64,000 nt of DNA from positions 1-64,000 of the forward strand of contig JAJPHM010000031.1 of the NCBI GenBank assembly GCA_021325295.1, in the 5' to 3' direction. This DNA is from Nitrososphaeraceae archaeon (GTDB lineage Archaea; Thermoproteota; Nitrososphaeria; Nitrososphaerales; Nitrososphaeraceae). This document shows positions 1 through 64,000 of the stretch, piece after piece. The position numbers were made by a program, and so were the translations under genes. The notes under the pieces are model-generated. The model saw only the letters and a list, made by a program, of their open reading frames with translations. It had not been told where the DNA came from and ran no database searches. Every line of letters begins with the position of its first letter. Position 1 is the stretch's first letter.

Positions 1-396
1 CATGCCTGCCTGCTGTCTCTTTTCTTTGAACTTGGCATCTATTGGTCCTTCGGCTTTTGAATAGGATGTTCCAGTGCCTGTCAGGGATATGGTGGTGTTG
101 CCGCCTGGAGCTGGGGAGGCTGCAGGAGAACTAGAAGCAGGAGAGGGGGGAGATGATGAAGACGCCGCAGGAGCCATTGCCGAAGCTGCAGCCGCTGATT
201 TTGCAGCAGCAAGACGAGATGCGGCCTTGGCCGATTCCGCTGCTATCGTCTTTTGTCTCTTTACTGCACAAAGCTGGTTATGTACATCCTTCATGCTCTC
301 TAGCGTAGTTGGGTTATCGTGAACATATAGAGCACCGCAGTCCTCGCAGATGTATTCATTGGCAGTGTACTGAGAAACTGATGATTGAGCAGCCAC
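1..396 (-). CDS. Zinc-finger protein with Ala/Ser/Pro-rich tail, partial
   Basis: The reading frame is open from a GTG at 396 to the window edge, so the C-terminus is missing. The N-terminus has a single zinc-finger-like pattern, CEDC followed about 20 residues later by HNQLC (C-x2-C...H-x4-C). After it come a lysine/alanine helical stretch and a low-complexity Ala/Ser/Pro linker. The opposite strand is also open here but encodes only Gly/Ala/Glu-rich low-complexity sequence, so I take the zinc-finger frame as the gene. Small single-finger proteins recur through this window. The function is unknown and the GTG start is a best guess. Confidence 0.55.
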   Translation of the reverse strand, partial: MAAQSSVSQYTANEYICEDCGALYVHDNPTTLESMKDVHNQLCAVKRQKTIAAESAKAASRLAAAKSAAAASAMAPAASSSSPPSPASSSPAASPAPGGNTTISLTGTGTSYSKAEGPIDAKFKEKRQQAGM

Positions 397-570
397 ATGA
401 TAAATTATTTCAAAGTCTATATATCTATTACTTGCTTGCTTTTGCTGGCACACAAAGATAGCCCACTACCAACAAAATAATGCTTGGGTTAGAGCTTTGA
501 TAAAATATACAATAATGATTATTGCACTTTCTGCGAATAAAATAAGAGGATATAGTAACTAGATAGTTAG

Positions 571-1026
571 TTACTGCCTGAAGAATTGTTGCTGTTGTGC
601 AGAGAAGAACGAAGTCCACGCTTTCAGAACGTTGGTATTGAATTCAGTCACTGCATCGACTGTCCTGTTGTAGATCTTTAGGTTCTCCCTTGCTGCATCC
701 AATGCATTAATGGTCAGCTGGTTGTTGATGCCTACCGACCTTATTGCGTTATTTGTGATCTCGTTTGACTGCTTTGCAAATTGGTCATTGTACATACTTG
801 CAGCAGGAAGGTTCAATGTTCCAGCTATCTGCTTCTGGGCAGAGAATGCTGTCTGGATCATGTTCTTGGCTGTCTGGATGTAATCCAGTTGCAGGTTAGA
901 AATCGACTGAGAGTATTGTGGTTGAATCTTGGCAACTTCGTCGATCGTCCTTAGATAGTTGTCTCTGACAGTATCAAGTGCATCCGTTGTTCTTGTAGTT
1001 TCGTCTTTTGTTGTCTTGTCTACCAT
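571..1026 (-). CDS. Phasin-like alpha-helical protein
   Basis: A 151-residue, almost entirely helical, Gln/Asn/Ala-rich protein without membrane segments. Its composition and layout (central helices with repeated aromatic positions, C-terminal FFSAQQQQFFRQ) resemble phasins, which coat polyhydroxyalkanoate granules, and it looks like the 175-residue protein at 7939-8466. Nitrososphaera species are known to carry polyhydroxyalkanoate synthase genes, so a granule-associated role is plausible. No PHA synthase is in this window, so the role is inferred. The ATG at 1026 lies below an AT-rich region suited to a promoter. Confidence 0.55.
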   Translation of the reverse strand: MVDKTTKDETTRTTDALDTVRDNYLRTIDEVAKIQPQYSQSISNLQLDYIQTAKNMIQTAFSAQKQIAGTLNLPAASMYNDQFAKQSNEITNNAIRSVGINNQLTINALDAARENLKIYNRTVDAVTEFNTNVLKAWTSFFSAQQQQFFRQ

Positions 1027-1123
1027 TTTAATTACCGTATAATGGTAGTATATGGTGATATATATACTTTGGCCTTAAATGGCGTATAATACCATTTAAT
1101 GACATTCAATGACCAAAACAAAA

Positions 1124-2764
1124 CTAAGTCTCCTGTCTTTTCCTCTCGACTCTTTTTTCTGAATCAAGCCTTTCAAGCTCATATGTATTCATATCGACAA
1201 ATCTGATCCCTTGTGCAAGCAATGGATGAACATCACTTATCTGACGGAACATTTGCTGGCATACTGACCTGTAATCGGGATGCCCCTGCGGTACTGTTCT
1301 TAGCTCAACCATATGACAGAATTCGCGCAGGTTCAGTTTGATAAAATAAGGATATTTGTAGGCAAAATTTACTACGTATTGTGCTTCCTCTGGCATAGTC
1401 TTGGAGATTTCCTCGTACGCTATTTTTGATGCATACATGCAATCACGAAAATCTGACTCTAATCCGAGCTCAACCATTTGGGCAGGTAGGTCATAGCCGT
1501 GTTTTGTGGAAAGCAATTGCCTCTCAATAGTAAGGATTCTGTGTCTATGCAGATCTCTGAATATGCCAAAGTTTGTAAATAGCTCAAACGTATAGTCAAT
1601 CACTTCAAACGCTCTTCCTGGTCTATGCCTCCTGTTTGAACGAAATTCCGTATAAGCAGTGATTATCTTGGCTCTCTCATGGACCGGAAGGGATTTTACG
1701 TACCGCCTAATATTCTCAAGCGATTGGCCGTACGCATGTTCATAGAGAATTGCCGACGCAACCTTTGTTTCTGCAACTGTATTTTCTTCAAAATCGAGCA
1801 ACTTTACTATCCTAGGGTTTTCTTCAATTACTACATGTGCCAGGTGCTTTCTGGAGACCTCTTTTACAGCTCTTGATGTATCTGTAAGGTATTGTTGAAG
1901 GCGTTGACCATATTTATCATTTGCACGTCGTACAAATGATGGTATAATGGCATTGAGTTCTACAGATAATTTTAAAGCCAATCTTCTGGTCTCCGAAAGA
2001 TTTGAACAAAATAGAATTGACAAGAGGTATTCAAATGCCCTTCCGTTTCCAGAAATTCCAATGTTCGTCAGAGTGGATGCAGGCAGCAGGCTCCTGAGTA
2101 TATCAAGTGCCTTGGCCTTTATTGTGGACCTATATACTCTCTTTGCAGATTCTATATCATTTTGTGACTTGAGATTGCCAAAAAGTTTCTCTTGGCCAGA
2201 TCCAGAGTCAAGAAATGAAAATTGCTCTATGGGCTCTTTCTCTTCCAGAAATTTTTGCATAGGATTTATGGTCTTACTGTACAGTTCAAATGCATGATCG
2301 CAGGCCTGTATGTACGTGTCTGCATATCTTGAGGACATGATTCGCTCTTCTAAGTGATACTTGTATCTGCCCTGCACCTTTTGGTCGAGCGCTACATAGC
2401 GGGAAGATTTCTCCAAGTATGATAGGCCGACCCTTCTGTCTTCAATTTTTTTTGCCGCAATATTTGAAATCCATTCTATACCTACCTGAGCATCGCCAAG
2501 CTCAGCTACTGAGTCGTCGCCATATTCCAGAAGGACTTTATTGTAAAACTCCTCACCTCTATTTGGATTATTGGCAAACTCATCCAAGAAAACCCTTCTC
2601 ATAGTCTTATCTGTTCTGGAATACCTCGACATAAGGGCACCTCTGTCGACCTGTTTCGGCGTGATTATAGCAAAAATTGGCCTGTCTGTATTTGAAAAAT
2701 GATCCGCAAGAGCTTGCTTCTCATGGTCAGTGAAATCATCCCTAAAGGGATCATTCTGGGACAT
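1124..2764 (-). CDS. ThyX-like (FAD-dependent thymidylate synthase family) protein, duplicated-domain form
   Basis: A 546-residue protein, about twice the length of a usual ThyX. Both halves look ThyX-related. The N-half has [11 protein letters not shown] and then [16 protein letters not shown] near residues 110-128, matching the ThyX region that normally reads RHR...S...RY. The C-half has [18 protein letters not shown] around residue 395, with RHR kept but the usual serine spacing changed. Known ThyX makes dTMP using FAD, NADPH and methylene-tetrahydrofolate. Long two-domain relatives occur in archaea and bacteria, and their activity is less certain. It is a single gene, divergent from cdvA. 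Confidence 0.75.
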
Positions 2765-2937
2765 TGTAATACGTCTTCTCCGGGCAGCTGTATAGACTGC
2801 GTGAGCAGATTAATAAACAAATCACAACTTTGATGTTTCTTGGACTATTTTGCGCTTCAAATATGTAGCAAACCCTTACCAAATAATGCAACAATTTTAA
2901 CACTGTTATCATTATACCTGCCTACGCAACGCTCTCT

Positions 2938-3702
2938 ATGAGCGAAGTAAAGCTCGAGTTTGTTGGAAAACAGGTTAAGGACATATACGGCACCTTCGTA
3001 GGAAGGGTGGTCGGCATAACGACAGACATAGACGGCTCTATCGAATCTGTCGGGGTGGACTGTGGCTCAGCTGGTTTAAAGCATCTGGCGTATGAGCAAC
3101 TGGTTATTCAGGGAGATTATGTAATTTTCATCCCCCGATGGAGACTTGACGCACAAAAATTGCTGAGGCAAAAATCACTGACTTTGAAGAGATTAAAGGC
3201 ACTACAGGATATCGTCGCTGAGAATGACACCATGAAAGAAGACGCAGAACTTGTATATGTAAAATATGAGAAGAGGTTACATGAGCTTGAAGAGTCTGAC
3301 AGGATGGTCAATGAAAAATTGCAGGCAAGGCTGACTGAGCTGGAATCAGAGAGCAAGAGCATAAGAGCAGTACTATTCGATGCAAAGCTGCAATACAGAA
3401 GCAATGAAATGACAGAGGAGGCATACGAGCAGGTAAAGATACATACAAACGAGCTGATTGAGCATATCAATAACGAGAAAACAGAAATAGCCAATGTTAA
3501 GACAAAATTGTCGCTTCAGACTCTAGAGAACATTAGCTCTACAGCTGCAAGATCTGATACGGAAGTCACACCCGCAAGGGAGCCACCAAAGGAGATAGAG
3601 ACAGCAAAGCCTATTTCGCCCAGCCAAGATGAGAAGGTAGCTGTGGTAGCCAGCGGCGAAGCTAGTGACCCGGCTTGGATAAGCCAAGTTATCTCAAAGT
3701 AG
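2938..3702 (+). CDS. cdvA: CdvA-like cell division protein (PRC barrel + coiled coil)
   Basis: Residues about 5-55 form a PRC-barrel domain (KLEFVGKQVKDIYGTFVGRV). A long charged coiled coil follows to about residue 195, then a flexible Pro/Ser-rich linker and a short C-terminal peptide ending DPAWISQVISK. This three-part order matches CdvA, the membrane-binding protein of the archaeal Cdv/ESCRT division machinery, whose C-terminal tail binds the ESCRT-III homologue CdvB. The length (254 aa) fits the family. No cdvB or cdvC lies next to it, which is usual for thaumarchaea. The call rests on architecture and a recognisable PRC domain. Confidence 0.8.
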   Translation: MSEVKLEFVGKQVKDIYGTFVGRVVGITTDIDGSIESVGVDCGSAGLKHLAYEQLVIQGDYVIFIPRWRLDAQKLLRQKSLTLKRLKALQDIVAENDTMKEDAELVYVKYEKRLHELEESDRMVNEKLQARLTELESESKSIRAVLFDAKLQYRSNEMTEEAYEQVKIHTNELIEHINNEKTEIANVKTKLSLQTLENISSTAARSDTEVTPAREPPKEIETAKPISPSQDEKVAVVASGEASDPAWISQVISK

Positions 3703-3729
3703 AAAAGGTCTAAAAAAAGAAGAGGGGCC

Positions 3730-4017
3730 CTACCTCTCTTTGATAGAGGGAGTCTGCAAAAGCTCTCCAATTTCATTATTCATTTTCAGGAAGTTAAGAC
3801 CCTTTTCTGTAGTCTTGTATGTCTGCGAGCCTTCTACGTACTGAAGGAGGTTGTTCTCAATCAGTACAGAAAGGTACTCTCTCAGCTGTGCGTAGCTTAG
3901 GAATGCCTTGTACATTATTTTCGTCTTTGTGGCTCCTCCGTTAGCGGCCTCTAGGATCATTGCTACTATTTCTGTTCTACTTCTGTACTTCAAACTATGA
4001 TCAGAGTAAGTGTTCAC
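3730..4017 (-). CDS. Winged-helix transcriptional regulator (small archaeal type)
   Basis: About 95 residues from a GTG at 4017, which I prefer because the upstream extension to 4155 has odd, Cys- and Leu-rich composition and would overlap the acs promoter and start. The core KYRSRTEIVAMILEAANG, then ATKTKIMYKAFLSYAQL and YKTTEKGLNFL, is the standard thaumarchaeal single-domain winged helix. Two paralogues with the same TKT-x-MY...TTEKG skeleton lie at 10543 and 41081. It is divergent from acs and could regulate it, but that is inference. Confidence 0.75.
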   Translation of the reverse strand: MNTYSDHSLKYRSRTEIVAMILEAANGGATKTKIMYKAFLSYAQLREYLSVLIENNLLQYVEGSQTYKTTEKGLNFLKMNNEIGELLQTPSIKER

Positions 4018-4104
4018 TATTTTTAATATATTGGTAGAGTTCCTAGTAAGAAATTTCTGGGTACAGAATCCCTTTCTCCATTTAATAAAGCAAGCTAGCA
4101 ATGC

Positions 4105-4114
4105 TTTTAAAATA
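4105..4114 (+). promoter_or_regulatory. TATA-like box of acs
   Basis: TTTTAAAATA is centred about 27 bp before the TTG at 4137, the spacing expected for an archaeal TATA box to a transcription start. It suggests that the acs mRNA begins at, or within a base or two of, its TTG start codon (leaderless). Confidence 0.5.
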
Positions 4115-4136
4115 AGATTGTCAAGCTTCATTTGAA

Positions 4137-6086
4137 TTGGATCTTGGCTCAACACAGTATGGAGAGAAACAAGTAATACTTGATCCTACGATGGCAGTCA
4201 GAATTCTTGCCAAAAAGGCTATGGAAGACCCATTGGCGTTCTGGTCAGAGCAGGCGAAAGGCCTTGAATGGTCGAAGCAGTGGGATAGGGTCCTTGACTG
4301 GGATCCTCCATTTGCAAAGTGGTTTTGCGGTGGATTGTTAAACGCATCAGTAAACTGTCTTGATAGACATGTATCGTCTGAAACAAAAAATAAAGTGGCC
4401 TTGATCTGGGAAGGAGAAAACGGCGATAGCAGAACAATCTCGTACCTTCAGCTTTACAGGCAGGTGAATAGGTTTGCCAACGCATTGAAACGACTTGGCG
4501 TAAAGAAAGGAGATAGAGTAACAATTTACATGCCGATGGTGCCTGAGCTCCATGTGGCAATGCTGTCATGTGCACGAATTGGAGCGATACATTCGGTTGT
4601 CTTTTCCGGCTTTAGCTCCTCTGCCTTAGCAGACAGGATAAACGATGCAAATTCAAGAGTTATTGTAACTGCTGATGGCGGATACAGAAAAGGCAAAATA
4701 GTAGAGCTGAAAGGTCTGACAGACGAAGCAGTCCGATCTACACCATCGGTAGAACATGTCGTTGTGTTAAGAAGGGCAGGCAACAATATCAAGATGGGTC
4801 CCAAAGACATTTGGTGGCACGAAGCAACAGAAAATGTCCAGAACGGATGTGAGCCAGTACCTGTTGAAAGCACTCACCCTCTTTTTATCCTATACACCTC
4901 TGGTACAACAGGCAAGCCAAAAGGGGTAGTACATGGAACAGGCGGGTACCTGACTTTTTTGCACTCTACTGCCAAGTGGGTCTTTGGTTTCAAAAGGGAT
5001 GATATCTTTTTCTGCACGGCAGACGTCGGTTGGGTGACCGGACATAGCTATGTTGTATATGCTCCGCTTATCCACGGCGTGACTGAGATAATTTATGAAG
5101 GCGCGCCGGATTACCCAAAGCCAGACAGGTACTGGGCAATAGTCCAAAAACATGGAGCAACCATTCTATACACCACGCCTACAGCGCTCAGGATGTACAT
5201 GAAATGGGGAGACAGCATCCCAAACTCGTTTGACCTATCATCGCTACGTCTTCTTGGCACGGTAGGCGAACCTATCAACCCAGAAGTATGGAAATGGTAC
5301 TTTACTACGATAGGCAAGGGAAACTGCCCGGTAGTAGACACTTGGTGGCAGACAGAGACAGGTGGAATAATGTTAAGTGCATGCGCTGGTCTGGGAGGCT
5401 GCATCCCCATGAAGCCTGGCTCTGCAACCTTTCCAGTTCCTGGAATAGATGTAGCAGTAGTTGATGAAGATGGAAAAGAGGTTACGGCAGGCACAAAAGG
5501 GTTATTGGTAGTCAGAAAGCCATGGCCGGGCATGCTTTTGACTCTGTGGAATGATGACGACAAATACTCCAAAACCTACTGGACTAAATTTGAAGGCCAA
5601 TACTATCCAGGAGACTATGCATTGATCGACAGTGAAGGATACATCTGGCTCCTAGGACGTGCGGATGATGTTTTGAAGGTGGCAGGTCACAGACTTGGCA
5701 CCATGGAACTTGAAAGCGCTTTTGTATCTTATCCTGCAATCGCAGAGGCTGCGGTCACGGGAAAGCCTGACCCTACGAAGGGTGAATCAATAATCGCCTT
5801 TCTTGTTCTCAAATCTGGCTTTGCACAGTCAGACCAGCTCAACCAAGAACTCGTAGACCATATTAAAAGGTCAGTGGGTCCTATCGCGACGCCGCAGGAA
5901 ATCTATTTTGTCAACAGGCTTCCCAAGACACGTAGCGGCAAGATAATGAGAAGGTTGCTCAGGTCCATAGCAAGTGGGCAGCCGATAGGAGACATTTCAA
6001 CACTTGAAGATGGGGCGGCAGTCGATGAAGTGAAACAGGCCTATGACGAGTTAAAGAAGACGATCGGCCGGGACCAGACGACTTGA
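4137..6086 (+). CDS. acs: Acetyl-CoA synthetase (AMP-forming)
   Basis: A 649-residue adenylate-forming enzyme that converts acetate, ATP and CoA to acetyl-CoA, AMP and pyrophosphate. Visible signatures are the P-loop-like TSGTTGKPKG, the WWQTETG core motif, YPGDYA, the hinge GRADDVLKVAGHRLG, and PKTRSGKIMRR near the C-terminus with the lysine that acetylation controls in bacterial Acs. Length and motif order are normal for Acs. The start is a TTG at 4137, supported by the correctly spaced TATA-like box; an ATG at 4191 is the alternative. Some related thaumarchaeal enzymes may act on propionate or 3-hydroxypropionate in the carbon-fixation cycle, so substrate specificity is not certain. Confidence 0.88.
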   Translation: MDLGSTQYGEKQVILDPTMAVRILAKKAMEDPLAFWSEQAKGLEWSKQWDRVLDWDPPFAKWFCGGLLNASVNCLDRHVSSETKNKVALIWEGENGDSRTISYLQLYRQVNRFANALKRLGVKKGDRVTIYMPMVPELHVAMLSCARIGAIHSVVFSGFSSSALADRINDANSRVIVTADGGYRKGKIVELKGLTDEAVRSTPSVEHVVVLRRAGNNIKMGPKDIWWHEATENVQNGCEPVPVESTHPLFILYTSGTTGKPKGVVHGTGGYLTFLHSTAKWVFGFKRDDIFFCTADVGWVTGHSYVVYAPLIHGVTEIIYEGAPDYPKPDRYWAIVQKHGATILYTTPTALRMYMKWGDSIPNSFDLSSLRLLGTVGEPINPEVWKWYFTTIGKGNCPVVDTWWQTETGGIMLSACAGLGGCIPMKPGSATFPVPGIDVAVVDEDGKEVTAGTKGLLVVRKPWPGMLLTLWNDDDKYSKTYWTKFEGQYYPGDYALIDSEGYIWLLGRADDVLKVAGHRLGTMELESAFVSYPAIAEAAVTGKPDPTKGESIIAFLVLKSGFAQSDQLNQELVDHIKRSVGPIATPQEIYFVNRLPKTRSGKIMRRLLRSIASGQPIGDISTLEDGAAVDEVKQAYDELKKTIGRDQTT

Positions 6087-6142
6087 TCACTTTAACCGGC
6101 ATACCTCTGTAGTAAATTAAAGACTGATTTGATCAGGGAGGC

Positions 6143-6595
6143 TCAGAATTTCCAGCTTGCGATATATGTAGGAGTAAGCTCTATGACACTGGAATACTTT
6201 GCCATAGCCATTATCTTGTTGGCTGCAGGGCCTTCAAGAGAACCAAGGTACCTAGTAATATTGTGAGCAGTGACCTTGGTTGCATATTCTATATCGTCAA
6301 TGACCTTGGCAGTTCCTCTTCCTCTGACACCCATCGGGCTTGAACTTCCTGACGCAATATCTATCACAAAATAGGCAGTCGAGTTTTTCCGTAAAGACTT
6401 TGCCTTTACCCCTGTGCTGTCTGTAGCGATGAAAAAAGTCCCACCTTCGTAATGGTACCAGACAGGATGGACTAGAGGAAACCCGTCCCGGTAATCTAGG
6501 ACCCCGAGCCTGAGGATGTAAGGTTCTTTGAGAAATTCTATAACTTCTGTATCTTCCATCTGAATTGCCGTTCTATCTGCAAGGAGGAATTTCAT
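6143..6595 (-). CDS. Pyridoxamine-5'-phosphate-oxidase-like flavin/F420-binding protein
   Basis: A 150-residue split beta-barrel protein. The order EPYILRLGVLDYRDGFPLVHPVWYHYEGG, read as strands, followed by FFIATDSTGVKAKSLRKNS and VRGRGTAKVIDD is typical of PPOX-fold proteins that bind FMN or F420. It is convergent with acs. Substrate and cofactor cannot be told from sequence alone; nitrososphaerial genomes carry many F420-type members. Confidence 0.7.
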   Translation of the reverse strand: MKFLLADRTAIQMEDTEVIEFLKEPYILRLGVLDYRDGFPLVHPVWYHYEGGTFFIATDSTGVKAKSLRKNSTAYFVIDIASGSSSPMGVRGRGTAKVIDDIEYATKVTAHNITRYLGSLEGPAANKIMAMAKYSSVIELTPTYIASWKF

Positions 6596-6775
6596 AAATA
6601 AACTTGACTTTGTACTACTAATTTAGATTTGGCAAAGCTTATTTCAGTACAACGCTGGTTAGTCTGACCTGATTTAAATATTTTCAAACAACTATGTTGG
6701 CAGTCTGTCGTTATTGACCACAAACTTGGATAGGAGAGACCAGACAGCAGAAGAAGCCATCAATTGCAAATCTAT

Positions 6776-7270
6776 CTAGACTGAAATTATTGTCATTTTG
6801 GATCCTTCTGTTATTCTATGCTTTTCCACAAAGCCTGCAGTAGCTGCCATGATGTATAGGGCTGGCTCTGTATTCTTGTATGTGCAGGTCGTGGGATCGA
6901 ATGCAGTCTGGCATGGAGGAGCATTTTTTATGATATAGACTGCAGTTCCGTTTTCGCTAAACCATATCAGGTCCAAGTTGTATTGTATATTAAGCAACCA
7001 TATCGAGTACAAGTCAGGCTTGTCATATTTGAGCAACATTGCAGAGTCAAGTGGAAGCTTGTCATTTCTGAACATAAGCCATCTTTCCTTCTGGGCTGCA
7101 GTTTCTGCAATTTCCACGGTAATAACGTCATCATTGACCCTTACAGTTCCTTTGGGAAACTCTATCGCCTCCTTGCTAGATACTTGTGAAGGAACATAAG
7201 AAATTCCAAGCACACCAATTGCTGCAGCAGCTACTACCACTGGAATCAGAATTGCAGCCTTACGTGCCAC
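6776..7270 (-). CDS. DUF192 family protein, membrane-anchored
   Basis: The 164-residue protein begins with a positively charged tip and a hydrophobic helix (residues 5-24) that anchors or exports it. The rest follows the DUF192 pattern: MFRNDKLPLDSAMLL, YSIWLLNIQYNLDLIWF, a 'V-x-I-I-x-NAPP' segment and ALYIMAATAGFVEKH. Two cysteines near residues 116 and 125 could form a disulfide outside the cell. The function of the family is unknown. Confidence 0.7.
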   Translation of the reverse strand: MARKAAILIPVVVAAAAIGVLGISYVPSQVSSKEAIEFPKGTVRVNDDVITVEIAETAAQKERWLMFRNDKLPLDSAMLLKYDKPDLYSIWLLNIQYNLDLIWFSENGTAVYIIKNAPPCQTAFDPTTCTYKNTEPALYIMAATAGFVEKHRITEGSKMTIISV

Positions 7271-7551
7271 GGGAAGAGATGGAACCTGGAAAACATTTGA
7301 ATCTTACGCGAAATGTTATTGCTTGAACAAAGGGATGTGGTGCCTTCAAACTGTTTCAAGAGAAAAGCGGGAAGGAATGGTAGCGGTATTGCTGAATTAG
7401 TTTTTCTTATTAGCGAGTAGTTGCCTGCTGACAAAACATGGTTAATTTCGTAATACTTTCTAAAGTGATTATCACCAAATGATGCGACCTTTTGTTTTGC
7501 AATTGTAAATCCTATAAAAGAATAGCGCCTAGATATATTGAAGCGACCGAA

Positions 7552-7731
7552 ATGTGGGGAATTACGATCTATCTTATGGTCTTGGCCGATTATTTGACAG
7601 GTAGAAAGCAAAAGAGCAAGAAGAGGCGAACCTGTGATGTATGCGAACAGATATTTCCATCGATAGAAAAAATGGAAAAGCACAGACGGGATGTGCACCC
7701 GAATATGCCTCCTAGTAGAACAGAGGCTTAA
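7552..7731 (+). CDS. Small C2H2 zinc-finger protein
   Basis: A 59-residue protein ending in a classic C2H2 finger, CDVCEQIFPSIEKMEKHRRDVH, after a basic KQKSKKRR stretch. I choose the ATG at 7552 because the frame upstream looks non-coding and a TATA-like TATAAAAG lies at 7513-7520. It may bind nucleic acid; function unknown. Confidence 0.6.
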   Translation: MWGITIYLMVLADYLTGRKQKSKKRRTCDVCEQIFPSIEKMEKHRRDVHPNMPPSRTEA

Positions 7732-7773
7732 TTTTGGATCTACTCTTCATGCAGTATAAATTTACGTTCTGTT

Positions 7774-7905
7774 ATGGGCCGACTGGCAGATAAGGTCAGT
7801 CGTAGTTTAATCGCCATAGGAAGCGTCATCTTGATGTTACAAATGGCAGTATTATTGAGAAGGTGTTGCTATTTTTCTGAAATCTCTCATGTAAATAGAA
7901 GGTGA
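7774..7905 (+). CDS. Possible 43-residue membrane peptide
   Basis: ATG at 7774 opens a 43-codon frame with one hydrophobic helix (about residues 12-29, SLIAIGSVILMLQMAVLL). A TATA-like TATAAATT lies only 16-20 bp upstream, closer than in the other genes here, so the promoter evidence is weak. The rest of 7732-7938 shows nothing else. Confidence 0.25.
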   Translation: MGRLADKVSRSLIAIGSVILMLQMAVLLRRCCYFSEISHVNRR

Positions 7906-7938
7906 AAGTTTTATCTACGAAGTTACTCTTAGCGTAAT

Positions 7939-8466
7939 ATGGCCTCTTCAACAAAAAGAGATGAAAAAGCTGGAAGAGAAGAAACAAGAGCTCAGAGAGA
8001 AAGTGAACAGGTGGTTAACAAAGCCATCGAAGAAACGAAGGATACCGCAAGAAGGGCCTTGCAGGAAGCAAAGAAGGATATTCCAGAGTATACTGCTACC
8101 TTTTACGATTTTCAGGAACAGAATATACGTGCAATAAGAGAAATGACTGAAGATTATCTGGAATCGCAAAAAGAAATTGCAAACGCAATACAATCTGTCC
8201 TATCATACTATGGCAATGGTTTAGGTACTGCTGCGCTAGTATGGAACCTTCCGAAGAGAGCAGCTGAAATGTATGTACGATGGGCCAGCAATTTGGCTGA
8301 TACTACAATTGCTGCATCAAAACTGTCAAATGATATCATGTTTGCATCGATGGAGGCTTCAAGGTCTTCGATGCAATTCGCAAAGGATAATGTTAAAGAG
8401 ATTTCAAAGATGAATACAAATGCGGCAAAGGTCTTTGAAGAAGCTTCGAGAATGTCTAGGTCGTGA
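7939..8466 (+). CDS. Phasin-like alpha-helical protein
   Basis: The 175-residue protein has a highly charged N-terminus and then continuous amphipathic helices rich in Ala, Glu and aromatic spacers. It has the character of the protein at 571-1026 (YDFQEQNIRAIREMTEDYLES, then Met- and Ser-rich helices). Phasins of the PHA granule family have this form. Role inferred from composition only; no PHA synthase is in the window. Confidence 0.55.
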   Translation: MASSTKRDEKAGREETRAQRESEQVVNKAIEETKDTARRALQEAKKDIPEYTATFYDFQEQNIRAIREMTEDYLESQKEIANAIQSVLSYYGNGLGTAALVWNLPKRAAEMYVRWASNLADTTIAASKLSNDIMFASMEASRSSMQFAKDNVKEISKMNTNAAKVFEEASRMSRS

Positions 8467-8657
8467 CAAAAAATGCAAGAGAAATCATTCTCCCTTTACT
8501 GTATATGTAGAGTAAACTATTCTGACATTTGCAGTATCTTTAACTATTTTTGTTGACATGGCTTCAAGGCACAATGGTAAGCCGCAACCTATGGCTCCAA
8601 ACTGTGTCTCTTACGCCGGTAGAAATCCTTTAATAATCACCAAGCACTATTGCCTCC

Positions 8658-9263
8658 ATGACTGATGCAGATTATGCAAAAACCTCAAAGCCTCATCCAA
8701 ATATAGTAGCAATAGAAGTTCTAAAGAAAAATGGCGTAAACGTTGAAAAGCTAAAGGAGCTTATTACAAAAGGAGTCGGTGCGGAGTTTACGACTTATTA
8801 CTACTATACTATTCTAAGAATGCACTGTACAGGACTGGAAGGAGAAGGAATAAAGGAAATTGTGGAAGATGCCAGAATCGAAGACAGGAATCATTTCGAA
8901 GCGATGACGCCGCGTCTGTATGAACTTGGCGGTGCCCTTCCACGAGATATCCGAAAATTTGCAGATCAAGCAGGTTGTCCTGATGCCTTTCTCCCTGATA
9001 ACTGGGAGGATATAAACTCAATTCTTAAGGTACTGCTGGAAGCAGAACAGTGTGCAATACGCTCATGGGGAGAAGTTTGCGACATGACTGCAGGCAAGGA
9101 TCCAAGAACATACGATATTGCACAGAGAATAATGCAGGAAGAAGTTGAGCATGAGGCATGGTTCATTGAACTTCTCTCAAAGAGGCCCTCCGGTCACTTT
9201 AGGAGAAAGTTCGCAGGACAGTCTCCGCATACCGGTTCTCAGGGCGGATTAATACACCTCTAG
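8658..9263 (+). CDS. Dps-like / thioferritin-type ferritin-like protein
   Basis: A 201-residue four-helix ferritin-like protein. Metal-ligand positions are visible: E in [12 protein letters not shown]-x-x-H in [10 protein letters not shown] in LLEAEQC, and E-x-x-H in EEVEHEAWF. Between the last two, the cysteine pair in [12 protein letters not shown] matches the Dps-like (DPSL)/thioferritin subfamily, which has a cysteine pair beside a bacterioferritin-like di-iron site. Such proteins oxidise and store iron and consume hydrogen peroxide. A Rieske protein follows 45 bp downstream on the same strand, so both may belong to one oxidative-stress or iron unit. Confidence 0.8.
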
Positions 9264-9308
9264 TGCCCTTCTTGGGCGCTTTATCCACCTTTTTATTGCA
9301 GCTCAGGA

Positions 9309-9665
9309 ATGATACACAGACTCTGCAATGCACAGGACATTGCTGACAATAGCTGGAACGTCTTCACAGTTAATAATTCTGTAGATGTAATGGTAGGATT
9401 TAGGAATGGTAAGCTCTTTGCGTTTGATAATAGCTGCCCGCACAAGGGAGCTCCTTTGTCAAAAGGAGAGTTCAATGGAGACAGAATAGTCTGTCATAGG
9501 CATTTTTATGAGTTTAACATCTTTAGTGGCAAGCTGGAGAACATGCCAAGCTGGAAAAAAGAAGATACATGGGTAGAACAGAATCCTGCTTGGAGATCTT
9601 CGGGGGATTTGAAGCTCTACCATGCCTTCATAAAAGAAGGATCCATCTACGTTGAAATTCCATGA
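9309..9665 (+). CDS. Rieske [2Fe-2S] ferredoxin-like protein
   Basis: A 118-residue soluble Rieske protein. The cluster ligands are clear: CPHKGAPLSKG (C-x-H) and CHRHFYEF (C-x2-H), separated by 17 residues. There is no membrane helix, so it is an electron-transfer ferredoxin rather than a bc1 subunit, similar to those that serve oxygenases or nitrite-reductase-like small subunits. It follows the Dps-like gene on the same strand. Its partner is unknown. Confidence 0.85.
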   Translation: MIHRLCNAQDIADNSWNVFTVNNSVDVMVGFRNGKLFAFDNSCPHKGAPLSKGEFNGDRIVCHRHFYEFNIFSGKLENMPSWKKEDTWVEQNPAWRSSGDLKLYHAFIKEGSIYVEIP

Positions 9666-9835
9666 ACCACTTCATTGAATGAAATAATATAAAATAACAT
9701 TTCGCTCAAACAGCGAATCAAAGGAGAATAATAAACAAATCTTCTAACCTTAGTATTTGCCTTTGCTTTTTGGCCTGTATATAGATAGGAATGCCAAAAC
9801 CATCTATATTCAGTGAACAAAATTATTTTGAAAAC

Positions 9836-10096
9836 TTACCAGTATGCACTTTCGCTTAGCTTATCGTCGTAGTAATGGTTTCCAGAAAGGTAACGTTTGA
9901 TATCGTCAAGCCCTTTGAATAAACCGTCAGGGGCAAAAACTGACGGTGCTTTAGTAGTTGGAAGCTCGCCACAACAGCTCTCTTCAAACTTTCTCATGTC
10001 ATATCGTACGTAATCAATTCCTGATTGGTCAAAGAGCCGCAATGCTTCCAGTGAGTCAGGACTGTCATCAACAAAGAGCACTGGTTTTCGTTTCAC
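9836..10096 (-). CDS. Glutaredoxin-fold small protein without the CxxC site
   Basis: An 86-residue protein with a beta strand (KPVLFVDD), a helix, a second strand (IDYVRYDM), a cis-proline-type segment TTKAPSVFAPDG and a final helix (GLDDIKRYL). This is the order of a small thioredoxin/glutaredoxin fold. The loop after strand one reads DDSPDS and has no cysteine, so thiol-disulfide chemistry there is unlikely; a Cys pair (SCCGE) sits mid-protein. The function is unknown. Confidence 0.6.
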   Translation of the reverse strand: MKRKPVLFVDDSPDSLEALRLFDQSGIDYVRYDMRKFEESCCGELPTTKAPSVFAPDGLFKGLDDIKRYLSGNHYYDDKLSESAYW

Positions 10097-10261
10097 AATT
10101 TATCACCAAGTTATTGTGTATTTAAGACATATTGCAGACCTGTAATAATTTGTATTGGTGGAGGTGTTGTTGTAATGCAATTGTACAGGAACATAGTTTG
10201 CTCTCTGGTACCTGTTGGGCAGAAATGTCACATTATTTGAATAGGGCATTGCGGGTTTGTC

Positions 10262-10387
10262 TCAATCAAACTTTTTTAGAATGTGGTAGTATGGTGATGC
10301 TTTGTGTCTATCCACACACTTGCCACATATTGATTTCTCGCCATACTTTTTATGACAGGCACAATCACAAAAACTTGTGCTGGACAA
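10262..10387 (-). CDS. Mini zinc-ribbon protein (41 aa)
   Basis: TTG at 10387 opens a 41-codon frame containing CDCACHKKYGEKSICGKC, a compact set of cysteines (C-x-C-x-C plus C-x2-C) typical of a zinc knuckle, with a basic tail ending YYHILKKFD. The AT-rich run upstream (around 10408-10424) could hold the TATA box for a leaderless TTG start. A longer plus-strand frame overlaps it but has implausible Cys/Trp-rich composition. The rest of 10097-10542 shows nothing else. Confidence 0.45.
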   Translation of the reverse strand: MSSTSFCDCACHKKYGEKSICGKCVDRHKASPYYHILKKFD

Positions 10388-10542
10388 GGGTGTTTACGAA
10401 TCGGCATAATATGATATTTAAATTATTTGCAGCATGTTTGCTCCTGTTAATGCGAGCAATAAATATGAAAATGGAATTTCTTTACAGAATCTTGTTGCGT
10501 AGTCCTCTTAAGTAATAAATATTGGATAAATCGCAGAGAAAA

Positions 10543-10911
10543 ATGAATTCATCATATGATCCGGATGCCATATCCATCAAAAGGACAGAGAGACACCGGA
10601 GCAAAGTCGATATAGTCTATGATATTCTTGTTTCAGCAATGGGCGCAGGAGCAAAAAAGACCCATATTCTATACAAGGCCAATATCAGCAGCACCCAAGT
10701 CGAGGGATATTTCTCAGCACTTCTTGCACATAACCTGCTAGCTCGTGCACATGACATTGATGGAAACAGCATTTATAGAACTACGGAAAAGGGAAGAAAA
10801 TTTATCGACTGCTGTGAAGAAATAAGATCACTGATAGGACTGGTCATGAACAACCGGCGCATAGATCCTACATCTGAATTTTACGCCTTTGATCGAAGAG
10901 CCAATCGATAA
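10543..10911 (+). CDS. Winged-helix transcriptional regulator
   Basis: A 122-residue paralogue of the regulators at 3730 and 41081: HRSKVDIVYDILVSAMGAG, KKTHILYKANISSTQVEGYF and YRTTEKGRKFID form the helix-turn-helix and wing. An extra acidic/basic N-terminus and a C-terminal tail (NNRRIDPTSEFYAFDRRANR) distinguish it. A TTG at 10522 is an alternative start. I prefer the ATG at 10543 because TTAAGTAATAAAT lies 25-35 bp upstream. Targets unknown. Confidence 0.72.
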   Translation: MNSSYDPDAISIKRTERHRSKVDIVYDILVSAMGAGAKKTHILYKANISSTQVEGYFSALLAHNLLARAHDIDGNSIYRTTEKGRKFIDCCEEIRSLIGLVMNNRRIDPTSEFYAFDRRANR

Positions 10912-10959
10912 AGGGTCATACATCATTATGGTATCTGTGTCCGAAAATTCACTTCACTT

Positions 10960-11445
10960 TCAATGATATGCGCTAAATACCTCAAGTACCTCTTGGCTAT
11001 GTCCGGCAGGCTTTACCTTTCTGAAGATCTTGATTATTTTTCCATCCTTGCTGACAAGGAACGTTGATCTGCTGACCCCGAGGTAGTTCTTACCCATAAA
11101 GTTCTTTGGCCCATACGATCCATACCTCTTGGATATAATGTTCCGTGTATCTGATACCAAAGGGTATGGGACCTTCATTTTTTGCCTGAACTTTTTATGT
11201 GATTCCTCATCATCGGGGCTGATTCCAATAATCTCTATTTTTGCATCTGCAAACTTGTCATAGTCGCGGGAAAATTCTGATGCTTCGGTGGTACAGCCAG
11301 GGGTAAAATCTCTAGGATAAAAGTAAATGACAGCGCTTTTCTTGCCGCGCAGCGAAGATAATTTAGTAGTTCTGCCAGTGTTGTCTACAAATTCAAAGTC
11401 AGGAGCCGTTTGACCCTCAGCAATCTGCTCTATTTCTCCTTCCAT
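10960..11445 (-). CDS. Peroxiredoxin, BCP/PrxQ type
   Basis: A 161-residue thioredoxin-fold peroxidase. The peroxidatic cysteine sits in FYPRDFTPGCTTEASEF (P-x3-T-x2-C motif). Other family marks are APDFEFVDNTGRTTKLSSLRGK at the start (read as segments) and STFLVSKDGKI near the end. Only one cysteine is visible, so it would work as a 1-Cys enzyme or resolve with an external thiol. It detoxifies hydrogen peroxide and alkyl hydroperoxides in the cytoplasm. Confidence 0.85.
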   Translation of the reverse strand: MEGEIEQIAEGQTAPDFEFVDNTGRTTKLSSLRGKKSAVIYFYPRDFTPGCTTEASEFSRDYDKFADAKIEIIGISPDDEESHKKFRQKMKVPYPLVSDTRNIISKRYGSYGPKNFMGKNYLGVSRSTFLVSKDGKIIKIFRKVKPAGHSQEVLEVFSAYH

Positions 11446-11527
11446 GATCTTTAGCCGATATGTAATTGGAGTATATAGACGGATCTACTTCGGATGGCCA
11501 TAATAGCAAATTATAACTCGCAGTATA

Positions 11528-12532
11528 CTAGCCAAAAACAAAGGTATAGAACACAAAGTTATCTGATTGCGGAATTATCTCAATCTCGTGCATCTGAGGC
11601 TCGATTGTTTTTACAAGATTGTAAATTGATGGCCAGTTTATTTCAATAAAGCTTGAGCCATCGGGCCCTAGTTTTGAATCGTATCCAACGTTCTCGGGAG
11701 CCAAGTGTTGACCGTCAAGCATTATCTCGGCCTTTCCTGCATGCCCATCTGTTGTTCCCATTATGGCATGTACGCGCCTGGCGGCATTGTATTTCATAAT
11801 GATGGCAGAGGTGCTTGCTCCTTTACTTCCGATGTGTTCTATTCCGTCATACCTCCATACCCACCTGCCTTTAAGGTAAACTTGGTTTATCTCTCGGGAA
11901 CCTTCTAACTCGGAAAAGATATTCAGCTGGTCTCGCTTTAGGCTCTGATTATTTCCGAATCTCTTTAGCCTAGAATATCCAACACAAATTTCAGGCGCGA
12001 TGCCGTAAAAGTGCATGCCATAAATCTCATATATTTCGTCCTTGATATCTTTGCTTTCCAAGGATATCTTTGGATTCTTTCCTGCTTCGTGCAAAAGTTC
12101 AACTATGTTCTCTTCAAAATCGGCTATTCCACCGTAGCCAGCATGTCCGAACCGCACAAATCCATCGCAGTCCACAAGGATGTGCTTAGGCCAGTACATG
12201 TTTCCATATGCCTCCCAAGTTTTGTTTTTCGTGTCCATTGCGACCGGGAAAGGAATGTTGAACTTTGATATGGCTCTGTTGATATTTGACGGGATGGAAG
12301 CAAATTGATATTCAGCAGAGTGCACAGATATTACTGAAAATCCATACTCTCCGTACTTGTGGTGTAGTTTGCGCATTACAGGCAATGTGCGCAAGCAGAA
12401 AATACAGGTATATGTCCAGCAATCTATCATGACCACCTTTCCCTTAAGGCTACTGATGCTTACAGGATCCGAGTTAACCCATTGGGAAATATCTCTAAAT
12501 TCAGGAGCAATGGTAGCCGGGATTATATCCAT
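11528..12532 (-). CDS. Thioredoxin-like (DipZ/TlpA-type) redox protein
   Basis: The 334-residue protein has an N-terminal redoxin domain (residues about 5-150): LKGKVVMIDCWTYTCIFC contains the active-site CIFC, and WPKHILVDCDGFVRF carries the cis-proline. The CWTYTCIFC arrangement is typical of the thioredoxin domain of DipZ-like proteins. The C-terminal half (about 170-334) is beta-rich, like the carbohydrate-binding-type module found in DipZ proteins. No signal peptide or CcdA-like membrane domain is present, so it is probably cytoplasmic. Confidence 0.75.
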   Translation of the reverse strand: MDIIPATIAPEFRDISQWVNSDPVSISSLKGKVVMIDCWTYTCIFCLRTLPVMRKLHHKYGEYGFSVISVHSAEYQFASIPSNINRAISKFNIPFPVAMDTKNKTWEAYGNMYWPKHILVDCDGFVRFGHAGYGGIADFEENIVELLHEAGKNPKISLESKDIKDEIYEIYGMHFYGIAPEICVGYSRLKRFGNNQSLKRDQLNIFSELEGSREINQVYLKGRWVWRYDGIEHIGSKGASTSAIIMKYNAARRVHAIMGTTDGHAGKAEIMLDGQHLAPENVGYDSKLGPDGSSFIEINWPSIYNLVKTIEPQMHEIEIIPQSDNFVFYTFVFG

Positions 12533-12717
12533 CAGTTATCTTGAATTTCTGTGAGATATTAATTAAATGATTCTGAAATATTTAAAGGAAATATGGTAAA
12601 CAGCGTCGTCTGCAAAAGCCGCACTTCATTTTTTGTAACATACCTAACAAAACGTTTGACCTTGGTTCCAGTTATAGATAGGATTAATTTAGAGATTGCA
12701 TCATAAAGTATACTAAA

Positions 12718-14130
12718 GTGGTGTCGGATTTTGAGCCAACAATTGACCGCCTTTTGTCCCTAATCTCCTCAAGCCCAAGTTCAGTCTATTCTGAGGTCCG
12801 TTACCAGATGCGTTCTATAAGTGAGATTCATGTTACAAACGGCGAGGTAGAGAGAGTACGGGACAACGTAGTTTCTGGCTGTGGGATAAGGGTTCTTGTC
12901 GATGGTTGCTGGGGTTTTAGCAGCACAAACGATACCACCACTACATCACTCAAAAGCTCTATGTACGATGCTATCTCTGTAGCCCGCGTGCTTGGAAATA
13001 GCAAGAAAGCAAAGGTAAGAGGGCTGGCTGAATGCAAACTTGCAAAAGGTGTGTTTAGGGCAAAAGAGAGAGGCAGGCTATCTGACGTTGGTATTGAAAG
13101 AAAGGTAAAAGATATTTGCGAAGCAGAAGCTCAAGCCAGAAAACATCGTGGCATAAGAATGGCATCATGCACATACCGAGAAATCATTGACCACAAACTT
13201 TTGGTTACCAGCGATGGAGCTGAAGCTGAAATTTATGATCCAAAGCCAGAGTTTGCCATAACTTGTCTAGCCGGAAAAGGCACAGAATCTGTCAGTTCAA
13301 CTGATGGCGTTGGTATTACTGGTGGATGGTATGATCTCTTCTCAAAGAAAAGCAATACTGACTATGCAGAGGAAGTGGCAGATAAGGCATACAGATTGCT
13401 TGATGCAAAGTATCCATACGGTGAAAGAACTACTCTGATATTGGATCCGGGAATGGTCGGGTTGCTTGCACACGAGGCCATAGGCCACATGGCTGAGGCC
13501 GACTTTGTTCTGTCCGGGTCAGTTCTCAAGGGAAAGATCGGCCGGACAGTAGCAAGCGATCTTGTCACACTTGTAGACAATGGCCATTCTGCTTTTGCCA
13601 AGAACGCGGCAGGTACCATAGCTGTAGATGATGAAGGTGTTTACGCCGGAAGAACTTCAATAATTAAAGATGGGGTCCTAGAATCGTTTCTGCACAGCCG
13701 TGAATCGGCCATGGTATTTGATTCCGAACCGACCGGAAACGCAAGGGCATTTAGCTACACAGATGAGCCGCTGATAAGGATGAGAAATACATACATCGAG
13801 CCCAAGTCTGACAATCTAGCCGATATGATAAAGGAGACTGGTCATGGGTTTCTTGTAAAGGGTGCAAGAAATGGGCAGGCTGATGCAAATGGCGAATTTA
13901 TGTTTGGCAGTCAGGAAGTATATCTCGTTGAGAATGGAGAGGTTAAGCAGATCATGAGGGGGACAAGCATTTCCGGGAATGCTTTTGAAGTTCTTCAATC
14001 AGTCGATATGGTTGGCGACTCGTTTGAATATGGAATAGGTACAGGATACTGTGGAAAGTACCAGCCTGCCAAAGTAGATGGTGGAGGACCATATTTGAGA
14101 TGCTCTGCCATAATTGGAGGAACCCAGTGA
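12718..14130 (+). CDS. tldD: TldD-type metalloprotease subunit
   Basis: A 470-residue TldD/PmbA superfamily protein. The zinc-binding HEAIGHMAEAD (H-E-x3-H) near residue 257 marks the active subunit, and GNARAFSYTDEPLIRMRNTY follows as in TldD. TldD and TldE form a heterodimer that degrades unfolded or leader peptides in bacteria; the archaeal role is less known. It starts at one of two adjacent GTG codons (12718/12721). tldE follows immediately, confirming a two-gene operon. Confidence 0.85.
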   Translation: MVSDFEPTIDRLLSLISSSPSSVYSEVRYQMRSISEIHVTNGEVERVRDNVVSGCGIRVLVDGCWGFSSTNDTTTTSLKSSMYDAISVARVLGNSKKAKVRGLAECKLAKGVFRAKERGRLSDVGIERKVKDICEAEAQARKHRGIRMASCTYREIIDHKLLVTSDGAEAEIYDPKPEFAITCLAGKGTESVSSTDGVGITGGWYDLFSKKSNTDYAEEVADKAYRLLDAKYPYGERTTLILDPGMVGLLAHEAIGHMAEADFVLSGSVLKGKIGRTVASDLVTLVDNGHSAFAKNAAGTIAVDDEGVYAGRTSIIKDGVLESFLHSRESAMVFDSEPTGNARAFSYTDEPLIRMRNTYIEPKSDNLADMIKETGHGFLVKGARNGQADANGEFMFGSQEVYLVENGEVKQIMRGTSISGNAFEVLQSVDMVGDSFEYGIGTGYCGKYQPAKVDGGGPYLRCSAIIGGTQ

Positions 14131-15459
14131 TTGATTGATCTACTTGATTTCGCAGTCAAAGAAGCGCAAAGACAGGGGGCAAGCGAGTCCGAGGCCTATG
14201 GCATAGTTGAACGTGAATCTGATGTATTTATTGAAAGCAATGATCTAAAGCAGGCAAAATCTCAGAACACCGGAGCAATAGGCATCCGAGTAGTCTTTGC
14301 CGGCTCGAGCGGATTCTCATCGGTTAACAGTTTTCGCAAGAATAGAATAAAGGAAGCAGTAACTAGGGCTGTCAGAGTAGCCAGAGCAAGCCCACAGGAC
14401 AAATATAGTCATTTCCCTGATAAAGAAAAAATCAGGCTGCTAAATGGTATCTATGATAGAAACGCCGAATCATTCATATCTCAAGATGCAGCCAGAATGG
14501 CAAAAGAACTGTTGGAAGAAGCAATATCTTTTGACAAAAGGATAACTGTGGACAGCGGGGGCTTTACCAGCTCACTAGCTACAAGGTCAATCTTGAATTC
14601 AAACGGCCAGAGTGCAGAGGAAAAGATAAGTGCATTTTCTTGGTCTCTTATGGGAATGGCCATTGAGGGAACCGAAGTCTCAAGCTTTGATTCGCAATTT
14701 GGTGCCTGTCACCATGTAAAAGACATTGATATCTCAAAGACAGCAAAGGATTTTGCAGAGACAGTACTTGGATCGCTGCATCCGGCCAAGATACAGAGCT
14801 TTGTTGGCGAAATGATACTGACGCCGGCAGCCACATCAGAACTTGTACAGGATGTGGTAGTACATTCGATAAACTCTGATGCTGTCCAGAAAGGTTCAAG
14901 TCGCTTTGCCGGCAGACTGGGCAAGAAAGTATCTTCGGAGATACTTGAGATTGAGGATGATCCTACTGATACAAGAGGCATGGGGTCTTCAAGCTTTGAC
15001 AGAGAAGGCGTCCCTCATAGGCGCAATATTGTGATAAAAAAAGGGGTATTGAAAAAGTTTCTCTACAATTCCCGTACTGCAGCAAAAGCCGGAGTACACA
15101 GTACAGGTAACGCCGGCGGCCCTGCTACATCACCGCCAGTTGTGTCGACTACTAACTTTATAATCAAGCCCGGCAGGCTAAGTCTAGACAGACTGGTTTC
15201 TGAAGTAAAGAAGGGAATAATGATAAGCAGATTTTCTGGCAATGTGGATCCTATTACCGGGGATTTTTCCGGTGTAGTAAAAGGCGGGAAATTTGTGAAG
15301 AATGGGAGCATTGAACATGCCGTCAAAGATGTAATGGTAGCAGGTAATGTCTTTAAACTATTGCAAAGAATCACTGGACTATCAAAAGAGCACAGGATTC
15401 TCTATGACTCCATTTTGCCTTACATACGCTTTGAAAAAGCTTCATTTACCGGCGGATAA
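14131..15459 (+). CDS. tldE: TldE/PmbA-type partner subunit
   Basis: A 442-residue partner of TldD. It starts with TTG directly after the tldD stop, and the two genes abut. It shares the TldD fold (IGIRVVFAGSSGFSSVNSF; DDPTDTRGMGSSSFDREGV; STGNAGGPATSPPVVSTTN) but lacks the HExxxH zinc site, as expected for the PmbA/TldE subunit that completes the substrate tunnel. Confidence 0.85.
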   Translation: MIDLLDFAVKEAQRQGASESEAYGIVERESDVFIESNDLKQAKSQNTGAIGIRVVFAGSSGFSSVNSFRKNRIKEAVTRAVRVARASPQDKYSHFPDKEKIRLLNGIYDRNAESFISQDAARMAKELLEEAISFDKRITVDSGGFTSSLATRSILNSNGQSAEEKISAFSWSLMGMAIEGTEVSSFDSQFGACHHVKDIDISKTAKDFAETVLGSLHPAKIQSFVGEMILTPAATSELVQDVVVHSINSDAVQKGSSRFAGRLGKKVSSEILEIEDDPTDTRGMGSSSFDREGVPHRRNIVIKKGVLKKFLYNSRTAAKAGVHSTGNAGGPATSPPVVSTTNFIIKPGRLSLDRLVSEVKKGIMISRFSGNVDPITGDFSGVVKGGKFVKNGSIEHAVKDVMVAGNVFKLLQRITGLSKEHRILYDSILPYIRFEKASFTGG

Positions 15460-15566
15460 GTCAATAGAGGTATTGTTGTTTTTAGGAAAGTAAAGGGACA
15501 GAAGTGCAAAAGACTTGGTCTGTATTCATGCGACTAGAAGATATAAAAAAATAGCAAAGCTAGAAA

Positions 15567-16814
15567 ATGCGACTCGCTGTCAAGATTGGTGGCTGGATCA
15601 AACTGCAAGTGATAAAGGCTGATATTGCGGTCGTAGGCGGCGGCCCTGCTGGGCTTTCTGCGGCCTATTCGGCTGCAAAGAGCGGAGCAAGAGTAATACT
15701 GTTGGAAAAAGACGATGCTATTGCCCAGAATATCAGGACAAGCGGTGTTACCTGGACACGTGAAATCAATAGGCTCGGAATCTCAAGTGAATATTATAAT
15801 CCAATTTCAAATTACAGATTCGTATCTCCTTCTTCAGAAGTCCTAATCAATGGTTCTGGCAGCGAGCCCCAATCATGTGTACTTGATGTCCGCAAGACAT
15901 GGCATCATTTGGCTTCCTTAGCTGCGGCTGCCGGCGCTGATATCATGCTCAAGACTACTGTTGCCAATATCACAATGGATAGCGGAGGCAGAATAAGTGG
16001 TATCAAGGCAAAAACTATGCGAGGGAGTGTGGATATTGGTTGCAGGCTTGTAATCGACGCAAGCGGCTTTAGCTCTTTTGTCGGCCGCAAGGCTGGAATT
16101 GCTAGCGAATGGAAGCGCTATGGTGTGGGTGCAGAATATGAATGCTATTGTGAACATGTTGATGCTGACACTTGGGTATTGATGGTAGGCAAACAATATT
16201 CCGAGGCAGGATACGCATGGATATTTCCTCTATCAAAGAATCGGGTAAGAATTGGCATAGGCGTTGGGAGACCCGAGTCCAAGCAGGATCCGCTGGATGC
16301 ACTCAACTCAATGATTGAAGCAAGACTGAGCCCATTGGATAAGATGGGCAAGATACAACCCATCGAATTTCATTATGGGTTTATACCAAACCAAGGTCTC
16401 CGCAAAGCAAGTGTTTCAGACGGCTTAATTCTGGTTGGTGATTCGGCAGGACAGTCAAATCCGCTGGTGCTTGAGGGCATACGTTATGCGATAGAATTTG
16501 GGCGCCTTGCAGGCGAGATAGGTGCAAAATCACTGAGTGAAAATTCATCAAAGGAGTCGCTTGAGGATTACCAGCGGATTGTAAAAGCCAATCTAGAGTC
16601 GAAAATAAATTCTGCCCTTAAAGTGCAGTCAAGATGGCTTGAACTGAGTGACGAGCAATGGGATAAGGAGCTGGAAATCCTCCGGAACATGTCACTAGAT
16701 GAATTTCTGGATTTTGTCAAGGCAGATTTTACTGCAAGCAAGATGATGAAACTCGCACTGCACCATCCAAAACTTGCTGCACGCCAGCTGTTCAATATGG
16801 TATTGAAAAGTTGA
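15567..16814 (+). CDS. Geranylgeranyl-reductase family FAD-dependent oxidoreductase
   Basis: A 415-residue flavoprotein. DIAVVGGGPAGLSAAYSAAK is the Rossmann dinucleotide motif, VIDASGFSSFVGRKAG the GD-type segment, and GLILVGDSAGQSNPLVLEGI the C-terminal FAD motif. In archaea this family saturates the isoprenoid chains of membrane lipids; related members act on other isoprenoids. The ATG at 15567 has an AT-rich TATAAAAAAAT-like box about 25 bp before it, while a GTG at 15609, nearer the Rossmann motif, is the alternative. A polyprenyl synthase at 28954 could supply chains. Confidence 0.8.
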   Translation: MRLAVKIGGWIKLQVIKADIAVVGGGPAGLSAAYSAAKSGARVILLEKDDAIAQNIRTSGVTWTREINRLGISSEYYNPISNYRFVSPSSEVLINGSGSEPQSCVLDVRKTWHHLASLAAAAGADIMLKTTVANITMDSGGRISGIKAKTMRGSVDIGCRLVIDASGFSSFVGRKAGIASEWKRYGVGAEYECYCEHVDADTWVLMVGKQYSEAGYAWIFPLSKNRVRIGIGVGRPESKQDPLDALNSMIEARLSPLDKMGKIQPIEFHYGFIPNQGLRKASVSDGLILVGDSAGQSNPLVLEGIRYAIEFGRLAGEIGAKSLSENSSKESLEDYQRIVKANLESKINSALKVQSRWLELSDEQWDKELEILRNMSLDEFLDFVKADFTASKMMKLALHHPKLAARQLFNMVLKS

Positions 16815-16960
16815 AAGACAGTAGGTGTCTTACAACCCGATAAAAGACGTCATTGAACACCATGTAGCCAAATTTTTTCCAGAAGTGAGTGGAACATGCT
16901 TTGTTATCTACTTTGGTTTTAATATTCCAAAAAGTGACTTTCACGAAAACTCGTAATCTT

Positions 16961-16968
16961 TTTATATC
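16961..16968 (+). promoter_or_regulatory. TATA-like box of the nuo operon
   Basis: TTTATATC is centred about 28 bp upstream of the TTG at 16992. It predicts a leaderless transcript starting at nuoA and is the only clear promoter seen ahead of the eleven nuo genes. Confidence 0.5.
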
Positions 16969-16991
16969 TTACGCAAACCAGCGATCATGCC

Positions 16992-17366
16992 TTGGCCGGG
17001 GAAACCGCCGCGTCATTTGCTCCAATTTTGTACATGCTCGGCTTTGGTCTTCTGGCGTCAATTCCTGCGCTCGTTTTATCGCGCTTGATATCACCCCGGC
17101 GCAGATACAATCCAGTCAAGTTTCTTCCAATGGAATGTGGTCAGATGCCAACAGGTCAGGGGCGTTCTCATTTTATGATGCAGTACTATGCGTATATTCT
17201 TATGTTTGTGGTATTCGATGTCATCTCTATCTTTCTTTTCGCATGGGCATCTTCGCTATTTCAGATACCGAGGTATGCCACTCTTCCTATAATCGCATTT
17301 CTTGGAATAATGTTTGCTTCAATGGGCTACGCTCTTTACCTTTCTGGGAGGAAGGGAATATGGTAA
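16992..17366 (+). CDS. nuoA: NADH-quinone oxidoreductase-like complex I subunit A
   Basis: A 124-residue membrane protein with three hydrophobic helices. The family motif around KFLPMECGQMP carries the conserved glutamate and cysteine of the NuoA loop. TTG start at 16992, set by the TATA spacing; a longer overlapping frame in another phase is not used. First gene of the complex I operon. Confidence 0.88.
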   Translation: MAGETAASFAPILYMLGFGLLASIPALVLSRLISPRRRYNPVKFLPMECGQMPTGQGRSHFMMQYYAYILMFVVFDVISIFLFAWASSLFQIPRYATLPIIAFLGIMFASMGYALYLSGRKGIW

Positions 17367-17448
17367 CATCAAGTAGAATCACTTGCACGCTTTTGCCAAT
17401 AAGCATTAAATACGCATACCGCAAAAATTTGGATGAGGAGAAAAGGCA

Positions 17449-17964
17449 ATGATCAAAGAACTCGTTAACCCTACTCATTTCAACGTCTTGGTTGGAAAGC
17501 TCAGCGATGTAATTGTAAGAGCTCTGGACAAACCTCTGGGATATGCCGTAAACTGGGGACGGGTTTGGTCGTTATGGCCGGTGCATCTCGAAACCGCATG
17601 CTGCAGCGTTGAATTTGGGGCTGCCTCAAGTCCGCGCTATGATGTAGAGAGATTTGGCATGATAGAGGCTTTTGGCTCGCTGAGGCAGTGTGACCTCATT
17701 GTAGTTCAGGGTACAGTTACTAGAAAGATGGCTCCTCGTCTTAGAATGGTCTATGATCAGATGCCAGACCCCAAATACGTAATTGCGATGGGCGCCTGTG
17801 CCATAACAGGAGGTCTGTTCGTAGACTCGTACAATGTCCTTCCAGGCATTGATAGTATAGTTCCTGTAGATGTCTATGTACCTGGATGTCCTCCAAGGCC
17901 TGAGACACTAATACAAGGAGCAATGTTGCTGCAGGAAAAGATCAAAAGGTCAAAGATCCGGTAA
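17449..17964 (+). CDS. nuoB: Complex I subunit B (N2 cluster)
   Basis: A 171-residue hydrophilic subunit that carries the terminal N2 [4Fe-4S] cluster. The ligand cysteines are visible in ETACCSVEFGAASSPRYD (tandem Cys), AMGACAITGG and YVPGCPPRPE. Its partners are NuoC, NuoD and NuoI in the quinone-reducing arm. A purine-rich GAGGAGAAAAGG precedes the ATG at 17449. Confidence 0.92.
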   Translation: MIKELVNPTHFNVLVGKLSDVIVRALDKPLGYAVNWGRVWSLWPVHLETACCSVEFGAASSPRYDVERFGMIEAFGSLRQCDLIVVQGTVTRKMAPRLRMVYDQMPDPKYVIAMGACAITGGLFVDSYNVLPGIDSIVPVDVYVPGCPPRPETLIQGAMLLQEKIKRSKIR

Positions 17965-17965
17965 T

Positions 17966-18703
17966 ATGAGCCACAAGGAAGATGCCCCGGTGAGTGACAT
18001 ACCTTCAGGCAATAAGGATCCTTCTACTTCAGATCAGAATAAGGTAAAAAAGATGTCTCAATCTGACAATTCTTCCAGTGCTTCGTCTGTAACCAGAACC
18101 TCATCCTCATCTGCACCGTCACGCGCACCAAAACCACCTCAGACTTCGCCACTCCAGCCACCTGCTACTCAGCCTTCAACTGCTCCAAAGCCTGCCACTG
18201 TGTCCTCTATGCCTGCAAAGAAGGAATCAGAGGCACCAGCTTTTGAAAAAGGACTAGTTTCGCAAATTCTTTCACGTTTCGGAGATAGAGTTAGGGTAGC
18301 TTACATAAGGCCACTCAGGATAAAAATCTATGTAGATCCAGCCGATATAATCGAAGTCGCCACTTTCCTGAGGGATACTATGGGCTTTGACCATGCTGAA
18401 TCCGCTTCAGGTACTGACTACCCAAAAGATAATCAGATAGAGGTGATCTATCATTTAAGCTCGAATACAAGAGAGGGCCTTTATTCCCAAGTTCTTGCTT
18501 TATCTACAAGAACTGGCAGAGACGATGCACGGCTTCCCAGCCTGATCAACGTATATAAAAGCGTTGAATATCATGAAAGAGAAACATTTGAGATGCTGGG
18601 AGTATACTTTGAGGGCCACCCAAGAAATGAGCGATTCCTTCTTCCTGAGGACTGGGCAGATATTCCACCACTAAGGAAGGACTTTAGGATCAAGGGGAGA
18701 TAG
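17966..18703 (+). CDS. nuoC: Complex I subunit C with long low-complexity N-terminus
   Basis: The C-terminal ~155 residues are the 30-kDa subunit (LVSQILSRFGDRVRVAYIRP; VYKSVEYHERETFEMLGVYF; ending LPEDWADIPPLRKDFRIKGR). The first ~90 residues are a Ser/Pro/Thr/Ala-rich disordered extension not seen in standard NuoC. It binds NuoD and NuoB in the peripheral arm. It starts one base after nuoB ends. Confidence 0.88.
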   Translation: MSHKEDAPVSDIPSGNKDPSTSDQNKVKKMSQSDNSSSASSVTRTSSSSAPSRAPKPPQTSPLQPPATQPSTAPKPATVSSMPAKKESEAPAFEKGLVSQILSRFGDRVRVAYIRPLRIKIYVDPADIIEVATFLRDTMGFDHAESASGTDYPKDNQIEVIYHLSSNTREGLYSQVLALSTRTGRDDARLPSLINVYKSVEYHERETFEMLGVYFEGHPRNERFLLPEDWADIPPLRKDFRIKGR

Positions 18704-18775
18704 GGCGGGCTTGACAAGAAGTGAAAAAATAGAATGGAATGTAAACTCAAAGAAATGGAAGGTTGAGTCACAATT

Positions 18776-19936
18776 ATGACAACTATTGAAGACAAGATAG
18801 AGGAATCCAAAAAGCTTGGCATGCAAATAGTCAAGGAATCAGAAGATGATAGGCTGATGACCCTGAGTGTGGGTCCGCAGCACCCCGGCTCGGGTCATTT
18901 CAGATTTGTAATAAAAGTTGACGGCGATTATATTGTATACTGCGATCCGGACCCCGGATATGTCCATAGAGGCGATGAAAAGATGTGCGAATACCGTAAT
19001 GTTATCCAAAACATTCCGCATCTTGAGCGGCCGGTGATTCATGACTCTAACAATATTACCTATTCTTACAGTCTGGCTGTTGAAGAACTTGTAGGAATAG
19101 AGGTTCCGCGGAGAGGTCAGTTTATCCGGGCAATCGCTTCAGAACTTAACCGGCAAGTATATACCCTGTACTGGCTGGCTATCTATGGAATCTTTCTTGG
19201 CCACTCTACAATGTTCATGTGGCCAGCTGGCGACAGGGAGCTTTTCATAGACCTTCTTGAGGCGCTTACTGGCGCGAGGGTGACGCATGCCTTTAATATT
19301 CCTGGTGGCGTTAGAAACGACATTCCGGAAGGCTTTAAGGACAGATGCCTTAGAAATGTGGGATACTTTGAAAAGCGACTAAAGGAATACGAAGACATAT
19401 TTTACAATAATCCGCTTTTTAGACAGCGAACTGAGGGTGTGGGAATATTGCAGAAAGAAGATGCAATAAAACTTGGCGTGACCGGCTCGGTTCTGAGGGC
19501 GTCCGGAGTCCCATACGACATTAGAAAGGTTGAGCCTTATGATGTCTATAATGAGATCGATTTTAACGTGCAATACATGAGGACAGGAGACTCATTTGCA
19601 AGAAGCTATGTCCCATTTCTTGATATGAAGGAATCTTGCCATATCATAAGGCAACTTCTTGACAAGATGCCAAAATCAGGCGAAGTCAGGGCAAAATTAC
19701 AGCCAAATCCAAAGGGCCCACCAAACGAAGCCTACAGGCGAGTTGAATCTGGCAGAGGAGCACTTGGATACTATGTAGTAAGCGACGGAACACCAAAGCC
19801 GTATAGAGTAAAGATATCTGTTGGCTCATTTAGGAACATACTAGCTCTGCCTTTTCTGCTGGTAGGATCGAGGATGGCAGATATGCCCAGCATTTACTGG
19901 TCACTCAATTACTGGCCTGTGGAGGCTGACAGGTAG
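18776..19936 (+). CDS. nuoD: Complex I subunit D (49-kDa, quinone site)
   Basis: A 386-residue hydrogenase-derived large subunit. SVGPQHPGSGHFRFVIKVDG near residue 30 is the quinone-pocket segment with the conserved histidine, and DPGYVHRGDEKMCEYRN and ADMPSIYWSLNYWPVEADR (C-terminal) are family marks. It shapes the quinone cavity with NuoB. Confidence 0.92.
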   Translation: MTTIEDKIEESKKLGMQIVKESEDDRLMTLSVGPQHPGSGHFRFVIKVDGDYIVYCDPDPGYVHRGDEKMCEYRNVIQNIPHLERPVIHDSNNITYSYSLAVEELVGIEVPRRGQFIRAIASELNRQVYTLYWLAIYGIFLGHSTMFMWPAGDRELFIDLLEALTGARVTHAFNIPGGVRNDIPEGFKDRCLRNVGYFEKRLKEYEDIFYNNPLFRQRTEGVGILQKEDAIKLGVTGSVLRASGVPYDIRKVEPYDVYNEIDFNVQYMRTGDSFARSYVPFLDMKESCHIIRQLLDKMPKSGEVRAKLQPNPKGPPNEAYRRVESGRGALGYYVVSDGTPKPYRVKISVGSFRNILALPFLLVGSRMADMPSIYWSLNYWPVEADR

Positions 19937-19957
19937 GCAAGCAGGTGGATAGTAGGT

Positions 19958-21226
19958 ATGTCAACATATCCAGAAAAATTCCGTTTTGGTGAGTTTGTAG
20001 GCAGCATTGTATGGCTCGTATTCATAATACTCATCTTAGTCACGTTGATAGGTCTGCCGCTCATATTTGTGGTTCTCTTTTATGCTCCACTCCCCCCTGT
20101 AGGCGACCAAGTCCTTACTCCATACTTGTTCCTGTCGATGACTGTGGATCCTACGCGCACTCTTCCGATAATCAAGTACTTTATTCATACCGATCTGTTC
20201 AGGATAGCTGCTTTTCCTGGGTTTTCGTATGCAGCATTATTTGCAGCAGTAACCATCTTTGTTGAGCGCAAGTTTCTGGCAAAAATGCAGCTAAGAGTTG
20301 GCCCGTTATACGCAGGCAAGATCGAAGGGATATTCCAACTTTTAGCCGACGGCCTCAAACTGGTGTCAAAGGAGATAATTGTACCTTCTGGAGCAGATAA
20401 ACCAATCTTCTGGGCCGCACCAATAGCGTTTGTTGCCACAGCTGCGGCAGTCACGACTCTAATTCCTGTGGCACCGGGTTGGGTGGCAGCGAATATCAAC
20501 GTGGGCTTGCTTGCAGTCTTTGCGATTCTTGGATTTTTCCCGCTTATTGCTCTTCTTTTCTCTTGGGCAAGCAACAGTAAATATCCTTTCATCGGTGGGC
20601 TCAGGGCTTTGCATCAGATGATTGCATTTGAAATACCATTCATACTGTCAGCACTCTCTGTAGTTATCTTGGCCGGATCGCTTAACCTGACAGAAATAGT
20701 AAACAGCCAAATCAGTTCAAACTGGTATATCTTATTTCTGCCCATCAGTGCCTTTGTATTTTACATTTCTTCGCTGGCAGAACTTGAAAGAATTCCGTTC
20801 GACCTTCCAGAAGCAGAAAGCGAAATTGTTGCAGGTTGGCTTACAGAGACTTCGGGTATGATATACGGCCTGATACAGCTGGGTTCCTATATCAAGACTT
20901 ATGCGCTGGCTGCCCTTTTTGTTGTACTTTTCCTTGGCGGCTGGGCAGGTCCAGTTATCTTTCCAGCCGAACTGACACCTGGCTACACCGGAGTTCGGAT
21001 ATACAACGCCATAACGGCAAGCGCAATATTTTGGTTTACAATCAAAACATTTGGCATGATAATGTTGATGTTGCTTCCAAGAGGTATCAATCCAAGAATT
21101 AGGATCGATATACTTTTGCATACTGGCTGGTACAAGCTCATTGTTCTGGCCTTTATCAACATGTTTGTGGCACTCGCATTGGTTTACGGTGGAATCCTTG
21201 GCCCCGGAGGCCTTTTGGTGAGATAG
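19958..21226 (+). CDS. nuoH: Complex I subunit H
   Basis: A 422-residue membrane subunit with about nine hydrophobic helices. Family motifs are FVERKFLAKMQLRVGPLYAG, LADGLKLVSKE, and the acidic loop ERIPFDLPEAESEIVAGW, which lines the quinone entry site. It links the peripheral and membrane arms. Confidence 0.92.
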   Translation: MSTYPEKFRFGEFVGSIVWLVFIILILVTLIGLPLIFVVLFYAPLPPVGDQVLTPYLFLSMTVDPTRTLPIIKYFIHTDLFRIAAFPGFSYAALFAAVTIFVERKFLAKMQLRVGPLYAGKIEGIFQLLADGLKLVSKEIIVPSGADKPIFWAAPIAFVATAAAVTTLIPVAPGWVAANINVGLLAVFAILGFFPLIALLFSWASNSKYPFIGGLRALHQMIAFEIPFILSALSVVILAGSLNLTEIVNSQISSNWYILFLPISAFVFYISSLAELERIPFDLPEAESEIVAGWLTETSGMIYGLIQLGSYIKTYALAALFVVLFLGGWAGPVIFPAELTPGYTGVRIYNAITASAIFWFTIKTFGMIMLMLLPRGINPRIRIDILLHTGWYKLIVLAFINMFVALALVYGGILGPGGLLVR

Positions 21227-21271
21227 GTTAGTAGGGAACATGGAGAATGGAAGGAAGGGAAAAGAAATAAA

Positions 21272-21952
21272 ATGGAAGCCTCAGATTCTGGCATAACAAA
21301 TCCTGATAGCAAGGACACTTTGACTAGCTCATATCCTAAACCCAGCGCGGCTGCTTCTCCTGCTTATTCTTCGTCTTCCTTGTCTACTGCGGCTGCCTTT
21401 ATACGAGCAATAGAATCAGGGTCGAAGCATCTTCTGATAAAGCGCTTTACTTTCAGATATCCCGAACAAAAACTAAAGTTTGTAGGTGATGGCTACCAGT
21501 TTGATCCAAAGAGAGGTGTTGGCATTGCTGGCTACAGGGGCCGCCATATTCTCTATCACGACAAGTGCACTGGTTGCCAACTCTGCTCTATCGCATGCGA
21601 AGGCATTGCCGAGGCGATAGGCATGGTCAAGGTGGATGAAAAGTGGGATCAGAACAAAAAAAGCATTATGCCTCAGATAGATTACGGTAAATGTGTGTTC
21701 TGCGGGTTGTGTGTAGATGCATGCCCGTTTTATGCTCTTTCTATGACAAACGACTATGAGTTATCTGCCTTTACGAAGGAACATCTGATATACACACCTG
21801 CCCAGCTCGCAATCAAGCCAAAATACGAAGGAGATGTGGTGCTTCAAGTTGAAGACTGGAAGGGAAGTGAGGGACAGGATGTGACCACCACAGAGGGCGC
21901 AAAGAAAGGAATAAGAAGAGGAATAAAGGGAGCCAGTCATGGTCATGTTTGA
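21272..21952 (+). CDS. nuoI: Complex I subunit I (two [4Fe-4S] ferredoxin) with N-terminal extension
   Basis: A 226-residue subunit with two cluster motifs: CTGCQLCSIACE and CVFCGLCVDACP. The first motif ends CE where bacterial NuoI has CP. The first ~45 residues form a Ser/Ala-rich extension, and the C-terminus is basic (KKGIRRGIKG). It carries electrons toward NuoB. nuoJ starts 14 bp before its end. Confidence 0.9.
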   Translation: MEASDSGITNPDSKDTLTSSYPKPSAAASPAYSSSSLSTAAAFIRAIESGSKHLLIKRFTFRYPEQKLKFVGDGYQFDPKRGVGIAGYRGRHILYHDKCTGCQLCSIACEGIAEAIGMVKVDEKWDQNKKSIMPQIDYGKCVFCGLCVDACPFYALSMTNDYELSAFTKEHLIYTPAQLAIKPKYEGDVVLQVEDWKGSEGQDVTTTEGAKKGIRRGIKGASHGHV

Positions 21953-22463
21953 CGTTGACCCTCTTTTTGTTGGCGTTTCTGTCCTGACAGTGGGCTCTTC
22001 AATAGTTGCGCTCGAAACAAAGGAGCTTATCTATGGAGCAATTGCCCTTGCCATTGGCATGATGGGCATAGCGGGATTTTTCCTCCTTCTGGATGCTCCT
22101 TTTGTAGCAATGTTTCAGATCGCAGTTTATGTGGGTGCCGTGGCCGTGCTCATAATATTTACTGTGATGCTTGTACGGACCCAGGCCCTCTTTACTACAA
22201 AAGAGGACAAGGGTAGAAAGGGTGCAGGGATTGTTCTTATGCTGGTGATAATGGCAGGCTTTGGAGCTATATTGTTGGTGTCTGGTTTTAATAATCCATC
22301 GTATGGCAATTTCAATTCTCCGGGTATTGATTTTACTGCAATTGGCAAGGAGATGCTGACATATTATTCTCCTGCACTGGTAGTTCTTGGATTAACTCTA
22401 GCGGGGTCTGTTGTAGCGGCACTTGCGCTTGCGCGAAGGGAGGATATCGAACAGCCGCAATGA
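21939..22463 (+). CDS. nuoJ: Complex I subunit J
   Basis: A 174-residue membrane protein with five hydrophobic helices. FQIAVYVGAVAVLIIFTVML is the characteristic helix with a pi-bulge in known structures. It overlaps nuoI by 14 bp and shares ATGA with nuoK. Confidence 0.88.
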   Translation: MVMFDVDPLFVGVSVLTVGSSIVALETKELIYGAIALAIGMMGIAGFFLLLDAPFVAMFQIAVYVGAVAVLIIFTVMLVRTQALFTTKEDKGRKGAGIVLMLVIMAGFGAILLVSGFNNPSYGNFNSPGIDFTAIGKEMLTYYSPALVVLGLTLAGSVVAALALARREDIEQPQ

Positions 22464-22762
22464 GCCAGCTAATTGACTTTGTAATAGTTTCAGTAGTATT
22501 GGTCTCGATAGGAGTTTATGGCCTAGTGGTCAAGCGCAACGCCATAAGGATGCTTTTTTCAATAGAGATAATTATAAACGCTGCCAACCTCAACTTGGTA
22601 GCATTTTCAAGAAGCCTTCCCAATGTCCAAGGTCAGGTGTTTGCCCTATTCTCAATTGCCATAGCGGCAGCAGAAGTGGCTGTTGGTCTTGGACTTATTA
22701 TAATTGCATATAGGCTGTACAAGGAAATTGATGTAGCCGAATTCAAGAGTATGAGAGGATAG
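22460..22762 (+). CDS. nuoK: Complex I subunit K
   Basis: A 100-residue protein with three transmembrane helices. The conserved membrane glutamates appear in MLFSIEIIINAANLNLVAF and AIAAAEVAVGLGLIIIAY. It starts in the ATGA overlap with nuoJ. Confidence 0.9.
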   Translation: MSQLIDFVIVSVVLVSIGVYGLVVKRNAIRMLFSIEIIINAANLNLVAFSRSLPNVQGQVFALFSIAIAAAEVAVGLGLIIIAYRLYKEIDVAEFKSMRG

Positions 22763-22822
22763 GCAATAGATAAATAGATAGGAAAGATGGATGGGGGAAA
22801 AGAGGGAGAGTAGAAGAGAAAA

Positions 22823-24586
22823 ATGGCAGATGGTTCGTACTTTCTTTTGGCGGCAACTTTTTTGCCGCTCTTGCTTGCACCTGTATCGTATGTGATTGGC
22901 AGAAGATCAGGTGTAAATGCAACAACTTGGTTTTCATTTGGTGTTCTTGCAGTTTCAACCGGCCTGCTGTTGATTCCTTCAATGCTTTTGTATGGAGGTC
23001 AGCAGATATACTCTGAAAGCTATTCCTGGGGCTATTTTGGTAATTTCGGTCTCAGGCTTGATGGGCTCAGCCTTCCATTCGCCCTGACTATTTACATATT
23101 GTGCGCAGTTATTGCTGTATACTCTAAACCGTATATGGTTCGCAAGATAATGGGAGACAGAATAAGTGAAGAAGACCACGGGCTTGCACCTGCTGAGGCG
23201 TTGTCAGGATATGGCTCTGGTTCCAGTTCAACCGGCATATCTAATATTGAATCCGGATCGCAGACGACTGTCTTGGAGAGCCAGAGATATCTGAATAATC
23301 AGAGCGGCCTTTATTTTGCACTTTATCTTGCGTTCTCCATGGGTATGCTTGGAACAGTTTTGGCTACTAACCTGATCGAATTTTATGTATTCTTTGAACT
23401 TATGCTTGTACCCTCTTTCTTCTTAGTGGCCATCTATGGATACGGTGCCCGCCGGCGCGTAGCATTGATGTTTTTCTTCTGGACTCACGTGGGTGCAGTA
23501 GTTTTGCTGCTTGGATTGTTGGCGATGGGATTCTTTGCAGGCGGATTTGACTATACAACTGTGAAAGAAAATGCCTCAAAGATACCTGCAGAATGGATGA
23601 CGCTAATTATATTTGCTATAGTTATAGGTTTTGGGGTAAAGCTGGCGGCGTTTCTGGTTCACATATGGCTCCCACATGTCTATACGCAGTCACCAACTCC
23701 CCTATCAGCACTTCTTGCCGCAGCAATGACTGGAATAGGAGCATACGGACTCTTGCGGCTATGGATGGATCTGCTTACCGCAAACTATGCGCAGTATAGC
23801 CTGTACATCGAACTATGGGGGCTTGTCACAATGGTATATGGCGGAGCAATGGCGCTGATGCAGGACGATATGAAAAAGCTCTTGGCTTATTCTAGCATCA
23901 GCAGTATGGGCTACATTATATTCGGCATTGGTTCTTCAAGCGTTCTTGGGGTGACAGGAGCTACGCTTCTTTATGTCACCCACGGGCTTGGCAAGGCCAT
24001 TCTGTTCATGGCTGCTGGCTCTGTAATGCTCCAGACAGGGACAAGAAATATGTCAAGGCTTGGTGGTCTGGCCGGCAAGATGCCCTATACTGCTGTCCTT
24101 GCAATGATAGGTGGCCTTACTGTTATTGGTATCCCGCCGACAAGTGGCTTTATGTCTGAATGGATACTTTTTGGAGGTGTCCTTCAGACAGGCGTGGCAC
24201 AAATGAGCGCGACAAAGGTTACTCTATTTGCGTTTGGTATTCTCACAACTGTCCTGTCTTCAGCATACTTTCTGTGGATGTACAAGCGCATATTCTTTGG
24301 CAAGATCCCAGACTACTTGGCAAATGTGAGGGATTCAAATAGGTACATCACTGTGACTATGGCTGTTCTAGCAGCACTTTCACTTATCATAGGGGTATAT
24401 CCTGATCCTTTTCTCAATCCAATCACGTCATATATCAAGGGGATGTTTGCAGGTACCTCTGATGTTTTGCCCACTCCATCGCAATCATCATCTATCCATG
24501 TTACTAGCTCGCAGGCAAACAATGCCTTGCCTGCAACACAGGCCCAAGCTCTGGTCTTTGTGGCCAAGGAAAAATCAGGGAGCTGA
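22823..24586 (+). CDS. nuoM: Complex I subunit M (proton-pumping antiporter-like)
   Basis: A 587-residue Mrp-like subunit. The pump glutamate is in VFFELMLVPSFFLVAIYG, the channel lysine/histidine region in KLAAFLVHIWLPHVYTQSPT, and ISSMGYIIFGIG with ATLLYVTHGLGKAILFMAAG in the second half. The operon order K-M-L-N has M before L. A soluble insert near residues 110-155 is Ser/Gly-rich. Confidence 0.9.
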   Translation: MADGSYFLLAATFLPLLLAPVSYVIGRRSGVNATTWFSFGVLAVSTGLLLIPSMLLYGGQQIYSESYSWGYFGNFGLRLDGLSLPFALTIYILCAVIAVYSKPYMVRKIMGDRISEEDHGLAPAEALSGYGSGSSSTGISNIESGSQTTVLESQRYLNNQSGLYFALYLAFSMGMLGTVLATNLIEFYVFFELMLVPSFFLVAIYGYGARRRVALMFFFWTHVGAVVLLLGLLAMGFFAGGFDYTTVKENASKIPAEWMTLIIFAIVIGFGVKLAAFLVHIWLPHVYTQSPTPLSALLAAAMTGIGAYGLLRLWMDLLTANYAQYSLYIELWGLVTMVYGGAMALMQDDMKKLLAYSSISSMGYIIFGIGSSSVLGVTGATLLYVTHGLGKAILFMAAGSVMLQTGTRNMSRLGGLAGKMPYTAVLAMIGGLTVIGIPPTSGFMSEWILFGGVLQTGVAQMSATKVTLFAFGILTTVLSSAYFLWMYKRIFFGKIPDYLANVRDSNRYITVTMAVLAALSLIIGVYPDPFLNPITSYIKGMFAGTSDVLPTPSQSSSIHVTSSQANNALPATQAQALVFVAKEKSGS

Positions 24587-24845
24587 TTTTGCAACATGTG
24601 TATCATATCAACAGAACTGTCAGGCTCTGGCAGGTCGCAAAAACATGCTGTGCGCGTGCTTGATCTGACACATATGCGAGCAAGACGGATCGAACTGGGT
24701 AAACGAAAGACAGTGCACTAAAACCTCAGTGTCTGATGCGTACTGATGGGCGGAAGGTAGACTGGAAGAAAGGGACTCATAAATGATGGAAAAAAGTGGT
24801 AGAAGAAAAAGAAAAATAAGGAGAACAAGGGGGGACAGATAGGCG

Positions 24846-26921
24846 ATGGTATCTGCTGGGGCAGTTGGGTTCGAAGGCATCGCGATAAATGTCTGGCTAA
24901 TTTGGATTATTCCTTTTGTCGGAGCTGCGATAATGCCTGCTGTAGCACGTGCAGGCCGCAGGGTTCTCAACTATGCTGCGGTGGGTTTTGCACTTGCAAG
25001 CGCAATAGCTGCAGCTTCTCTCATCTCTTTTGGCCTTTCTGGCAGCGAAGTTCACAGCCAAGTTAGTTGGATATCCGCACTGAATCTGAAGGCCGGCATC
25101 TTGGCTGATCCACTTGCCATAATTATGACAAATCTGGTAGGATGGATTTCTTTCCTTATCATGGTTTACTCTACAGGCTATATGCACGGTGATAGAGACC
25201 TTACTCGATATTGGTTCTTTATGCTATTTTTCATAGGCTCGATGCAGCTAATTGTGCTTTCTGATAATCTGCTCATGGTCTTCTTTGGATGGGAAGGCGT
25301 AGGCTTTGCATCTTATGCGCTGATTGGATTCTGGTATCATGACAAAAAGAAAGACTATGTTGGAGTTGAAGGCCATAAGGCAGCCGGAGTCTCACTATGG
25401 GTGTCTCCGACCCATGCTGGAATGAAAGCATTTCTCCAGACTAGGGCTGGCGACATCATGATGCTTTCAGGGATGTTCCTTATCTTTGCCTACGCTGGCA
25501 CTTTTGGCTTCAAGGAACTTATCGGAGACCAGTCCTGGGCCCAGCAAATGGCCAAACAGAATCTTCTTGTGCCTGCAGCAGTATTGCTCTTTGGCGGCGC
25601 AATAGGCAAGTCCGCGCAGTTTCCACTAAATGAATGGCTTCTTGAGGCAATGACTGGCCCGACTCCTGTTTCTGCTCTTATTCATGCCGCAACAATGGTC
25701 AAGGCTGGAGTATTTCTAGTTGCGCGCATCGGACCCCTATTTTTCGCACTTGCGGCATTTAACATGACTCAGTTCTTTGAGGTCGTAGCTTGGGTTGGCG
25801 CAATTACATCTTTTCTGCTGGCAAGCCAGGCCCTAGCAACTCCTGAGATAAAAAAAGTCCTTGCGTATTCTACAGGCTCTCAGATAGGCTACATGATGAT
25901 GGCCCTTGGGATTGCAGGTCTTTCATCACATTTTGTAGATGGCTACACGGCAGGATTTTTCCATTTGATAAGCCATGCTATGTTCAAGGCATCGCTTTTC
26001 ATGGGAGCAGGGGCTTTGCTGCATACCGTAGGATCAAGGTTTATGACTGACATGGGCGGGCTGCGCAAGCATATGAAAAAGACGTATATCTTTATGCTGC
26101 TTGCAAGCCTTTCCTTGGCTGGCGCTCCACTTGTCACTTCTGGATTCTGGAGCAAGGACGCAATATTTGCTGCTGTCCTTGAATCCGGTTATTCATATTC
26201 GTGGGCTCTCTTTGCAATGGCAACGATTGTTGCTGTAATGACTGCATTCTACACCTTCAGAATGATAGGCATGTCTTTCTTTGGCAAAGAAAGCAGGCAT
26301 ATCGAGGAGATGGAAAAGGGCGGCCACCATCTCCACGAGGTCAGTGCGAACATGTGGGTTCCTTTTGCAATACTGGCTGTAGGAACAATAGCAATAGGTG
26401 TTGTTGGATTTATCTTTGAAGCGCAGATACACCAGCTGTTCAGTGCATACTTGGGCCAATACTTTGGAATACATCAGCCAGGGCAGGAAAGCGCCCAGCC
26501 CAGCGTAGCACCACAGGGTAACAGAACTTTCTTTAATCTAAATCCCATTGCAGCTGCAGCATCTGTAGGAGCATTTGGAGTCGGAGGCGGCTTGGGATAT
26601 GTATTTTACATAGCAAGGAAAGCTGATCCTGCAATCGTGTCTAGAAATATCATCACAAGGGGCATCTGGAAGTTCCTCTATAACAGGTGGTACCTTAATT
26701 CCGCACTCTACTGGGGCTCAGTCATTGCCCCAATTACAGCATACCGGTTTGTATGGAAATATTTTGAAAGTGCGTTTGTTGACGGAATAAACCCTGCATT
26801 TCAGTACTCAATGGTTTACATGTCAAGAGCAGTAAAAGGAGCCCAGACTGGTATCACACAGACATACTTGTTTGTATTTGGAGTCGGTATCATGATAGTC
26901 GTAATGCTGCTGTTCCTGTAA
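24846..26921 (+). CDS. nuoL: Complex I subunit L (proton-pumping antiporter-like with lateral helix)
   Basis: A 691-residue largest membrane subunit. MVFFGWEGVGFASYALIGFW holds the pump glutamate, SAQFPLNEWLLEAMTGPTPV is a family hallmark, and the C-terminal extension (about 570-691) ends in hydrophobic helices like the lateral arm of NuoL. A 259-bp gap separates it from nuoM, the largest in the operon; that gap has a purine-rich last 100 bp and no gene. Confidence 0.9.
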   Translation: MVSAGAVGFEGIAINVWLIWIIPFVGAAIMPAVARAGRRVLNYAAVGFALASAIAAASLISFGLSGSEVHSQVSWISALNLKAGILADPLAIIMTNLVGWISFLIMVYSTGYMHGDRDLTRYWFFMLFFIGSMQLIVLSDNLLMVFFGWEGVGFASYALIGFWYHDKKKDYVGVEGHKAAGVSLWVSPTHAGMKAFLQTRAGDIMMLSGMFLIFAYAGTFGFKELIGDQSWAQQMAKQNLLVPAAVLLFGGAIGKSAQFPLNEWLLEAMTGPTPVSALIHAATMVKAGVFLVARIGPLFFALAAFNMTQFFEVVAWVGAITSFLLASQALATPEIKKVLAYSTGSQIGYMMMALGIAGLSSHFVDGYTAGFFHLISHAMFKASLFMGAGALLHTVGSRFMTDMGGLRKHMKKTYIFMLLASLSLAGAPLVTSGFWSKDAIFAAVLESGYSYSWALFAMATIVAVMTAFYTFRMIGMSFFGKESRHIEEMEKGGHHLHEVSANMWVPFAILAVGTIAIGVVGFIFEAQIHQLFSAYLGQYFGIHQPGQESAQPSVAPQGNRTFFNLNPIAAAASVGAFGVGGGLGYVFYIARKADPAIVSRNIITRGIWKFLYNRWYLNSALYWGSVIAPITAYRFVWKYFESAFVDGINPAFQYSMVYMSRAVKGAQTGITQTYLFVFGVGIMIVVMLLFL

Positions 26922-26993
26922 AAGGGAGCTTGGGTAGAAGAGAAGAAAAAACAAAAAACAAGAGAAAGAAAAAGAGGAGACAAGAGAAAAAAA

Positions 26994-28496
26994 ATGATAG
27001 ATATACTTTCAACTCCGATTCTGATTACAGTCATACTGGGAGTTGTCGGGCTGGCAATACCCGTAATTGATGCTGGCAAGCGTGAAAGGGGGGCAAATAG
27101 GAACAAGCTTTTCAGCGGAATATCTCTTGGAGCAATTATACTGGCCATCTGCCTTATACTTTTCAGAATATTTTCTGGAGAAATCTCTGGATCTGTAGTT
27201 TTTAGCAAGGATGTACTCTCTGATGATCTCTTTGGATCTTTCTTTGCCATTGCCCTACTCATAGTTTCAGCGATGGTAGCTGCATCTTCATGGAACTACA
27301 TGAAGAGCCGGTCAAATCCTGCAGCGTACTATTCTCTAATCCTTCTCTCAAGCATAGGAATGGTGCTTATTGCATACTCTACCGATCTTGTTATGCTTCT
27401 TGTTTCTTGGGAGCTGATGTCAATACCTACTTATGCTTTGGCGGCATTTGCAAAGCGCGATCCTGTTTCAAATGAAGCTGCGATAAAATACTTTATGTTC
27501 GGCGCACTATCCTCGGCGCTTCTTGTATTTGCAATAGGCCTTGTTTATGGGATCGCCGGAACTACAAACATTGGCGATGCTATACACGCAATGTCAAGTT
27601 TAAAGCCTGATCTAGTTCCAATAGGTCTTCTTGCGGTTGGTCTGTTTATTGCCGGCTTTGGATTCAAGATGGGGCTGGTGCCCTTCCATATGTGGCTACC
27701 AGATGCATACGAAGGTTCGCCTACAACCATCGGAGCTCTCTTGGCTGCCGGCACAAAGAAGGCTGGCTTTGCAGCGGCTCTTCGTGTCATTGTACTTGGC
27801 ATGTTTGTCCTGAATGTAGACTGGACATTTGCTCTGGCCGTGATTGCAGTCTTTACCATGACTTTTGGCAACTTGGGGGCACTTGTGCAGAAAAGTGTGC
27901 CAAGGATACTGGCCTACTCTAGCATTGCCCAAGCTGGTTACATAATGATAGGCTTTGCGCTAGCTCCGTATTCAGATCAGGCGCTCACCGGATCACTTTT
28001 TCACATCATAAACCATGCTGTCATGAAATCTGCCGGCTTTATAGCTGCAGCTGCTGTGGCATCTGTCTTTGCCAGCTATAGCCTAGAAAAGTACAAGGGG
28101 CTTGGTCGGAGAATGCCGATAACTGCAATTGCCTTCTCAATATCTTTGCTTGCCCTAGCCGGTGTGCCTCCGCTCAATGGATTCTGGAGCAAGCTTGTAC
28201 TATTTGGAGCAGCCATCAACAGCGGCTCGCACGTAGCATGGGGTCCATGGCTTGCAATAGCTGGAGTCCTTAATAGCGCGCTGTCGCTTGGGTATTATGC
28301 TTGGATAATACGGAAGATGTATCTTGAAGAGGCACCTGATATGACAAAGGTCAAGGAGCCTAGGGCCATTGTAGCAGTGCTAGTCTTTGCAATTGTCTTT
28401 ATGGTGGGATTTGGAGTATGGTACGGTCCACTGCTAAATTTTGCATCTCATGCAGTGCCTGATCTGGCCACACTTCCTTTGCCTGTCCACCGATAG
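26994..28496 (+). CDS. nuoN: Complex I subunit N
   Basis: A 500-residue antiporter-like subunit with ~14 helices. VSWELMSIPTYALAAFAKRD contains the pump glutamate; FKMGLVPFHMWLPDAYEGSP and the SIAQAGYIMIGFAL segment are typical. Last gene of the operon. No nuoE, nuoF or nuoG is present, so the electron donor is unlikely to be NADH through the usual module. Confidence 0.9.
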   Translation: MIDILSTPILITVILGVVGLAIPVIDAGKRERGANRNKLFSGISLGAIILAICLILFRIFSGEISGSVVFSKDVLSDDLFGSFFAIALLIVSAMVAASSWNYMKSRSNPAAYYSLILLSSIGMVLIAYSTDLVMLLVSWELMSIPTYALAAFAKRDPVSNEAAIKYFMFGALSSALLVFAIGLVYGIAGTTNIGDAIHAMSSLKPDLVPIGLLAVGLFIAGFGFKMGLVPFHMWLPDAYEGSPTTIGALLAAGTKKAGFAAALRVIVLGMFVLNVDWTFALAVIAVFTMTFGNLGALVQKSVPRILAYSSIAQAGYIMIGFALAPYSDQALTGSLFHIINHAVMKSAGFIAAAAVASVFASYSLEKYKGLGRRMPITAIAFSISLLALAGVPPLNGFWSKLVLFGAAINSGSHVAWGPWLAIAGVLNSALSLGYYAWIIRKMYLEEAPDMTKVKEPRAIVAVLVFAIVFMVGFGVWYGPLLNFASHAVPDLATLPLPVHR

Positions 28497-28516
28497 AAGT
28501 CAGAATACTACTATCA

Positions 28517-28836
28517 GGCTCCGTTAACTTGAGCATCATCTATCGACAGTCAATGCTTTGGGATGTACCTTATTCATATGCTCGTAGATTAACATCCTTG
28601 AGCTTTGCACCGCAATATTTGCAAACCAACCATCCTTCTCCTTTCTGCTTTGCTGTAATGGATTGATGATGAGTTCATTTACCATTTCATCAACAGTTAG
28701 ACCTCTATCTTTGGCCATTCTCTTTATTGTCTTGGCTGTACGTATGTTCTCTTACTGTCAGTACAGAAGACCATCCATTCTCTGGCATGTTGCTATTGAT
28801 TGATAGTCAAATATGCATTCTTAAGTTAACGGAGCC
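28517..28836 (+). mobile_element. 320-bp MITE-like insertion with inverted ends and 7-bp target duplication
   Basis: The left end GGCTCCGTTAACTTGAG (28517-28533) and right end CTTAAGTTAACGGAGCC (28820-28836) are inverted repeats that match at 16 of 17 positions. ACTATCA occurs directly outside both ends (28510-28516 and 28837-28843), as expected for a target-site duplication. It has no room for a transposase; the interior holds a broken zinc-finger gene. The insertion sits 20 bp after nuoN. I infer a non-autonomous element or IS remnant; the IS family is not assigned. Confidence 0.8.
28536..28718 (-). pseudogene. Frameshifted zinc-finger gene inside the MITE
   Basis: The frame from ATG 28718 begins MAKDRGLTVDEMVNELIINP and ends YEHMNKVHPKALTVDR. 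The middle of that frame has no cysteines, yet the next frame reads GWLVCKYCGAKLKDVNLR there. Joining the frames gives C-x2-C...H-x4-H, a C2H2 finger like others in this window, so two compensating frameshifts probably broke it. Whether it was cargo or part of the element is open. Confidence 0.55.
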
Positions 28837-28953
28837 ACTATCAAATTAAAAAAGCTAAAAACCCTGCCTACAATCTGGGTGACGGATCATTTTGCTGACG
28901 TTAGCGTAATATCTGGAATCGGACTGGCGGCCTGGTAGCCCAGAGTAAAAGAG

Positions 28954-29817
28954 TTAGAACTGGACAGCACTTAGGTCGGTAAGATGCTCAAGCTGTTCCA
29001 TCGCAGTTTTGTTGCCTTGAATCTTGTACAACTCATTCTTTGCCTTTACGGAATAAGAAAGGTACAGCTTGTCCATTCTGTTGACAAACCCTTTTGAGCC
29101 ATTATTTTTCCTTACTAGCATATTAAAAAGCCTGTTTTCATTGTTCCAGTCTATGAGGTCGTCATGGATCTGGTAGGCTATTCCAAGTAAATTACCAAAT
29201 GCCGCCATATGGCGAACGTTATCTTCGCTGGCCCCTCCGATTATAGCTCCGATTTTTGCGGATGCTTCAAAAAGCGAGGCAGTTTTGTACTCCAGAACCT
29301 TGATATAATCATCTTCTGTTATTTCAGGAGCTTTTCCCATCTTTATTTCCATCATCTCACCTTCGCTCATCTTGGCCGCCGCATTAGCAAGCTCGCTCAG
29401 TATGCGCGGGTTTTTCAGCTTGGATCCTATATAGAGTATAACTCCAAGCACAAAGTCTGCTGTCAGGATACTGCTATTGTAGCCATATTTAACGTGAAAA
29501 GATGGCTTGCCGCGGCGGACATTTTCCTCGTCTATTATGTCGTCATGGATTATCGATTCAGTGTGCAAAAGCTCGATTGCAGAGGCTGCCGCATAGGCAT
29601 CTTCTTTTGCTCCGCCTGCGGTTATGCTCTCTGCAGATAGTACCAAGATAAGTGGCCTTATGCGTTTGCCGTTGTCGCATGCATAAGCCAGAGGGGCATG
29701 GAATTCAGACCAGCTATACAGGTCAAGCTCGCGCTTTAATGCGTCATCAATCTTTGATAAATATTCGCTAAATTGTTCAGTCAGAGGATTAGCTTCGGCT
29801 GTTTTCCACTTGCTCAA
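28954..29817 (-). CDS. Polyprenyl (geranylgeranyl-type) diphosphate synthase
   Basis: A 287-residue trans-isoprenyl diphosphate synthase. The first aspartate motif is HDDIIDEENVRRGKPSFH (D-D-x2-D) and the second YQIHDDLIDWNNE. It condenses IPP with allylic diphosphates to make C20 or longer chains for ether lipids. Chain length cannot be set from sequence by eye. The gene stands alone; the lipid reductase-like gene at 15567 is functionally related. Confidence 0.85.
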   Translation of the reverse strand: MSKWKTAEANPLTEQFSEYLSKIDDALKRELDLYSWSEFHAPLAYACDNGKRIRPLILVLSAESITAGGAKEDAYAAASAIELLHTESIIHDDIIDEENVRRGKPSFHVKYGYNSSILTADFVLGVILYIGSKLKNPRILSELANAAAKMSEGEMMEIKMGKAPEITEDDYIKVLEYKTASLFEASAKIGAIIGGASEDNVRHMAAFGNLLGIAYQIHDDLIDWNNENRLFNMLVRKNNGSKGFVNRMDKLYLSYSVKAKNELYKIQGNKTAMEQLEHLTDLSAVQF

Positions 29818-29993
29818 AGAAATACTCTTTTCCTGCAGTTATTCCGATATCAGAACATATTAATGCTTTTGTAACACTCGCAAAAGTAAAGGACAGCAAG
29901 ACATATCCTTGCACCTTAGTTTGCAAGATCGGTTGATAAATTAGAATAAAAACTGCTGATTACGGGTTTAGTCAATTTAATAGCCAAATCTGA

Positions 29994-30120
29994 TGCTCCG
30001 GCCGGGATTTGAACCCGGGATCTGCGACTCGAAAGGCCACAATGCTTGACCGGACTGTGCGGCTAGTATTTCCTCTGATAATTGTACGGCAACCAGAGGT
30101 AGCCACTACACCACCGGAGC
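29994..30120 (-). tRNA. tRNA-Glu (TTC) with 51-nt intron in the D-loop
   Basis: Exon 1 is 30105-30120 (acceptor strand and D-stem start, ending GTGTAGT). Exon 2 is 29994-30053 and holds anticodon loop CTTTCGA (TTC), T-arm CCGGG-TTCAAAT-CCCGG and acceptor CCGGAGC plus A. Removing 30054-30104 gives a 76-nt cloverleaf; leaving it in breaks the D-arm. The intron edges share AGT, so the exact cut may shift by up to 3 nt. GGCT/AGCC inside the intron ends can form the central helix of a bulge-helix-bulge splice motif. Confidence 0.88.
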
Positions 30121-30353
30121 GCTTCACGAATGTAATAATTCTTCACATAAAATCGTTTCTTGTGGAATACTTTTTTCAAGTCAAGCAGAATTCTGTCCTG
30201 AATGCTGCCTTAGCAAATCGACAGTGGAATCAACCAGAGATTGAGAAGCCAAGAAATAAGGCAACAACAGATAGAAAAATTGGAAATGGCAGATTATCTT
30301 ATTACGGGGCTTTTTCACAATGTTTTTTTATGGCCATATGACCAGTAATCTTC

Positions 30354-31025
30354 ATGCAAGATCAAAGGGCCAATCTCGTTGAAAGAATTGATGCCGAAAT
30401 TGAAAAATACAGTCTGCTAAAGCATCCATTTTATAGAATGTGGTCAGAGGGCAGGTTAACTATTGACCACCTTCAAGGCTATTCCAAGGAATACTTTCAA
30501 CTTGTAAAGACCGTCCCTAGATTAGTAGAAAATATATCTTCGCTGGCACCAGCAAGTTATGCTAAATCTGCAGCTATATCTGACAACTTGAAAGAGGAGT
30601 CAGAACATATTGAACCGTGGGCAAGGTTTGCCAGTGCAATCGGAGTACAAGCAAGCGAGCTTGCAAACTATGTCGGCGACGATGCTACGAACAGCGCAGT
30701 TTCGGATCTAATCGATACTTCAAGGTCATCATTTGAGGAAGGCGTGGCGGCAATGTATGCATACGAGGCGGAACTTCCAAGAATAAGTGCTACAAAGATT
30801 GAAGGGCTAAAGAATTTTTATGGTATCGATAGTGCTGATGCTACCAATTATTTTGAAATCCACAAAGAGGCTGACATCAGACATGCACAAGTGTGGAGAA
30901 GCATCTTGCTATCTGTGCCTGCTGAAAAACAGGGTAGATCTTTTGCTGCAGCTGTCCGGTCACTCAAGGCGCAGAATAGGTTGCTCGATTCCGTCCAGCA
31001 AAAGTATGTCAAGATGAACTGCTAG
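30354..31025 (+). CDS. CADD-like haem-oxygenase-fold di-metal oxygenase (putative pABA synthase)
   Basis: A 223-residue TenA/PqqC-like helical protein. The pattern KHPFYRMWSEGRLTIDHLQG, then EESEHIEPWARFA, AMYAYEAELPRISATKIEGL and NYFEIHKEADIRHAQVW matches the CADD family. Glu and His at these sites would bind a dinuclear metal centre. Chlamydial CADD and relatives make para-aminobenzoate for folate-type cofactors by using one of their own tyrosines. In an archaeon the product could feed folate or methanopterin-type cofactors. The function is inferred from family resemblance. Confidence 0.7.
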   Translation: MQDQRANLVERIDAEIEKYSLLKHPFYRMWSEGRLTIDHLQGYSKEYFQLVKTVPRLVENISSLAPASYAKSAAISDNLKEESEHIEPWARFASAIGVQASELANYVGDDATNSAVSDLIDTSRSSFEEGVAAMYAYEAELPRISATKIEGLKNFYGIDSADATNYFEIHKEADIRHAQVWRSILLSVPAEKQGRSFAAAVRSLKAQNRLLDSVQQKYVKMNC

Positions 31026-31167
31026 ATACATAACCTGAAGTAGTCTTGGTGTATTACTTGTATTTTTAACGACTTTTACTTTATCTAGGCCACCAAGTTA
31101 TCTGAAACCTATAACTTGAATTGCTACTGCCATATTTAACGGAGGGCTGAAAAGCAGCTCAAAACCT

Positions 31168-31175
31168 TTATACAT
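31168..31175 (+). promoter_or_regulatory. TATA-like box of tRNA-Met
   Basis: TTTATACA lies about 34 bp before the tRNA-Met 5' end, a normal distance for an archaeal tRNA promoter with a short leader. Confidence 0.4.
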
Positions 31176-31204
31176 ACATCATCAATTATCGGTTTTCCGT
31201 TCTG

Positions 31205-31278
31205 GGGCCCATAGCTCAGCCTGGTAGAGCGACCGGCTCATAACCGGTCGGGCAGGGGTTCAAACCCCCTTGGGCCCA
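31205..31278 (+). tRNA. tRNA-Met (CAT), elongator type
   Basis: A 74-nt cloverleaf: acceptor GGGCCCA/TGGGCCC with discriminator A, D-arm AGCTCAGCCTGGTAGAGC, anticodon arm ACCGG-CTCATAA-CCGGT, T-arm AGGGG-TTCAAAC-CCCCT. The anticodon is CAT. The acceptor differs from the AGC-type ends of archaeal initiators, so it is elongator Met; a CAT tRNA-Ile2 modified at C34 is the alternative. Confidence 0.92.
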
Positions 31279-31435
31279 CTTTATATTCGACTATGATTTT
31301 TCGTACAGAGCAAAAAAATAGAGTAAATTTTAGTAAACTGTTCTAACCAAAATCCAATATGGCAAAGTTGAAGGTTCTAGTCAATGGCGTGCGTATGCAG
31401 AACATCATTTTTTACCATAAGACTTCCTAGAACTA

Positions 31436-31627
31436 ATGTGGGTAATCCTTGTCATAGCTAATAGGCCGACTGCAAGCCTAATATGCAAGGACCACCAACT
31501 ATGTACCTTGGCAGAAGTAATTCATCGTCCGCAATATGACAAATACTATAGGTGCAGCGAATGTGGGGCACTTATACCCGTACTAGACGATCTAATACGG
31601 CATTATAGGGAACAACATAGAGGCTAA
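31436..31627 (+). CDS. Small C2H2 zinc-finger protein
   Basis: A 63-residue protein whose C-terminal half is a C2H2 finger: CSECGALIPVLDDLIRHYREQH. Upstream Cys/His residues (CKDHQLC) may form a second partial site. Typical of the many small finger proteins here; target unknown. Confidence 0.6.
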   Translation: MWVILVIANRPTASLICKDHQLCTLAEVIHRPQYDKYYRCSECGALIPVLDDLIRHYREQHRG

Positions 31628-31634
31628 CCACGAA

Positions 31635-32042
31635 TTACCTATCTTTCAGGCCCTTGCCCAAAGTATCCAAAAATGGTAGAATCTTGTCATTGATTATCGA
31701 TTCATGATTAGCTTGCTTTTCAAACGATACAAGAAGAAAAGAATCATCTTTGTTGCCATCGTTAAATAGTGAGATGGTTGCTCTTTTTATAAACTGATAT
31801 ACTGCAGCAGCATAGACAGTCTTGCCAAGTTTGGATTCCAAGGTACTTCTCATACTCATTCGTATTAAGGACTGCATTATAGACAATTCTGATTCCTTTA
31901 GGGTAAGTAAAGGTCGGATACCCGGCCTGTATTCTGCTGCAAGTATCTTTGCATCCAGTGAAGCTATGCCTGCAAATCTGATGGTGCTGTCCAAGTTGAG
32001 AATGTTAAGGCAAATTTGCCGGTAATTCAAAGATAAGGACAT
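31635..32042 (-). CDS. Conserved archaeal protein, paralogue of the one at 43805
   Basis: A 135-residue protein with the pattern NLDSTIRFAGIASLDAKILA, RPGIRPLLT and NDKILPFLDTLG, shared with the protein at 43805-44230 (NLDSSIRFVGIADNHGNLMA; VTEKILPLIAKF). Length and alternating strand/helix pattern suggest a small profilin- or roadblock-like alpha/beta sensor fold, which is inference only. Such families appear thaumarchaeal; function unknown. Confidence 0.65.
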   Translation of the reverse strand: MSLSLNYRQICLNILNLDSTIRFAGIASLDAKILAAEYRPGIRPLLTLKESELSIMQSLIRMSMRSTLESKLGKTVYAAAVYQFIKRATISLFNDGNKDDSFLLVSFEKQANHESIINDKILPFLDTLGKGLKDR

Positions 32043-32494
32043 TCAATATAAACTCTAAGATAAATCTTGGTGGTCAGTTAGTCAAACCCAAAATGATACA
32101 AAATATATGGTAGTTCAGGATTTGACCCTGCTTCGCCGGCTCTTTTGTCCGTTCTGGGCATCATCGAGGTTCTTGTTTCGATTATTATATGCCATATCTG
32201 AAACCAGGCTGAAAAGCTTGGTTTAAAAAGTAATAACCAATAAAAGAAAGTCAGGCAGCTAAGCAGCTAATTGAGCATGCAACAGCGACTTTTTAAACAA
32301 AGCCAAGCTGAAAGGAACTTTCAAATATCTAGCCGAAAATTGCCATTCAATGTACCAAAAATGGTCTATTAACAAAGCATAGAGAAATTCTGGTCGACGG
32401 CCAAATAATCGTGCTTTCTGGTGCAATGGATACCTGAGGAAAAGGTGGGAAGGGAAAAATGGTATTGTCATGATGAAAATACTACATAATAGTC

Positions 32495-32503
32495 CTTTTA
32501 AAT
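32495..32503 (+). promoter_or_regulatory. TATA-like box of the 56-aa zinc protein
   Basis: CTTTTAAAT is centred 27-28 bp before the TTG at 32527, exactly the leaderless spacing seen at acs and nuoA. Confidence 0.45.
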
Positions 32504-32526
32504 AATTGATGCATTTGTAATCATCC

Positions 32527-32697
32527 TTGGCAATATGTCTCTATTGTGGGTCGGAAAGCGCAAGGGTACGAAAATGCACATTTGATTCGCTGCCCCATTG
32601 TGTCAGATGTCATACTGACCGTCTGGCATTTGTTTTGAACACTCTTTTGAAAAGAAAGACAATTCAAAGCAGTCTTGAGGCAGAAATAGTCGCTTAA
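32527..32697 (+). CDS. Mini zinc-binding protein (56 aa), leaderless TTG start
   Basis: A 56-codon frame from TTG 32527. It contains CLYCGSESARVRKC and HCVRCHTDRLAF, giving C-x2-C and C-x2-C pairs about 21 residues apart (a treble-clef or ribbon-like zinc site), then a helical tail. A TATA-like box stands at the correct distance. The rest of the 32043-32782 interval (740 bp) shows no other supportable gene. Confidence 0.55.
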   Translation: MAICLYCGSESARVRKCTFDSLPHCVRCHTDRLAFVLNTLLKRKTIQSSLEAEIVA

Positions 32698-32782
32698 TAG
32701 TTTGTTGATAACTTTTAAACTGTATCTTCGCCGCACCTGCCGCAGATCACGCGAAAATCATTGCAAAAAGAAGGAAAGGAGG

Positions 32783-32905
32783 TTAATCTTCCTTTATTTC
32801 GTGTTTTTCCTTGAATTTATTTCCAAATTCGTCTTTGACTTCTTTTTCTATCTTTGCCTCATCGTCATCTACTTTCACTTTTTCTTTGTACTCTCTTTCA
32901 GCCAT
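32783..32905 (-). CDS. Highly charged 40-residue protein
   Basis: From ATG 32905 the 40 residues are mostly Lys, Glu and Asp (EREYKEKVKVDDDEAKIEKE). A TATA-like CTATAAG lies about 25 bp upstream, pointing to this start rather than the longer frame to 33013, whose extra N-terminus is of different composition. Function unknown. Confidence 0.45.
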   Translation of the reverse strand: MAEREYKEKVKVDDDEAKIEKEVKDEFGNKFKEKHEIKED

Positions 32906-33228
32906 GGTTAAAAAGAGAAAACATTCCTTATAGCCATTGTAGGATTTTATTCTATTGAGCTGCATTAATTCATCTTTGCTAGGGGGAGCCAGAGTATTAT
33001 CATTATCTTCCATATCTGGCTAGCCCGTCATTTGTCAGGATGTAGCCAATATCAGAGAAACATGCTATTTGGCAGACATACGGGTATCAATTCTATCCCG
33101 TATGATGGTATTATCTGTATTGGCTGGTTGTTTTTTGAAATCCTAGACCGATATCATTTTTCGAGCCAGTCATGTTGTCGGCGAGAGCTGCTTGCTAACC
33201 AATTAGGTTGGAAGAATGTTGTCAGAAT

Positions 33229-33471
33229 TCAGAATGATTGGTTAATGGTTGCAAGTGAGGTACCATATACTCCTTTTACTTTCAGTATTTGGGATTGAAT
33301 TTCTTCAAGCCCTGCTGGATCCTTTGCTTCTATTCTTGTTATTATATCAAAAATACCATCAGCCATTGAAATAGCGTGACCATGAAGTACTCCTTTGATC
33401 TTTCTTGCCTGCTCAATTATTGCAAAGGTTTGATCTGTATCACAATCTATCAGTAGCAGTCCTGATGCCAT
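33229..33471 (-). CDS. Stand-alone Lrp/AsnC effector (RAM) domain protein
   Basis: An 80-residue protein matching the ligand-binding half of Lrp/AsnC regulators: TFAIIEQARKIKGVLHGHAI, GIFDIITRIEAKDP and VKGVYGTSLAT. It lacks the helix-turn-helix. Stand-alone RAM proteins form rings that may bind amino acids and modulate full-length Lrp proteins. Confidence 0.78.
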   Translation of the reverse strand: MASGLLLIDCDTDQTFAIIEQARKIKGVLHGHAISMADGIFDIITRIEAKDPAGLEEIQSQILKVKGVYGTSLATINQSF

Positions 33472-33769
33472 TACACGTCAGCATCAAGACAAGAAGAGGA
33501 AAATTTAATTCTATTTATTTATAAATATAACAGATACTGGACCGCAAAATCAATGCCAGGCTTGTAGTCATCTACAAACAGAATGTATCGTCCTGTACTT
33601 TGTATTGACCTACTAAACAGTTAACTGTAAATTGCAACTGATGAATGCCGTTTCGACTTTTAGATGTTTTGCGGTAACAAAGAAGTGGGCAGGATTTCTG
33701 GCACCTTGCTAACTAAAGGTGAGGCAAATTCTTTAGAAAAAAGCAAAGGGAGAGGAGGGCAAAGAAAAG

Positions 33770-34012
33770 TTAGTTACTTTTCACTGGTATAAACTCTAGC
33801 ACAACGCCTTTCTGGCTGTCGTGGTCAAAAGTGTACATCTCGTTTGAAGAAATGGGTATGCACTCCATCCTCCCACTATTGCAGGTGGGGCATATAGTAA
33901 TTGTCCCACCTGAAAGGTCAGAGGCACACCAATAGCACGATTCGCACAGCAGGAAATGTACCTGCCTTGTAATCCTTTTTGTCTGTTCTAGTTTTGAACT
34001 TGTTCCGTTCAT
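33770..34012 (-). CDS. Zinc-ribbon protein
   Basis: An 80-residue protein with CESCYWC and CPTC pairs (about residues 23-29 and 41-44) forming a zinc ribbon, and a C-terminal beta-rich segment (YTFDHDSQKGVVLEFIPV). Function unknown; similar short ribbons are frequent in this genome. Confidence 0.6.
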   Translation of the reverse strand: MNGTSSKLEQTKRITRQVHFLLCESCYWCASDLSGGTITICPTCNSGRMECIPISSNEMYTFDHDSQKGVVLEFIPVKSN

Positions 34013-34194
34013 ATGAATTCACCAATCGTCAGTAAAACGACTGTAGAGTCCTTCCATAACAGAACTGTTTTGGTCGATTAATATACTTATTGTAACCTTG
34101 CAGAGATTGGTCATAGGTTACACCAATCAAGCAGCACGTCTCTAGGCGTCGAACATTGATATACGTTGGTGTACAATACAAGCTAGTAGAAAAA

Positions 34195-34329
34195 ATGAAA
34201 TTCCCATCATTTGGTGTCGGAGGAAAGAAATTCAGGTGTGACTCTTGCAATGAGAAGTTCAAGACAGAAGCCGAGCTTGAAGACCATAAAGTACGGCAGC
34301 ATGCTCAGAAAGAGCAGACCTCTGGCTAG
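34195..34329 (+). CDS. Small C2H2 zinc-finger protein (44 aa)
   Basis: A 44-codon gene: MKFPSFGVGGKKF and then the finger CDSCNEKFKTEAELEDHKVR followed by QH, which is C-x2-C-x12-H-x4-H, the classic C2H2 spacing. A GATATAC box is 30-36 bp upstream. Confidence 0.65.
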   Translation: MKFPSFGVGGKKFRCDSCNEKFKTEAELEDHKVRQHAQKEQTSG

Positions 34330-34416
34330 GTCAACCAATCCTCCAGTTGGGCAAATTTGTCGCAATGTTACCGGGAGTAAGGAAAGAGAATAGAATAGAG
34401 TAAAACAATAATAGGA

Positions 34417-35100
34417 TTAAAAGACGACCTTGACTGCCGCCTTTTCTTCTTTGGAAAGGTCTCTGTAGCCTGCCTTGTCTATAATTACCACATTGATATT
34501 GTCTCCTGTCCCTGCATTTCTCCTGATAGCCGCGGCTACTGCATGCATAGCAACTTTGTATGCATCGTTTACGCTCATGCCTTCTCTATACTCAGATTCC
34601 AAATAGCCGTATGCTACAGGAGATCCACTTCCAGTCGAGATGAACTTTTCAGTGGTTATAGAGCCAAATAGGTCTATATTGTAAATGAGCCCACCCTCAC
34701 TTTCAGTAAAGCCTGCCATAATTATCTGGACGTAATATGGAAAAAATCTCTGATTGAACAAGACATTGGAGCAGAGCCTTGCAGCAGACCTGACTGGCAT
34801 AGGCTCCTTGTTCTGAAGCCTATAGATATTGGCGTTGTATCTCATAATGTCAACTAGATTCTGGGCATCAGCTACTCCGCCTGCAATAGTCATGCCAAGG
34901 TGGTTGTCAACTCTCTGTATTTTCATTACGTGCCTGTCAGCTATGAAAAATCCTGCACTAGCTCTGGTATCTGCAGCCAGCACCACTCCGTCACTGCAGG
35001 TCAGTGCACATGTAGTGGTACCCTTCTTTATCTGATCAGCAATATACTCCGGATATCTGTTGTCGTGGGGGAAGACCATTTTTCTGTACTCTAGCGGCAA
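34417..35100 (-). CDS. psmB: Proteasome beta subunit
   Basis: A 227-residue Ntn-hydrolase. A propeptide of about 28 residues ends KKG before the catalytic threonine in TTTCALTCSDGVVLAADTRA. Asp17- and Lys33-type residues are present (ADTRAS; HVMKIQRVDN), as is the SGSPVAYGYLE segment. It forms the two inner heptameric rings of the archaeal 20S proteasome. No alpha subunit is nearby. Confidence 0.92.
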   Translation of the reverse strand: MPLEYRKMVFPHDNRYPEYIADQIKKGTTTCALTCSDGVVLAADTRASAGFFIADRHVMKIQRVDNHLGMTIAGGVADAQNLVDIMRYNANIYRLQNKEPMPVRSAARLCSNVLFNQRFFPYYVQIIMAGFTESEGGLIYNIDLFGSITTEKFISTGSGSPVAYGYLESEYREGMSVNDAYKVAMHAVAAAIRRNAGTGDNINVVIIDKAGYRDLSKEEKAAVKVVF

Positions 35101-35248
35101 TCCAACTAAATTTAAAACTATCTAATTTAGGCTGAAGGTCAATTATCCTATACAGTACATAAACCTGCGAAAGAAGGCAAAGCAGAATTAGGGGAAAAAC
35201 AAAAGGATTAGTAAACATCTACGATAAGGAGAGCAAGAAAAAGGATAG

Positions 35249-36658
35249 ATGGCTCGCACTATATTTGAGAAAATATGGGACAATCACCTTGTGCACTCTG
35301 AAGGTGGACAGCATCTGCTTTACATTGATAGGCACCTTGTGCACGAAGTCACGTCGCCGCAGGCATTTGACGGACTTCGTATGAACAATAGAAAGGTCAG
35401 GAGGCCTGACCTTACATTTGCAACGATGGATCACAATGTCCCAACAAACAACAGGTCGCTTCCAATAGTGGATCAGGTTTCTGCCACCCAGATAGAAGCC
35501 CTTGCCCGAAACTGCAGAGAATTTGGTATTACGCTCTTTGACATGGCTAGCACTGAACAGGGAATAGTGCATGTAATAGGACCCGAGCTTGGGATAACTC
35601 TACCAGGAACGACCATAGTTTGTGGCGATAGCCATACGTCAACCCATGGGGCCTTCGGAGCGCTTGCCTTTGGAATAGGTACAAGCGAAGTGGAGCATGT
35701 ACTTGCTACCCAGTGCCTTTGGTTTGCAAGCAAGCCAAAGACATTTGAAGTCAATATTGAAGGTTCTAGAAAGAGCCGGGCAGTTACTGCCAAAGATATG
35801 ATACTATACGTCATAAGAAAAATAGGGACTGGAGGAGGGGCAGGAGCTGTATTTGAATACAGGGGCCCAATCATATCAGAACTTTCAATGGAACAGAGGA
35901 TGACAATATGCAACATGTCTATTGAAGGTGGCGCAAGGGCTGGGATCGTAGGACCAGACCGAACTACATTTGACTACCTGAGGGGAAGAAAATATGCTCC
36001 AAAGGGTGAGGCATATGAACGCGCAGTTGAGTTCTGGAGAGGACTCACGACAGACCCGGGGGCTAGATTTGATAAATCTGTGACGTTTGACATATCCTCG
36101 CTTGCGCCACAGGTAAGCTGGGGTACAAACCCTGCAATGGTTGTAGATGTAACAGAAAGCGTTCCCAATCCAGATGAATTTGCCAAAGGCAATGAGAACG
36201 AAAGAAAGGCCGCTGTGAGGGCCCTTGAATATATGGCACTTGTCCCCGGGACACCAATTACTGATATTTCTATTGATAGAGTATTCATTGGCTCATGCAC
36301 AAACTCTAGGCTTGAGGACCTGATAGAGGCGTCAGTTGTTGTAAAAGGCAGAAAAGTCTCTCCTAATGTGAGGGCAATGGTAGTGCCCGGCTCGCAACAG
36401 GTAAAGGCAGCAGCTGAGGCGATTGGGCTTGACAAAGTTTTCAAAGAAGCAGGCTTTGAATGGCGGGAATCTGGATGCAGCATGTGTCTGGGGATGAATC
36501 CTGATGTTCTTTCCTCAGGCGAGAGGTGCGCAAGCACTTCAAATCGCAACTTTGAAGGCCGACAGGGTGCAGGCGGCCGAACTCACCTTGTAAGCCCAGT
36601 GATGGCTGCAGCGGCAGCCGTTGAAGGGCGCTTTGTGGATGTTAGAGAATGGCTCTAG
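35249..36658 (+). CDS. leuC: 3-isopropylmalate dehydratase large subunit
   Basis: A 469-residue aconitase-family enzyme of leucine biosynthesis. Cluster cysteines lie in [13 protein letters not shown] and [33 protein letters not shown] and [20 protein letters not shown] are typical. Its length fits the bacterial-type single large subunit rather than the ~420-aa archaeal HACN-like form. leuD follows after a purine-rich spacer. Confidence 0.9.
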
Positions 36659-36807
36659 GTTGACCCCTATTGGCTAATGGCCAAGTTTCTGCAGAAAAGA
36701 AAGAGATGCAATTGGCCATAACCTGAAGTGGAGAAGGAAAGAAAAGGAAAGGAAGAGCACGAACAGAAAGGAAAAAAAACAACCTGTGAAAAGCTAGAGT
36801 ATCAATA

Positions 36808-37401
36808 TTGCCAGCTCCATTTACATCTATCACAAGCCGTCTAGTCCCTCTTGACAGGGTCAATGTGGATACCGACCAGATAGTTCCAAAGCAGTTCCTC
36901 AAACTCATCCACAAGACCGGCTTTGGCAAATACCTATTTTACGATTGGAGATTTGATACTAACGGCAAACCAAGAACTGACTTTGTCCTCAATGATGCCA
37001 AATACGCAGGCCGCAGTATCCTATTGGCGAGGGAAAATTTTGGAATTGGAAGCTCACGGGAGCATGCAGTATGGGCAATACTTGATTATGGATTCAGATC
37101 AGTCATAGCACCATCTTTTGCAGATATATTCTACAACAATTGCTTCAAGAACGGTCTACTTCCAGTGGTGCTTTCTAAACAGGATATAGAATACCTTTTC
37201 TCTAATCCTGACCAAGAGGTGGAGATATGCCTCCAAGACCAGATAGTCGTTGCAGGCGACAGAGTGATGCATTTTGAGATAGACGGTTCTAGGAAAAAAT
37301 TGATGCTTGAGGGTTTAGACGAGATTGGGATTACTCTAAAGCTTGAGGACAAGATTTCAAATTTTGAGAAAAAAATGATAGGACAAGAAATAAAGATGTA
37401 A
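36808..37401 (+). CDS. leuD: 3-isopropylmalate dehydratase small subunit
   Basis: A 197-residue swivel domain: RVNVDTDQIVPKQFLK, FGIGSSREHAVWAILDYGFR and FADIFYNNCFKNGLLPV. With LeuC it isomerises 2- to 3-isopropylmalate. It starts at TTG 36808. The size is that of the bacterial LeuD. Confidence 0.9.
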   Translation: MPAPFTSITSRLVPLDRVNVDTDQIVPKQFLKLIHKTGFGKYLFYDWRFDTNGKPRTDFVLNDAKYAGRSILLARENFGIGSSREHAVWAILDYGFRSVIAPSFADIFYNNCFKNGLLPVVLSKQDIEYLFSNPDQEVEICLQDQIVVAGDRVMHFEIDGSRKKLMLEGLDEIGITLKLEDKISNFEKKMIGQEIKM

Positions 37402-37550
37402 GAAAGACAAGAGGCGAGAAGGAACAACAGCAACTAGGAAAAGTGTAAAATAGAAAGAAAAACATGCTTCTCAAAACAGTGCAAACCAAATCAAATCAAT
37501 CTGACAACAAATTTTTATTTCCCAAAGCAGGCATCAGGTAATGACCTGTC

Positions 37551-38933
37551 TTGGCCGGCATAGTTGCAGTAGTACTGGATGGCGAATGGTCCAACAAAAA
37601 GGTCAACGCAGTCTATTATCTTGCCCACTCTATGCGCATGCTGCAGCACAGAGGCAAGGCCTACTGGAGGCTCATTGTGGGAAATTCTGCAACCGGAAAA
37701 GAGGGGTCTCTTCCACCGGACGATGTTATTCTGAAAATTGCGCAAAGGGAAAAGCTTAATGGAGCTAGTGGGATAGGATACCTTTCGAAAAAGTCACCAC
37801 AGTTCCCAAGTATGCACAGCATCTGGGTGGCGATCGATGGTTTTTTTGTCGACACCGAAAAGCTGCACCTCCATCCATACATTGGAACAGCAAGAGACTC
37901 TGATTCACTATTCAAAATCTATAACATATTTACGCAACTGCTGATTGAAAAACAGAATCCGTCTAGGGCTGCGGAATTTATCGACAGGCACTTGAGGGGG
38001 AACTGGATTATGAAGGTTGGCGAAGATATCTATGCTTATCGGGACAGCACGGGATTCAAGCCGCTTGTCAGGGCTACAAACAAGGACGGAAGTATCAATA
38101 TGGTCTCTTCTGAAAACTCGCTTAGGACTTCCCTTATTGATATGGAGTTTTCAGATATACCGCCGGGGCAACTCTTAAGGCTAAACCACGACAGTGGATT
38201 TCAATCAATGACAGACCCTGCGCAGAACAAGGTTATGATGGATCCATTTGAATTCATAAGGGAGTCACATGTTGCAGCTACAATAAGTGGCAAGAGTGTA
38301 TACTCTATCCGAAAGAATATTGGAAAAGAACAGGCAAACTTTTTTTCTCAAGACCTAGAGATAGAATCAGCATATGCAGAGCCAGACTATACGAGGCCTA
38401 TGACTTTGGGTTTTAGCCTAGAGTATCAGAAACACTCAAAGGGCTTTGAAGTTTCTGAAGGCATTATCAAGGACAGGTACGATGACTCTGATCATATGAT
38501 CGATTTTTCAGAGCAGGTGAGCAAGAATAAGCTGCTCACGACAGGTAGGTCGTTGAAGTTTGTGATGCAAAATCTTGTCAGCGGCAAAAGGGTTGCAAGC
38601 GTGCAGGGTACCATCCAGACCGGGAGCACAGTCAGGGAGACTATATACTACCTGCGCAACGCCGGAGCTAGAAGAATAGATGTAATAGTAAGCTACGTTC
38701 CGACCGTAGACGGGCGGCAGGTCGGCCTCTATACTCAGAACAGAGACCTTGTAGCAAACAAGTATGTGGGTGAAGTATCATCTATTGAACAGCTCAACGA
38801 ACATGTTGCAAAAGAAATAGGGTCGGATTCTGTCCTTTACAATTCGCCGGCGGTGTTGGCAAAGGGGATTGGAGTTCAGGAAGAGAGCCTCTGGTTTCCT
38901 GAATGGGTGAGGTTTCTAGACTACAGGAAATAG
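37551..38933 (+). CDS. PurF-like protein lacking catalytic residues (pseudoenzyme)
   Basis: The 460-residue protein keeps the overall order of glutamine PRPP amidotransferase (N-terminal Ntn glutaminase, C-terminal PRTase) but has lost key residues. It begins MAGIVAVV where PurF has MCGIVG, so the nucleophilic cysteine is alanine. The glutamine-site HNG is IDG (VAIDGFFVD). The PRPP-binding DDS-x-VRGTT loop reads QGTIQTGSTVRET, without the two aspartates. The TTG start is directly ahead of the motif, so the missing cysteine is not due to mis-starting. It lies after leuCD. A regulatory role is possible; function unknown. Confidence 0.75.
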   Translation: MAGIVAVVLDGEWSNKKVNAVYYLAHSMRMLQHRGKAYWRLIVGNSATGKEGSLPPDDVILKIAQREKLNGASGIGYLSKKSPQFPSMHSIWVAIDGFFVDTEKLHLHPYIGTARDSDSLFKIYNIFTQLLIEKQNPSRAAEFIDRHLRGNWIMKVGEDIYAYRDSTGFKPLVRATNKDGSINMVSSENSLRTSLIDMEFSDIPPGQLLRLNHDSGFQSMTDPAQNKVMMDPFEFIRESHVAATISGKSVYSIRKNIGKEQANFFSQDLEIESAYAEPDYTRPMTLGFSLEYQKHSKGFEVSEGIIKDRYDDSDHMIDFSEQVSKNKLLTTGRSLKFVMQNLVSGKRVASVQGTIQTGSTVRETIYYLRNAGARRIDVIVSYVPTVDGRQVGLYTQNRDLVANKYVGEVSSIEQLNEHVAKEIGSDSVLYNSPAVLAKGIGVQEESLWFPEWVRFLDYRK

Positions 38934-39039
38934 ACTATGCAGCACAATTGTAGGCCTGATGATATCTGGATGGTAGACCAGATGAAGTGACATGCAAACA
39001 GCTTGGTAAAGAAATGAAGAATAGTAGATATGTAGATAG

Positions 39040-39411
39040 ATGAATATGCAGGCAGAAATGAACAGTATGGATGTGCCCAAGTTTGTTAGTGGCCTTGACC
39101 CTGAAGATATAGAAGGCGGACCAAATGAGTCAAGGGTTCTTTTGTCTGGAGGCACAAGCCAACATCAAGGATTTACGATAAGACACGTCGAGCTTCGCCT
39201 GTACAGAAAAAGGCACGATAAAAGGCTTGGATATTATTCACTTATTACTGCACTAGTCGAGACTGACAGAGGGTCTATCGAGCTAAAGTATGACGAAGGG
39301 TTCAGAGGAGAAGATGCATTGAACTCAACTTCACGAATGCTAGCAGAATACGTAGGGCTTGCTTCGCTGATCAACCGGGCTTTGATTGAGCTTCAGGGGT
39401 ACCTGCCATGA
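39040..39411 (+). CDS. Conserved hypothetical protein
   Basis: A 123-residue protein with an acidic N-terminus, a beta-rich middle (GFTIRHVELRLYRKRHDKRL; DRGSIELKYDEG) and a helical end. Its stop codon lies directly against that of the convergent gene at 39412 (shared TGATCA). I do not recognise the family. Confidence 0.6.
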   Translation: MNMQAEMNSMDVPKFVSGLDPEDIEGGPNESRVLLSGGTSQHQGFTIRHVELRLYRKRHDKRLGYYSLITALVETDRGSIELKYDEGFRGEDALNSTSRMLAEYVGLASLINRALIELQGYLP

Positions 39412-39963
39412 TCAGAGCAGCTTCTCTGCTTCACTGAGCAGGCTCACCCTCACTGGCCACTGAAATGTTCTATTCCATGGCTGGTTGAAAAGTATTGCAG
39501 ATTTGGGCGGCACAACATCTATCAGGTTTTTTGGTGCATCGTCTACAAGTACGTCAAAAGGGTAATTTGCCTTTGGCACTGCGTCATATATGAAAAGCAA
39601 TTCATCAGAGTAGACATCATATGCATCAAGCCACTTTGCGACGTAAGGCACAGTTGGCCTTTCCCGCTTTGTTATAATGGATATCCTGTATCCTTTGCGG
39701 TGAATCCTTCTTGTAATTTCTCCTATTGAGGCTTCAGTAGGTGGAATTTCGCGCCAGCGGTATTTCCAGACATAGCTGAACATCCTGTATACTTGGCCGG
39801 GGGATACTGGTAGGATTGTAGGGATGTCCCAGGCGACTATGTCATTCTTTGAAATATTTGTTTTATGGCGCCTGTTATATTCGTCTACCCAGACAAGCAT
39901 TACATCTGCCAGAACAGAGTCAACGTCTATGGCAACTGTCTTTGTCGGACCCTCGGCAGGCAA
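39412..39963 (-). CDS. HAD-family 5'-nucleotidase-like phosphatase
   Basis: A 183-residue HAD hydrolase: the nucleophile motif AIDVDSVLADVMLVWVDEYN (D-x-D-x3-A-D), motif II SIITKRE and motif IV FDVLVDDAPKNL. The pattern resembles 5'(3')-deoxyribonucleotidases (NT5C) and related archaeal nucleotidases. It probably dephosphorylates nucleotides; the substrate is open. Confidence 0.75.
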   Translation of the reverse strand: MPAEGPTKTVAIDVDSVLADVMLVWVDEYNRRHKTNISKNDIVAWDIPTILPVSPGQVYRMFSYVWKYRWREIPPTEASIGEITRRIHRKGYRISIITKRERPTVPYVAKWLDAYDVYSDELLFIYDAVPKANYPFDVLVDDAPKNLIDVVPPKSAILFNQPWNRTFQWPVRVSLLSEAEKLL

Positions 39964-40192
39964 GGTGCACCAATTGTCTACATTCTATATTTATAGAAAT
40001 ATCCGGCGCTACAGGCACTACATAATAGTTCTACGGCATTTCTTCTATGCAGTGCAACCCTATGTGCGCGACGTCTTCTAGCTCTGGATATATGTCCTAA
40101 ATGGGAGAACGAGTATACAGTCTGGGCGAGAAACCAGGCCGATCAATTTATAGTAGTATGCAGATACGCAGAGTGTTTGTTAGGTAGACCTA

Positions 40193-41002
40193 TCAGATAA
40201 ATCTGCACATGCTTAGTCTTGCATTATATGCCGCGCTGAATACATAGCCAAAAGGTTCTGTAATGGTATTGCAGACTTGAGCCAATAGTTCGATATATCG
40301 CCTGATGTCATAAGCAGTTTTCTCGTTGATTAGCTCGATTGGTACAGTACGTCTGCGCGAATTTTTGCGGTAATAATCTGTAATTATATATTGCAAAACT
40401 TGGCCTGCGCGCATTGTCTTGCCTTCATCTTCCAATTGAAAAATAGCATTACTCTCCATAGTATTCGCAGTATATGCATCAGAGTCTTTCGATATTGTCT
40501 TGGTAAAAATAAGGTCTTGCAGTCGCGCTTTACCGGCCTGCAAAAGTTCTTTATACTTGTCAAACAAATTGCGCACTTTGGGCATTAGCGATTTAACTTC
40601 TTGTATGTTATTACCCGTAACCATTATTTGCAAAGCCTCGTGCTGAAATTTTGCAAACAGAGGCGGTGTGTCGTGCCGGCGTGTTTCTATGCCCCGTTGT
40701 TTAATCTCGCCTTGACGCTTGCCGTCAATTGTAATCGTATCTTCAAAAGCGCCGAAATAACGATTCGGCACGCCCATATTCTTATATTGCTTAGATGGCA
40801 AGAATGCCAGCCATTTGTAAACGCCCTCAAATGATAGATCGTAATCTGTAGCCTTTTCAATTGGCTCTTTTAGAGCTTCGTAATCTGTCCTGGTGGCGTT
40901 TGATTTTTGTACCCATAAGCTGTCTACAATGCCGTGCAAGCAATTGAAACCTTTACTCTGCAATATTACGGTTGATTGAGCTATTGTGCTACTAAATATC
41001 AG
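40193..41002 (-). pseudogene. 5'-truncated family-B DNA polymerase fragment
   Basis: The reading frame encodes only the C-terminal palm and thumb of an archaeal-type PolB. GFNCLHGIVDSLWVQK aligns with the YGDTDS active-site strand but has IVDS in place of GDTDS. IKQRGIETRRHDTPPLFAKF and TMRAGQVLQYIITDYYR follow as in cellular PolB. The exonuclease, N-terminal and fingers domains are missing. Homology continues a little upstream of the TTG at 40963 to a stop at 41005, so this is a decayed piece, not an intact small gene. Confidence 0.7.
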
Positions 41003-41080
41003 TTAAAATTTTGGAGATTGCCTTTAACTAGATAATTTCAATAGTAAATTTCACCAATATGTAATATAGGCACCCTGTTA

Positions 41081-41341
41081 ATGGTAGATGCAATGGCCAG
41101 TCGCAGCAGAATAGATGTGTCTATTGATATTCTAAATGCAGCATTAGGGGAAGGTACAACCAAGACCCGCTTGATGTATGAAGCCTTTGTCAGCTTTGAA
41201 GAGCTCAGAGAATATCTTTCTGAATTGATAAAACTTGGTCTAATGGAAACAACTGCAACGGAGCGCATTTACAAAACTACGAGAAAGGGTAAAGAATTCT
41301 TGAGCGTAACTGGTGATACAATACTAGCAAGTCGTTGTTAG
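41081..41341 (+). CDS. Winged-helix transcriptional regulator
   Basis: An 86-residue paralogue of the regulators at 3730 and 10543: RSRIDVSIDILNAALGEG, TKTRLMYEAFVSFEELREYL and YKTTRKGKEFLS. It is a single DNA-binding domain and likely dimerises. It is divergent from the polymerase fragment. Confidence 0.75.
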   Translation: MVDAMASRSRIDVSIDILNAALGEGTTKTRLMYEAFVSFEELREYLSELIKLGLMETTATERIYKTTRKGKEFLSVTGDTILASRC

Positions 41342-41466
41342 AATCTTATCTTCCGCATGTATTGTGGAGATATGCAAAAATAAAGTTTGTAGAATGATGG
41401 TATGTAATATTACAGACAAATCTTTTTACTCAAATCAATGTAATGAGATGCTACGATTCTGCCATA

Positions 41467-41535
41467 TTCTCAGCCCCGGCCTATTGACACTACACAATGA
41501 GCTCTGGCCGGGGCTATTCAAACGTCAGCTGAGAA
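41467..41535 (+). ncRNA. Candidate structured RNA (GC-rich nested hairpin)
   Basis: In an AT-rich, gene-poor interval, AGCCCCGGCC (41472-41481) pairs perfectly with GGCCGGGGCT (41506-41515), and TTCTCAGC (41467-41474) can pair with GCTGAGAA (41528-41535) outside it. The apical part can fold further (ATTG/CAAT). ACACA follows a few bases later, so a guide-RNA-like element is one option. The strand is not certain, and no protein frame explains the palindrome. The rest of 41342-42137 shows only the weak small gene at 41662. Confidence 0.35.
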
Positions 41536-41661
41536 AATTCACACATGCTCTTTTATTTTTCAGGCTCGCAAATAACTTGTTGCCTGCATATGTAGTGCAA
41601 TGTGTGCAGGATTGAATTTGCATCTAGAATTAAAACTAAACAACAATACGAGTTATTAAAA

Positions 41662-41832
41662 ATGGTTGCAGGTCGCATAATAGTGCAGCATTGCGGACTG
41701 CCTTTACAAGGAGTAATCACTAATTTATCTAAAAAATGCTCATTCTGTCAATCTACAATTAATATTGAATTTTACTGCATTAGCAGTAGATTGAGGTTAA
41801 TTGTTAGGGAATCGTCGCATAACTTGAAATAA
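41662..41832 (+). CDS. Possible 56-residue Cys-containing protein
   Basis: ATG 41662 has an ATTAAAAC box about 29 bp upstream. The frame carries KKCSFCQSTINIEFYC, a C-x2-C plus a third cysteine, and a basic tail. Composition is plausible but not compelling. Confidence 0.35.
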   Translation: MVAGRIIVQHCGLPLQGVITNLSKKCSFCQSTINIEFYCISSRLRLIVRESSHNLK

Positions 41833-42137
41833 ATTGTCTGCACTTTGGTCGTTGATGTTAGTCACTATAAAAAATAACTGGCTGAAAAATACTAGCTTGG
41901 CAAACACCGCGACCATAGCTGCTATACTGCTTGACACATAATCTAGGCAGCAAAGAAAATAAAGAAAAATAGCATTATCTTCAGTACGGGTGACCACTAA
42001 AATCTTATCAATGCCACAAGATCCCTGTTGATACGTCCCAAAAAAACCAAGAAGCCTAAGGATAAGTCTTGGATTAGCTGATAGACAGTATGCAAATTCT
42101 AAAGCGGTTACGGCAGAGCGCGGTACATGGGAATGAG

Positions 42138-42211
42138 TGGGGCCGGCCGGATTTGAACCGGCGACCTCCAGCGCCCGAGGCTGGCATCCTGCCAAGCTAG
42201 ACAACGGCCCC
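42138..42211 (-). tRNA. tRNA-Pro (CGG)
   Basis: 74 nt on the minus strand: acceptor GGGGCCG/CGGCCCC plus A, anticodon arm CCAGC-CTCGGGC-GCTGG with CGG anticodon, and T-arm GCCGG-TTCAAAT-CCGGC. No intron. It lies between the cupredoxin gene and the small Cys protein. Confidence 0.92.
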
Positions 42212-42364
42212 GGCAGTTTGAAATTTTGTGACTGGTTGCCGTATTATAATCTCTCCCTATTCCAACTACCACTTTACCACATAGAAAATAGTCAATTGCA
42301 CTGTAGTTCAGTGTCTTACAAAACGAAAAAAAGAAAAAAATGTATGGATTGCTCTTTACGCTGC

Positions 42365-43099
42365 CTACCTCACTACAACCTTTCCTGTCATCCAAGGATG
42401 AACTTCGCAGACATAACCGTATACGCCTGCTTTGTTAAACTGCACAGTAAATGAATTGATGTTTAGAAATCCAGGCGGTGTCTGTCCTTGAGGCCATATC
42501 CAGCCAGAATTGATGTACTTTTCATCTCCGTTCATTGTATAGTTGGCATTGGGTGGCAGGTAGGTCACGGTTCCATTGGCTGCGATAACGACAGGCTCAA
42601 CTGACCTTGCATTCATAACTACTCCTACTGTCTTGCCAGGTACTGCTGGTATTATGACCGGTGCAGCGTTTGCTGTAGCATTGAGTGGTGTTATTGCACT
42701 ACTATTTGACATGATAAATGGTCCTGCAATATCTGCAAAGCCGTTGATAGAGACTGTATGTGGCTCTCCAACTCTTGTTGGATTGTACCACATCACCTTC
42801 TCGCCTACCTTTATGTTTGCGACTTGGGGAAAGAACTGTGTGATAGGAGCTATCCCATTGCCAACGCCGGCTTTGACCTTAAATACGCCATCGTGGTAGT
42901 CCATGTATTTTCTGTTGAGTTTGAATAGCATTGCAGTGCTTGCGCTGTCATCAGGATTGCTATTTCCTGCCCCATTGCCCTTGCCACTGTTGTCGGGCGG
43001 GGCGGCCATGGTGCTATACATTACTTCACTTGCTGCAAGCAACGCGGCAATTGCAGCGATTGAGCCCAGTATCAGATAGTTTCTGAGGTTCATTTTCAC
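42365..43099 (-). CDS. Plastocyanin-like blue copper protein, exported
   Basis: The 244-residue protein has an N-terminal hydrophobic export helix (residues 8-24) and then a Gly/Asn/Ser-rich linker. Copper ligands are in EPHTVSINGFAD (His) and YGYVCEVHPWMTGKVVVR (Cys, His, Met), the standard cupredoxin order at the end of the chain. Thaumarchaea use many such proteins as electron carriers outside the membrane in place of cytochrome c. Confidence 0.85.
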   Translation of the reverse strand: MKMNLRNYLILGSIAAIAALLAASEVMYSTMAAPPDNSGKGNGAGNSNPDDSASTAMLFKLNRKYMDYHDGVFKVKAGVGNGIAPITQFFPQVANIKVGEKVMWYNPTRVGEPHTVSINGFADIAGPFIMSNSSAITPLNATANAAPVIIPAVPGKTVGVVMNARSVEPVVIAANGTVTYLPPNANYTMNGDEKYINSGWIWPQGQTPPGFLNINSFTVQFNKAGVYGYVCEVHPWMTGKVVVR

Positions 43100-43232
43100 T
43101 TATCCAATCCCTTCCTGTTTATAATATTTCCGTATACAGATTCATGGAGAAGTCCAATTGCAGATTGAATATGACTGTACGCGACCGAATCACCCGCTAT
43201 GAATAAAAACTCAACTTCAATTACTGATAGTC

Positions 43233-43571
43233 ATGTGGATGCCGACTATACTGTCGATATGGGGGTGCATGACAGAGCTTTCTAGAGATTGCCAAGATAT
43301 GTCTAATGCCGCAAGCACCTATCTTGGAATCGTGGCAGGCGCAGCGATAGGTGCAGTGATAAGCTGGTGGATTTACAACCGGCAGAAAAAGACGTCTGAT
43401 ATGCAGGACAACATCCTGAGCAGAATTCAAGAGCTAGATCAGAATCATGACATCCTTCTACAAAGGATAAAGAATTTCGAGGAGCAGAACAATAAAACGC
43501 TCAAGGCGATACTTGAATTGAGCAACAAGATGGATTCGGTCATTGAACGACGTAATACAGAAAGAAGTTGA
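43233..43571 (+). CDS. Single-pass membrane protein with coiled coil
   Basis: A 112-residue protein: a transmembrane helix near residues 29-47 (YLGIVAGAAIGAVISWWIY), then a basic stop-transfer and a coiled coil of about 55 residues. The true start may be an internal ATG (43272 or 43299). Function unknown; the design suggests a membrane-tethered scaffold. Confidence 0.55.
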   Translation: MWMPTILSIWGCMTELSRDCQDMSNAASTYLGIVAGAAIGAVISWWIYNRQKKTSDMQDNILSRIQELDQNHDILLQRIKNFEEQNNKTLKAILELSNKMDSVIERRNTERS

Positions 43572-43804
43572 GACGAGGTGGCCCTTTCTAGCATGCCATT
43601 GCAAACAGGAAAGGGCCGAGAAATTGGTGGAATTTCTCATTTTATGTTAGGAGCTTCCGCAATTTAATCTTGACTGGAATATTTTAATATAAATTATCTA
43701 AACTACAAGTAAAAGAGATATGCAAGTTGCATAATGCAACAGCAGAAAATGAAAATAATGTAGGCCGAAAGCTAATTTTTTAGGAAACGATATGAGCTGT
43801 GCGC

Positions 43805-44230
43805 TTACCTTTTTGTGGCCTTGGCCTGACCTGTGAACTTGGCTATCAATGGTAGTATCTTTTCTGTAACGATATCGTGATAGTTATTGGTGCCTGCATC
43901 AAACGAAAAGAGCAAGACATTGCCAAGGCGGTTATCTCTATTCTTTATAGGGATTGTCCCTCTGATTACCTTGTCATAATAGGCACATGCATAGCTGATG
44001 CTACCAAGAACACTTTCCCACTTCAGCCTTGTCTGCTGTCGCGTAGCCGCCGTTATGGCATACTGGGCCCTCTCCTCCTGATTCAAAAGTGGCTTGAGCC
44101 CCTTTCGTTCAGCAGTTGCCATCAGGTTTCCGTGGTTGTCTGCAATACCTACAAACCTTATAGATGAATCCAAGTTGACAATTGCATTGCACAAGTTCTG
44201 AAATGATTGTTCCTGCTTCATTTTGCACAC
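43805..44230 (-). CDS. Conserved archaeal protein, paralogue of the one at 31635
   Basis: A 141-residue protein: NLDSSIRFVGIADNHGNLMA, KGLKPLLNQEERAQYAI and IVTEKILPLIAKF align with the 31635 protein. The same small alpha/beta fold is likely. The first residues (MCKMKQEQ) leave two possible starts. Confidence 0.65.
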   Translation of the reverse strand: MCKMKQEQSFQNLCNAIVNLDSSIRFVGIADNHGNLMATAERKGLKPLLNQEERAQYAITAATRQQTRLKWESVLGSISYACAYYDKVIRGTIPIKNRDNRLGNVLLFSFDAGTNNYHDIVTEKILPLIAKFTGQAKATKR

Positions 44231-44368
44231 TGACGGAGAGTTATCGAAGCGGATTCTTATTCTTTATCTTAAAGGTGAAGTAAAAGGGAAACAGATAACA
44301 AAGAAAGTACGGGAAAACAGGCCGCCGACAAAATATTAAATTAAGCCCCGATAGTCTTTAACTGCCAC

Positions 44369-44719
44369 ATGGCCAACACTGAACGAGAACAGCTGGAAGT
44401 TAAGATGAGGTCACTTGGCCTTGACGGCTCTATAGTGGACACTTTTTCTAATGAATGGAAAAAGCTTGAAGTACAAGGATACGAGATGTATGCCCTTTTC
44501 ACAGGCGCAGCAGGGTCTGTCCTTGATGGACAGGCCGGATGCATAATATGCTCCAAGAACGCATCGCCAGTGCATTGGGAGAAGGTAATAACGCCAAGCC
44601 AGGATTGTGCTGCGCTGTACCTAGTATGTCAGGACTGCGATGACCAACATGTGCCTGCAGCGCTGAGACAAAAGGCCTTGGGCAGGTTGCTGAAGGAGAG
44701 AAATACAAGGCCCAACTGA
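44369..44719 (+). CDS. Hypothetical protein with two Cys pairs
   Basis: A 116-residue protein with CIICSKNASPVHW and LVCQDCDDQH, likely one zinc site (C-x2-C, H, C-x2-C), and a helical N-terminus. It is followed after 3 bp by the next gene, suggesting an operon. Family not recognised. Confidence 0.6.
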   Translation: MANTEREQLEVKMRSLGLDGSIVDTFSNEWKKLEVQGYEMYALFTGAAGSVLDGQAGCIICSKNASPVHWEKVITPSQDCAALYLVCQDCDDQHVPAALRQKALGRLLKERNTRPN

Positions 44720-44722
44720 ATA

Positions 44723-45112
44723 ATGCACAAGCAGTCTTTTATCTTTGAAGTTCTAATTGAAGCTGTGCGATTTTTTGGATTTAAAATGCCTCCAAGGAAA
44801 GACTTGGAGAGCATTAGCCATGAAGAAAGGACAAACATTTTTCGCCGCTTTTTTGCATCAAGCCGGTATAACCGGCTTTTGATCCAGCAGGCACTTGTTA
44901 AAACGGCTATTGATGGATCCGGGATGGGAAAAGTTGCGGGGCTTGAAAAGATGCATAACCGTCACTTTTTCGATACTGTGGCAAAGGTGAAAAGTTATGG
45001 GTTTGGTGAAGAGTTTTTGGCTGCAGTTAGAGAAGAAGACCAAGCTCTGCAAAAAATAATAGAGGCTTATGAACTCCGAATGAATAGATACTCCGCCGGA
45101 CCGGTCAGCTGA
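44723..45112 (+). CDS. Hypothetical helical protein
   Basis: A 129-residue helical protein with basic and aromatic patches (NIFRRFFASSRYNRLLIQQA). ATG 44786 (MPPRKDLES) is an alternative start because the first 21 residues are hydrophobic and less conserved in character. It follows the Cys-pair gene directly. Confidence 0.5.
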   Translation: MHKQSFIFEVLIEAVRFFGFKMPPRKDLESISHEERTNIFRRFFASSRYNRLLIQQALVKTAIDGSGMGKVAGLEKMHNRHFFDTVAKVKSYGFGEEFLAAVREEDQALQKIIEAYELRMNRYSAGPVS

Positions 45113-45241
45113 GTACAGATTGGCAAAGGCAATCTGGGTTTCCAGCAGGTAATCTGACAGCAGAACCCAAGTACATGAGTATTTTTGTCGACGTAGAAAG
45201 ATGCGCGTACCTTAAATTATCCCAGAACACTAATCTCTTCC

Positions 45242-45550
45242 ATGTCAGAAGCACCACCAACGACTCAGCATAAAGAAGGACCACGCGACGCCATATACAT
45301 CGGCAAAAAGCCCCTGATGGCCTATGTCACATCGACGCTTATTCAGCTCGCCAACCAGCCTGTTGTGACGATCAAGGCAAGAGGTCTGAGTATAGGAAGA
45401 GCCGTAGATGTTTCGCAGATAATTCTAAAGAGGATGGAAAACGCTGGCTACAAGATTGGAGATGTCAGAATTGGTTCAGAGACTGTGCAATCAGAAGATG
45501 GAAGGACAAGAAACGTTTCTACAATAGAAATCGAGATAAGGAAAGCCTAA
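45242..45550 (+). CDS. albA: Alba DNA/RNA-binding chromatin protein
   Basis: A 102-residue Alba: IYIGKKPLMAYVTSTLIQLA with the acetylatable lysine region GKKPL, IKARGLSIGRAVDVSQII, and a beta-hairpin arm SETVQSEDGRTRNVSTIEIE. Alba dimers coat DNA and RNA. A histone gene at 51949 suggests mixed chromatin. Confidence 0.92.
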   Translation: MSEAPPTTQHKEGPRDAIYIGKKPLMAYVTSTLIQLANQPVVTIKARGLSIGRAVDVSQIILKRMENAGYKIGDVRIGSETVQSEDGRTRNVSTIEIEIRKA

Positions 45551-45737
45551 AAAGCAGTCGGCAGAATAGAACGACTACAACCGTAACTTATTTTGCACTT
45601 TTTCTGATATGTGTGCAATACCTACACTTTCGGAAATGAATGAGTAGTAAATTATAAAACCCGCTACCGAACCATTGGCGCCAATATGTCAATATAGGAG
45701 CTATGTGCTTCGATTCAGTAGGGCAAGATAAGGAAGA

Positions 45738-46448
45738 ATGGCAAGGACTGCTGCAATATACCTTGCGCATTTGAACCCAATGACAAAGGCACACGAGGAA
45801 ATTATTGCCTCCTTGAAGGCAGAGTATAGCGTCTATATTTTTCCAGTCAGATTCGTCAGAAATGGAAAAGAGATCAACACCAAAAGCTTTCCATTCTCCT
45901 ATGAAACAAGAAAATCCATGGTGGAATCATGCTTCGGAAGCACAGTCAATGTCCTGCCTGATTACACTTTTGAGGCCCCGTTTATCCGGTATCTTCCTCC
46001 GCTGTTGTCGCCGTATTCATGGAAATTGCGCAACAGAATCATAAGTAAAATATCTGAGGACAAGTTTGTGTCTTATACTGGTGATAGGGCAGAAAGAATA
46101 GCGTTGCAAGCATACAGGCTAAACCCTGTCAGAGCAACGCGCTTGGCGTTATCTGCTTCATCTGTAAAGGAAATGATGTACAACCAAGTCACGGAGACGA
46201 TGAGCACAGGTGTACAAAAACAAATGGGAAACGAAAAGGAGGGAAACAAAGCAACGGCTGAAGTTCGTGAAAGGCCAGAAGGAAAACAGGAGTTTGGTAA
46301 TCGAAATGACACCTGGTACGATAAAGTGCCCTCAAAGGTGGCATCATTGATGAAGGAAAACTGGGATGTGGTGGAAAGGTTTGCTTTGGCTGAGGACAGA
46401 ACGATAAAAGTGATGGGAATGAAGTTCCCAAGGGACGGTTTTCAGTAA
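45738..46448 (+). CDS. Nucleotidyltransferase-like (HxGH-related) protein
   Basis: A 236-residue protein. The N-terminal IYLAHLNPMTKAHEEIIASL matches the adenylyl/cytidylyltransferase fold (G-x-F-x-P-x-H-x-GH type; here HLNPMTKAH). LSASSVKEMMYN resembles the C-terminal S-S-T-x-IR motif in a changed form. The last ~70 residues are a charged linker and a conserved helix. The substrate is unknown; NMN- or phosphopantetheine-type enzymes are relatives. Confidence 0.6.
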   Translation: MARTAAIYLAHLNPMTKAHEEIIASLKAEYSVYIFPVRFVRNGKEINTKSFPFSYETRKSMVESCFGSTVNVLPDYTFEAPFIRYLPPLLSPYSWKLRNRIISKISEDKFVSYTGDRAERIALQAYRLNPVRATRLALSASSVKEMMYNQVTETMSTGVQKQMGNEKEGNKATAEVRERPEGKQEFGNRNDTWYDKVPSKVASLMKENWDVVERFALAEDRTIKVMGMKFPRDGFQ

Positions 46449-46528
46449 CTTGGCCCAATGCGGGCCTTTTGTTGAACCTAGTTCAAGATTTTTATAAGCG
46501 GAGCAGAACTTTGCTTGAGTATACAGAA

Positions 46529-47446
46529 ATGAAAGCCAAAGGTGGAGAATATGTTTGGTTTGATGGCAAGTTCGTGAAATGGGAAGAAGCATCTGTGCCA
46601 GTCATGACGCATGCTCTCCACTACGGTACCGCCGTTTTTGAAGGCATACGTGGCTATGCTGCAAAGGAAAATGTCTTTGTTTTCAGGTTAAAAGATCATA
46701 TGGAGCGGCTTCACCGCTCAGCTGGGGTTTATTCATTTTCAATTAACTATTCTCCAAATGAACTGTCTGACGCAACAATTGAGCTGATAAGGAAAAACCA
46801 GATGAAAGAATCATGCTATATCAGGCCACTGACCTTTGTTGGATTGCATGGAATAGACCTGAACGTAACGAGGGATTCGCCAACCCATACCGTAATCATC
46901 ATCTTTCCATTTGCAAAATACTTCAAAGGAGATGGGATCCGGGCCTGCGTCTCATCATGGCGCAGGATACATGACTCGTCGACTCCGCCAATATCAAAGG
47001 CCGCAGGCAACTATCTTAACTCTATTCTAGCTACACAGGAAAGCAAGCGAAATGGCTATGATGAATCCATATTGCTTGATAGAAGCGGAAATGTCAGCGA
47101 GGCATCAGGCGAAAATATCTTTCTGGTAAGAAAGGACAAGATTTACACACCGTATACTGCAGACTCGGCGCTTGAAGGGATAACGCGCGATACAGCCATG
47201 ACATTGGCAAAAGAGATGGGATATGAGGTAGTTGAACGACCTATACCCCGAACCGAGCTATATATTGCGGATGAAATATTTCTGACCGGAACCGCAGCCG
47301 AGATAGTCCCAGTGACCAGCATTGACGGTCACCCCGTGGGCAACGGAAAAGAAGGGCCAGTATCGAGAAGCATCAGAGAGATGTATGGCAAGGTTGTCTC
47401 CGGCGATGTCAAGCAGTACAGAAACTGGTTGACTGCAGCATGGTAG
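46529..47446 (+). CDS. ilvE: Branched-chain-amino-acid-type class IV aminotransferase
   Basis: A PLP enzyme of about 305 residues from ATG 46529. Motifs: MTHALHYGTAVFEGIRGY, SKAAGNYLNSILATQESKRN with the PLP lysine, and NVSEASGENIFLV. It transfers amino groups to branched-chain keto acids. A TATA-like TTTTTATAAG near 46488-46497 fits this start; the longer frame to 46469 is less likely. Its last codons overlap the next gene (ATGGTAG), so a second role in the following sugar-type cluster is possible. Confidence 0.85.
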   Translation: MKAKGGEYVWFDGKFVKWEEASVPVMTHALHYGTAVFEGIRGYAAKENVFVFRLKDHMERLHRSAGVYSFSINYSPNELSDATIELIRKNQMKESCYIRPLTFVGLHGIDLNVTRDSPTHTVIIIFPFAKYFKGDGIRACVSSWRRIHDSSTPPISKAAGNYLNSILATQESKRNGYDESILLDRSGNVSEASGENIFLVRKDKIYTPYTADSALEGITRDTAMTLAKEMGYEVVERPIPRTELYIADEIFLTGTAAEIVPVTSIDGHPVGNGKEGPVSRSIREMYGKVVSGDVKQYRNWLTAAW

Positions 47447-48393
47447 ACCCAAAGGTAGCTGTGATAGGCGTTGGTGGCTGGGGCAAGAACCACGTGAGGG
47501 TTCTGCATGAGCTAGGCGCACTAGCTGCAATCTGTGATACCGACATAGGCCGGGCCAAAGAAGTGGCAGCCAGATATGTTGGCTCTAGAGTGTATTCTTC
47601 AGTTGAGGATCTTATTGACAAGGAGGCGCTGGACGGCTGCCTTGTATGTACGCCAACCAAGACGCACGCGGAGATTGCAAAGAAGGTCATCGAGAAGGGG
47701 ATCAATACATTCGTCGAAAAGCCACTCTCATTTTCTGCAACAGAATGCCAGCAGATGATGCAGATGGCAGAGCAGAAAAAAGTAATCCTGACATCAGGTT
47801 ATGTAGAGCGATTCAACCCTGCTGTAACTGACACAAAGAAGCTGATAACAGAGAGAGCCTACGGCGACCCTATGATGATAGAATTTCACAGAGAAAACAG
47901 AATGCCTCTGCATATAAAAGATGTTGGGATAATCTATGACACTTCGGTACATGACATTGATGCTGCCATGTTTTTATTTGGCTCAAGACCCCATGTCGTC
48001 TATGCCCGGGCCGGCCGCAAGTTCCACTCATATGAAGACTTTGCTACCATCATGCTTGGGTTTGCGGACCAAAAAGTTGCAGTAATAGCGTCAAACTGGA
48101 TAACTCCCAAAAAAGTCAGGACATTTACTGCAGTCTGCACTGATGGTATAATCTCTGGGGACTTTCTAACCCAGGAAATAAAAATAGACCATGCTGAGGC
48201 CGCATTGATACCTCGGCGGCAATTTCAGGAACCACTTACACTGGAGCTTGCAAACTTTGTTGACTCTATTTTAGGCAAAGCAAAAACTCTGGTCACTGCA
48301 CAGGATGCAACCGATGTTACGAAGGTTGCAGAGGCAGCCATCCTGTCAAGCAATACCGGCTCGCCAATTTATCTGGATATGAAGCAGCCATGA
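47440..48393 (+). CDS. Gfo/Idh/MocA family NAD(P)-dependent dehydrogenase
   Basis: A 317-residue two-domain oxidoreductase: VAVIGVGGWGKNHVRVLHEL (Rossmann), FVEKPLSFSATECQQM with the EKP catalytic lysine, and SVHDIDAAMFLFG. Similar enzymes oxidise UDP-sugars at C3 before transamination. It overlaps ilvE and the Trm112-like gene (ATGA), so it is tightly operonic. Confidence 0.82.
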   Translation: MVDPKVAVIGVGGWGKNHVRVLHELGALAAICDTDIGRAKEVAARYVGSRVYSSVEDLIDKEALDGCLVCTPTKTHAEIAKKVIEKGINTFVEKPLSFSATECQQMMQMAEQKKVILTSGYVERFNPAVTDTKKLITERAYGDPMMIEFHRENRMPLHIKDVGIIYDTSVHDIDAAMFLFGSRPHVVYARAGRKFHSYEDFATIMLGFADQKVAVIASNWITPKKVRTFTAVCTDGIISGDFLTQEIKIDHAEAALIPRRQFQEPLTLELANFVDSILGKAKTLVTAQDATDVTKVAEAAILSSNTGSPIYLDMKQP

Positions 48394-48656
48394 AAAGATC
48401 CATGCTTGATATACTCGCATGTCCCATAGACAAGTATTATCCACTGGATCTGTTTGAATTGGCTTCCAAGGGCGATGTTGTTGAGCAGGGTGTGCTATAT
48501 TGCAACAGGTGCATGCGATTTTATCCCATTATTGACGAAATACCGGTTTTGCTGCCAGATGAGCTGCGCGAAAAGCAGAAGGATATAGAATTTCTTCAAA
48601 AATGGCAGCAGCTGCCCGAGAAAGTTATAAAACAAGGAAAACCGTGGCATCTATAG
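48390..48656 (+). CDS. Trm112-like zinc protein
   Basis: An 88-residue protein: SMLDILACPIDKYYPLDLFE and YCNRCMRFYPIIDEIPVLLP match the Trm112 family, small activators of methyltransferases (tRNA, translation factors) in eukaryotes and archaea. It overlaps the upstream gene by ATGA. The N-terminal zinc site has one Cys, so zinc binding may be partial. Confidence 0.75.
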   Translation: MKRSMLDILACPIDKYYPLDLFELASKGDVVEQGVLYCNRCMRFYPIIDEIPVLLPDELREKQKDIEFLQKWQQLPEKVIKQGKPWHL

Positions 48657-48666
48657 TGCAATAATT

Positions 48667-49221
48667 ATGGGCACAAGCCATAACGGTAGCAGCCAGATGG
48701 GTAAATCCACAACCGGGCAAAAATACTCAAACCCCGGTGTAGTGAACTATGTAGCGGAGACTGCCCGTATAGGCAAAAATGTCAAGATCTGGCATTTTGC
48801 CTATGTGGGAAGCGATTCTGAAATCGGAGACAATGTTATGATTGGCTCGCTTGCGCATATTGATTACAAAGTAAAGATAGGCGACAACACTAGGATAGAA
48901 GGGTCAGTCTACATTCCTCCTCTAACTATCATTGGAAAAAATGTCTTCATTGGACCTGCTGCCACCTTTACAAATGACCCATATCCAATGAGTCCCAAGA
49001 TGACCGGGGTAATTGTGGAAGATGGAGCAATAATAGGATCTAGGGCGGTGCTGAAGGCCGGTGTTAGAGTTGGAAAAGATAGTGTAGTTGCAATGGCAGC
49101 TGTAGTTACAAAAGATGTACCGCCAGGAGTAGTAGTGATGGGACACCCGGCAAGGCCAAAGTATTCCAGAAAGGAATATGACCTTAAAAAGGCGCAGTGG
49201 GAAAAGACAGATCCAAGATAG
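48667..49221 (+). CDS. Left-handed beta-helix (hexapeptide) acyltransferase
   Basis: A 184-residue hexapeptide-repeat protein (TARIGKNVKIWHFAYVGSDS; IGKNVFIGPAATFTNDPYP; VGKDSVVAMAAVVTKDVPPG). It resembles WlbB/WbpD-type UDP-amino-sugar N-acetyltransferases. With the Gfo/Idh and aminotransferase genes ahead of it, it suggests a 3-amino-sugar pathway for cell-surface glycans. Confidence 0.75.
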   Translation: MGTSHNGSSQMGKSTTGQKYSNPGVVNYVAETARIGKNVKIWHFAYVGSDSEIGDNVMIGSLAHIDYKVKIGDNTRIEGSVYIPPLTIIGKNVFIGPAATFTNDPYPMSPKMTGVIVEDGAIIGSRAVLKAGVRVGKDSVVAMAAVVTKDVPPGVVVMGHPARPKYSRKEYDLKKAQWEKTDPR

Positions 49222-49322
49222 ACCAATAACACATGCCATCACTTGCTGTGGCAAGCACTCATGGATGTTGCGGCGAGTATCTTTTTTCACTGGAAGATAA
49301 TAAAAAAAAGAGTTGGCAAAAG

Positions 49323-50495
49323 TCAACCTTCTATCTCGCATAGTGGATTTGCTTTCATTATTATGAGGTCTTGACTCTGTCTATTTTTTGCTGTAACTTT
49401 AGAAAAGTCTTGTTTTGAGCAGGCAATTACAACTGTGGTCTTTTCAGTATTGTACAGGTCAAGACTGTGGCCATGCTGTTGCTCGACATCTCCAATATAG
49501 TCTTTGAGCTTTGACTCAAGAGATGAGAGAAGCTCTATCCTGTCACCGCGCATTTCATGTGAATCCAGGGTCCATGCTATCGCAACCTTGGTCCTGCTTG
49601 CCTTGAGGTCACGCTTTTTCAAAGACATTCTTACTTCGTCTATCAGATGCTTTACATAGCCCTCTATTCCCTTTATGCTTCCATTGACAAGGTAAGTCAA
49701 GGGGCTCGCACCGTCAAGTGATGACCATATTGCCCTCAGATCATAGAGGCCGCTTGTAATGTCGTCGATAAAAAGATCCTTGAAAACACCTTGCATGAGG
49801 CCGCTGTCAATCCTACCCGCGCCGCCTTTACATATCTCCAATATACTTGCTATGCCTGCATAGTGACTTACAGTCCTGATTGCATATACCATCTCTGCAG
49901 AGTTGATATCTACAAAGTTTATCCTGTTTTTGCCACTTGGGTCATAGAGCATCTTGGATATTTGTCCATCATTTTTGCCCTTTGAGGTGCCCACAAGAAT
50001 ATCTGATAATATGCCTGATGGCTCAGTGCCAATGGGCATATAGTAATAAGAAATGTCTTTGCCTACGGTCATACCGGTTACATGCTCTATCAGAGCAATA
50101 TTTTCGTCATTTCCTCCAAGACCTGTTGGCAGAGTATAAATGACCGACGCACCTCTTTTGAGCGCCTTCGTTGCATCCTTGAATTTTGACATAATGTCTC
50201 CCTTTGCCTCCTGGCCTACTTTTCTTACCCTTGGAGCAAAGTAAACATACGATGCATCGCTTATCGCAAGGTCAACCGGCTCAAGGCCCAGCAGCGGCTC
50301 ATCTTCGATAAGCGAGGCAACATTAGGGTACGTCCTTGCTACATCAGGCTTGAGCGTAATTGCCATTCTGACTGATTCGTCAACGAGAGAGACCTTGCCG
50401 CCCTTGACCGCAATCGAAGAAGCTATTCTGTAGCCTTCGGTGCTCAGGCCATAGACTGCGGCAGAAACAGAGGAAGATATACTCAATCTCTTCAC
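49323..50495 (-). CDS. Divergent UDP-glucose/ManNAc dehydrogenase-like protein
   Basis: A 390-residue protein: SAAVYGLSTEGYRIASSIAV (Rossmann, replacing GxGxxG with GLSTEG) and KGGKVSLVDESVRMAITLKP at the start. AMVYAIRTVSHYAGIASILEIC looks like the central helical domain of UDP-sugar dehydrogenases, yet the usual catalytic cysteine context is altered. It may be a surface-sugar enzyme or an inactive relative. It is convergent with the sugar cluster. Confidence 0.6.
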   Translation of the reverse strand: MKRLSISSSVSAAVYGLSTEGYRIASSIAVKGGKVSLVDESVRMAITLKPDVARTYPNVASLIEDEPLLGLEPVDLAISDASYVYFAPRVRKVGQEAKGDIMSKFKDATKALKRGASVIYTLPTGLGGNDENIALIEHVTGMTVGKDISYYYMPIGTEPSGILSDILVGTSKGKNDGQISKMLYDPSGKNRINFVDINSAEMVYAIRTVSHYAGIASILEICKGGAGRIDSGLMQGVFKDLFIDDITSGLYDLRAIWSSLDGASPLTYLVNGSIKGIEGYVKHLIDEVRMSLKKRDLKASRTKVAIAWTLDSHEMRGDRIELLSSLESKLKDYIGDVEQQHGHSLDLYNTEKTTVVIACSKQDFSKVTAKNRQSQDLIIMKANPLCEIEG

Positions 50496-50657
50496 AGATC
50501 CTCCATAAACAATACTGTACTAGATAGCACGGTGCATCCCTCTCTGTCCCTTGCTATCTACAATTACAGTTAGAGAAAAGCTTTTGTTTTATAGTTTATA
50601 AGTAAAGCTGCGACAACAGCAACCTTTTTTTCTACTGTATATCTAAAAATCCTGCCA

Positions 50658-51806
50658 TTGCGGATCTGGTTTGACATCCTTACTCCAAAGCAGGTCATGT
50701 TCTTCAAACCTGCCGTGGATTTGCTCTTGCAGTCCGGCCACAGCGTTCTTTGCACATCACGACAATACCGGGAGGCAGTTGAGCTTGCGAGAATAAACGG
50801 GCTTGATATAAAGATAGCGGGAGAGCATGGCGGAGCAGAGAGATATGATAAACTTGCTGCAAGTGCAAAAAGAATACTTGAACTTGGAGCCCTTGTCAAA
50901 GGCTTTGGGCCCGAAGTTGCGGTCAACTTTTCTTCGCCGGAAGGCGCGAGAGTAGCCTTTGGTCTAGGGATAAAACAGCTTGTGTTTAATGATTCGCCTC
51001 ATGCAGAGGCTGTAGCTCGGCTTACTATACCACTTGCGGATCATCTGCTCTGTCCGTGGGTCATCCCATACAGGGCTTGGGAGAGATTTGGGATATCCAG
51101 AAAAAAAATTACAATGTACCATGCGCTAGACCCTGCAGCGTGGCTCAAGAGGAGCTCAAGCGAAGTAGGCAAGCGCAGAAGCAAAGACGCAAAGATATCT
51201 GGGCAGAAGGCAACCCCACAGTCGATCAAGTTGCCAATTCCAAAGTTTTTGAAGGAGATAAAAGAATCTGCGGCGAGCAGTGGAAAAAAAATCATTCTTA
51301 TCAGGTTAGAAGAAGCAAAGGCTTCCTATATAGCGGATAGAAAACTGGCAAGTGTGGATATGATAGATGCTCTTGTAGAAGCTGTGTCAGAATCTGCTAG
51401 ACTGCTAGTGCTTTGCAGGTACCAGGACCAGATTGAACAAGTTGCCAAGAGATACAGAGGGCAAGCTTATGTCATCCGCGAAGTAGTCAATGGTACTGTA
51501 CTTATTTCTCAATCTGACATCTTTGTCGGAGCAGGCGGCACAATGACAGCCGAAGCAGCCCTTATGGGCAAGCCGACTGTTTCAATCGCTCCTGTAAGAT
51601 ATTATGTAGAAAAGTACCTTCTTGACTGTGGGCTTGTTAGGCGGGCAAACAGTGCCAATGGTCTGACCAAGCTTGTATCGGAAATGGTGACAGATAGAGG
51701 ACTGTCAGCCGAGCAGAAAAAGAGGGCAGACTACATTCTAGACAGCATGGAAGATCCAATTGAGGTAATGGTAACAGCAATCAAAAATGCATCTAAACGA
51801 TACTAG
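50658..51806 (+). CDS. DUF354 (glycosyltransferase-fold) protein
   Basis: The 382-residue protein starts MRIWFDILTPKQVMFFKPAV from TTG 50658, the typical DUF354 opening. SSPEGARVAFGLGIKQLVFN and ADIFVGAGGTMTAEAALMGK-like text (written DIFVGAGGTMTAEAALMGKP) follow the GT-B pattern. An Arg/Lys-rich insert near residues 165-195 is unusual. Often near surface-glycan genes. Confidence 0.75.
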   Translation: MRIWFDILTPKQVMFFKPAVDLLLQSGHSVLCTSRQYREAVELARINGLDIKIAGEHGGAERYDKLAASAKRILELGALVKGFGPEVAVNFSSPEGARVAFGLGIKQLVFNDSPHAEAVARLTIPLADHLLCPWVIPYRAWERFGISRKKITMYHALDPAAWLKRSSSEVGKRRSKDAKISGQKATPQSIKLPIPKFLKEIKESAASSGKKIILIRLEEAKASYIADRKLASVDMIDALVEAVSESARLLVLCRYQDQIEQVAKRYRGQAYVIREVVNGTVLISQSDIFVGAGGTMTAEAALMGKPTVSIAPVRYYVEKYLLDCGLVRRANSANGLTKLVSEMVTDRGLSAEQKKRADYILDSMEDPIEVMVTAIKNASKRY

Positions 51807-51948
51807 CTGGAATAAATTACACTGGGTTGTTTTCAATACGCCAAACCGTAAATACTGATGGCAAATAAGCAATCGGCAAAACAGCAATTTCGGGGCTCAA
51901 TAGGCCACTTGGGTAAGCTTTTAACACAGGTCCAGCCACCATCTGGCA

Positions 51949-52170
51949 ATGTCAGAACCTGAATTTGGCCTAGCTGCCATGTACAGAGTAATCAAAAAAT
52001 CCGGAGCGGAAAGAGTGGGAGACGATGCTGCAGACGAGCTCAGAAAAGTCCTTGAAGAAGTTGCTTTGAGAATAGCCAAACAGGCTGTTGACTTGGCAGT
52101 GCATGCAAAGAGAAAGACCATAAGGTCTGAGGATATCAGGCTTGCTTCAAAAAATATTGTAAGACTTTAG
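51949..52170 (+). CDS. Archaeal histone
   Basis: A 73-residue single histone fold: AAMYRVIKKSGAERVGDDAA, then a long helix (ELRKVLEEVALRIAKQAVDL) and the RKTIRSEDIRLASK C-terminus. Wraps DNA as dimers or multimers. Sits alone downstream of the DUF354 gene. Confidence 0.92.
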   Translation: MSEPEFGLAAMYRVIKKSGAERVGDDAADELRKVLEEVALRIAKQAVDLAVHAKRKTIRSEDIRLASKNIVRL

Positions 52171-52421
52171 GTATCATGGACGGATAATACTTGCATTGGA
52201 TTGATATGCAGGGCAAACCATTCCTGCCTTCGCTACGACAGGCTTTCTGTAGGGCCCATTTACAGTCAAGATAATGCCTGAAATGAGAGATGAATTCAGG
52301 CCGAAAGAATCATTCTAAAACAATATCAGCAAACTTTTTGAATTGTATTTTCCAATTTGGGAGATCGTGGTACCTATTGGAAAGCCTCTTAATTTTAGAC
52401 CCTATAGAGGATACTGCCTAA

Positions 52422-53084
52422 ATGTCTGTAATTTTTTTGACATTCAATTCCTTTTTTAATATTTGTTCCTTCTGTGTTCTTGTGTCAGGTCCTGATAAAA
52501 ACAGAAGAGATGAGAATTCTGGTGCAAAGTTAAGCGAACAGTCAAATGTTTATCTCAACGAGTTCTTTTGCTTTGACCCGATGTCTAACAAGACAAAAGA
52601 TCTAGTCTTCAATTCCAGTGCAATTATGACAAACCAGGTATTCTGGAAAGAAGTACAGAATGGCCTTTATTCAGCGTTTGGAAGTGCAGCCTCTGTAATG
52701 CTTTTCCAAATGGGCATAAGTTATGGCTTTAGTGTTGGGTCTAAAGCGAGATTGGCAAGAAAAGACGTGTACGAAGCAAGCAAGTTCTTGGAGATGTACG
52801 GGCTTATGGCCGGATGGGGAAAGTTCAAGACTTCTCCTTTCACCCTCAAAATGGGAAGACTAACTGAACCAGTAAAAGTGTCGGTAACGGATAATTTTTT
52901 TGGATTATGCTATAAGGATAGAGTTGAGGACACGCCAAAATGCTTCATAATTGCCGGAATTCTAGCTGGAATAGCTGAAGGGTTGCTGGGAGAAGGACAT
53001 TCATGTACAGAAACAAGGTGTATAGCAAAAGGAGACCAGCACTGCGAATTCATAATACGGCCAAGAGAAACGGTCAGTTATTAA
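52422..53084 (+). CDS. V4R (4-vinyl-reductase-like) domain protein
   Basis: The 220-residue protein ends in a V4R small-molecule-binding domain: VFWKEVQNGLYSAFGSAASV, AGILAGIAEGLLGEGHSC and TRCIAKGDQHCEFIIR (Cys/His zinc-type end). V4R domains sense hydrocarbons or tetrapyrroles in regulators. A TTAATTTTAG box 24-33 bp before ATG 52422 supports this start. No DNA-binding domain is visible. The interval 52171-52421 ahead of it shows nothing else. Confidence 0.75.
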   Translation: MSVIFLTFNSFFNICSFCVLVSGPDKNRRDENSGAKLSEQSNVYLNEFFCFDPMSNKTKDLVFNSSAIMTNQVFWKEVQNGLYSAFGSAASVMLFQMGISYGFSVGSKARLARKDVYEASKFLEMYGLMAGWGKFKTSPFTLKMGRLTEPVKVSVTDNFFGLCYKDRVEDTPKCFIIAGILAGIAEGLLGEGHSCTETRCIAKGDQHCEFIIRPRETVSY

Positions 53085-53397
53085 TATTCTAGACAATTCG
53101 CTTTGCGTAAACTTGACAATGCGGCCGAGCAAGCAAGTGCATATAGTGACTTATTGTCTCGGCTCTTGTTTTTCATTCCAACGGAGCTTGCCAGTAGTAA
53201 TCCCGATCAGATTGAAGGTGGACGATTCGTCGACTTTCTTCATGGACTGACAACAACGTTCTCTGTTTGAAGCCAAGACCAACTCACCTAGACCGATAGA
53301 ATGCTCATGTCGGATAGAGGTTTCATCTTATCTCTATTCTTTCATCATGTCTGGCTAGAATATAACCCAAAAAAAGAAAAAGGGTAGTATTGCTAAT

Positions 53398-53772
53398 TCA
53401 TGTCTTTGTAGCGTATGTCTTGGCCCCTGTAAAGTCGATTCCAATTAGCGGTTCATTTCCAATGACCCATGCATCATGCCCTGGTGGAATGTAAGCTACG
53501 TCCCCAGCTTGAAATTCTTCTTCTTTACCGTCGTCCATCTTTACCTTTATTTTTCCTGAAATGATGTACTGGGTGTGCGGAGCCTGGCAGCTAACAGTCT
53601 TTACTATCGGCTTTACCGATGTAGACCATTTCCATCCTGGCTCTAGTCTGAATCTTCCGATTGAAATATTTCCAAGATTGGCTATCTCTAGCTTGCCTTT
53701 GTCAAAAGTTCTTGTTTCATCAGGGGCATTGAGGCTTTTCTTCTCCATCTGTTGTGCTAAGGTTGAACTCAT
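53398..53772 (-). CDS. Cupin-fold protein
   Basis: About 124 residues from ATG 53772 (the longer frame upstream is Leu/Ile-rich non-coding-like). GRFRLEPGWKWSTSVKPIVK, PHTQYIISGKIKVKMDDGKE and AGDVAYIPPGHDAWVIGNEP are cupin motifs with His and Glu-type ligands. May bind a metal or small ligand. The interval 53085-53397 shows nothing I can support. Confidence 0.75.
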   Translation of the reverse strand: MSSTLAQQMEKKSLNAPDETRTFDKGKLEIANLGNISIGRFRLEPGWKWSTSVKPIVKTVSCQAPHTQYIISGKIKVKMDDGKEEEFQAGDVAYIPPGHDAWVIGNEPLIGIDFTGAKTYATKT

Positions 53773-54038
53773 TGCAAGTGTTTGCAAGTGATACAAGATA
53801 TGACTTTCGCCAAGCAAAGCTATAATATTATTCAGGCAAGCAATGGTAATCAAGGGATTAAAAGACAATCAACCGGAATCAGCCTTGAATTATGGTCTCC
53901 TGTTGATAAATATAATATGCAATTTCTTTTCTTGTCCAAGATGCAATTTTACAATAGGCTATGCTACCAAACATACCAGCCTCTTTTAAAATAGTTACCA
54001 TTCTGACATAACCATTTAGCGAGCGTAGGGCGGTTACT

Positions 54039-54362
54039 CTATTGTGCCTCTATCTCTGCTTTCGTCAATTTTCCAACCATTCTTTCTAGTTCATAGTCGA
54101 AGCAATTAGAGCAAAGCCTGACATTACCCCGCTATCCTAGACTCAGATCTATCAGCCCGCAATTCTGACATTGATATTTGTGGGGAACAGGTACACATCT
54201 TTTGCAACAATAGCCCTGTTCTATCTTCATGCCGTCATCTATGTATAGAATTGCTACGCTATCAGTAATATGACAATAATCACATTCTCCGGTTGTAGTA
54301 AAGCCACTGAATCTTATTTCAACATTCACCAGAATCCGCCCCGAATGCAAAAATGATATCAT
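54039..54362 (-). pseudogene. Zinc-ribbon gene interrupted by an in-frame amber codon
   Basis: The open frame from ATG 54362 ends at a TAG (54132-54134) after HKYQCQNCGLIDLSLG. Reading through gives RGNVRLCSNCFDYELERMVG and ends at TAG 54039-54041, supplying the second C-x2-C pair expected of a ribbon. Upstream, the ATG at 54387 that overlaps the previous gene (ATGA) is in another frame, so a frameshift is also likely. Probably a decayed gene; readthrough is not excluded. Confidence 0.5.
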
Positions 54363-54383
54363 TTGATACCTCGTCTATTAAAG

Positions 54384-54563
54384 TCATGACTTAATCACCT
54401 GTAAAGCCATCAATTTTCTATCTGACTTTTCGCTTTCGGCATTCAAGAGTCTGAGGTCAATCAATGACATTACGATAAATGCAATGATGGAAATTGTAGA
54501 CACTTCACTTATGATATAGTCAATGCTATCCATCACCGCCAATGATAGGTTGAAACGGCCCAT
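54384..54563 (-). CDS. Small single-pass membrane protein (59 aa)
   Basis: ATG 54563 begins MGRFNLSLAVMDSIDYIISE; a hydrophobic helix follows (ISIIAFIVMSLIDLRLL), then a charged tail. CTTTTAAAT at 54586-54594 is 27 bp upstream, a leaderless match. It overlaps the start of the broken zinc-ribbon gene (ATGA), so the two were probably one operon. Confidence 0.5.
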   Translation of the reverse strand: MGRFNLSLAVMDSIDYIISEVSTISIIAFIVMSLIDLRLLNAESEKSDRKLMALQVIKS

Positions 54564-54830
54564 GAACTATGAAATAGGTCTGTAGCTTTTAAATAAAGTC
54601 TAACCATGAAACGTAACATAGTTACTCGTTTTTTGTGTATTGTTCTTGAAAATATTCTTACGCAGTTGACTCATTATTTGTTGAAATTCGGTATCGTGTA
54701 GTTGACAGCATATTTGGTGTATAAACTGAACCTCTCCTTTATTGCCGGTCGATATCATATGGCATCGGATTCTATAGATTCTGATAGAAGCCATTCCAAA
54801 CGACTCATCTAAATACGGCGCCGGGAGTGG

Positions 54831-54919
54831 GACTCGCATCTGCCTCCGCGTCTCGTGGAGTGTGAAATTCTTAAGCAGGTTGGGAATGGATTCGTTCCCT
54901 TGGACTGATATTTTGGGAA
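54831..54919 (+). repeat. Diverged direct repeat, copy A, upstream of the DprA/PRTase pair
   Basis: Shares blocks GACTCGC, TGCCT, CGCGT, TCGTG, AGTGTGAAAT, GGATTCGTTCC and CTGA-x-ATTT with copy B at 56476-56565, in the same orientation and order. It contains a hairpin, GGGAA...TTCCC (54882-54899). A minus-strand frame through it encodes NFTLHETRRQMRV. The remainder of 54564-55007 has no supportable gene. Confidence 0.6.
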
Positions 54920-55040
54920 CGGATTTGGAGAAGATGGGATATTGCATAAGCTTTGCCGACCCACCATTTGGATCAATTTCATAGATTGAACCCCTCTCCC
55001 TCTCCTTATGGTGCCTTTTGTATTATATGAGGTGAAATCA

Positions 55041-55790
55041 ATGATTTACGGAAGGAGAGAAAGTATTAAAACCAATAATTCCGTGGTAAGGTCAATGGGG
55101 ACCATCGAGGAAGCGAATAGCTTTAGCCTCTCAGTTGAAGAACTCCTTGGCCGCCCACTAAATGATGTAGAAAACAGATTTGCACCAAAAGTCCTTTATA
55201 TTAAAGGACCAATGCAGACGCCACTTCCTAGACCCAGAGTATCAATAGTGGGTTCCAGAAAAGCCACCTCCAATGGACTTGAAGCAGCGAAAACAATAGC
55301 GTCGGCTCTGGTTAACATGGGCGTTGTGATTGTTAGCGGGCTTGCAGAAGGAATTGATACAACCGCTCATACTGAAACCATCTCTTCAGGTGGCCAGACA
55401 ATAGCAGTTATCGGGACTCCGCTGAACAAAGTTTATCCACAGAAGAACTTCCAGCTCCAACAAGATATTATGCGCAAGCATTTAGTTATTTCACAATTCC
55501 CGGTAGGACATCACACAACCCCCAAGGACTTCGTCCTCAGAAATAGGACCATGGCATTGATCTCTGATGCCACAATCATAGTGGAAGCAGGTGAAACAAG
55601 TGGCTCCCTACATCAGGGATGGGAAGCTCTGAGGCTCGGCAGATCTCTTTTCATTTGGAGAGACATCTTGAAGAATAGGCAACTGGCTTGGCCGGAGGAG
55701 ATGATGCAATACGGCGCTATCGAGCTTTCAGATCCGGAAGATGTGGTGGAAGTTTTGCCGTCCAACCTGCGAATGCCCGTGTTTCAGTAA
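55041..55790 (+). CDS. DprA-like Rossmann protein (ShosA-like antitoxin candidate)
   Basis: About 249 residues from ATG 55041, preceded by GAGGTGA five bases upstream; an in-frame ATG at 55008 lacks such a site. The SMF/DprA core is clear: RVSIVGSRKATSNGLEAAKT, GVVIVSGLAEGIDTTAHTET, IAVIGTPLNKVYPQKN and SDATIIVEAGETSGSLHQGW. It lacks the N-terminal SAM and C-terminal winged-helix domains of competence DprA. It overlaps the PRTase gene at TAATG. In ShosTA, a DprA-domain antitoxin pairs with a PRTase toxin. Confidence 0.85.
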   Translation: MIYGRRESIKTNNSVVRSMGTIEEANSFSLSVEELLGRPLNDVENRFAPKVLYIKGPMQTPLPRPRVSIVGSRKATSNGLEAAKTIASALVNMGVVIVSGLAEGIDTTAHTETISSGGQTIAVIGTPLNKVYPQKNFQLQQDIMRKHLVISQFPVGHHTTPKDFVLRNRTMALISDATIIVEAGETSGSLHQGWEALRLGRSLFIWRDILKNRQLAWPEEMMQYGAIELSDPEDVVEVLPSNLRMPVFQ

Positions 55791-56443
55791 TGTCGATGCG
55801 CTTATCCAGAATAGAATTCGCATCATTTCTAACATATTCTCCTCGCGGCCAAAGTCCGAAAGAATTACAATCAAGGACTACAATGAGGGCATTGAAGGAT
55901 GATCAATTTATTGACAACCCTCCAGCGCTTATGTCTGAGACAATAGCTGATGCAATCAAAAATAATATTCAGAATATGCCATTTGCACATTTCTTTGATG
56001 TAAACCCGATTTTGGTGCCTATTCCTAGAAGTTCGCTGATAAAACTTGGAACGCTCTGGGTTCCCCAACGCCTAGCTTCCGCATTGACAAAGAAGGGGCT
56101 TGGAAGGTCAGTTGAAGAATGCTTACAGAGGACTTCTGCTGTACGGAAGGCCGCAACGAGCATAGCCTCAGATAGACCAAGAGTCTCAGACCATTATCAA
56201 TCTATGATTGTCCAAAAAGTATTCCCAGAACCTGAAGAAATACTATTAATTGATGATGTTATAACTAGAGGAGCTACTATACTCGGAGCCGCCAATAGAT
56301 TGGCTGATGCCTTTCCAAAAGCCCGCATTCGCGCATTTGCTGCAATGCGCACCATGAGTCCTCCATTTGTTTTTACTAACATACGAGATCCTTGCAAGGG
56401 TTTTATAGAATTAAAGGGCAATGATACATTCCGAAAACCTTAA
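55790..56443 (+). CDS. ComF-type phosphoribosyltransferase (ShosT-like toxin candidate)
   Basis: About 217 residues from the ATG in TAATG overlapping the DprA-like stop. The C-terminal PRTase has ILVPIPRSSLIKLGTLWVPQ and the intact PRPP loop EEILLIDDVITRGATILGAA, then ARIRAFAAMRT. The CxxC zinc finger of ComF is absent; the N-terminus is a new ~80-residue segment. The gene pair matches ShosTA in composition, though the order here is DprA first. Role as toxin is inferred. Confidence 0.8.
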   Translation: MSMRLSRIEFASFLTYSPRGQSPKELQSRTTMRALKDDQFIDNPPALMSETIADAIKNNIQNMPFAHFFDVNPILVPIPRSSLIKLGTLWVPQRLASALTKKGLGRSVEECLQRTSAVRKAATSIASDRPRVSDHYQSMIVQKVFPEPEEILLIDDVITRGATILGAANRLADAFPKARIRAFAAMRTMSPPFVFTNIRDPCKGFIELKGNDTFRKP

Positions 56444-56475
56444 TTCATATACTATCATATCATACAAGGGGAAGA

Positions 56476-56565
56476 GACTCGCCTATGCCTGCGCGTTTCG
56501 TGTAGTGTGAAATCCTATAAGGTGGATAGGAAGGGATTCGTTCCTTTAGGCTGACATTTAGGGAA
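56476..56565 (+). repeat. Diverged direct repeat, copy B, downstream of the DprA/PRTase pair
   Basis: Counterpart of 54831-54919. The hairpin is conserved with a compensating change: AGGAA...TTCCT (56528-56545) instead of GGGAA...TTCCC. The minus-strand frame encodes DFTLHETRRHRRV, close to copy A, but is broken by a stop. The two copies bracket the pair precisely. Confidence 0.6.
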
Positions 56566-56580
56566 GTAATAGATTAAAGA

Positions 56581-57192
56581 TTATTTTTGCGTCACGGCTT
56601 TATCTGCGGCCTTTTGCATAGCAGGGTCGTTCTCAGTATATAGGTGCCTGACCATTAGTTTGAATGGCCTAGTTTCTTGGTCTTCGCAAATTTCAAACTT
56701 GTATTTGCTGTAAAAACCTATTGCTTCTCTAGCATAGAGAGTTATGTATCTGCAGCCTACCTTTCTTGATATAACCCTCGCAAGGCCTATGCAGTACTTT
56801 AGCATATAGGTTCCATATCCCTTGCCTCTCAGCGGCTTGTCTACTGCAAAATATGCAATAATTACAGCTGGAAAGTTTTTCATGTCTGTATCTATTGATG
56901 GCCTAGAGTTTTTAGGAACCATTTTGATGTTGATACTACCTGTAGCGACAGTCAGGTATCCAACCATCTTCCCATCATAATACACAATGTAACTTGTACC
57001 ATAGTTATTTTCTTGATGCTCTAGTGCTTGATTTTGAATGAAATTGTGTAGGTTCTGTGGATCTTGACATGCATCGTCTGTGCAATCCAGCTCGGATACG
57101 TCGATCCCCTTATGCAATTTGACAAATTGAAATTTTGCTTTGTCCAAGACAGGCTTGTCGCTATCTTTGGGTTCAACAGCGTTATACTGCAA
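56581..57192 (-). CDS. GNAT acetyltransferase (toxin candidate)
   Basis: A 203-residue GNAT domain: VYYDGKMVGYLTVATGSINI, AVIIAYFAVDKPLRGKGYGT with the acetyl-CoA loop RGKGYGTYML, and REAIGFYSKYKFEICED. TacT-like GNAT toxins acetylate aminoacyl-tRNA. It starts with TTG and follows a 57-aa antitoxin-like gene on the same strand by 47 bp. A house-keeping acetyltransferase is the alternative. Confidence 0.72.
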   Translation of the reverse strand: MQYNAVEPKDSDKPVLDKAKFQFVKLHKGIDVSELDCTDDACQDPQNLHNFIQNQALEHQENNYGTSYIVYYDGKMVGYLTVATGSINIKMVPKNSRPSIDTDMKNFPAVIIAYFAVDKPLRGKGYGTYMLKYCIGLARVISRKVGCRYITLYAREAIGFYSKYKFEICEDQETRPFKLMVRHLYTENDPAMQKAADKAVTQK

Positions 57193-57239
57193 TCTGTGGA
57201 TGGATAAAATAAGTGTGATAAAAACCTAGATGCAAGATT

Positions 57240-57413
57240 CTAATTTTTCTTTTTGTCGTGTGCGTTATTGTCATTTGAGGTGCATTTGGACAAGTAAAAG
57301 TCTTCAGCTTCTTGTAATTCTTTTAGATCTTCTGCTGTGGCCTGTTTCTCATTGTACTCTAGGAACTGCTCTGCAGCCTTGCCTTTTAATACTGGAATAG
57401 AGCTTGAAGCCAT
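57240..57413 (-). CDS. Small antitoxin-like protein (57 aa) upstream of the GNAT gene
   Basis: ATG 57413 opens 57 codons: MASSSIPVLKGKAAEQFLEY, an acidic helix (ATAEDLKELQEAEDFYL) and a basic tail. An AGGAGGT Shine-Dalgarno (57422-57428) sits 8 bases before the ATG, unlike the leaderless genes of the core. The IPV-x-x-GK-A-x-x-F opening resembles short archaeal antitoxins; the pairing with GNAT is by position. Confidence 0.6.
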   Translation of the reverse strand: MASSSIPVLKGKAAEQFLEYNEKQATAEDLKELQEAEDFYLSKCTSNDNNAHDKKKN

Positions 57414-57421
57414 TAGTCCAT

Positions 57422-57428
57422 ACCTCCT
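57422..57428 (-). promoter_or_regulatory. Strong Shine-Dalgarno of the antitoxin-like gene
   Basis: AGGAGGT on the minus strand, 8 bases ahead of ATG 57413. It decides the start and contrasts with the TATA-spaced leaderless starts elsewhere. Confidence 0.55.
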
Positions 57429-57536
57429 GTTCTGGGAATCATACTTCCTTTATACCCCTTATAATCTAATACATGGTTCAGACTTAAAGCCCTGTATGAA
57501 ACATTGTTAACTAACACTTTTATGCTCTGGCTACTT

Positions 57537-57740
57537 GACAATGCGCCTCACCTGAGGTCAGCGAGATTTCTCTGTTTGCCTACGTGACCATTGAGAGCTG
57601 AGCTGGAGCCCAGTATGAGGCTCTGAGATTTGCTTATCGCATTAACCGAAATCACCGCGTGGGTAGGGAGGCTCGGGGCCATCAAGGGTTGAATAGCAGC
57701 CAGCTATATAAGGCGATTGCCCGCAGCCTCTGTAAAATCA
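57537..57740. other. GC-rich, gene-free stretch with self-complementary blocks
   Basis: GC content is clearly above the AT-rich sequence on both sides and no protein frame is convincing. Short complementary blocks include GAGGCT (57619-57624)/AGCCTC (57726-57731) and CCTCACCTGAGG near 57547. It may encode a structured RNA or be part of a decayed element. Not recognised as RNase P, SRP or 5S RNA. Confidence 0.3.
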
Positions 57741-57792
57741 GGTTAACGAAAATAACAAACCATCTGTCGATTGTCATATCAAGGTATTAAAC

Positions 57793-58116
57793 TGTCAAAA
57801 TGTCCTTCCTTTAGACCTTCGACGAACGAAGCAATAAGCGAGAATTGCCACGAGCTCCAAGCGTGATTAGTTTTAATGGGCTAGTGGCATCACTCATGAT
57901 TCAGAGGATGCTTAGTAGTGTTCTAGATTTTCCACCGAAGGATAAGCACGGACAGCAGCGATATTATGTTGAGGGTACGCTAAATTGGGGTCCTACTGAG
58001 CGTTGTAAAAAGGTTGTCAAAAACATGATTGGATAGGCTTGGGTGATTCACATCCTACTCCAGTTGGCATTGATCCTTTATGGAAACGAATGCGCGAAAA
58101 GTCAAAGCGATTCTAA
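57793..58116 (+). pseudogene. Decayed ThiF/E1-like gene fragment
   Basis: Three frames must be joined. CQNVLPLDLRRTKQ comes first, then RAPSVISFNGLVASLMIQRM plus LDFPPKDKHGQQRYYVEGTL, and then LGDSHPTPVGIDPLWKRMRE. The middle piece matches the C-terminal part of ThiF/MoeB/E1 adenylating enzymes (S-V-x-x-N-G-x-VAS-x-x-x-Q). The Rossmann domain and start are missing. E1-like proteins are parts of some defence operons, but this one is dead. Confidence 0.5.
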
Positions 58117-58207
58117 ATATGTCAATTCATAGGGCATTGTCTGATCTTCTGCACACTTTAAATCAGAAGTTATAGCGGGCAAGCCTCTTTTGGGGATGCT
58201 TGCAATT

Positions 58208-58276
58208 AAAGGTCAACCACTATCTGCAGTTTTGAAAATCTGGTTTATTCATGCAGCCTTTATCTGGTTGACCTTT
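58208..58276. repeat. 12-bp perfect inverted repeat with nested arm
   Basis: AAAGGTCAACCA (58208-58219) and TGGTTGACCTTT (58265-58276) are exact inverted copies 45 bp apart; CTGCA/TGCAG pair inside. It lies between the E1-like relic and the gene at 58303. Could be an IS end pair, operator or terminator. Confidence 0.5.
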
Positions 58277-58302
58277 GTCACCAGTTCAATTTTCTTATTA
58301 GT

Positions 58303-58665
58303 ATGGGAAGACTTCGATTCAAATGTGTTGTCTGTGGTTCAAAGTGCAGAATTGACTTGAAGCAGTCAAAACTCAAAGGTAGAGGCATAAAGGAGAAGGT
58401 CTTTGTCTATCGCTGCGAAGGCAGGAATATGAAAAAGCCCCATTCTCCAATTACGTTCGTTTATGAGCCATTGGAAGTAGAATATGAAAAAGTGAAAAGG
58501 GTAAAGGTAGGCAGCCTGATGGTTGTGCCAAGGTATGACGTTTATTCAGCATGGGAGAGGTGGATGCTATCTCTAGCAACAGGGTTGAAGCCCAAGAGAA
58601 GCCTAAAGCAATCAAAGAAGGTAAAATATGATTCTGGTATTACTGAAATAAGAGAAGAAGAATAG
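58303..58665 (+). CDS. Hypothetical Cys-containing basic protein
   Basis: A 120-residue protein with CVVCGSKC near the start and a further C in VYRCEGRNMKKPHSPI, probably a zinc knuckle. The remainder is rich in Lys/Arg and Val (KVKRVKVGSLMVVPRYDVYS). Its stop abuts the convergent 59-aa gene. Family not recognised. Confidence 0.55.
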   Translation: MGRLRFKCVVCGSKCRIDLKQSKLKGRGIKEKVFVYRCEGRNMKKPHSPITFVYEPLEVEYEKVKRVKVGSLMVVPRYDVYSAWERWMLSLATGLKPKRSLKQSKKVKYDSGITEIREEE

Positions 58666-58845
58666 TTAGCTTTCTTTTCCCTTCATACTCTTTATTGCAG
58701 GTATTCCATACAGCCTCGACAAGGTTATGCAGAACCTGAGTGCATCCACAAGGTTTCTGAATGTACCATCATTTACCAATTCTTCTAAAAATGCCTTGTC
58801 TTGACTGTCCAATCCCAAGGTGAATCTTTGCTTTTTTATGCCCAT
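58666..58845 (-). CDS. Small ribbon-helix-helix-like protein (59 aa)
   Basis: ATG 58845 opens a 59-codon frame: MGIKKQRFTLGLDSQDKAFL then EELVNDGTFRNLVDALRFCI. A short strand (RFTLGLD) followed by two helices is the plan of RHH DNA-binding proteins such as antitoxins. The stop is directly against that of the gene at 58303. Confidence 0.55.
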   Translation of the reverse strand: MGIKKQRFTLGLDSQDKAFLEELVNDGTFRNLVDALRFCITLSRLYGIPAIKSMKGKES

Positions 58846-58904
58846 AATACAAAATTAGTAGGTGTAAGAATACACCAATCTGGGTAATAGACTAAAACTA
58901 TTAT

Positions 58905-59681
58905 ATGATGACTGTTTCAGCTGAGAAAGTAACTACTTTGGCGCCTCTCGAACCTAACTGTACCAGAATAGTCCTTGAAGGCCTTACTTCCTTTAGCATT
59001 CAAGGGCGGGGTCTTCGGGAGTGGATTGAAAAAGTTGTGAATGGAGCTGATAAGGAATCACAACCAATGAACCTGAAAGGAAGAGTAAAGAATCTCAAAG
59101 ATGGCAGAGTTGAAATAATTTGTTTTGGACCAGATGTAGATAAGCTATTTGAAGTGCTTGAAAAAAGGAAGGCTGAGAGCGCCAAAGACCAGTTATTCAT
59201 TAAACGTTGTGAGAGAAGCGAATTCTTTGACCCCGATATTACAACAATGACTGACTTTAAGACAGAGCGGTCTGACGATTCATCTGAAATGATATGGGCC
59301 CTCAGGGGGGCGGGTGATAGATTTGCTGAATCGACAAAAGAACTGAGGAACCTGACCACAGGTCTCGAGACTGTTCACCATGACATTCTGGAAAGAGATA
59401 AAAAGTCTGCTACCGGCCGATTGTTAACTCTTCATTATGAATTGATAAGCAATAGGGACCGGCTTGCAGATACGCATGCTAGGGGAGTTCGGCCACTTCC
59501 TGCACTCCAAGCCAATATCGAGTGGCCAGCAATACCTGAGCAGGAATTTGCACATCTGGTAAGTCAGGTCTATTTAGGACTACAAGATAGCGAAGTCGAC
59601 ACGGCAGAGCTAAAGGGTGACATTGACACACTGCTTGATATGGTCGATCGCAAGCTCTCAGAGTTTGGGGTAAATATATAA
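58905..59681 (+). CDS. Acylphosphatase-like domain fused to a helical C-terminus
   Basis: A 258-residue protein. Residues about 20-90 follow the acylphosphatase fold: RIVLEGLTSFSIQGRGLREW (catalytic-type Arg) and LKGRVKNLKDGRVEIICFGP (Asn plus DG-x-VE). The remaining ~150 residues are helical (KELRNLTTGLETVHHDILER; LKGDIDTLLDMVDRKLSEFG). A fusion of this kind is not one I know. It is 78 bp ahead of a YwgA-like gene on the same strand, suggesting a pair. Confidence 0.65.
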   Translation: MMTVSAEKVTTLAPLEPNCTRIVLEGLTSFSIQGRGLREWIEKVVNGADKESQPMNLKGRVKNLKDGRVEIICFGPDVDKLFEVLEKRKAESAKDQLFIKRCERSEFFDPDITTMTDFKTERSDDSSEMIWALRGAGDRFAESTKELRNLTTGLETVHHDILERDKKSATGRLLTLHYELISNRDRLADTHARGVRPLPALQANIEWPAIPEQEFAHLVSQVYLGLQDSEVDTAELKGDIDTLLDMVDRKLSEFGVNI

Positions 59682-59759
59682 GCACGTTTCTGGTCAATGA
59701 GATTGAATCAACCTGCACATAAATGAGCGGTACATAATTTTATTCGGAGGGGACAGCTT

Positions 59760-60215
59760 TTGAGCCAAAACCAAGATAATCGTATTGGCAGGCTGAATTA
59801 CTTTTACAGGTATATTTTCGACCATGATATAGACATAAGCTCATTTGAAAAGAGAATGCAGCTTCAGAAGCTCATGTACATTCTTCAATCTGAAGGTATA
59901 GAATTTCCATACCAATTTACGTGGTATCTACGCGGTCCCTACTCTGCTAGATTGGCCGATGATGGCTACCAATTTGCAAAGTATGGCCCAGCCAATGTTT
60001 TGCCTTATCAACCGACTACACAGGAAAAAGCCATACTTGATAGAGTTTCCAGAAAGGCACATTTGCTCCAAGATCCGATTAATGCCGAGCTGGTTGCATC
60101 ATATTTATATCTTCAAAAAAAATACGAGGATACAGCTTCAGAAGAGTTGAGAACACGCAAGCCGAGGTTCAGTCTCGATAGAATAAGCGAAGTTATGAAC
60201 AAATGGAATAACTAG
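59760..60215 (+). CDS. YwgA-like (SocA/Panacea-related) protein
   Basis: A 151-residue protein: EKRMQLQKLMYILQSEGIEF, then FTWYLRGPYSARLADDGYQF. This Q-K-L-x-Y-L...WY-x-x-GPYS pattern is typical of YwgA-type proteins that resemble Panacea antitoxins. TTG 59760 is preceded by GGAGG nine bases upstream. The partner may be the acylphosphatase-like gene. Confidence 0.6.
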   Translation: MSQNQDNRIGRLNYFYRYIFDHDIDISSFEKRMQLQKLMYILQSEGIEFPYQFTWYLRGPYSARLADDGYQFAKYGPANVLPYQPTTQEKAILDRVSRKAHLLQDPINAELVASYLYLQKKYEDTASEELRTRKPRFSLDRISEVMNKWNN

Positions 60216-60462
60216 ACAGAATCCACCATTTACCTAACGCAGTACAAAATCGTGTTGCAGGCCAAAGCTATCATAATCTCTCGTCAATGCGAAGTGTGTC
60301 GAATTTACAATAATGGAAGACATAGAACGTGGATTCTAAGATAATTAAGTGAATTTCATATCCTCCCCACTCAAGCTGCAGTCTGATTTGCTGATGGCAT
60401 TTCCTCCTAGAAATACTTGAAACCCTACAAAGCGGTTTAAAAGACTTCATTACTCTTATTCG

Positions 60463-60585
60463 ATAAACCCAGATGTTATATCTGACCTTTGCTGCAACTG
60501 CCATCAAAGAATAGCCGAGCTGTTCCAAGAAGGTGGCAATTACTGCAGTGAGTGCTGGCAGGTATTAACAGAGCCTACAGTCTGA
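60463..60585 (+). pseudogene. Mini zinc ribbon with ATA where the start codon is expected
   Basis: The frame INPDVISDLCCNCHQRIAEL then FQEGGNYCSECWQVLTEPTV has two C-x2-C pairs and a TGA stop. TTTAAAAG at 60436-60443 is 25-27 bp upstream of ATA 60463, just where a leaderless start would lie, but no ATG, GTG or TTG is in frame. It is either a start-lost gene or one with a non-standard start. Intergenic 60216-60462 holds nothing else. Confidence 0.4.
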
Positions 60586-60639
60586 CCTCTAACAATTGTA
60601 TTCAGAACTTATAAATCAGTATTGATTGAATCTGCCAGA

Positions 60640-60756
60640 TTGTTCACCAGAATCATTTCAACCTGCATTTATTGCAATACTAAATATAACCTGAATAGCC
60701 GTGTGTTTGAGCAAAGACTAATAGAAGACTTTGACTTTTGCCCCAAATGCTTCTGA
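60640..60756 (+). CDS. Mini zinc-ribbon protein (38 aa), leaderless TTG
   Basis: TTG 60640: MFTRIISTCIYCNTKYNLNS then RVFEQRLIEDFDFCPKCF, a two-pair ribbon of C-x2-C type. TTATAAAT at 60609-60616 is centred 27 bp upstream. It is too small for standard gene callers. Confidence 0.5.
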   Translation: MFTRIISTCIYCNTKYNLNSRVFEQRLIEDFDFCPKCF

Positions 60757-60757
60757 C

Positions 60758-60948
60758 ATGATAGCCGAAGGCGCCGAAGATTACCTGAACTATATTGATG
60801 CATTGGCTCTGAATTCTACCAATTTGTGATTGACCGCTTGATTGCACTCGAGTGCTATCAGTTTAAAAATAAACTAACAGCATATTCTATTCCCCTGCCT
60901 GAACAAGGTGAGGTGGATGATGACTGCTATTATGAAGCCTGGGAGTAG
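60758..60948 (+). pseudogene. Possible frameshifted small acidic gene
   Basis: ATG 60758 gives MIAEGAEDYLNYIDALALNS and then a stop at 60829. The next frame continues plausibly: EFYQFVIDRLIALECYQFKN, KLTAYSIPLPEQGEVDDDCY, ending at TAG 60948. One frameshift would join them. It follows the mini ribbon by 1 bp. Confidence 0.3.
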
Positions 60949-61013
60949 AACCAGGCATACCGTTCTACTCTTGTAATTTCTATTACTTTGCATAAAAAGA
61001 TTGAGAGACACAC

Positions 61014-64000
61014 TCAAAACCACTCATACCTTACTACTCGCTCTATGCCCACTGCTACCAACGCCAAAACTAGTCCTATTCCAAATACCAGTGGTAGGCT
61101 CAATCCACTACTTATCAGGCTGACACTGATTGGCACAGTTACAGTGGCGCCGCTGCCTCCTGCTGACCCTACCAAAGTCATTGGGACTACAAGGGTTGAT
61201 GGCGCAGCCATGTTTGATGGGACGGTAAGCACTATTGGAATGTTTGTCTGGCTATTAGAATAGGGAATGGTAGACATGGAATTGGTAGTATATGGCAATG
61301 GAGTTCCCAAGACAAATGAGACAGGTGATTTTCCAAAAGTTATTGAAGTGATTGTAATTTGGTTTGCCCCAGTCCAGTTTACCAAGACGTTAAAAGTCTG
61401 TGTCGTTGCTGGAGTAGCAGATACCGATGTAGTCAGGACATTGATATTCAAAAGTCCTCCTGTAGGGGCAGGAACGGTTGAGAGTGGTGGAAGATTTGGA
61501 TAGGGATTGACTGCACCGCCGCCTCCCATGCCACTTGGTTGGCCTCCCTGTGAAGAGGCTGCAATAAACTGGATAAATATCGTATCTGTAGAGAAATGCA
61601 AATTATTAATAGTCAGGATATTGGCGACAGGTGATATGCTGGTATCTTGAGTAACAGTATAGTTTGCTGTAGGGACTGTTACACCATTAACTGTTACCAG
61701 CGAGACGCCAGAATAATCTGTTGCAATAAACTCCACTTTTGCTGTGTGTAATCCGGAAGTTGCAGTAGCTGTAAAGTTGAATGTAGCTGCATTAGAGTCG
61801 TACTTGTTAACAGTCAATCTTGAAGTAGCCTGGTCGACTCCTGCTCTGATGTGATGGTTGCCTGTGTTGATACCGTAGTGAATTGATGTACTCTCAATAG
61901 TTACATTATTTGCATTTGTAATAGTAGTCTGGGTGCCAGTATTGTTGACTACAAGCCCCCTCCAAGTTAGATCCGAAGGCAGAGTCAAGGTGCCATTCCT
62001 CATCCAATACTGAGTAGCGGGCTGAACAAGATCGTCTGACTGCTGTACGTTGAAAGTAATAGTTGGACTTCTTGTTCCATTGCTGCTGATAACGGTGCCG
62101 GTCCAGGAGGTTTGGGGCATCGGAGAGAAGAGGATACCTAGGTGCTTTTCGTGAACCAGCAGCCAGACATAGTATTCATGGTTGTATAGATACGTCTTTG
62201 ATGCTGAACTTGTAGCATTATAAGTTAATGATGATGTTGTATTGTAGGACTGGAACCTTTCAGTGGTGGATATCGTATCTGTGGCAGGAGTCACTACATT
62301 TTGATTCTGGTCAGACCATACAACTGTAGCCGTAGAGCCAGATACGCTCTGTCCTGCCAGAGAGCCAAGTTGGGTTCTGGTTATCGGCAGGCTCTTGCTA
62401 GAATCCAACCCTGAGAGGGTTATCGTGACGGCAAACTGGCCATATACTATGTAGCTTTGGGTAGAGCATGTCCCACTGCTACACGAAGTAAACGACTTGG
62501 AAGTGGTTCCATCACCGAATCGATATCTAGAGTTAGCACCATCTGTTGGTGTCGCAACGGTAACGCTAGTTGTAGCATCGCATGTAAACGACTGGGTTGC
62601 AGGATTGCCATTGTGATTATTATTGGTAGAGATACCCTGCAAATTGCAGCTTACAACAAAGTTAGAAGAGAATGGTGTCAGAGTACCAGAACCGGGGTTT
62701 AGCTGGATTCTGACTGTAACGGCAGGAGTATATGTTACTGTAATGTTGGTATTTGCACTGGTAAAGTCAACCTTTACCTGATGGAGAGAAGAATCCCTAG
62801 TTTCAGAGCTGAACATTATTCCAACTGCAAACCATCCTGCAGACAGTTCATTCATCAGGTCGGTATTGGCTTGGCTCCCTAAGGTTATCTGCTTTGGGCC
62901 TGTTGTGGTGCAAGTATTGGAATTGCTGATGTAGGGTGTTCCATCGCCTATCTCTGTCCATAGCTGAGATTGGGACAGAACAACAGGATCAGAGCCACTC
63001 TGGACCATGGGCATATAGTTGCAGTTCTGGCCATTTGTCACAGAATTGACCTGCAACCCAAGCTTTACACTTGAAACAAGGGCCGTTGAAGGAATTCCAA
63101 GTGTGGTAACACGTACATCTGAACGAAAACAAGAGGCTGTGTTTGTGCTTATTGGAAGGCTTGCCACTATTGCCAAAGTGTTGTCTATAGTATTATCACC
63201 ATAAGGGCTGCCAGGACAACCTGCACCCGTGCCTGTCGTTGTCTGGTCATTTTCACTACTGCTTGGCTGGAGAATTGCAGTGTTTGGGTCCAGCTGAAAT
63301 GAACCCGTCCAGTTGCCATAGCTGAAAGACGCAGTGGTTTGCGAGCCTGCCTTTCTAATCGCCATTGAATTGAAGTTGCTCCATGCTGACTGCAGGCTTT
63401 CGTACAAAATGGGCAAGCCATTTTTGTAAAATGCTACCATGGTCTGAGAGCCTAGTTGGGCTTTGGTCATAACCTGAGTAGTATTTGATATGGAGGTGAC
63501 ACTTACCAGGGCGCCGTTTGCAAGACGATAAGAATCAAGTGGTATATTCCAGTTCTGCAAGACAGAATACATACCAGGTATCAGGGTTGAAAACCATACC
63601 TCATGCTTTAGTGGCTGACCCTCCCTGAAAATATACATTACAGTGAGAGTTCCTGCAAGGGTTGAGAAGGTCTGCGAAACGTTGGCATTATTTCCTGCCT
63701 GATTGATGGATATCGACTTAAAAGTACTGTTGACAGGAAGAGCACTATTGTATAGCTGCCACGTCTCTTTAACTGCCGTCAAGGTGCGGGTCATGTTGCT
63801 ATCAAGCAGGGTTGCCGAGCCATTCACAAACTTGACTGCAATAAGGCCTGACTGGATCGATATCGTACCATTGCCAAGATTGTTTATCACGATTGGTGCC
63901 CAAATATTATTTTTGGAATCAAAGGCCCACATTGGCAGGCCTAAGGTGGTCGCATGAGTTCCGTTTTCATAATCGGCTATCTGATAATTTGATTCCCTTG
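61014..64000 (-). CDS. Large surface protein with PKD-like domain and C-terminal anchor, partial
   Basis: At least 995 residues; the frame is open through the right window edge (upstream of ATG 63932 it reads GTHATTLGLP), so the N-terminus is missing. Composition is Ser/Thr/Asn/Gly-rich with many N-x-S/T sites. RYRFGDGTTSKSFTSCSSGT then YGQFAVTITLS is a PKD-type beta-sandwich. A Gly/Pro linker (PSGMGGGGAVNPYPNLPP) and a final membrane helix (LPLVFGIGLVLALVAVGIER) anchor it. Likely S-layer-associated or adhesive. Confidence 0.8.
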   Translation of the reverse strand, partial: RESNYQIADYENGTHATTLGLPMWAFDSKNNIWAPIVINNLGNGTISIQSGLIAVKFVNGSATLLDSNMTRTLTAVKETWQLYNSALPVNSTFKSISINQAGNNANVSQTFSTLAGTLTVMYIFREGQPLKHEVWFSTLIPGMYSVLQNWNIPLDSYRLANGALVSVTSISNTTQVMTKAQLGSQTMVAFYKNGLPILYESLQSAWSNFNSMAIRKAGSQTTASFSYGNWTGSFQLDPNTAILQPSSSENDQTTTGTGAGCPGSPYGDNTIDNTLAIVASLPISTNTASCFRSDVRVTTLGIPSTALVSSVKLGLQVNSVTNGQNCNYMPMVQSGSDPVVLSQSQLWTEIGDGTPYISNSNTCTTTGPKQITLGSQANTDLMNELSAGWFAVGIMFSSETRDSSLHQVKVDFTSANTNITVTYTPAVTVRIQLNPGSGTLTPFSSNFVVSCNLQGISTNNNHNGNPATQSFTCDATTSVTVATPTDGANSRYRFGDGTTSKSFTSCSSGTCSTQSYIVYGQFAVTITLSGLDSSKSLPITRTQLGSLAGQSVSGSTATVVWSDQNQNVVTPATDTISTTERFQSYNTTSSLTYNATSSASKTYLYNHEYYVWLLVHEKHLGILFSPMPQTSWTGTVISSNGTRSPTITFNVQQSDDLVQPATQYWMRNGTLTLPSDLTWRGLVVNNTGTQTTITNANNVTIESTSIHYGINTGNHHIRAGVDQATSRLTVNKYDSNAATFNFTATATSGLHTAKVEFIATDYSGVSLVTVNGVTVPTANYTVTQDTSISPVANILTINNLHFSTDTIFIQFIAASSQGGQPSGMGGGGAVNPYPNLPPLSTVPAPTGGLLNINVLTTSVSATPATTQTFNVLVNWTGANQITITSITFGKSPVSFVLGTPLPYTTNSMSTIPYSNSQTNIPIVLTVPSNMAAPSTLVVPMTLVGSAGGSGATVTVPISVSLISSGLSLPLVFGIGLVLALVAVGIERVVRYEWF

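Follow-up and report, generated by a model that had tools for sequence, protein, structure and literature searches.

The stretch of DNA analysed here (the window) is 64 kb long and corresponds to G000:C14:1-64000, in an archaeal genome of 2.69 Mb and 79 contigs designated G000. Within it, two genes encoding a nuoN-like subunit and a polyprenyl synthetase converge on a spacer of 457 bp, and between their 3' ends lies a short element bounded by inverted and direct repeats and bearing the remains of a gene (Table 1). A preliminary reading of the sequence alone had placed this element right after nuoN; its left flank does start 13 bp past the nuoN stop codon (28496), and its setting is the spacer between the convergent genes.

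Table 1. Features of the cassette and its neighbours, by position in the window
Feature	Position	Strand	Evidence or remark
Left neighbour, nuoN-like subunit (Proton_antipo_M)	26994..28496	+	
Left target duplication ACTATCA	28510..28516	.	sequence
Whole cassette	28517..28836	- (sense strand of passenger gene)	terminal and direct repeats; end-to-end homology to L066:7586-7907 and L068:6704-7032
Terminal inverted repeat GGCTCCGTTAACTTGAG	28517..28533	+	first 16 bases are those of the end of fossil IS6-type element G000:C59:10214
Passenger pseudogene (RHH-like N-terminus and C2H2 finger)	28536..28788	-	three frame switches relative to intact relatives
Palindrome-like site TTGACTGTCGA	28543..28553	-	10/11 to TTGACWGTCAA; within 3' end of passenger gene, 27 bases from opposite end of cassette
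Palindrome-like site TTGACTATCAA	28800..28810	-	10/11 to TTGACWGTCAA; first base 27 bases from its end; immediately precedes passenger gene
Terminal inverted repeat GGCTCCGTTAACTTAAG	28820..28836	-	
Right target duplication ACTATCA	28837..28843	.	sequence
Right neighbour, polyprenyl synthetase, convergent with nuoN	28954..29817	-	

The terminal inverted repeats agree at 16 of 17 positions (18/20 over 20 bp) and ACTATCA lies on both sides, as first reported. When the entire window was scanned for 17-bp inverted repeats having at least 14 matches and identical 7-bp flanks, this was the sole case in 64 kb, and no such structure arose in 20 shuffles of the window. The figure of 320 bp, originally given for the interior, is the length of the whole element including its ends, and the interior measures ~286 bp. 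Related elements have target duplications of 8 bp; the 8-base flanks of the window cassette are TACTATCA and ACTATCAA, which suggests that its 7-bp repeat may be a former 8-bp duplication from which one base has been lost.

The convergent pair is retained in 11 genomes of other genera (the window's own genus is represented by the window genome alone), with spacers of 15-270 bp, and in all 11 the spacer lacks the cassette. Subtraction of the cassette and one copy of the repeat brings the window spacer to 130 bp. The relatives' spacers are too diverged to align and contain no conserved sequence, leaving the exact empty ACTATCA site unreadable there. We conclude that the window element is an insertion. 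Conservation of the inverted repeat at this site in relatives, which the sequence-only reading had taken as the mark of a terminator or regulator, was thus not encountered. A terminator or regulator of this kind, serving nuoN or the polyprenyl synthase gene, would suit an element that adjoins two convergent 3' ends and has a strong computed RNA fold (z = -3.5), but a long inverted repeat yields such a fold by itself, and homologous cassettes occupy unrelated sites in another genome (G027, below). With the repeat missing from every relative whose spacer was read and no Rfam family for the element, a conserved terminator or regulator is refuted as an explanation and must be regarded as exceedingly improbable. 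The further suggestion that the insertion alters the 3' end of the complex I transcript finds no support in convergent genes whose spacer is unconserved among relatives; an effect on the nuoN transcript end is possible, and nothing in our analysis speaks for it.

The gene within the cassette had been described as a C2H2 finger gene split by two frameshifts. It is indeed a broken C2H2 gene, although the frame switches number three when it is compared with intact relatives, it lies on the minus strand, and it has in addition a region resembling a ribbon-helix-helix (RHH) domain. Intact passenger proteins, of 76 and 77 residues, are encoded by two cassettes, G027a and G027b (P0001, P0002), of a genome from another family in the same order. 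Their N-terminus, MPERGWSVLTVRE, is followed by two apparent helices, as in the ribbon-helix-helix pattern, and a C2H2 finger of the form C-X2-C-X11-H-X4-H is present in both proteins and in the read-through of the window copy. The pattern fits a predicted protein with an RHH-like N-terminus and a C-terminal C2H2 finger. No match above cut-off was obtained from Pfam or NCBIfam, and neither of the weak curated matches (DUF7557, E 0.014; an Arc-like repressor family, 0.12) is convincing; matches in the PDB were to helical repeats only and were discarded as meaningless. Elsewhere in the window genome, a gene for a protein of 125 residues (L072:4571-4948; G000:C76:19570) begins with MPEKGWKSITVRE and resembles the N-terminus of the cassette protein; just upstream of it are repeated AAGTTACGGTAA-like sites that are operator-like in appearance.

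The window copy and G027a differ at 20 first, 15 second and 37 third codon positions (of ~76 each; p = 1.3e-4). Between G027a and G027b we obtained a dN/dS of 0.23 (p = 2e-4), from 15.5 changes at 48 synonymous sites and 16.5 at 180 non-synonymous sites. The third-position bias and the low dN/dS imply that the protein was selected through most of this divergence and that the window gene broke late; as read from these substitution patterns, the passenger protein is shown to have been under purifying selection before the window copy was disrupted. The passenger gene is the native cargo of the cassette family, neither debris nor an accidental fragment, and no copy of the cassette contains a transposase gene.

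This family has a restricted distribution. G027 carries three cassettes (G027a, G027b and G027c) of ~322-329 bp that align end to end with that of the window; together these are the four full-length cassettes known, from two genera, of which G027a and G027b are intact and the window copy is dead and single in its genome. The target duplication of G027a is 8 bp (TATTATTC), that of G027c is decayed and none is recognisable at G027b. Further copies of the cassette thus came only from other genomes, and a search of the window's own genome yielded no second one. A sample of 70 genomes of the same family contained no cassette, and 400 genomes sampled from the order and 400 from the class returned only the window genome, G027 and G053, a groundwater Thaumarchaeota MAG of the same genus as G027 and the same order as the window; one GTDB-wide scan returned only a G053 fragment. 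Kinship with G053 places the window, too, among the thaumarchaea. The two G053 fragments, left (L069:2061-2217) and right (L083, around 1501-1582), lie on different contigs, each fused to unrelated sequence, as if the cassette had been split by rearrangement or deletion. A protein search found no homologues of the passenger in plasmids or viral contigs; six single matches to the end pattern in viral contigs had no second end and were dismissed as chance.

A search of the window genome for the cassette ends, as had been proposed, did recover insertion sequences with near-identical ends. A complete IS6-type element of 711 bp (C25:43413-44123), with ends GGCTCTGTTAACTTAA and an 8-bp duplication TCTGCCGG, encodes a protein of 213 residues that matches DDE_Tnp_IS240 (4.5e-11) and, below that model's cut-off, an IS6 model (7e-29). 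At C59, the C-terminus of a fossil transposase adjoins an end identical in 16/16 bases to the left end of the window cassette. Equivalent 16/16 identities link the left end of G027a to an insertion-sequence end in its own genome (G027:C12), and the right end of G027a and left end of G027b to one in the same-genus genome (G053:C23). Moreover, the IS6-type ends of G027 and G053 read GTAAAC where those of the window genome read GTTAAC, and the cassettes of those genomes likewise read GTAAAC. Since the cassette ends track the variants of the resident insertion sequences in this way, mobilisation in trans by a resident IS6-type transposase is probably the best reading of the shared ends and of insertion at unrelated sites. 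Duplications of 8 bp, as expected of IS6-type elements, occur at G027a and the C25 element, compared with 7 bp in the window and none at G027b. Many contigs of the window genome (L007, L008, L011, L013-L018) stop ~90-105 bp inside IS6-type ends, GGCTCTGTTAACTT, so that breaks in the assembly lie at a multi-copy insertion sequence.

Near both ends of every full-length cassette is an 11-bp palindrome, TTGACWGTCAA, or a version that differs from it by one base. Distances from the two ends are 37/38 in G027a and in G027b, 35/37 in G027c and 27/27 in the window. Relative to G027a, the window spacing falls short by 10 bp at one end and 11 bp at the other, approximately one helical turn on both sides; kinship among the three G027 copies means that their spacings are not independent evidence. 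Two such palindromes did not occur together in any of 20,000 shuffles of each cassette, and six of the seven exact copies in the G027 genome belong to these elements (G027a and G027b have four between them, and the 197-bp element described below has two). The left palindrome starts 22-29 bases upstream of the passenger start codon and directly follows an AT-rich stretch, a possible TATA box for a leaderless gene. The right one sits within the gene's final codons (Leu-Thr-Val), and coding constraint explains its conservation in part.

Two smaller elements have similar sites. About 150 bp from G027b is a non-coding MITE of 197 bp (L068:6354-6550; G027:C14) with ends AAGACAGTCAACTTAAGG, an 8-bp flanking repeat TGTCTTTA and two TTGACWGTCAA palindromes, each 29 bases from the nearer end. 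In the window genome, a 63-bp pair of IS6-type ends (L074:4052-4114; G000:C34:5051-5113), with no flanking repeat seen, encloses one central near-palindrome, TTGACAGTTAT (9/11), at 28 and 26 bases from its ends.

That the passenger protein binds the palindromes is, as judged from these arrangements, somewhat favoured. Alternatively the transposase or a host factor might bind them, with the passenger acting elsewhere, for example in regulating host genes. The 197-bp element, having palindromes and no intact gene, would accord with such a binder, and is only weak evidence for it because a protein can act in trans; the palindrome is, however, absent from 14 IS6-type ends of the same genomes, and in every cassette copy it immediately precedes the passenger gene. 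We consider another binder unlikely.

It might also be argued that the element is an ordinary MITE holding a piece of a captured host gene, with gene and palindromes alike irrelevant to movement. The sequence common to cassettes and IS6-type elements is limited to the outer 16-18 bp, the window passenger gene is broken, and the 197-bp neighbour of G027b has evidently moved although no intact gene lies within it, all of which would be expected on that account. Against it, homologous cassettes from two families all have this gene as their content, intact in two copies, and its substitutions are strongly biased to third codon positions, making this a still less likely explanation. The initial designation of the element as a MITE is correct insofar as it denotes a non-autonomous transposable element with inverted repeats and a target duplication; because the passenger is native and was once selected, "mobile insertion cassette" describes it better than a plain MITE.

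The element is almost certainly a mobile insertion cassette. The explanation that best accommodates these data, to which we assign a probability of roughly 0.7, is that of a dead, transposase-less mobile insertion cassette that used an IS6-type transposase and whose passenger is a DNA-binding protein with sites at the cassette ends. For its movement the window cassette would once have relied on a transposase supplied by resident archaeal IS6-type insertion sequences, and the passenger protein of an intact copy would bind the palindrome TTGACTGTCAA at both ends. Bound at the left palindrome, in its own presumed promoter, the protein would repress its own gene (autoregulation); bound at both, in fixed helical phase inside the transposase sites, it may help or hinder pairing of the ends. 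A direct role of the protein in transposition is tentative and, from the sequence features described, rather doubtful. Equally speculative is the proposal that a parasite without a transposase makes its own end-binding protein, whose helically phased sites would recruit, license or restrain the IS6-type transposases of others, so that the parasite controls the timing of its movement.

MIC231-type cassettes consist of insertion-sequence ends around a gene other than a transposase gene, and it is in this that the present element resembles the type from Bacillus cereus: its ends are those of resident insertion sequences and its passenger, intact in G027a and G027b and broken in the window, is no transposase. 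It differs in being archaeal, in its IS6-type ends and size of ~325 bp, and in having a small, predicted DNA-binding passenger for which each end offers a candidate site. Mobile insertion cassettes have been described in B. cereus and depend on an active transposase, possibly supplied by a related insertion sequence in the genome (PMC6542083, PMC3129680). Two entries of the IS6 family lack a transposase, MITEBth2 and MITEHarch3 (PMC6807381), and a review of the family includes a pair of MITEs (227 and 336 bp) that have no intervening reading frames (PMC7986276); whereas MITEBth2 and MITEHarch3 are by description free of reading frames, the cassette is filled by a gene that was under purifying selection. 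ISDsp3, the single IS6-family member noted to have a passenger gene, is similar in placing that gene inside an IS6-type element (PMC7986276); by its description it is classed as an insertion sequence, presumably with its own transposase, and is bacterial with a hypothetical protein as passenger. Archaeal IS6-type elements, whose place in the IS6/IS26 family is disputed, have ends whose consensus extends over at least 18 bp, and elements such as ISH14 and ISC735 resemble the cassette in their short terminal repeats, many starting GG, and duplications of mostly 8 bp (PMC6807381). The cassette ends recur in the resident IS6-type elements, which do not have the two TTGACWGTCAA sites; a further difference from the cassette is that archaeal IS6-type elements carry a transposase gene. 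Insertion sequences are counted in a survey of elements integrated into thaumarchaeal genomes, and its main text makes no mention of MITEs, zinc fingers or cargo (PMC6563490). We found no published description of the present cassette in the open-access literature.

What is new in this analysis is the symmetric pair of TTGACWGTCAA sites near both cassette ends, and the reading reduces to a simple question, whether or not the passenger protein binds the palindrome. Thaumarchaeal IS6-type elements, so far poorly described, gain in the cassette a member that bears cargo. Non-autonomous elements of prokaryotes are usually viewed as empty shells awaiting a transposase; if our reading is true, a minimal cassette with only a DNA-binding gene and sites at its ends would mean that such parasites encode their own control of the transposases they borrow.
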